A DNA stretch of 11,660 nucleotides. Source: Zymomonas sp. (GTDB taxonomy: Bacteria; Pseudomonadota; Alphaproteobacteria; Sphingomonadales; Sphingomonadaceae). This document shows, piece by piece, positions 1-11,660 of this stretch; position 1 is the first letter of the stretch; each line of letters opens with the position of its first letter. The stretch covers positions 1 to 11,660 of the forward strand of contig NZ_JAIWON010000032.1 of NCBI RefSeq assembly GCF_020216885.1, in the 5' to 3' direction. The notes below the pieces were generated by a model that was not told where the DNA came from, ran no database searches, and saw only the letters and a program-made list of their open reading frames with translations. The translations under genes and the position numbers were made by a program.

Positions 1-2
1 TG

Positions 3-890
3 ACAGCAGCCCAGTGTGAATTGATGGGTGTAACAAAAGCCCAATATGGAAAGATTGCGGATAATCCGGCTTATCAATACAATGGCTTGACGGGTGGGAA
101 TCCCAATTTAAAGCCAGAGACAGCTAATACTTTTACTGGAGGTATTTCTTTAACACCATTCCGCCGCTTCAGCTTTACAGCGGACTTCTATGATATCAAA
201 ATCAAAAATATTATTCAGACGCTTGGTGCTGATACCATACTACAGCTGTGCGGTAATAAAGGGCTTTATTGCGACCACATTCATCGCGATGGAAATGGTT
301 CGTTGTGGCGTAGCCAAGAAGGATATGTCACTGATACCAAATTGAATATTGGTTCTCTTGCAACTCGTGGTGTCGACTTTGGTGTCAACTATAGTTACCC
401 ATTAGGAGGAAAATACGGTAGTTTGAGTTCCTCTTTCAATGGAACGTGGTTGTTAAACTTCAAAACTAATCCGGGCGGAGGTGCACCTGTTTATAACTGT
501 GCTGGCCTCTATGGGGCAGTTTGTGGCATGATTATGCCCAAATGGCGCCATCAGATGCGAGTAAGCTGGGATCTTCCCGCCGGATATGGTTTTTCGGCTA
601 TGTGGCGTTTTATAGGAGGTGCTAAAAGTGACGTTGGAACGACGGCCAATCCAAATGGCACGGCAACATCAAGTATTGATAAAAAAATTGGTAATGTCAG
701 CTATCTCGATTTGACCGCTTACTATAAGGTGACTGATAAAGTCACTTTAAGCGCAGGCGTTAATAACGTTATTGGGACTAGACCGCCTTTGGTGACTGGG
801 CAGAATGGCGGAGATACCACAAATAGCTATAGTGGAATCTACGATGTCTATGGTCGCTACATCTTTGCTGGCCTGAGCTATGATTTCTAA
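3..890 (+). CDS. TonB-dependent outer-membrane receptor, C-terminal part (5' partial)
   Basis: This is the C-terminal ~295 residues of a TonB-dependent receptor, an outer-membrane beta-barrel that imports a ligand such as a siderophore or other nutrient using TonB energy; the ligand cannot be told from this part. The frame is open to the left edge, so the apparent TTG/ATG starts near position 21 are internal. Visible family features are the NPNLKPET motif, followed by alternating amphipathic strands (FSFTADFYDIKI). There is also a Cys-containing loop pair (LCGNKGLYC, YNCAGLYGAVCG) of the kind common in sphingomonad receptors, the motif PKWRHQMRVSW, and a late LTLSAGVNN-like strand ending in a terminal aromatic residue (GLSYDF). 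A C-terminal Phe is the usual barrel-assembly signal. The plug domain, TonB box and signal peptide lie outside the window. A hairpin terminator follows 20 bp after the stop, so this is the last gene of its transcript. Confidence 0.93.
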   Translation, partial: TAAQCELMGVTKAQYGKIADNPAYQYNGLTGGNPNLKPETANTFTGGISLTPFRRFSFTADFYDIKIKNIIQTLGADTILQLCGNKGLYCDHIHRDGNGSLWRSQEGYVTDTKLNIGSLATRGVDFGVNYSYPLGGKYGSLSSSFNGTWLLNFKTNPGGGAPVYNCAGLYGAVCGMIMPKWRHQMRVSWDLPAGYGFSAMWRFIGGAKSDVGTTANPNGTATSSIDKKIGNVSYLDLTAYYKVTDKVTLSAGVNNVIGTRPPLVTGQNGGDTTNSYSGIYDVYGRYIFAGLSYDF

Positions 891-911
891 GTCATAATTC
901 ACAAATTAAAT

Positions 912-943
912 AAAAAAGGCAGATAGTGATATCTGCCTTTTTT
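912..943 (+). terminator. Rho-independent terminator after the TonB receptor
   Basis: A perfect 8-bp stem (GGCAGATA 918-925 / TATCTGCC 930-937) with a 4-nt loop is flanked by six A on the left and six T on the right. The A/T runs can pair with each other or act as a U-tract in either direction, so the element could stop transcription from both sides. Confidence 0.87.
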
Positions 944-1235
944 GTTATCTCTAAAATTTGTTTTAGAAAATATTATTGAGATTAATTTTTATATTTTAAT
1001 TATTGGCTATATAAATTCAAAAGTAGTTAATTGATTTAATTCATTTAAATTATAAAATAAGTCCAATAATAGAATCGATCAAATTATATTAATTTATAAT
1101 TAAATATATATTAGTAATATTGTTATATATTAATGTCTATAAAAATTGAATTTAAATATTTTTTTGCTGACATTTAATTTTGGGGGCTATTTTTTAGATC
1201 AAAAAAATATAAGCAGCCATTCTTATATTTGAATC
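944..1235. other. Gene-free, extremely AT-rich intergenic region
   Basis: Between the receptor terminator and the EamA leader there is no credible coding frame. I counted about 35 G/C in positions 961-1200 (about 15% GC), with only 4 G/C in 1081-1140. No tRNA-like fold, IS end or clean tandem repeat is visible. The promoter of the EamA gene probably lies toward the right side of this block, but so many A/T hexamers fit a -10 box that I do not name one. Confidence 0.6.
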
Positions 1236-1237
1236 AT

Positions 1238-1320
1238 GCTCTTTCAAAATTCGATTCCAGAAATTGTTGATTGCCGTGCATCGACATTCACATCAGGCTG
1301 ATACCGAGAATGACAAGAGC
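1238..1320 (+). promoter_or_regulatory. Possible structured leader upstream of the EamA gene (tentative)
   Basis: Composition changes abruptly from AT-rich to ordinary near 1235, 120 bp before the EamA start. Within this block three short nested helices could form a three-way junction: GCTCTT 1238-1243 with AAGAGC 1315-1320, TCGAT 1251-1255 with ATCGA 1280-1284, and CATTC 1285-1289 with GAATG 1308-1312. Each helix is only 5-6 bp and could arise by chance. The sequence does not match a riboswitch consensus I know. The alternative is an ordinary 5' untranslated region. Confidence 0.18.
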
Positions 1321-1357
1321 TGCCTAAAATAAAAGTGATGGCGGAGTTCACGTTACC

Positions 1358-2287
1358 ATGGAAAAAAAAGGCATCACCATAGCCCTTATAGCCTATCTGG
1401 CTTTTACGATCAGCGATGCAGGATCGAAACTGCTGGATGGAAAAATAAACGCTTTTGAAATTGCTTTCCTTGGGGGCGTTATTGCGGCTCCGGCAATTCC
1501 TTTGATGCGAAAACCGCATGAGAGCTATCTCAATATCTTTGGATTTTACGACTTTAAGATCTGGCTTATCAGAGCTGTATGTGTTGCGCTTTGCACCTTC
1601 TTTAGTGTGGTTGCCTTTACGCGTTTACCGATGACTGAAGCCATGGCGCTTTTGTTTCTATTGCCATTTTTTGTTAATCTTATTGCTCTTATTTTTCTGC
1701 ATGAAAAGATATCTTTTGCAAAATGGGTAGCTTTGATTATCGGCTTTATCGGTACGGTAATTATTTTGAGACCCGGTATTAGACCTTTAGGCGTGGGGCA
1801 TTTGGCGGCCTTAGCCGGTGCTTTCTGCACGGGTGCATCATGGGCGGTTTTCAGAGCCACCAATAAGAAAAAAGGCGGATTAGTAACAAAACCGTCTCGT
1901 TTGTCACTTTATAGCGCGAGTGTTGTTGGGCCTATTGTTATTGATGGGGCGATGACATGGAATAGCTGGGTTACGCCAACTGCGTTGCAATGGTTCTATC
2001 TGTTCATCTATGGCTTATTTGCGGCTTGGGGGCAGATTATGATGATGATTGCCGCAGAATATGCAGAAGCTAATACGATTGCCCTGCCCCAATATAGTCA
2101 AATGGTTTGGACGGTGATTTTCAGCTATCTTGTCTTTCATCAGCCGGTTGATTTTATTTCTTTTGTCGGAATCGCCGTTATCTTTTTATCTGGATATCTC
2201 ACTTGGCGCAGCGGAAGAAAGTTAGTCACAGCCCCCCTGCCACCGATTGCCAATCAAATTGAAAAAACACTCGAAGCCGAAGAATAA
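1358..2287 (+). CDS. EamA/DMT-superfamily inner-membrane transporter
   Basis: This 309-residue protein has the length and pattern of drug/metabolite transporter (EamA, formerly DUF6) permeases: two related halves of five helices each. Hydrophobic segments are visible at roughly residues 5-22, 32-50, 66-88, 92-115, 120-138, 143-165, 183-200, 208-235, 240-262 and 264-284. The first half ends with the typical EamA pattern: a conserved acidic position in FLHEKIS, then the helix WVALIIGFIGTVIILRPG. Such proteins export or import amino acids, nucleosides or other small metabolites; the substrate cannot be read from sequence. The ATG at 1358 is chosen because GGAG (1343-1346) lies 11 nt upstream and the protein starts directly at the first helix. 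It is a single-gene transcript with its own terminator, facing the efflux operon tail to tail. Confidence 0.93.
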   Translation: MEKKGITIALIAYLAFTISDAGSKLLDGKINAFEIAFLGGVIAAPAIPLMRKPHESYLNIFGFYDFKIWLIRAVCVALCTFFSVVAFTRLPMTEAMALLFLLPFFVNLIALIFLHEKISFAKWVALIIGFIGTVIILRPGIRPLGVGHLAALAGAFCTGASWAVFRATNKKKGGLVTKPSRLSLYSASVVGPIVIDGAMTWNSWVTPTALQWFYLFIYGLFAAWGQIMMMIAAEYAEANTIALPQYSQMVWTVIFSYLVFHQPVDFISFVGIAVIFLSGYLTWRSGRKLVTAPLPPIANQIEKTLEAEE

Positions 2288-2296
2288 TTTTTAAGG

Positions 2297-2336
2297 ATGG
2301 TCGCCAGACCATAATTAAAGTCTGGCGATCATTTTT
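2297..2336 (+). terminator. Rho-independent terminator of the EamA gene
   Basis: A stem of nine perfect pairs (TCGCCAGAC 2301-2309 / GTCTGGCGA 2320-2328) is extended by four more pairs including one G-U, with a 10-nt A/T-rich loop. It is followed by TTTTT (2332-2336), 9 bp after the EamA stop. On the minus strand the hairpin is not followed by a U-run, so it is a poor terminator for the converging efflux operon, although it is the only hairpin I see beyond that operon's last stop codon. Confidence 0.85.
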
Positions 2337-2353
2337 GATTTTAAATTGTCATT

Positions 2354-5300
2354 TTATGACTTCGTTTTTGGCTTCTCGGCGAGAGCCTTCTCTGCTTTTT
2401 CATCAGCCAGACGCTGTTTCTTTGCTTCGTGGAAAACTTTGTGATTGGGAGGCATGCGAGGAGGCAATCCTGTCCATCCCCCGCCGAGAGCCTGAATCAG
2501 CGAAACCGCTGCTGTTTGACGAGCAAGTTGCGTTTGCATCAGACTGCGCTTGGCGGACAGAGCCGAGGTTTCAACAGTAACTACATCAGTATAGGCGACT
2601 AATCCGACCTGATAACGCTTTAATATTGCCTGCTCGCTCCGATCGGCATTCTTAAAGGCGTCATTGAGATGTGTTTCTTGATTGCCATATATCTGCGTCG
2701 CAGCGATTTCATCTGCTACATTTTGATAGGCCTGCAAAACGATTTGCCGATAGTTGGCAACTGCTTGGGAATAGGCAGCACGTGCCTGATGCAATTGCGA
2801 TAGATGTGATCCCCAGTCGAGAACAGTGAAGGCCATTGAGGCACCGACAGACCAGATGCTGGAAGATTGTGCCAAAAGCCGCGTAATGTCGCCAGCTGTA
2901 TCACCCGCATAAGGTGACATGCTGAAGCTAGGATAGAAAGCGGCTTTCCTGACTCCGATAGTCGCAGAAGCTGCTTCTATCTTGCGTTCTGCGGAAGCAA
3001 TATCTGGTCGTCTCTGCAACAAAGTAGAAGGCAGATCTAAAGGCACGTCGGGAACAATGGGACTCCAGTCATTCCTTGGCTCGATATGAAAATCACCAGC
3101 CGGAATACCGACATAGACAGAAATGGCATCTTCATAGGTGCGTCGATTCTGTCTTAGACTTTCGATCTGAGAACGCGTATTTGATAGCTGTGTTTCTGCT
3201 TGGAATACGTCACTTTCAGGCGCAATGTCTGCATTGAAACGATTTCGAGCTACTTCCAAGGCATGCGTATAAGCGGCAATGGTTTGCTCCATGACTGCAA
3301 TTTCAGCATCGGCTTCTCGTAATTGCAAATAGCTGCTGGCAACACCGGCATGGAGAGCTAACCTTGCAGTTTCAATATCAGCCATATTGGCTTCAGCGGT
3401 TGCCTTTGAATTTTCGATCTGCCGCCGCACACCACCAAAGAAATCTGGTGTCCAGCTCATAGAGAGACCGGCGCGGTAGTTATCGCTGATATTGCTTCTA
3501 CTGACCGTTGAGGAGCCACCGCCCGCAGTGTTGACGACTTCGCTGCCGCCACCGGTTACCGTGTGCTGGTTTGAGGCGCTAAGACTGATAGTCGGCCACA
3601 TGGATGAACGGTTCTGCCCCATGACAGCTAAGGCGTTACGCCATGTCGCTTCGGCTTGGGCGACGCTTTGGCTGGCGACGTCAGAGCGTTCGATCAGCTT
3701 GTTTAATTCGGGGTCGTTAAATAATTCCCACCAGCGATCTTTAATCTGGCGATCCATAGGCTGGGCTTCTTGCCAGCTGATTTTTTGACCGTTGGGCGTA
3801 ATCTGATCGGGGGGAAGTGGCGGAGTGTTTTCAGTGGCAGATTTCTTTTGATCGGATTTTGCGTCAGCCGATTTTTTGGGGTCGGAGGCTGCCTTGCCAG
3901 AAGATAATGTCGCACCGGTAGCGCCCCTATTTCCGGCGATATTTGTTACCTTGTTGTTATCGGCACCGCTATATTGATGCGGTGTTGGAGCCGAGGGGCG
4001 AACATAGTTGGGCCCAACTTCGCAGCCTGCCAAAACCAAAGCAAGAGGCGGTAAAAGGAAAAGCGCTTTAACGGATTTTCTAATTTTGCAGGATAAAAGG
4101 AAAAAGTCTTTAGTGCTTTTTTTGACTTCAGATGATGAAAAGGAAAAAGCCTTAGCCTTTTTTCGCAGTTCGGATGATGAAGCAGGAATAACTTTAGTCG
4201 TTTTTCCAAATTCAGAAGATGAAAGAGAATAACTAGTAGCGACTTTTTCAACTTTCATTGGTGAAGACGGCGTGGCGTTGGTAGCCTTCACAACCTTGGG
4301 CGAGGAAGAGGAAAAAATGGCGGCCTTTTCAGCTTCGAGCTGAGAAACAGGCGTAGCGTTAGTAGCTGCCCTAACCTCGGGAGAAGAAAGAGAAAAAGTT
4401 ATGACAGCTTTTTCTTCGAGTGATGAAGACAGCGTAATGTTGGTGGCGTGTCCGACTTCAGGCGAGGAAGAAGAAAGACCTTCAGCGGCTGTTCCGACAT
4501 CCGATGGCGAAAGAGAAAAGCTTTTGGTCGTTTTTTCTATGGCTTTGGCTGTTTTTCTAACTTTAGACAGGCAAAAAAATGAGGTCTTCACGGTATTTTC
4601 AACTTTGGACGAGAGAAGAAAAGAAGATTTTGCGGTATTTTCAACTTTGGATGAGGGAAAAGAAGAAGATTTCGCGGTATTGCCAGCTTTGGATGAGGGA
4701 AGAGAGGCAGACTTCTCAATATTTTCAACTTCCGATAAGGAAAGGGAGAACGCCTTGACTGTGTTTTCAGCATTAGAGGGTAAAAGAGAAAAGGCCTTCA
4801 TGCTATTTCCAATTTGGGGCTGGCCGGAGATTTCGAGCGTATACGGCGTAGGGATTCCAGTCTGGGAGTGAGAGGCGGTAAGGGTCGAAGCCTTTACAAG
4901 ATGATGTAATCGGCAAGAATGAGGCCGCTTAATGTCGGATTTTGACAGAGGGAAAGTCATCATAGATTTTTCAAATTGAGCGCGCTGCAAAATTTCAGCA
5001 TGAGGCAGCAAAACTGCGGCAACCTGTTCATCTTCTTCAGATTGGCGCTGGCTCGATATTCTGTCTTGGAGATCAAGAAGAGGTGCTGACAAATAAACCT
5101 TGATGGAGATTGTCGGTTGGAGAGCAATGCCCTTTCCTAATCCCGCGATATTCGAAGGCGTAAGGCAAGAAGCCTTTCTATATTCTGTGTGAGTGGATTG
5201 AGATATATCGAGCCTTTCTTGGAAGGTCGATATATCGGTTCCCTTGGGAGTGATGACAGCCCCTGCCCGTATAGAGCTTTTTGATTGGATAAAATCAGCC

Positions 5301-5548
5301 AGAAAAGAATAAGGTTTCATAGCTGTTCCAGATTGAAAAAGCCCTTCGGTTCCAATGTCGGAATAGCCGATCAGGCGGTCAAAATCGCTTGTAACAGGGG
5401 TAAAACTGCCTTTATTTTTTTTATATAGGCCGTTCTCTGGATGGATGATTTTGGTCGAGACCATCGCCATAATAGGCGACATAGGAAAAAGGCCGGAGAA
5501 GGCGAAAAGAGCCGTTTCGGAGGTCTTTTTTTTCATCTTTTTCCCCAT
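2354..5548 (-). CDS. NodT-family RND outer-membrane channel lipoprotein with a giant repeat-bearing N-terminal extension
   Basis: Residues ~509-1064 are a complete outer-membrane factor of the NodT/OprM/TolC type, the exit duct of tripartite efflux pumps. Visible marks are lipobox LAGC (Cys509), EVGPNYVRP, WWELFNDPELNKLI, the helical repeats (GVASSYLQLREADAE, FNADIAPESDVFQAE), LLQRRPDIASAERKI and RYQVGLVAYTDVV. The mature part (556 residues) has near-normal family length, enlarged by a Lys/Ser/Ala-rich linker (~528-587) and a Lys-rich tail (~1036-1064). What is odd is the 508 residues before the lipobox: an unrecognised region (1-251) and a 14-residue tandem array (252-494). The frame opens with ATG at 5548. 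ATG at 5536 is better supported because GGGGA lies 5 nt upstream and it overlaps a small frame by ATGA. No ATG/GTG/TTG lies at a normal distance before the lipobox; the nearest ATG is Met431. Frame and family are certain, true start is not. Confidence 0.86.
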   Translation of the reverse strand: MGKKMKKKTSETALFAFSGLFPMSPIMAMVSTKIIHPENGLYKKNKGSFTPVTSDFDRLIGYSDIGTEGLFQSGTAMKPYSFLADFIQSKSSIRAGAVITPKGTDISTFQERLDISQSTHTEYRKASCLTPSNIAGLGKGIALQPTISIKVYLSAPLLDLQDRISSQRQSEEDEQVAAVLLPHAEILQRAQFEKSMMTFPLSKSDIKRPHSCRLHHLVKASTLTASHSQTGIPTPYTLEISGQPQIGNSMKAFSLLPSNAENTVKAFSLSLSEVENIEKSASLPSSKAGNTAKSSSFPSSKVENTAKSSFLLSSKVENTVKTSFFCLSKVRKTAKAIEKTTKSFSLSPSDVGTAAEGLSSSSPEVGHATNITLSSSLEEKAVITFSLSSPEVRAATNATPVSQLEAEKAAIFSSSSPKVVKATNATPSSPMKVEKVATSYSLSSSEFGKTTKVIPASSSELRKKAKAFSFSSSEVKKSTKDFFLLSCKIRKSVKALFLLPPLALVLAGCEVGPNYVRPSAPTPHQYSGADNNKVTNIAGNRGATGATLSSGKAASDPKKSADAKSDQKKSATENTPPLPPDQITPNGQKISWQEAQPMDRQIKDRWWELFNDPELNKLIERSDVASQSVAQAEATWRNALAVMGQNRSSMWPTISLSASNQHTVTGGGSEVVNTAGGGSSTVSRSNISDNYRAGLSMSWTPDFFGGVRRQIENSKATAEANMADIETARLALHAGVASSYLQLREADAEIAVMEQTIAAYTHALEVARNRFNADIAPESDVFQAETQLSNTRSQIESLRQNRRTYEDAISVYVGIPAGDFHIEPRNDWSPIVPDVPLDLPSTLLQRRPDIASAERKIEAASATIGVRKAAFYPSFSMSPYAGDTAGDITRLLAQSSSIWSVGASMAFTVLDWGSHLSQLHQARAAYSQAVANYRQIVLQAYQNVADEIAATQIYGNQETHLNDAFKNADRSEQAILKRYQVGLVAYTDVVTVETSALSAKRSLMQTQLARQTAAVSLIQALGGGWTGLPPRMPPNHKVFHEAKKQRLADEKAEKALAEKPKTKS
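4022..4084 (-). other. Lipoprotein signal peptide and lipobox inside the channel protein
   Basis: Residues 489-509 read I-R-K-S-V-K followed by ALFLLPPLALVLAGC: a basic n-region, a hydrophobic h-region and a textbook lipobox (L-A-G-C) with Cys509 as the predicted lipidated residue, followed by the usual EVGPNYVRP of NodT lipoproteins. In an ordinary family member the start Met would sit where Ile489 (codon ATT) is. Here it is preceded by ~490 in-frame codons. Confidence 0.85.
4067..4795 (-). repeat. Tandem 42-nt (14-codon) repeat array in the channel gene
   Basis: Residues 252-494 consist of about 17 units with rough consensus A-F-S-L-S-S-S-E-V-E-N-T-x-K. Units begin at residues 252, 266, 280, 294, 308, 322, (336, half unit), 343, 357, 371, 384, 398, 412, 425, 439, 453, 467 and 481, and the array then enters the signal peptide at 495. 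The best-conserved block is 4544-4795 (six units of exactly 42 nt). There the unit at 4586-4627 matches that at 4628-4669 at about 35 of 42 positions, as does the next pair. Identity falls toward the lipobox. Length exceptions are 7- and 13-residue units, all multiples of 3 nt. Confidence 0.9.
4151..4480 (-). repeat. Higher-order 27-28-codon dimer repeat within the array
   Basis: Residues 357-466 alternate two unit types, giving a period of 27-28 residues (81-84 nt). The anchor positions are Pro363, Pro390, Pro417 and Ser445, each inside an S-S-P/S-x-V/F-x-x-x-T-N/K segment (PEVGHATN, PEVRAATN, PKVVKATN, SEFGKTTK). Dimers appear to have been amplified as blocks after the monomer unit existed. 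Confidence 0.65.
5533..5546 (-). promoter_or_regulatory. Candidate ribosome binding site and ATGA overlap at the channel gene's second ATG
   Basis: On the minus strand GGGGA (5546-5542) stands 5 nt before ATG at 5536-5534. That ATG shares ATGA with the TGA (5535-5533) of the 45-codon frame upstream. No purine-rich Shine-Dalgarno site stands before the ATG at 5548, so 5536 is the more likely start. Confidence 0.4.
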
Positions 5549-5670
5549 GCTGAATAGGTCTGATTGACCGGATTCATTTCTAAAAAGAAAAAAGCCGTCA
5601 GGGGGTTACCCATATTGTCATCGCCTGACTTCTGATGAGGAAGGATAGCGGGCAATAGAAGAAAAGCCAT
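5533..5670 (-). CDS. Possible 45-residue small protein or signal-peptide remnant between the mdtC-like and channel genes
   Basis: A frame of 45 codons begins with an ATG sharing one base with the mdtC-like stop (TGATG) and ends in a TGA overlapping the ATG at 5536 of the channel gene (ATGA). Both junctions have the form typical of translationally coupled operon genes. The product starts MAFLLLPAILP and ends WGKR, with a second hydrophobic patch (TAFFFLEM) and no known domain. Its first residues resemble both the channel's signal peptide (ALFLLPPLALV) and the first repeat unit (AFSLLPSN). It could be a coupling leader peptide, a remnant of the channel gene's original start, or chance: 45 open codons is not rare. 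A candidate terminator overlaps it. Confidence 0.3.
   Translation of the reverse strand: MAFLLLPAILPHQKSGDDNMGNPLTAFFFLEMNPVNQTYSAWGKR
5582..5629 (-). terminator. Candidate intra-operon terminator or attenuator between the mdtC-like and channel genes
   Basis: Read on the minus strand, GTCAGG (5629-5624) can pair with CCTGAC (5602-5597) across a 21-nt loop. GGC and then a T-rich run (six T, C, five T) follow at 5596-5582. The stem is short and the loop long, so termination may be partial, lowering channel expression relative to the pump. The T-run also encodes Phe/Leu codons of the small overlapping frame. Confidence 0.45.
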
Positions 5671-8600
5671 CATGCTTTCTCCAACCTATTTTCAGCCTTG
5701 GCCTTCCGCCGCCAAGGCCGCCAGCGAGATAAGCGGTCAAAATAGATATAGATGACTGGAGTTGTGAACAGCGTTAACATCTGGCTGACGACCAAACCAC
5801 CGATAATCGTAACACCCAGAGGTTGACGAAATTCAGAACCTTCACCGAAACCGATAGCCAAAGGCACAACGCCTAGAGCCGCCGCCAAAGTTGTCATAAT
5901 GATAGGGCGGAAACGCAAAATGCAAGATTGCCGCATGGCCTCTTCCGCAGACAATCCCTGCTCCCTTTGGAGATGCAAGGCCACATCAATAACCAAAATA
6001 GCATTCTTTTTGACGATGCCCATCAACAGGAAAACCCCGATCAAAGCAATGACGGAGAAATCCATATGAATGAGCATGAGAGCTAAAACAGCCCCTACCC
6101 CCGCCGCCGGTAAAGTAGAGATCACCGTAATCGGATGGATCAGATTTTCGTAAAGAATACCCAAAACAATATAGATGGTTATCAGCGCAGCCAAAAGGAG
6201 CAAGGCTTGGCTGCCACTGTCATTGCCTAATTTAGCCGTTCCGGCAAAATTACCCCGAATATTGGCAGGCACCATCAATTGCGCCATTTTTGCTTTAATT
6301 TCGCTTTGCGCTTCATTGAGATTATGGCCGCTTTTCAAGTTGAAAGAAATAGTGGCAGCGGCCTCGCCATTATCATGCTGGATAGATAAGTCAGTCGCAT
6401 GAAGCGAGAATTTCGCAATGGCAGGCAATGGCACCATTGTGCTGGCCGAGGTGTTCAATGCGCTACCTGTCGAGGGATCACGCAAAGACGGATTAGCCGA
6501 ATTAGCATCACCGCTATTCCCGCTGCCCGTAGAATTGACGGAAAGAGCCGAAGAGTCATTGGCAACTGAAGTCGCCCCTGCAGCATTGGTTCCCGTTCCG
6601 GCAATAGCCGTGGTATTGGTGCTGGAGGCGGAATTGGTTGAACTATTCGCCGGAATATAAAGATTTTGCAGTGCTTGGGGCCCTTGTTGATCCTTCGGCG
6701 CCCATTCGAAAACAACCGGATATTGATTGATATCTTCGTAAATCGTCGCAATTTGGCGCTGACCAAAGCTGTCATAAAGGGCGTTATCGACGTTACGCGC
6801 ACTGATGCCGAGGCGGCTGGCGCTGTCACGGTCAATACTGACCATCGATTCAATACCATTCAGCGATAAATCATTATCGACATCCGTCAGGATATCAGAA
6901 GTTTGCAAGGCTTGCGTCAGTTTCGGCACCCAATCTTGGAGCGCTTTACTGTCGTCAGAAATGAGCGTGTATTGATAGGTAGAATCCGAAGAGCGCGCCC
7001 CCATCCGCAAATCCTGCATTGGAGACAGAAAAACCGAAATTCCGGTAAGCTGTGCCAATTTAGGGCGCAGACGGTTAATGACGACGGTCGCTTTTTCCTT
7101 TCTTTCACCCCATGGTTTCAGTTCAACCATCAAAAAGGCGCTACCTGAGCGTTTGCCGCCGGTAAAACCGATAACCGTTGAAACCTGCTTTTCTTGCCGC
7201 AAGATATTGACCGTTTGCGTCAGTTTCTTTTCCATTGTCTGGAAAGAAGAAGAGCGGTCAGCCCGCACCCCAGCCATTAGGATGGGTGAATCCTGTTGCG
7301 GAAAAAAGCTTTTGGGGACAACCGCGTAAAGATAAACTGTCAGCACCAAGACCAGCAAAAAAAGCACCAGCATCAAAGGCTTCATCGATAATGCCCAGTT
7401 CAAGGCATAGCTGTAGGCTTTTTCGACATAAGCAAATGATTTTTCAAAGAAATGAGCAATGCGTCCCTGTTTTTTATCTTCTTTGCGCGGGGAAAGCATC
7501 CATGCGCACATCATCGGTGTCGTCGTCAATGAAATGACCATCGAGATCAGCACAGCAGCCGAAAGGCTGACTGCAAATTCGCGGAAAAGCCGTCCCCCAA
7601 TGCCCCCCAAAAAGAGCAATGGAATAAAGACCGCGACCAAAGACAGGCTGATCGACAAAACAGTAAAACCGACTTCTTGCGCCCCAAGCAAGGCGGCTTC
7701 CATGCGTCCCATGCCATTTTCAAGATGGCGAGCGATATTTTCCAGCACCACGATAGCATCATCAATGACAAAGCCGGTGGCGACAATAATCGCCATCATT
7801 GAGAGATTGTTGAGCGAGAAGCCCGCAAAATACATCACCGCAAAAGTGCCGAGCAGAGAGACCGAGGCCGCAACCGCCGGAATGACAACCGCGCTAAGAT
7901 TGCGAAGGAAAACACCGACGACCGCAATGACCAAAACCAGTGAAATAATCAGCGTGAGCCGCACTTCATTTAAAGTCGAGCGGATAGAACTGGTGCGATC
8001 ATTGGCAACCGTCACATGAACATCCGAAGGCAGCATTTTTTCAAGATGCGGTAATTCCGCCCGAAGTGAATCGACCAGATTGATAAGATTGGCACCCGGT
8101 TGTTGGGTAATCAGCACGATAACCGCAGGATGACCGTTGAAAAGACCAAGATTACGGGTATCGGCGACCCCATCGGTCACAGAGGCGATGTCTTTTAACC
8201 GGATCGCCGTTGTGCCGTTGCGCCATGCCACCACCAGATCACCATAAAGTTTGGCATCGCGCCCCAGTTGATTGGTGTAAATCTGGTAATGATGACCGTC
8301 AGGGCTTTCCAAGGCACCTTTGGGGCGGTTGGCATTCGCACTTTCAATCGTGGCGCGGACATCTTCGAGGCTAAGCCCGAAGCGACTAAGCGCATAAGGG
8401 GAGACATCAATTCGCACGCCCGGCAAGGAGCCGCCGCCAATTTCGACCTCACCCACGCCGGAGACCTGTGACAATCTTTGTGAAACAAGATTGGAAACGG
8501 TTTCGTAAATTTGCCCCGGTGTTTTGCTGTCCGAGGTCAAGGCCAAAACCATGACCGGCATCATCGAAGGGTTTACTTTGAGATAGCTGGGATTGCTTTG

Positions 8601-8969
8601 CAGTGTTGACGGCAAATCAGCACGGGCAGCACTGATGGCCGCCTGCACTTCTCTTGCCGCGCCATTGATGTCGCGATCAAGGCCAAATTCCAAAGCGATC
8701 TGGGTTGATCCGACCGAACTGCTGGAAGTCATTTCGGTGACATCCGCAATGACCCCCAAGCGCCTTTCCAAAGGCTGGGCAATACTGTTGGCCATAGTAT
8801 TGGGGCTGGCACCGGCCATGCTGGCTTGCACCACGATTACGGGAAAATCAATCTGCGGTAACGGCGCGACCGGTAGTTTGAAATAGGCAATAATACCGGC
8901 CAGCGCGATTCCGATGGTCAGAAGGGTTGTCCCGATCGGGCGTGAGATAAAAGGTCGCGACAGATTCAC
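5670..8969 (-). CDS. mdtC: RND multidrug efflux pump subunit, MdtC-like
   Basis: This 1099-residue inner-membrane pump of the HAE-1 RND family would use proton import to extrude drugs or toxic metabolites from periplasm and membrane. It has the full layout: TM1 at the N-terminus (PIGTTLLTIGIALAGII), periplasmic porter half, TM2-7, second porter half and TM8-12. Proton-relay residues are present: Asp403-Asp404 in VIDDAIVVLEN, Lys988 in GIVKKNAI, and Arg1021 in LRFRPIIMTT. MdtC-type segments include LPVAPLPQIDFPVIVV, DRDINGAAREVQAAI, GGGSLPGVRIDV and ADRSSSFQTM. E. coli MdtC is 1025 residues; the excess is mostly a Ser/Asn/Thr-rich insert (~775-845). The start is GTG at 8969, sharing GTGA with the upstream pump's stop, with GAGG 10 nt upstream. 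The symbol is by resemblance. Confidence 0.95.
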   Translation of the reverse strand: MNLSRPFISRPIGTTLLTIGIALAGIIAYFKLPVAPLPQIDFPVIVVQASMAGASPNTMANSIAQPLERRLGVIADVTEMTSSSSVGSTQIALEFGLDRDINGAAREVQAAISAARADLPSTLQSNPSYLKVNPSMMPVMVLALTSDSKTPGQIYETVSNLVSQRLSQVSGVGEVEIGGGSLPGVRIDVSPYALSRFGLSLEDVRATIESANANRPKGALESPDGHHYQIYTNQLGRDAKLYGDLVVAWRNGTTAIRLKDIASVTDGVADTRNLGLFNGHPAVIVLITQQPGANLINLVDSLRAELPHLEKMLPSDVHVTVANDRTSSIRSTLNEVRLTLIISLVLVIAVVGVFLRNLSAVVIPAVAASVSLLGTFAVMYFAGFSLNNLSMMAIIVATGFVIDDAIVVLENIARHLENGMGRMEAALLGAQEVGFTVLSISLSLVAVFIPLLFLGGIGGRLFREFAVSLSAAVLISMVISLTTTPMMCAWMLSPRKEDKKQGRIAHFFEKSFAYVEKAYSYALNWALSMKPLMLVLFLLVLVLTVYLYAVVPKSFFPQQDSPILMAGVRADRSSSFQTMEKKLTQTVNILRQEKQVSTVIGFTGGKRSGSAFLMVELKPWGERKEKATVVINRLRPKLAQLTGISVFLSPMQDLRMGARSSDSTYQYTLISDDSKALQDWVPKLTQALQTSDILTDVDNDLSLNGIESMVSIDRDSASRLGISARNVDNALYDSFGQRQIATIYEDINQYPVVFEWAPKDQQGPQALQNLYIPANSSTNSASSTNTTAIAGTGTNAAGATSVANDSSALSVNSTGSGNSGDANSANPSLRDPSTGSALNTSASTMVPLPAIAKFSLHATDLSIQHDNGEAAATISFNLKSGHNLNEAQSEIKAKMAQLMVPANIRGNFAGTAKLGNDSGSQALLLLAALITIYIVLGILYENLIHPITVISTLPAAGVGAVLALMLIHMDFSVIALIGVFLLMGIVKKNAILVIDVALHLQREQGLSAEEAMRQSCILRFRPIIMTTLAAALGVVPLAIGFGEGSEFRQPLGVTIIGGLVVSQMLTLFTTPVIYIYFDRLSRWRPWRRKAKAENRLEKA
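6435..6647 (-). other. Low-complexity Ser/Asn/Thr/Ala/Gly insert in the MdtC-like pump
   Basis: Residues ~775-845 replace what in E. coli MdtC is a short turn between a LYV/I-type strand and the following MVPL strand. Here LQNLYIPANS and TMVPLPAIAKF flank about 68 residues rich in Ser, Asn, Thr, Ala and Gly with no hydrophobic stretch. It is probably a disordered periplasmic loop. In AcrB the equivalent hairpin lies near residue 815-825, close to the funnel/docking part; this placement is from memory of the fold. Confidence 0.65.
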
Positions 8970-8983
8970 GCCGATGTAACCTC
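8966..8983 (-). promoter_or_regulatory. Translational coupling site between the two RND pump genes
   Basis: The GTG start of the MdtC-like gene (8969-8967) overlaps the TGA stop of the MdtB-like gene (8968-8966) as GTGA. GAGG (8983-8980) lies 10 nt before the GTG, inside the upstream gene. This fits co-translation of two subunits needed in fixed ratio. Confidence 0.6.
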
Positions 8984-11659
8984 ATTTTCAGAATCTTTGT
9001 GACGGCGGAGATGCGCTATTTTCTGCCCCAAACGGTCGAAGAACAGATAGATCACCGGCGTTGTAAAGACTGTCAACATTTGCGAGGCCAATAACCCCCC
9101 GAAAATCGCAAGACCAAGAGGACGGCGCAATTCTGCCCCGCTGCCATGACCGATCATCAGAGGAATGGCGGCAAAAAGGGCGGCCAAAGTAGTCATCAGA
9201 ATAGGTCTGAAACGCAAGGTTGCCGCATTAAAGATCGCTTCTTCGGGGGATTTCTTTTCCTCCCTTTCGGCGGCAATCGCAAAGTCGATCATCATGATGG
9301 CATTTTTCTTGACGATACCGATCAACAGGATGATGCCGATAATCCCGATAATATCGAGATCATGGCCGGAAACCCATAAAGCGAGAATGGCACCGACACT
9401 GGCAGAGGGTAGAGTTGAAAGAATAGTCAGCGGGTGAATATAGCTTTCATAGAGAACGCCAAGGACAATATAGACGCAAATCAACGCCGCAAAGATAAGG
9501 AGTATCTGGTTGCCGAGGGCTTTTTCATAAGCACTGGCCGCGCCTAGCAGGGTCGTTGTGATACCGGCGGGAAGATCAAGTTTGGAAATTTGGGCGCGAA
9601 CGGCCTTTACCCCGTCACCTAAAGCCGTATTAGACGCCAAGTCAAAGCCGACTGTTGCCGCTGGAAATTGTGCCACATGCATAATTTGCAGGGGCGATTG
9701 GCCTATTTTTAGGGTTGAGAAGCCATTTAACGGCGTTGGCAGTGTTCCACTGCCCGCGAGATTGAGATGCCCCAAAGATTCAATGCTGTTTAAAAGATTG
9801 GGACGGGCTTCGAGAATAACGCGATATTGGTTAGTTTCGGTAAAAATCGTCGAGATAATACGCTGGCCAAAAGCCGAATACAGCGTGTCATCAATATCGG
9901 CGACCGTTACCGATAATCGGCTGGCCGTTTCACGGTCAATATTAACATAGACCGCGTCGCCTTTGGCATCGGCATCGGTATAAACATCCGTCAGCTTTTT
10001 ACTTTGCCCCAAGCTATCGGCGATAGCACGCGCGGCTTTATGCACGCTGTCGGTATCGGCACCTTCAACCGATAGGCGGAAGCGAGTGGGCCCAGTATCG
10101 GTATCGACGGTTAAATCCTGAACCGGTTGGATATGAGCGCGGATGCCTGCGACAGCGCCAACCGCCTGATAAAGGCGTTTGATAACCGGCTGTTCATCCG
10201 AGATACCTTCTTTCAGATTAACCAGCATCACGCCTTGATTAAGGGCGCTGTTCGTTACACCATCAACGCCGCTCATCACCGATAAATTTTCGACCGCTGG
10301 ATCTTGTAATATCTTGGCCGCGGCCTGTTTTTGTAATTCAGCCATTCGGCTATAGGAAACATCGGGGCTGGTATCGGTCTGTATCCGAAGCTGTCCGGTT
10401 GCTTGTAACGGGAACAGACCTTTCGGAATGGCGATATAAAACAGAGCCGTTCCAATAAAGGTAACGATCGTTAAAATAAGCGTCAGCGTTTGATGCCCCA
10501 ATACCCATTTGAGGCCATGTTCATAATGATATTCGAGCCGTTCAAAGCCTTTTTGAATACGATCACCAATCGGGTTTTTATGACGATGGGCAACCAAAAG
10601 ACGAGCCGATAACATCGGGGTCAATGTCAAAGAGACAACGGCAGAAATCAGGATAGTGATAGCCAAGGTCATCGCAAATTCACGGAAAAGCCGCCCGACG
10701 ACATCGCTCATAAATAAAAGCGGGATCAAAACGGCAATCAGCGAGATGGTCAGCGAGATAATCGTAAAGCCGATTTCCTGCGCGCCTTTTAGCGCCGCCT
10801 GAAAAGGGGCTACGCCTGCCTCGATATGGCGTTCGATATTTTCGATCATCACAATGGCATCATCAACCACAAAACCAGAGGCAATGGTAAGCGCCATCAA
10901 GGAGAGGTTATTCAGGCTGTAATTCATCATATACATCGCAGCAAAGCTGCCGATCAGCGAGATCGGCACCGCCACCGCTGCAATAAGCGTTGCCCGTATA
11001 GAATGAAGAAAGAAGAAAATAACCAGAATGACCATGACGACGGCCAAGACAAGTTCGACCTCGACATGTTCAATAGACGCGCGAATACCCGTTGTCCGAT
11101 CAGCAACGACGGATACTTTGAGGCCTGCTGGTAATCCGGCCTCCAATTCGGGAAGCTGTTTTTTAATATTATCGACCGTGGCAATCACATTCGCGCCCGG
11201 TTGCCGCCGGACATTGATAATAACCGCCGGTGTAATATTGTAATAGGCACCGAGGCGATTATTTTCAGCACCGGCCACCACCTGTGCTACGTCGCTCATC
11301 CGAACCGGACGGCTGTTACGCATAGCGACAATCAGGTTTTTATAATCTTCAACCGTCAAAAGCTGATCATTGGCATTGATTTGCCATGATCGCGTGGGCC
11401 CGTCGAAGCTACCTTTGGCAGCGTTGGCATTGGCATTATCAATCGCGGTTCTAAGAGTTGAAAGCGAGATACCATAGCTGGCTAAGGCTTGCGTATCGGC
11501 TTGTATTCGCATGGCCTGACGCTGACCGCCGGATAATTCGACCAAACCGACACCGGAAACCTGTGAAATCTTTTGCGCTAGACGGGTTTGAACCAGATTT
11601 TGGACATCGATCAGCGCAAAAGATTTCACAGGTTTCCGGTGTCGGTTTGGAAAGAGTGT
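8966..11659 (-). CDS. mdtB: RND multidrug efflux pump subunit, MdtB-like (5' partial)
   Basis: This is an RND/HAE-1 pump subunit missing its N-terminus: the marker SQVSGVG lies at residue 22-28 of the readable part but at 167-173 in the neighbouring MdtC-like protein, so about 145 residues (TM1 and part of the first porter domain) are outside. MdtB-type segments are VQTRLAQKISQVSGVGLV, LSGGQRQAMRI, KGSFDGPTRSW and NVRRQPGANV. Proton-relay residues, numbered from the GTG at 11629, are Asp256-Asp257 (FVVDDAIVMIEN), Lys775 (GIVKKNAIMM) and Arg808 (LRFRPILMTT). E. coli MdtB and MdtC form a mixed trimer, and the adjacent coupled genes here fit that arrangement. The GTG at 11629 is not a real start: it lies in the inverted-repeat arm that seems foreign to the gene. 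Native coding is trustworthy only up to about 11612, although the frame stays open to the edge. Confidence 0.93.
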   Translation of the reverse strand, partial: TLFPNRHRKPVKSFALIDVQNLVQTRLAQKISQVSGVGLVELSGGQRQAMRIQADTQALASYGISLSTLRTAIDNANANAAKGSFDGPTRSWQINANDQLLTVEDYKNLIVAMRNSRPVRMSDVAQVVAGAENNRLGAYYNITPAVIINVRRQPGANVIATVDNIKKQLPELEAGLPAGLKVSVVADRTTGIRASIEHVEVELVLAVVMVILVIFFFLHSIRATLIAAVAVPISLIGSFAAMYMMNYSLNNLSLMALTIASGFVVDDAIVMIENIERHIEAGVAPFQAALKGAQEIGFTIISLTISLIAVLIPLLFMSDVVGRLFREFAMTLAITILISAVVSLTLTPMLSARLLVAHRHKNPIGDRIQKGFERLEYHYEHGLKWVLGHQTLTLILTIVTFIGTALFYIAIPKGLFPLQATGQLRIQTDTSPDVSYSRMAELQKQAAAKILQDPAVENLSVMSGVDGVTNSALNQGVMLVNLKEGISDEQPVIKRLYQAVGAVAGIRAHIQPVQDLTVDTDTGPTRFRLSVEGADTDSVHKAARAIADSLGQSKKLTDVYTDADAKGDAVYVNIDRETASRLSVTVADIDDTLYSAFGQRIISTIFTETNQYRVILEARPNLLNSIESLGHLNLAGSGTLPTPLNGFSTLKIGQSPLQIMHVAQFPAATVGFDLASNTALGDGVKAVRAQISKLDLPAGITTTLLGAASAYEKALGNQILLIFAALICVYIVLGVLYESYIHPLTILSTLPSASVGAILALWVSGHDLDIIGIIGIILLIGIVKKNAIMMIDFAIAAEREEKKSPEEAIFNAATLRFRPILMTTLAALFAAIPLMIGHGSGAELRRPLGLAIFGGLLASQMLTVFTTPVIYLFFDRLGQKIAHLRRHKDSENEVTSA
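11542..11650. repeat. Perfect 38-bp inverted repeat with 33-bp spacer at the right edge
   Basis: Positions 11542-11579 and 11613-11650 are exact reverse complements over 38 bases. The left arm encodes AQKISQVSGVGL in the MdtB-like frame and the spacer encodes IDVQNLVQTR, both as expected for the family. The right arm therefore replaces the expected upstream coding sequence with the reverse complement of the gene itself. This is the form of a fold-back chimera at a contig end. Confidence 0.93.
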
Positions 11660-11660
11660 A
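11649..11660. other. Possible sequencing-adapter remnant at the window end
   Basis: The last 12 bases (ggaaagagtgta) equal the reverse complement of TACACTCTTTCC from the Illumina TruSeq universal adapter, as I remember that oligo. They begin exactly where the inverted-repeat arm ends, with two shared bases. The adapter's 3' part is absent, so this is not a simple untrimmed read end, and coincidence is possible. Confidence 0.45.

What the first reader, a model, noticed from the sequence alone, without database searches (positions are those of the whole stretch)
4067..4795. A 14-residue tandem repeat array leads straight into the lipoprotein signal peptide of an efflux channel
The sequence shows ~17 units of 42 nt in phase with the reading frame, six of them exactly 42 nt and neighbouring pairs about 83% identical, ending at the signal peptide. 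The last unit (D-F-F-L-L-S-C-K-I-R-K-S-V-K) is itself the signal's n-region, so the unit probably arose by duplication of signal-peptide-coding DNA. NodT-family proteins normally start about 20 residues before the lipobox. I know of no described outer-membrane factor with such an array.
Basis: partly seen in the sequence, partly recalled or inferred. Interest (0 to 1): 0.75.

Follow-up and report, generated by a model that had tools for sequence, protein, structure and literature searches.

The report
Repeat-grown N-terminus buries lipoprotein signal
In Zymomonas mobilis the gene for an efflux-pump outer-membrane channel has grown a long, strain-variable run of 14-residue repeats in front of its export signal, apparently from copies of its own start region, so that a signal that sits at the very start of its nearest relatives lies hundreds of residues inside it.

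Summary
The array is real, in frame and not an assembly product. It belongs to the outer-membrane-factor gene (NodT family) of an MdtABC-like operon in Zymomonas. Two other Zymomonas genomes lack it: there the gene starts 16 codons before the lipobox Cys, at an ATG overlapping the pump's stop. In the window that start (5673) now opens a 46-codon leader frame, and the channel's own ATG has become GTT. Between them lie 508 open codons with about 18 units. The ancestral 42-nt start stretch matches three places best: the first unit (4807, 30/42), the signal (4078, 30/42) and the old start (26/42). Seventeen further proteins (12 named, all Z. mobilis) carry the array; in one subtype length varies in steps of 14 residues. 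The extension shows weak, frame-specific amino-acid constraint; the buried signal and mature channel are tightly conserved. Most likely the precursor carries an oversized, disordered n-region that signal peptidase II removes. The repeats' function, the translation start and the cleavage are inferred, not shown. I found no description in the papers searched.

The parts
2354..5548 (-). Open reading frame of the outer-membrane factor with its extension (1064 codons; the database entry P0001 starts 4 codons later, at 5536)
   Evidence: PF02321 twice, TIGR01845 outer_NodT 359.5 bits at residues 600-1024, cut-off 210; P0001 = 1060 aa
5533..5673 (-). Leader frame of 46 codons that begins at the ancestral channel start ATG (overlapping the pump's stop) and ends in a TGA that overlaps the ATG at 5536
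   Evidence: same layout, unlike sequence, in G001 (52 codons)
4808..5548 (-). First part of the extension, not in clear repeats, open frame; its first ~600 nt have no convincing DNA match in G001 (protein match from residue 169)
4928..4969 (-). Degenerate unit KSMMTFPLSKSDIK
   Evidence: Score 5.4 with the unit matrix; background peaks in array-free loci reach 4.3 and 9.7, so this one is uncertain
4766..4807 (-). First clear unit, AATAGC-ATG-AAGGCC..., 30/42 to the ancestral start of array-free Zymomonas; carries an in-frame ATG at 4801
   Evidence: whole-genome blastn best hit in array-free G002 is the channel start itself, 86% over 35 nt
4037..4807 (-). Tandem array of 14-residue units (18 units including the one that is the signal)
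4022..4078 (-). Last unit and buried lipoprotein signal KSVKALFLLPPLALVLAGC; the ancestral ATG is GTT at 4072; Cys codon 4024-4022
   Evidence: 0 non-synonymous and 3 synonymous differences from G001 in the 18 codons before the Cys
2357..4024 (-). Mature outer-membrane factor, 556 codons from the Cys
   Evidence: dN/dS 0.04 against G001; model matches OprN, CusC and OprM
5670..8969 (-). RND permease (MdtC-like) whose stop overlaps the ancestral channel start

Best explanation
In one Zymomonas lineage the translation-start region of the NodT-type outer-membrane factor was copied, and the DNA between the copies became a tandem array of 42-nt units, later changing in blocks of mostly 84 nt (supported by comparison with array-free sisters). 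The channel's own ATG was lost, so its translation now has to enter from upstream, through the array. The array therefore has to stay open, while its residues are only weakly constrained (seen in two genomes). The precursor carries roughly 260-490 mostly disordered residues ahead of the old lipoprotein signal. That signal, kept unchanged, inserts as an internal N-in segment; Lgt and signal peptidase II process the buried LAGC lipobox, so the mature channel is the ordinary one and the extension is cut off on the cytoplasmic side (inferred). Copy number drifts by slippage or unequal recombination (inferred).
For: Array-free state in G002 and G003 with the start overlapping the pump stop. Ancestral 42-mer of G002: 30/42 at 4807 and at 4078 and 26/42 at 5679, against a best of 25 in 200,354 background positions; G003 version 28, 30 and 27, background best also 25. 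Best whole-genome DNA hit of the extension in G002 is the channel start. Residue at the ancestral Met position is V in 18 of 18 array proteins, codon GTT in both genomes with DNA. The array proteins are one side of a branch with support 100/99 on a 27-row tree. In the 13 MKAFSS-type proteins that reach the first unit, the distance from it to the signal takes seven values, all differing by multiples of 14 residues. Frame-0 pN/pS 0.48 (Fisher p 0.0006) against 0.80 and 1.06 in the other two frames of the same three blocks; 0.28 (p 0.00014) from the first unit to SPSDV. Mature channel dN/dS 0.04; signal 0 of 3 differences non-synonymous. Buried signal is the most hydrophobic 15-residue stretch before the Cys in 19 of 19 array-bearing rows. 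Extension pLDDT 22-44. LspA and Lgt are encoded.
Against: No protein-level data: start site, export and cleavage are not shown. A matrix of middle units does not find the ancestral start above background in L032 or L033 (third place in L034). In G003 the whole-genome DNA search does not pick out the channel start, and G001's own 5' site matches the G002 start only at background level (23/42). Upstream of the first unit (codons 194-249) amino-acid constraint is not detectable (dN/dS 0.68), nor clear in the last units (0.75). P0017 and P0018 are annotated from an internal Met in the array, which could mean that the upstream frame is broken or unused there.
Confidence: 0.58

Rival explanations
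1. Translation of the channel starts inside, just before the signal, at a non-canonical codon (the Ile codon ATT at 4084, giving IRKSVKALFLLPPLALVLAGC), so that the precursor is of ordinary length and the array is a translated or partly translated leader.
For: The 21 residues from Ile to Cys would make an ordinary lipoprotein signal; ATT stands at that place in both genomes with DNA, and Ile in all the array proteins listed. Z. mobilis ZM4 has many leaderless transcripts (119 of 2,675 start-site/gene pairs; passage of PMC7566282), so its initiation may be tolerant.
Against: No purine-rich stretch before the codon; ATT starts are very rare (recalled). The codon is the unit's usual Val/Ile position. 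The frame upstream is open and under frame-specific constraint. No standalone N-terminal fragment turned up among proteins of about 86-273 aa (shorter ones could not be seen).
Confidence: 0.17
2. The extension starts at the first unit's ATG (4801), a copy of the old start site, and everything before it is a leader region; the precursor still has a repeat n-region of about 245 residues.
For: GGAAATAGCATGAAGGCC resembles the ancestral GGAGAGAGCATGAAGGCC; NSMKA is kept in the 16 proteins that reach that far, the window's own included; constraint is visible only from there on.
Against: The frame upstream is open in both genomes and in those 16 proteins, which needs an explanation if it is not translated into the channel.
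Confidence: 0.12
3. The extension is a domain with a function of its own (binding, regulation or pump assembly) and its length is tuned by selection.
For: pN/pS below 1 in the first half of the array; present in every member of the array clade found.
Against: Predicted disordered; dN about 8 to 22 times that of the mature channel, depending on the block, at roughly similar dS; two N-terminal types and many lengths; array-free sisters keep the same gene order.
Confidence: 0.1
4. The array is an assembly product, or the gene is dead.
For: Draft assembly of 184 contigs.
Against: Same kind of array on other, much longer contigs; mature dN/dS 0.04.
Confidence: 0.02

Closest known systems
NodT-type outer membrane factors (OprM, OprN, CusC, CmeC; TIGR01845)
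   Same: Mature part: sequence family, fold match, lipobox Cys; operon with two RND permeases and, in G001, an HlyD-type adaptor gene
   Different: The signal does not stand at the N-terminus; about 500 residues precede the Cys instead of the 16 of the array-free Zymomonas proteins
Long signal sequences with extended n-regions (ESPR of autotransporters; PMC2805444 and PMC8151025 seen only as search listing with the start of the abstract)
   Same: Extra N-terminal residues in front of an otherwise ordinary signal
   Different: Not lipoproteins; far shorter; no tandem repeats of the start region (recalled, not tested)
Intragenic minisatellites (VNTRs) in bacterial genes (recalled)
   Same: In-frame tandem units, copy number differs between strains
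   Different: Here the array's ends descend from the gene's own start region, and it lies in a part predicted to be removed

Membership tests
NodT-type outer membrane factor (TIGR01845 / PF02321) | Sequence match above curated cut-off | tested here: met
   359.5 bits, cut-off 210.05; PF02321 144.3 bits, cut-off 22
NodT-type outer membrane factor (TIGR01845 / PF02321) | TolC-like fold | tested here: met
   Predicted model matches OprN, CusC and OprM, TM-score by target length 0.81-0.86 among the top chains of these three; prediction, not a solved structure
NodT-type outer membrane factor (TIGR01845 / PF02321) | Lipobox Cys shortly after the start Met | tested here: not met
   Cys at residue 509 of the ORF (505 from the called start); 17 in three array-free relatives. 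If translation starts internally this would change
NodT-type outer membrane factor (TIGR01845 / PF02321) | Exports drugs with its RND pump | not testable with these tools
   No experiment
Intragenic VNTR | Tandem in-frame units | tested here: met
Intragenic VNTR | Copy number varies between strains | tested here: met
   Seven array lengths among 13 MKAFSS-type proteins
Extended signal peptide (ESPR-like) | Translated n-region cleaved with the signal | not testable with these tools
   Inferred only
Extended signal peptide (ESPR-like) | Conserved ESPR sequence motif of autotransporters | not tested
   -

The most novel reading that the evidence does not exclude
A lipoprotein precursor whose cleaved n-region is 260-490 residues long and grows and shrinks between strains. 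The length of this disposable tail could set how and when the channel precursor meets the export machinery, and so the amount of channel made per pump, without touching the mature protein.
Probability: 0.15. Interest if true: 0.75.

Novelty: new variant of a known kind. Interest (0 to 1): 0.52.

Why it matters
It gives a natural series, from no array to long arrays in close relatives, for asking how far a lipoprotein signal can be moved from the N-terminus and still be used, and how a gene survives losing its own start codon. Z. mobilis is a tractable ethanol producer (recalled) with ribosome-profiling and proteomic data for strain ZM4 (PMC7566282, abstract and passages), so the test is direct. 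It also suggests that predictors looking only at the N-terminus could miss such lipoproteins (not tested).

Tried and rejected
Assembly artefact: rejected. Dead gene: rejected. RNA-level structure of the array: z -0.77 in G000 (5 of 20 shuffles as good) and -2.21 in G001 (1 of 20), not consistent. Paralogous arrays elsewhere in four Zymomonas genomes: none by protein (the only other matches are weak antisense ones inside the array itself) and no convincing DNA match outside the locus. Antisense frames over the extension hold 10 to 37 stops each against 0 in the sense frame; the longest antisense open stretch is 175 codons in G000 and 127 in G001, and I take the 156-aa ORF at 4401-4871 (+) as a by-product of the repeat. 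Leader-frame stop overlapping the extension's ATG in both genomes: tempting as conserved coupling, but 93 of 453 stop triplets on the window's minus strand (all three frames) are overlapped by an ATG in these ways, so two in two is weak evidence. Unit matrix from middle units against array-free operons: did not point to the channel start. Plasmid collection: no match. Locus tags: ZMO0778-ZMO0780 are called efflux proteins down-regulated in the ZM4 proteome (PMC6190654, passages), but I could not establish that they are this operon, so nothing rests on it. The NodT/efflux passages shown of PMC8631904, PMC4578398, PMC11989028 and PMC11186258 do not mention repeats; I read no more of these papers. 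Literature searches for the array; apart from the passages named I saw listings only; none of what I saw describes it.

Full report
What is there. The window is one contig of a draft genome (G000, 1.92 Mb, 184 contigs). I place it in Zymomonas because the named close relatives of the gene are all Z. mobilis. On the minus strand lie an MdtB-like RND permease (cut by the contig end), an MdtC-like permease and an outer-membrane factor of the NodT family; in G001 an HlyD-type adaptor gene precedes them. The channel is encoded by a 1064-codon frame in which the NodT family match begins at residue 600 and the lipobox Cys is residue 509.

The array. Units of 14 residues run from 4807 to the signal peptide. 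With breaks set by a unit matrix I count 18 including the unit that is the signal itself: 15 of 42 nt, two of 39 and one of 63. Autocorrelation peaks at 42 and 84. In the related genome G001 the array has a younger layer: units six apart (252 nt) are 88-100% identical in the first eight comparisons and 52-60% in the last three.

The ancestral state. Genomes G002 and G003 have the same gene order without any extension. The named strain AN0101 (L034) does not differ from G002 over 9,083 bases, so it is no third case; a third array-free protein is P0019. In these genomes the pump ends in GCATGA and the channel starts at the ATG inside it: MKAFFLLPPLALILAGC. In the window the same place (5673) still has GAAAGCATGATGGC, overlapping the pump's stop, but this ATG now opens a 46-codon frame that ends at 5533 in a TGA overlapping the ATG at 5536 of the extended channel frame. 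G001 has the same layout with a 52-codon frame of unlike sequence. I tested whether that overlap is remarkable: 93 of 453 stop triplets on the strand have such an overlap, so I do not lean on it.

Origin. The ancestral 42-nt start stretch was slid over the window and G001. In the window the best three places are 4807 (30/42), 4078 (30/42) and 5679 (26/42), all on the minus strand; the best of 200,354 positions in other fetched Zymomonas loci is 25. With the G003 version the three score 28, 30 and 27, background best again 25. In G001 the first unit and the signal are again the two best (28 and 27 with the G002 version; 26 and 29 with the G003 version), while its 5' site scores 23, within background, with the former and is not among the seven listed with the latter. 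Independently, a whole-genome blastn of the extension against array-free G002 gives the channel start itself as best hit (86% over 35 nt, E 8e-4); in G003 the best hit is elsewhere (29 nt, E 0.003) and the channel start is not listed. So both ends of the array very probably descend from the start region. The middle units do not show it: a matrix built from them does not find the ancestral start above background. The simplest history is copying of the start, amplification and divergence, with loss of the original ATG (GTT at 4072 in the window and GTT in G001; Val at that residue in 18 of 18 array proteins).

Spread. Searching the extension found 16 proteins including the window's own; searching the mature part added two that are annotated from a Met inside the array. 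No protein of another genus with such an extension was listed: of the 120 proteins shown (of 170 hits; only the best ~8000 candidates were scored), the 16 longer than 650 aa are all array forms (length limits of that search: about 317-1008 aa). On a tree of mature sequences (27 rows: 18 array, 3 array-free Zymomonas, 6 others) the array proteins form one side of a branch, support 100/99. There are two N-terminal types: MKKKTSE (window, P0002, P0003) and MKAFSS/MKACSS (P0004-P0016, 13 proteins). In the latter the distance from the first unit to the signal takes seven values, 162 to 330 residues, all differing by multiples of 14; five of the six values above the shortest differ from it by an even number of units. 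The MKKKTSE type (163, 201 and 245 residues) does not keep that step. A search for broken N-terminal fragments (query 156 aa, so candidates of about 86-273 aa) found none at E up to 1.

Is it translated? In three ungapped blocks shared by G000 and G001, pN/pS is 0.48 in the coding frame (Fisher p 0.0006) and 0.80 and 1.06 when the same blocks are read in the other two frames; from the first unit to SPSDV it is 0.28 (p 0.00014) against 0.88 and 2.13. Against this, codons 194-249 and 434-490 show little constraint (dN/dS 0.68 and 0.75), and the excess of third-position differences in the two larger blocks is small (16/16/23 and 4/4/7). The mature channel shows 11/8/97 and dN/dS 0.04; the 18 codons before the Cys have three synonymous and no non-synonymous difference. 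The frame has no stop in 508 codons. So the channel is very probably in use, its signal is protected, and the extension is read in frame with weak constraint. Only this one pair of genomes could be tested at the DNA level.

How it most likely works. The extension is predicted disordered (pLDDT 22-44 per block of ten up to the Cys) and the mature part folds like OprN, CusC and OprM. The buried signal is the most hydrophobic 15-residue stretch before the Cys in 19 of 19 array-bearing rows; a second candidate near the N-terminus of the window's protein (LFAFSGLFPMSPIMA, 1.51) has counterparts in P0002 and P0003 (1.29, 1.39) but not among the top three of the MKAFSS type, apart from weak ones (0.95, 0.67) in P0012 and P0016. 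Lgt and signal peptidase II genes are present. I infer that the signal inserts from inside the chain, the lipobox is processed, and the extension is cut off. None of this has been shown. The chief rival is initiation at a rare codon just before the signal; the next is initiation at the first unit's ATG.

Novelty and weight. Searches of the paper library gave no description of such an array in this gene, in Zymomonas or in outer-membrane factors; I saw listings and a few passages, and most subscription papers are not in that library. Each component is of a known kind (a VNTR, a NodT-type channel), but a lipoprotein signal displaced by the gene's own amplified start is, as far as I could find, new. 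It may well be functionally neutral, which holds the score near the middle.

Noticed in passing
6438-6650 (-): The MdtC-like permease has a Ser/Asn/Thr-rich low-complexity insert of about 71 residues (774-844), where its family match breaks in two; the same insert is in G001 (the other two genomes were not resolved).
   Followed up: partly
3809-3970 (-): Soon after the lipobox the mature channel has a Lys/Ser/Asp-rich low-complexity linker (residues 527-580) that differs between the Zymomonas proteins and has low model confidence.
   Followed up: no
5673-5533 (-) and L031:10591-10749: Leader frames of 46 and 52 codons between pump and channel, alike in layout but not in sequence.
   Followed up: partly
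P0017, P0018 (proteins, no DNA at hand): Array proteins annotated from a Met inside the array (MRKTA); either short annotation or a broken upstream frame.
   Followed up: partly
4944-5548 (-): About 600 nt at the start of the window's extension have no convincing DNA match in G001, though P0002 and P0003 share the protein: a second, subtype-specific stretch of unknown origin.
   Followed up: partly
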